Assembly: GCA_004211235.1 (NCBI GenBank)
Contig: SEEY01000277.1
Coordinates: 1 to 5,833, forward strand
DNA length: 5,833 nt
From: Rubrivivax sp.
Lineage (GTDB): Bacteria > Pseudomonadota > Gammaproteobacteria > Burkholderiales > Burkholderiaceae
Direction of reading: 5' to 3'
Shown: positions 1 through 5,833 of the stretch, piece by piece
Layout of the letters: every line of letters begins with the position of its first letter
How positions within the stretch are numbered: the stretch's first letter is position 1
Translations under genes and position numbers: made by a program
Notes under the pieces: generated by a model
What the model was told of the DNA's origin: nothing
The model's input: the letters and a program-made list of their open reading frames with translations, nothing else
The model's database searches: none

Positions 1-1082
1 GCACAGGCGCGCTGGTGCTGTCGCTGCGCCAGCCGCTGCTGCGCGGTGCGGGGCGCGATGTCGTCGAGACCGACCTGCGCGTGGCCCGCTACGAGCGCGA
101 CATCGGCGCCTGGCAGTTCCGCCAGCAGGTGCTGCGCATCGGCAGCGATGCGCTGTCGACCTACTGGCAGCTCTGGCGGGCGCGTGGCACGCAGGCGCTG
201 CGCCGCGAGGCACTGGACAACGCCCGTGAGACGGTCGACGACGTGCGCATCCGCGTCGATGGCGGCCGGCTCGCGCCTGGTGCGCTGGACGAAGCGACAG
301 CGGTGCTGTCGGCCCGGCGCGCCGAGCTGGCGCGCGGCCAGCAGGCGCTGTTCGAGGCCGAGGCCAAGGTGCGCGTGCTGCTGGATCTGCCGCCGCAGGA
401 CGGCGACTGGCCGCTGGCAGAGCCCGATCTGACGGCGCCGCCATCACCGGGGGACCTGGCCGCGCTGTCCGAGCGCCTGCCCGATGTCGAGGCCGCCTGG
501 CCGCCGCTGCGCATGGCCCTGCTCAAGCGCGAGCAGGCCGACGCCCGGTTGCGCCTGGCCTACAGCAAGAAGCTGCCGGCGCTGGACCTGCAGGCCAGCT
601 ACAGCAGCAACAGCCTGACCTATGGCCCGCTGGACGCCGCGCAGAAGGCGACGCAGGGCCGCAACCCGGACTGGACCATCGGCGTCGCGGTGGAAGTGCC
701 GCTGGGCGGCGACCGCCGCGCCCAGGCCGAGTACCGCGCCCAGCAGCTGCGCGTGGAGCAGTCGTCACTGGAGGTGCATTCGCTCCGCCAGGCCGTGGCC
801 AGCGACTACTTCAACCGCGCCGCCCAGCTGGCGGAACTGGAGCGGGAACTGACGCAGCTGCGCGAGGAGCTGGCTTCCCGCCAGCAGCTCGAAGCCGGTG
901 TGCGCGAGCAGTTCGCCAGCGGCATCGCACCGCGCGGCCGCCTGCTGCGGCTGCAGGCCGACGTGCTCGACGCCCGCATACGCCTCATCGACGGCGCCAG
1001 CCGCTGGGCCCTGGCCCGCGTGGCGCTGCAACTGGTGGACGGCAGCCTGCTCTCCGACTACGACGTGCGGATAGAACCATGA
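1..1082 (+). CDS. TolC-family outer-membrane efflux/secretion channel, 5' end cut by the window
   Basis: This is the C-terminal 359 residues of a TolC/OEP-family outer-membrane channel; the frame is open from base 3 and the true start lies upstream. The family forms trimeric outer-membrane barrels with a long periplasmic helical tunnel that docks onto HlyD-type adaptors. Visible hallmarks, counting from base 3, are the SLRQPLLRGAG stretch at residues 7-17, long Ala/Arg/Glu/Gln-rich amphipathic helices, and the second-repeat strand motif around residues 224-237 (W, IGV, VEVPLGGD) followed by another long helix pair. Family members are usually 430-500 residues, so roughly 100 residues including the signal peptide are missing. 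The stop overlaps the next gene's ATG (ATGA at 1079-1082), indicating co-translation with the adaptor. Family assignment is firm; the substrate cannot be told from this protein. Confidence 0.93.
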   Translation, partial: TGALVLSLRQPLLRGAGRDVVETDLRVARYERDIGAWQFRQQVLRIGSDALSTYWQLWRARGTQALRREALDNARETVDDVRIRVDGGRLAPGALDEATAVLSARRAELARGQQALFEAEAKVRVLLDLPPQDGDWPLAEPDLTAPPSPGDLAALSERLPDVEAAWPPLRMALLKREQADARLRLAYSKKLPALDLQASYSSNSLTYGPLDAAQKATQGRNPDWTIGVAVEVPLGGDRRAQAEYRAQQLRVEQSSLEVHSLRQAVASDYFNRAAQLAELERELTQLREELASRQQLEAGVREQFASGIAPRGRLLRLQADVLDARIRLIDGASRWALARVALQLVDGSLLSDYDVRIEP

Positions 1083-1942
1083 TTTTTCGTGTATCGACAC
1101 AGCCGCGCAGCCACCGGGACATCCCCGCTGCGCGTCTTTCTCTGTGCCTCTGTGCCTCGGCGGCCTTGTTCCTGGGCTTGGTGAGCCATGCCAGGGCGGC
1201 CGACTACGTCGGCATCGTCCACGCCCGCCACAAGCTCAGCCTGAGCCTGCCGGTGACCGGCATCGTCGCCAAGGTGGCCGTGGAGCCCGGCCAGAAGGTC
1301 GGCGCCGGCCAGGCGTTGATCCTGCTGGACGAACGCGCCCAGGCGCTGGAAGAACAGCGCCGTCGCACACAGCTGGACGACGCGAGCGAACTGCGCGCCA
1401 CCGAGGAGCGCCTCAAGGTCGTGCAACCACTGGCCGAGGACGCCCGCAAGCTCGCCGCCAGCCGCGGCGCCATCAGCCGGGAGGACGCAGCGCGAAACGA
1501 GCTGGACTTCATCGCCACGCGCGGCCGGCTGTCGCAGCTGCAGGCGCAAAAGATCCGCGAGAAGGCCGAGCTGCAGCTGGCGGAGACCGACCGTGCGCAG
1601 CGCCGCCTGGTCGCACCGGTGGCCGGCGTCGTCACGAAGATCGGCATCGACGTCGGTGAATGGGCCAAGCCGGGCGACACGCTGGTGGAGCTGGTCGATG
1701 CGTCGGTGCTGCACCTGCGCGTCAACATCCCCGCGGCGGCGGCACGCAAGCTGAAGGAGGGCCAGGGCCTGCCCGTCAGCCTCGACAGCGGTGAGACGGT
1801 GACCGGCAACGTCAGCTTCATCTCGCCGGTGACCGACGCCGCCAGCGGCCTGGCCGAGGTGCGCGTGCGCTTCAGCAACCCGGGCCGGCTGGCGCCGGGC
1901 AGCAAGGGCAGCGTCAAGCTCGATGGAGGCGCCACGAAGTGA
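1079..1942 (+). CDS. Short HlyD/MFP-type periplasmic adaptor with Sec signal peptide
   Basis: This 287-residue periplasmic adaptor is of the kind that links an inner-membrane partner to a TolC channel. A basic N-terminus is followed by a hydrophobic core at about residues 20-35 and a signal peptidase I type site, A38-R39-A40 before A41-D42, so the mature protein is probably secreted. No lipobox is convincing. Residues 55-90 form the first half of a lipoyl/biotinyl-like domain (PVTGIVAKVAVEPGQKV), 90-178 a Glu/Arg/Gln-rich helical hairpin, 178-210 the second lipoyl half (VAPVAGVVTKIGIDVGEW), and 210-287 a beta-barrel. It is short for the family and seems to stop after the barrel, without a clear membrane-proximal domain. 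The ATG overlaps the upstream stop by 4 bp and has only a weak purine tract before it. The gene ends in a GTGA overlap with the next gene. An RND-type or type I-type partner is possible, but neither is present here. Confidence 0.9.
   Translation: MIFRVSTQPRSHRDIPAARLSLCLCASAALFLGLVSHARAADYVGIVHARHKLSLSLPVTGIVAKVAVEPGQKVGAGQALILLDERAQALEEQRRRTQLDDASELRATEERLKVVQPLAEDARKLAASRGAISREDAARNELDFIATRGRLSQLQAQKIREKAELQLAETDRAQRRLVAPVAGVVTKIGIDVGEWAKPGDTLVELVDASVLHLRVNIPAAAARKLKEGQGLPVSLDSGETVTGNVSFISPVTDAASGLAEVRVRFSNPGRLAPGSKGSVKLDGGATK
1131..1160. repeat. Tandem octamer inside the signal-peptide codons
   Basis: The octamer tctgtgcc occurs twice in direct tandem at 1141-1148 and 1149-1156, preceded by a pyrimidine-rich tctttc tract. 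On the minus strand this reads as gaggcacagaggcacagag. I recall that motif from intergenic repeats of many environmental bacteria, but this is memory, not a search. Here it lies in frame and encodes part of the hydrophobic core (LSLCLCAS) of the adaptor's signal peptide. Confidence 0.55.
1925..1929 (+). promoter_or_regulatory. Shine-Dalgarno site fixing the GTG start of the GAF-HlyD gene
   Basis: GGAGG lies inside the last codons of the short adaptor gene, 9 nt before the GTG at 1939. The GTG shares four bases with the adaptor's TGA. The strong site and the overlap together support GTG as the start and suggest translational coupling. Confidence 0.75.
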
Positions 1943-3870
1943 ACGCACCCGGCCTTGTGACCGCCCTGCCCACCTTCAGCGCCCGCGAGCTGGTGCTGGC
2001 CCTGCATGCGCTGCGCGCCGCCAGCGGCCAGGCGGACTATGCGGTGCAGGTGGTCGCTGCCCTCGCGAGGTTGATGCGTGCGCAGCAGGGCTGGTGGGTC
2101 AGCGAGGCCGATGGCGGCTGGCGGCTGCTGGCCGAGGCGCATGACGAAGCCGCTGCCAGCGACCCCGCGCCCGACCCGCTGCGTGCCGACTTCGCGGCCG
2201 ACCTCGCCGGCCTCGCCCAGCGCGCCCGTACGCAGGGCTTCGCCAGCCTGCCGCAGCGCTCGGCCCAGGGTTCGACGCAATGGCTGGTGGCCGTGCGGCC
2301 GGAGCGCGCCGCGAACGACCTGTGGCTGCTGTGCCTGCCCGACCGCGAGCGGCCGCATCTGAACGAGCTGGTGCTGCGTGCGCAGCTGGTGGCCGACCTG
2401 CCGACGCCCGGCGAAGCGCCCGCTGCCGCGGTCATATCGAGCGACACACCACTGGCGACCTGGGCGCCGTTGCTGGACGCCGTGCTGTTCGCTCAAGCCC
2501 ACGACGGCTTCGAGCCGGCGACGCTGGCGCTGGTGAACGCGCTGGCCAGCACGCTCGGCGCGCAACAGGTGGCGCTCGGCTGGCGCGCGGAGGCCGGCGC
2601 GCCGCTGCGTCTGGTGGCGCTGAGCCATCGCGACAAGCTGGACCGCTACGCCCATGCCGTCGTGCTGACCGAGGGCGCGCTCGACGAAGCGCTCGACCAT
2701 GACGAAGGCGTGCGTCTCGAATCCGCCGCGCCGGCCGCGGACGCCGGCACGGCGCTGGCCGAGGTGGACGCTGCGGCCAAGCCGCTTGCGCCCGCCCTGC
2801 CCGCGCACCGGCTGCTGCAGCAGTCCCTCGGCGACGCGTGCCTCGCCTCGCTGCCACTGGCCAGCAGCGGCAGCGCGCCGCGCGCGGCCGTGCTGATGGT
2901 GTTCGACGGCGAACCGCTGCCGGCCGACCAGCTCGCCCGGCTGCGCCTGGCGCTGCGCGTGGCCCTGCCCTGGCTGGAAAGCCTGCACTGGCGCGAGCGC
3001 CCGCTCGCCCTGCGCGCGAACGACGAACTGCGTCGTCGTGCGCGCCTCTGGCTGGGGCCGCAGCATCTCGGCATGAAGCTCGGCGCCGGCCTGGGGGCCC
3101 TGGCGCTGCTGGTGGCGCTGTTCGTCGATTGGGACTACCGCGTCGGCGCCAGCGCCCAGCTGGCCACGGACAGCACGCGCATCCTGTCGGCGCAGTTCGA
3201 CGGCCGCGTCGACGAAGCCTTCGTCAGTGCCGGCCAGAACGTCAAGGAAGGCGAGGTGCTCGCCCAGCTCGACGTGCGCGACCTGCAGAACCAGGTGGCC
3301 GACGCACGCGCCGAGGTACAGCGCTACACGGCCGAGGCCGACAAGGCGCGCGCGGCCGGGGCGCTGGCCGAGTCGGAAGTGGGCAACGCGCGGACCGCCC
3401 AGGCCCAGGCGCGGCTGGCGCGCACGGTCGAGCTGATCGAGCTGGCCGCCAACCGTGCGCCTTTCGACGGCGTCGTCGTCGAGGGCGAGAAGCGCGAGCT
3501 GCAGGGCGCGCCGGTACGCAAGGGCGACAAGCTCTACCGCATCGCCCGCGTCGAGAAGCTGTACGCGACGCTGCAGGTCCCGGAGCGGGATGCGGCGCAG
3601 CTGAAGTCGGGCGCTGCTGGTGAGCTGAGCCTGATGACGCGACCCGACGAGAAGATTCCGCTGCGGGTGCTGTCGGTGATTCCGGTGGCGCAGATCAAGG
3701 GGCAGGAGGGCAACCAGTTCATGGTCCGCGCCGAGCTGCTCTCGGCGCCGGCGGACTGGTGGCGGCCGGGCATGAGCGGCAATGCGCGGGTGGATGCGGG
3801 GCCGAGGCGGATCATCTGGGTGCTGACGCATCGGGCGGTGGATCAGCTGCGGTTGTGGTTGTGGTGGTGA
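1939..3870 (+). CDS. Membrane-anchored HlyD-type adaptor with N-terminal cytosolic GAF-like region
   Basis: This 643-residue protein has three parts. Residues 1-377 are soluble. Within them, about 195-355 have a GAF-like look: an A..L...LGAQQVALGW strand, LRLVALSH, an HRLL...ACLASLPLA segment, a VLMVF strand and a closing amphipathic helix. Residues 15-150 may be a second, weaker copy. An Arg-rich stretch (RRRARLWLG) precedes a single helix at 378-396, which places the N-terminus in the cytosol. Residues 397-643 are a periplasmic adaptor: first lipoyl half at about 415-445 (DGRVDEAFVSAGQNVKEGEVL), a helical hairpin of roughly 50-55 residues, second lipoyl half at about 502-530 (RAPFDGVVVEG), then a beta-barrel. 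It ends in an unusual aromatic tail (LRLWLWW). It overlaps the upstream adaptor by 4 bp. The role as a second adaptor is well supported; the GAF call is by pattern and the ligand is unknown. Confidence 0.88.
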   Translation: MNAPGLVTALPTFSARELVLALHALRAASGQADYAVQVVAALARLMRAQQGWWVSEADGGWRLLAEAHDEAAASDPAPDPLRADFAADLAGLAQRARTQGFASLPQRSAQGSTQWLVAVRPERAANDLWLLCLPDRERPHLNELVLRAQLVADLPTPGEAPAAAVISSDTPLATWAPLLDAVLFAQAHDGFEPATLALVNALASTLGAQQVALGWRAEAGAPLRLVALSHRDKLDRYAHAVVLTEGALDEALDHDEGVRLESAAPAADAGTALAEVDAAAKPLAPALPAHRLLQQSLGDACLASLPLASSGSAPRAAVLMVFDGEPLPADQLARLRLALRVALPWLESLHWRERPLALRANDELRRRARLWLGPQHLGMKLGAGLGALALLVALFVDWDYRVGASAQLATDSTRILSAQFDGRVDEAFVSAGQNVKEGEVLAQLDVRDLQNQVADARAEVQRYTAEADKARAAGALAESEVGNARTAQAQARLARTVELIELAANRAPFDGVVVEGEKRELQGAPVRKGDKLYRIARVEKLYATLQVPERDAAQLKSGAAGELSLMTRPDEKIPLRVLSVIPVAQIKGQEGNQFMVRAELLSAPADWWRPGMSGNARVDAGPRRIIWVLTHRAVDQLRLWLWW

Positions 3871-3945
3871 TGGAATGTTTGCCTTGTGCTCTTCCATCGA
3901 CGGCTTAGTGGCCAGGCCCAGCCGGGACGTCGCCCCGGCGGGCGA

Positions 3946-3973
3946 CCTTCTTTTTGAGCGACCAAAAAGAAGG
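3946..3973. repeat. Stem-loop near the left end of the inverted element
   Basis: Perfect 10-bp arms, ccttcttttt and aaaaagaagg, flank an 8-nt loop (gagcgacc). The stem sits just inside the left terminal repeat. Neither strand has a T-run after the stem, so it is not a standard intrinsic terminator, although it could still hinder transcription or stabilise the upstream mRNA's 3' end. Confidence 0.8.
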
Positions 3974-4165
3974 CAAAAAGTCGCCCCTGCTCCGTCGCCC
4001 TCCGCTTCGCTGCGGGTCCCCTGCGATGCTCGCAGCCCGAGGCACGCGCGGAACTCACTTCGCTACGCTTCGTTCAGACAACCGCGCGAAGTCAGTCAAC
4101 GAAGCGCGCTGCGCGCGCGCCTCGGGCTGCTGCGCTTCTCGGCTCCTCCAAAGGGGTGTGAGGGA

Positions 4166-4194
4166 ACAGCCGAACAGCCAACAGCCCCACAGCC
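4166..4194. repeat. Four acagcc units at the centre of the inverted element
   Basis: The hexamer acagcc occurs at 4166, 4174, 4181 and 4189, a period of 7-8 bases. The cluster sits in the unpaired centre between the two arms of the large inverted repeat. Its function is unknown. Confidence 0.6.
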
Positions 4195-4432
4195 AAAAGT
4201 CAAGCCCGAAGTCCGTCCGGTGGACGTATTTCGTATGCCCCCTTTTAGCCACGCCGAGCAGCGGAAGGACTTGAAGCCGCGCGCGCAGCGCGCATCAAGA
4301 ACTGACTCCGCGCAGCTGTTTGACCGCAGCGTAGCGAAGGGAGTTCTGCGCGGGGCTTTAAGGCCTGAGCAGCGCAGGGAACCCCGAAGCGAAGCGCAGG
4401 GGCGGGGCGGTCAGGGGGGAGCTCTTTGGTTA

Positions 4433-4452
4433 CTTTCTGGCGGACCAGAAGG
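4433..4452. repeat. Stem-loop near the right end of the inverted element
   Basis: Arms ctttctgg and ccagaagg form 8 bp, one of them a G-U/G-T wobble, around a cgga loop, next to the right terminal repeat. It is the positional counterpart of the left-end stem-loop but differs in sequence in both stem and loop, so pairing seems to have been kept while the bases changed. No T-run follows on either strand. Confidence 0.65.
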
Positions 4453-4499
4453 TGACTCGCCCGCCGGGGCGAAATCCCGGCACGGTACTCTCCAGTCGC

Positions 4500-4509
4500 C
4501 CACCGGTGG
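4500..4509. promoter_or_regulatory. 10-bp perfect palindrome overlapping the ribosome-binding site
   Basis: ccaccggtgg is its own reverse complement, and its last two bases are the first two of the GGAG ribosome-binding sequence of the M50 gene. It could be a small dimeric-protein operator or chance in GC-rich DNA. No promoter boxes are recognisable nearby. Confidence 0.3.
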
Positions 4510-4511
4510 AG
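4508..4511 (+). promoter_or_regulatory. Shine-Dalgarno site fixing the GTG start of the M50 gene
   Basis: GGAG lies 7 nt before GTG 4519. The next in-frame ATG is far downstream (codon 132), inside the protein. The PqqD-like domain begins about 17 residues after this GTG, so GTG is the best start. Confidence 0.75.
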
Positions 4512-4518
4512 CGGCAAC

Positions 4519-5833
4519 GTGACCCAAGGCACCCTCTCCGACAGCTGGTACCAGGTCGCCCAGACCCGCGTCTGCCTGCTGCCCACGGTCGAAGCCCAGG
4601 CCCAGCGCTACCGTGGCCAGGCCTGGGTGCTGCTGGAGGATGGCTACTCGCATCGCTTCTACCGCGTCACCCCGCAGGCCTACGAATTCCTGCGCGCCCT
4701 CGACGGCGAACGCACCGTCGACCAGGCCTGGCAAGACCTCGCCAAACGCCACCCCGAAGGCACGCCCGGCCAGGAGGAAGTGGTCAGGCTGCTGTCGCAG
4801 CTGCACCTCTCCAGCCTGCTCCATTTCAAGGAGCAGCCCCACGCCGACGCCATCTCCGAGCGCCTGCAGCGCCAGCGCTCGCGCGAGTTCATTGGCAAGC
4901 TGCTGTCCTTCATGTACTGGCGCTTCCCGCTGTTCGGGCTGGACAAGTACCTCGACAAAATCATCCCCTTCATCCACGCCTGCACCGGCCGCGTCGCCGG
5001 CCTCGTGTGGCTGGCCGCGGTGTGCTGGGGCGCCAGCACCGCCTTCGAGCACCACGGCGCGATCAGCGGCGGCAGCGAGGGCCTGCTGTCGCTGTCCAAC
5101 CTGCCCTGGCTCTACCTCGCCACCACGATGGTGAAGGTGGTGCACGAGCTGGCGCATGCCTTCGTCTGCAAGCGCTACGGCGGCCAGGTGCCCACCTTCG
5201 GCATCATGGTGCTGGTGCTCGCGCCGCTGCCCTATGTGGACGCCTCCGCGAGCTGGGGCCTGCGCAACAAGTGGCAGCGCGCCTACGTCGGCGCCGCGGG
5301 CATGCTGGCCGAGCTCTTCATGGCGTCGCTCGCCTGCGTCGTCTGGGCCGCCACGGCGGACGGCGCCGTGCACAGCATGGCCTTCAACGTGATGATCGTC
5401 GGCTCGCTGTCCAGCCTGCTGTTCAACGGCAATCCGCTGCTGCGCTACGACGCGTACTACATCCTCAGCGACCTGGTGGAGATGCCCAACCTCTACCAGA
5501 AGGCCCAGGCGCAGTGGCTGCACTACGGCGCCAAATACCTGTTCGGCGTGCGCGAGCATGTCGAGCCCGCACAGGACCGCCACGAGCGCCTGTGGTTCAC
5601 CGGCTACGGCGCGCTGGCCTTCTTCTACCGCTGGGTCGTCACGCTCGGCGTGCTGGCCTATGTGACGGACCAGTGGTTCGGCGTCGGCGTCGTCATGGTC
5701 ATCACCACCGTCATCACGATGGTGCTGATGCCGGTCACCAAGCTGTGGGCCTGGCTGCGCATGGCGTCCGGCACGCGGCGCGTGCCGGACGCCATGCGCA
5801 GCCAGGCCCACAGCTTGGTGACCGGCATCAGCA
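4519..5833 (+). CDS. PqqD-like/M50 site-2-protease-type membrane metallopeptidase, 3' end missing
   Basis: At least 438 codons are open with no stop before the window end. Residues about 20-103 look PqqD-like: an R/G-rich strand start, then VTPQAYEFLRALDGERTVDQ, then a helix ending LSQLHLSSLLHF. PqqD-type domains bind leader peptides in ribosomal peptide maturation. Membrane helices are visible at about 156-178, 190-215, 225-240, 255-279, 285-309 and 365-410. The zinc-binding HELAH motif is at H209, E210 and H213 in a membrane helix. The third-ligand motif is NPLLRYDAYY, with N305, P306 and D311, so the catalytic set is intact. Relatives, from memory, often continue into an HlyD-type adaptor domain, which would be beyond the window. 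The likely role is inner-membrane cleavage or handling of a substrate exported through the upstream adaptors and channel. Residues after about 420 come from a fold-back palindrome and are unreliable. Confidence 0.88.
   Translation, partial: MTQGTLSDSWYQVAQTRVCLLPTVEAQAQRYRGQAWVLLEDGYSHRFYRVTPQAYEFLRALDGERTVDQAWQDLAKRHPEGTPGQEEVVRLLSQLHLSSLLHFKEQPHADAISERLQRQRSREFIGKLLSFMYWRFPLFGLDKYLDKIIPFIHACTGRVAGLVWLAAVCWGASTAFEHHGAISGGSEGLLSLSNLPWLYLATTMVKVVHELAHAFVCKRYGGQVPTFGIMVLVLAPLPYVDASASWGLRNKWQRAYVGAAGMLAELFMASLACVVWAATADGAVHSMAFNVMIVGSLSSLLFNGNPLLRYDAYYILSDLVEMPNLYQKAQAQWLHYGAKYLFGVREHVEPAQDRHERLWFTGYGALAFFYRWVVTLGVLAYVTDQWFGVGVVMVITTVITMVLMPVTKLWAWLRMASGTRRVPDAMRSQAHSLVTGIS
5723..5833. repeat. 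111-nt perfect palindrome running to the window end
   Basis: Bases 5723-5777 are exactly the reverse complement of 5779-5833, with a single unpaired base at 5778; I checked all 55 pairs. It lies inside the M50 coding frame and reaches the final base, so it may extend further. A fold-back join at a contig end is the simplest reading. A true genomic palindrome this long, perfect and loop-free would be unstable and is less likely. Confidence 0.95.

Follow-up and report, generated by a model that had tools for sequence, protein, structure and literature searches.

A perfect palindrome at a presumed contig end within an M50-like gene of Rubrivivax sp. is very probably a fold-back artefact

De Bruijn graph assemblers leave terminal repeats of k-mer length, and in SPAdes and metaSPAdes the last default step is k=55. 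Inverted joins of a sequence to its own reverse complement are also described from amplification and library preparation. According to PMC1855051, on chimeras formed during MDA, more than 85% of 475 chimeras were inverted, more than 70% were primed at a complementarity of 2-21 nt, and the inverted ones are described as 'with intervening deletions'. PMC6218980 reports that artificial palindromes arise after whole-genome amplification, and PMC10908179 that library preparation yields both inverted-repeat and palindromic chimeric reads. Among the titles and abstract openings searched, no description of the k-length case was found, a scope that leaves room for one elsewhere. Here we describe a terminal palindrome in a stretch of 5833 bases from Rubrivivax sp. 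(the window, meaning throughout the whole stretch of DNA that was analysed).

The genes of the window form an operon-like run of efflux/secretion type (Table 1). The last of them encodes an M50-like membrane protein whose two Pfam matches both lie just under the curated cut-off, PF02163 at 25.6 bits (E 9.3e-06; cut-off 27.2) and PF05402, the PqqD family, at 22.2 bits (E 1.8e-4; cut-off 23.4). This gene is without about 300 C-terminal residues when measured against 16 aligned homologues of 714-726 aa, which were picked among the 120 matches listed of 2425.

Table 1. Coordinates of the genes of the window and of the parts of its terminal palindrome.
Feature	Position	Strand	Basis
Outer-membrane efflux protein, cut at window start	3-1082		PF02321
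HlyD-type adaptor	1079-1942		
Second, larger HlyD-type protein	1939-3870		
M50-like (site-2-protease-like) membrane protein gene, truncated, PqqD-like N-terminus	4519..5781	+	Pfam PF02163 and PF05402, both under cut-off
First arm, true part of the M50 gene, encoding ...LMPVTKLWAWLRMASGTR	5723..5777	+	Identity and colinear blastn, L001/L002/L003
Centre base and next three (G CGC), probably native and also fold-back	5778..5781	+	3/3 close relatives agree
False sequence, 5723-5774 in reverse complement (second arm minus its first 3 bases)	5782..5833	.	Opposite-strand matches, G001/G002/G003

The two arms of the palindrome, 5723-5777 and 5779-5833, are exact reverse complements over 55/55 positions (100% complementary) and are separated by a single G at 5778, which gives a total length of 111 nt. 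Its right edge is the final base of the window, which is presumably also the end of the contig. A search at the opposite, left end found no terminal palindrome whose arms reach 20 nt. The open frame 4519-5832 contains the palindrome and remains open up to the window's end. The next-longest perfect palindrome with a centre of 0-1 nt in the window has arms of just 7 nt, and a chance origin is negligible, at about 1e-26 by an arithmetic that raises a per-pair probability of about 0.29 (assuming about 70% G+C) to the power of 55 and multiplies it by about 5800 centres. An earlier note on this DNA, made from the letters alone, had described a perfect 111-nt palindrome with a 1-nt centre at the window edge, had placed it inside a coding gene and had excluded chance, and on each of these points our analysis agrees with it. 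The whole window gave 0 matches in Rfam at gathering thresholds.

Relatives of the M50-like protein were found in six genomes (loci L001 to L006) by scanning a single genome for each species, an approach that detects close relatives only. The three closest, at 90-92% protein identity, are L001 and L003, both Burkholderiales MAGs, and L002, from Roseateles cellulosilyticus, where the M50 relative is 718 aa long and lies within a 917-kb contig. In a genus-wide search of 20 genomes, some match was obtained in 10/20, and only G001, G002 and G003 matched across 178-182 of the 234 query bases.

The spacer at 3921-4485, which separates the M50-like gene from the second HlyD-type gene, is occupied by a repeat element of about 565 nt that is partly self-complementary and has inverted ends (GCCGGGA..TCGCCCCGGCGGGCG). 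This element recurs at many sites in G003, the genome of L003, where 51 matches were counted over both strands and thus represent a smaller number of sites. G005 gave 31 matches, which are weaker, and the remaining four genomes 1-7 each. A copy is present in the same spacer of L003, where it matches in the opposite orientation. Since the corresponding spacer measures only about 80 nt in L001 and about 125 nt in L002, where it contains a short CCGGG hairpin, the element may be a mobile, MITE-like insertion.

Where alignable, the loci L001, L002 and L003 follow the window colinearly at 84-90% DNA identity by blastn, and their colinear matches pass through the first arm, which without gaps is identical at 50/55 positions to L001 and 47/55 to L002; a codon comparison of 5723-5778 with L003 gave 49/56. 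Read forward, the second arm agreed with the same loci at only 20/55 (L001), 20/55 (L002) and 18/55 (L003) positions. Across the M50-like gene, the colinear match extends as far as 5781 in all three close relatives, that of L004 ends at 5782, and those of the more distant L005 and L006 end earlier, at 5745 and 5524. In L001, L002 and L003 the final 50-54 bases, which start at 5780-5784 and reach 5833, align to the locus of the first arm, on the opposite strand, at 89-93%. None of the orthologous loci of the three close relatives offers a separate counterpart of the second arm. Searches of the whole genomes G001, G002 and G003 gave the same opposite-strand placement and, among the matches reported (E no higher than 0.001, with 40 candidates per genome scored), no other. 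Past the centre of the palindrome, five of the six relatives stay open and coding over 100 residues, and in L003 32 codons are open across the place of the palindrome. The earlier note held that homologous genomes carrying the same palindrome would count against an artefact; the palindrome was sought in the relatives examined and is absent from them, including all three close ones.

A linear replicon whose end (telomere) is a covalently closed hairpin is to be weighed here, as sequencing through such an end would read the arm, the centre and the reversed arm, the order seen in the window. However, the end would then fall inside a gene whose 718-aa relative sits on the 917-kb R. cellulosilyticus contig, and instead of a replicon end at the same place, the close relatives have a gene that runs through it. 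A general Pfam scan of the four main genes of the window named no telomere-resolving enzyme. We regard a hairpin telomere as extremely improbable.

Short resemblances to the junction were also met elsewhere. G019 gave a match over the palindrome centre (50 query bases, 80%), which was inspected as potential evidence against the artefact and was taken as a chance match of G+C-rich sequence; an M50 relative is absent from the 3049-base locus there (tblastn gave E 3.1 at best), and the match is gapped and is no perfect palindrome. The 19-base core of the junction is present in five viral contigs, with perfect arms of 13 nt in four and 9 nt in one, and these were rejected as kin of the palindrome, being unrelated short hairpins. 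The IMG/VR contigs L007, L008, L010 and L011 have in common a perfect hairpin with 13-bp arms in a near-identical context (..GAGAGACACGGCACGCGGCGCGTGCCGTGTC..), perhaps, as a guess, the terminator of one phage group.

The codons at the switch allowed the beginning of the false sequence to be placed. In the close relatives they read (C/A)TG CGC ACG CG(C/T), as against CGG CGC GTG CCG in the window, so that 5778 and the CGC at 5779-5781 are identical to all three. By this comparison G5778 and the following CGC are probably native, and the false part therefore starts at 5782, with the switch point probably lying within, or at the edge of, 5778..5781. The turn carries a 3-nt complement, GCG at 5775-5777 and CGC at 5779-5781. 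The earlier note had called everything after 5778 false; this stands from 5782 onwards and does not for the three bases at 5779-5781, which match the close relatives. On the artefact reading, the window contains no genomic sequence in its true place after 5781.

The same break was seen in the protein, whose C-terminus the earlier note had proposed to compare with homologues. Agreement with the 16 homologues is 241-374/408 over residues 1-408 and falls to 2-5/18 over residues 421-438 in all 16, although the latter count depends somewhat on the alignment because the aligner placed a gap near the break. Residues 409-420 agree at 8-11/12 in eight of the homologues and at only 2-6/12 in the other, more distant eight, and as the distant ones thus agree weakly already before the centre, the sharp break is placed from the close homologues only. 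These data bear directly on a functional palindrome retained within the coding sequence, for which PMC6649704 offers a precedent in mitochondrial genes of nematomorphs, and which would fit a frame that remains open to the window end. Against it, the second arm occupies a place where the sequence of the 16 aligned homologues is different, and all three close relatives are without the palindrome, and we consider such a function hardly credible.

The length of the arms was examined by simulating a both-strand k-mer graph from the window's own sequence at k = 21, 33, 55, 77 and 99. The loops inserted were 1, 2, 3 or 5 nt long, and the longest self-pairs down to 1 nt. In all 20 simulated runs with a loop, the arms of the fold-back edge were exactly k, and in the five loop-free runs the entire contig turned self-complementary. 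Where the loop is not self-complementary, the fold-back edge consists of the k bases that immediately precede the turn, the loop and then the reverse complement of those bases, and it is a separate edge; k=55 with a 1-nt loop yields an edge of 111 nt, equal to the palindrome observed. As simulated arms are of exactly k, terminal arms of 55 nt fit a SPAdes-type assembler run at k=55, and the simulation suggests that the arm length was probably set by the k-mer size of the assembler. If so, the arms are uninformative on how far the fold of the original molecule extended. The main contig and the loop came out of the simulation as two adjacent edges rather than one contig, and they would have been joined through a later path step.

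The choice of G at the centre was also considered in the simulation. With fold-back reads alone, the mirror loops with G and C at the centre had a support of 91 and 90, respectively, and when native reads were added, of 95 and 90. The near-equal support means that the simulation leaves the assembler's choice between the two unexplained, and native reads were rejected as the explanation of the central G on the basis of the 95 and 90 obtained with full-reach fold-back reads. An earlier preference of 27 to 0 was biased, having used fold-back reads that reached no more than 23 nt past the centre.

The graph depends only on the fold being present in the reads, so real and artificial folds yield identical arms. 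This much is compatible with an inverted duplication that is real and recent in the strain sampled. In this case the genome would fold at 5778 and disrupt the M50-like gene of an operon of efflux/secretion type, possibly as a variant that is switchable or confined to a subpopulation, and the assembler would stop at k bases. Such a duplication would, however, remove about 300 residues from a gene that measures 714-726 residues in 16/16 aligned homologues, and it is seen in none of the three close relatives. We judge it very unlikely, if less so than a telomere or a functional palindrome.

The palindrome is thus, with high confidence, an artefact at the contig end. The fold-back proposed by the earlier note is supported, since the relatives diverge at 5782 and the second arm is the opposite strand of the first-arm DNA. 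At least one chimeric read or library molecule would have turned back on itself at about 5778-5781, the turn perhaps primed by the 3-nt complement GCG/CGC, and a de Bruijn graph assembler, presumably with k=55, would have walked through it. Past the centre, after exactly k bases, the graph would lead back into the reverse complement of the contig itself, and the contig would therefore stop there and gain a palindrome of 55+1+55. The observed palindrome does end at the last window base with an arm of 55, and the simulated edge is k+1+k. Among 239 loci (478 ends), terminal palindromes with arms of at least 20 nt were found in 0 and internal perfect palindromes with arms of at least 25 nt in 0, a survey that is weak evidence either way because many of the ends are not true contig ends.

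In practical terms, the window should be shortened by its last 52 bases and the predicted M50-like protein by its last 17 residues, and the value of the finding is one of caution only, not of biology. When a contig ends in a perfect palindrome with an arm as long as the k of the assembler, an artefact is likely, and such cases lend themselves to automatic flagging.

Compared with the described systems, the palindrome resembles the inverted chimeras of amplification and library preparation described in PMC1855051, PMC6218980 and PMC10908179 in that a sequence is followed by its own reverse complement with a short complementarity at the turn, here of 3 nt. It differs from them in appearing in what seems to be an assembled contig and in its spacing of 1 nt, the MDA chimeras having intervening deletions.

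Like the terminal repeats of k-mer length that de Bruijn graph assemblers produce, it has a repeat length equal to a common k, 55; in contrast to those direct repeats, the repeat is here inverted.
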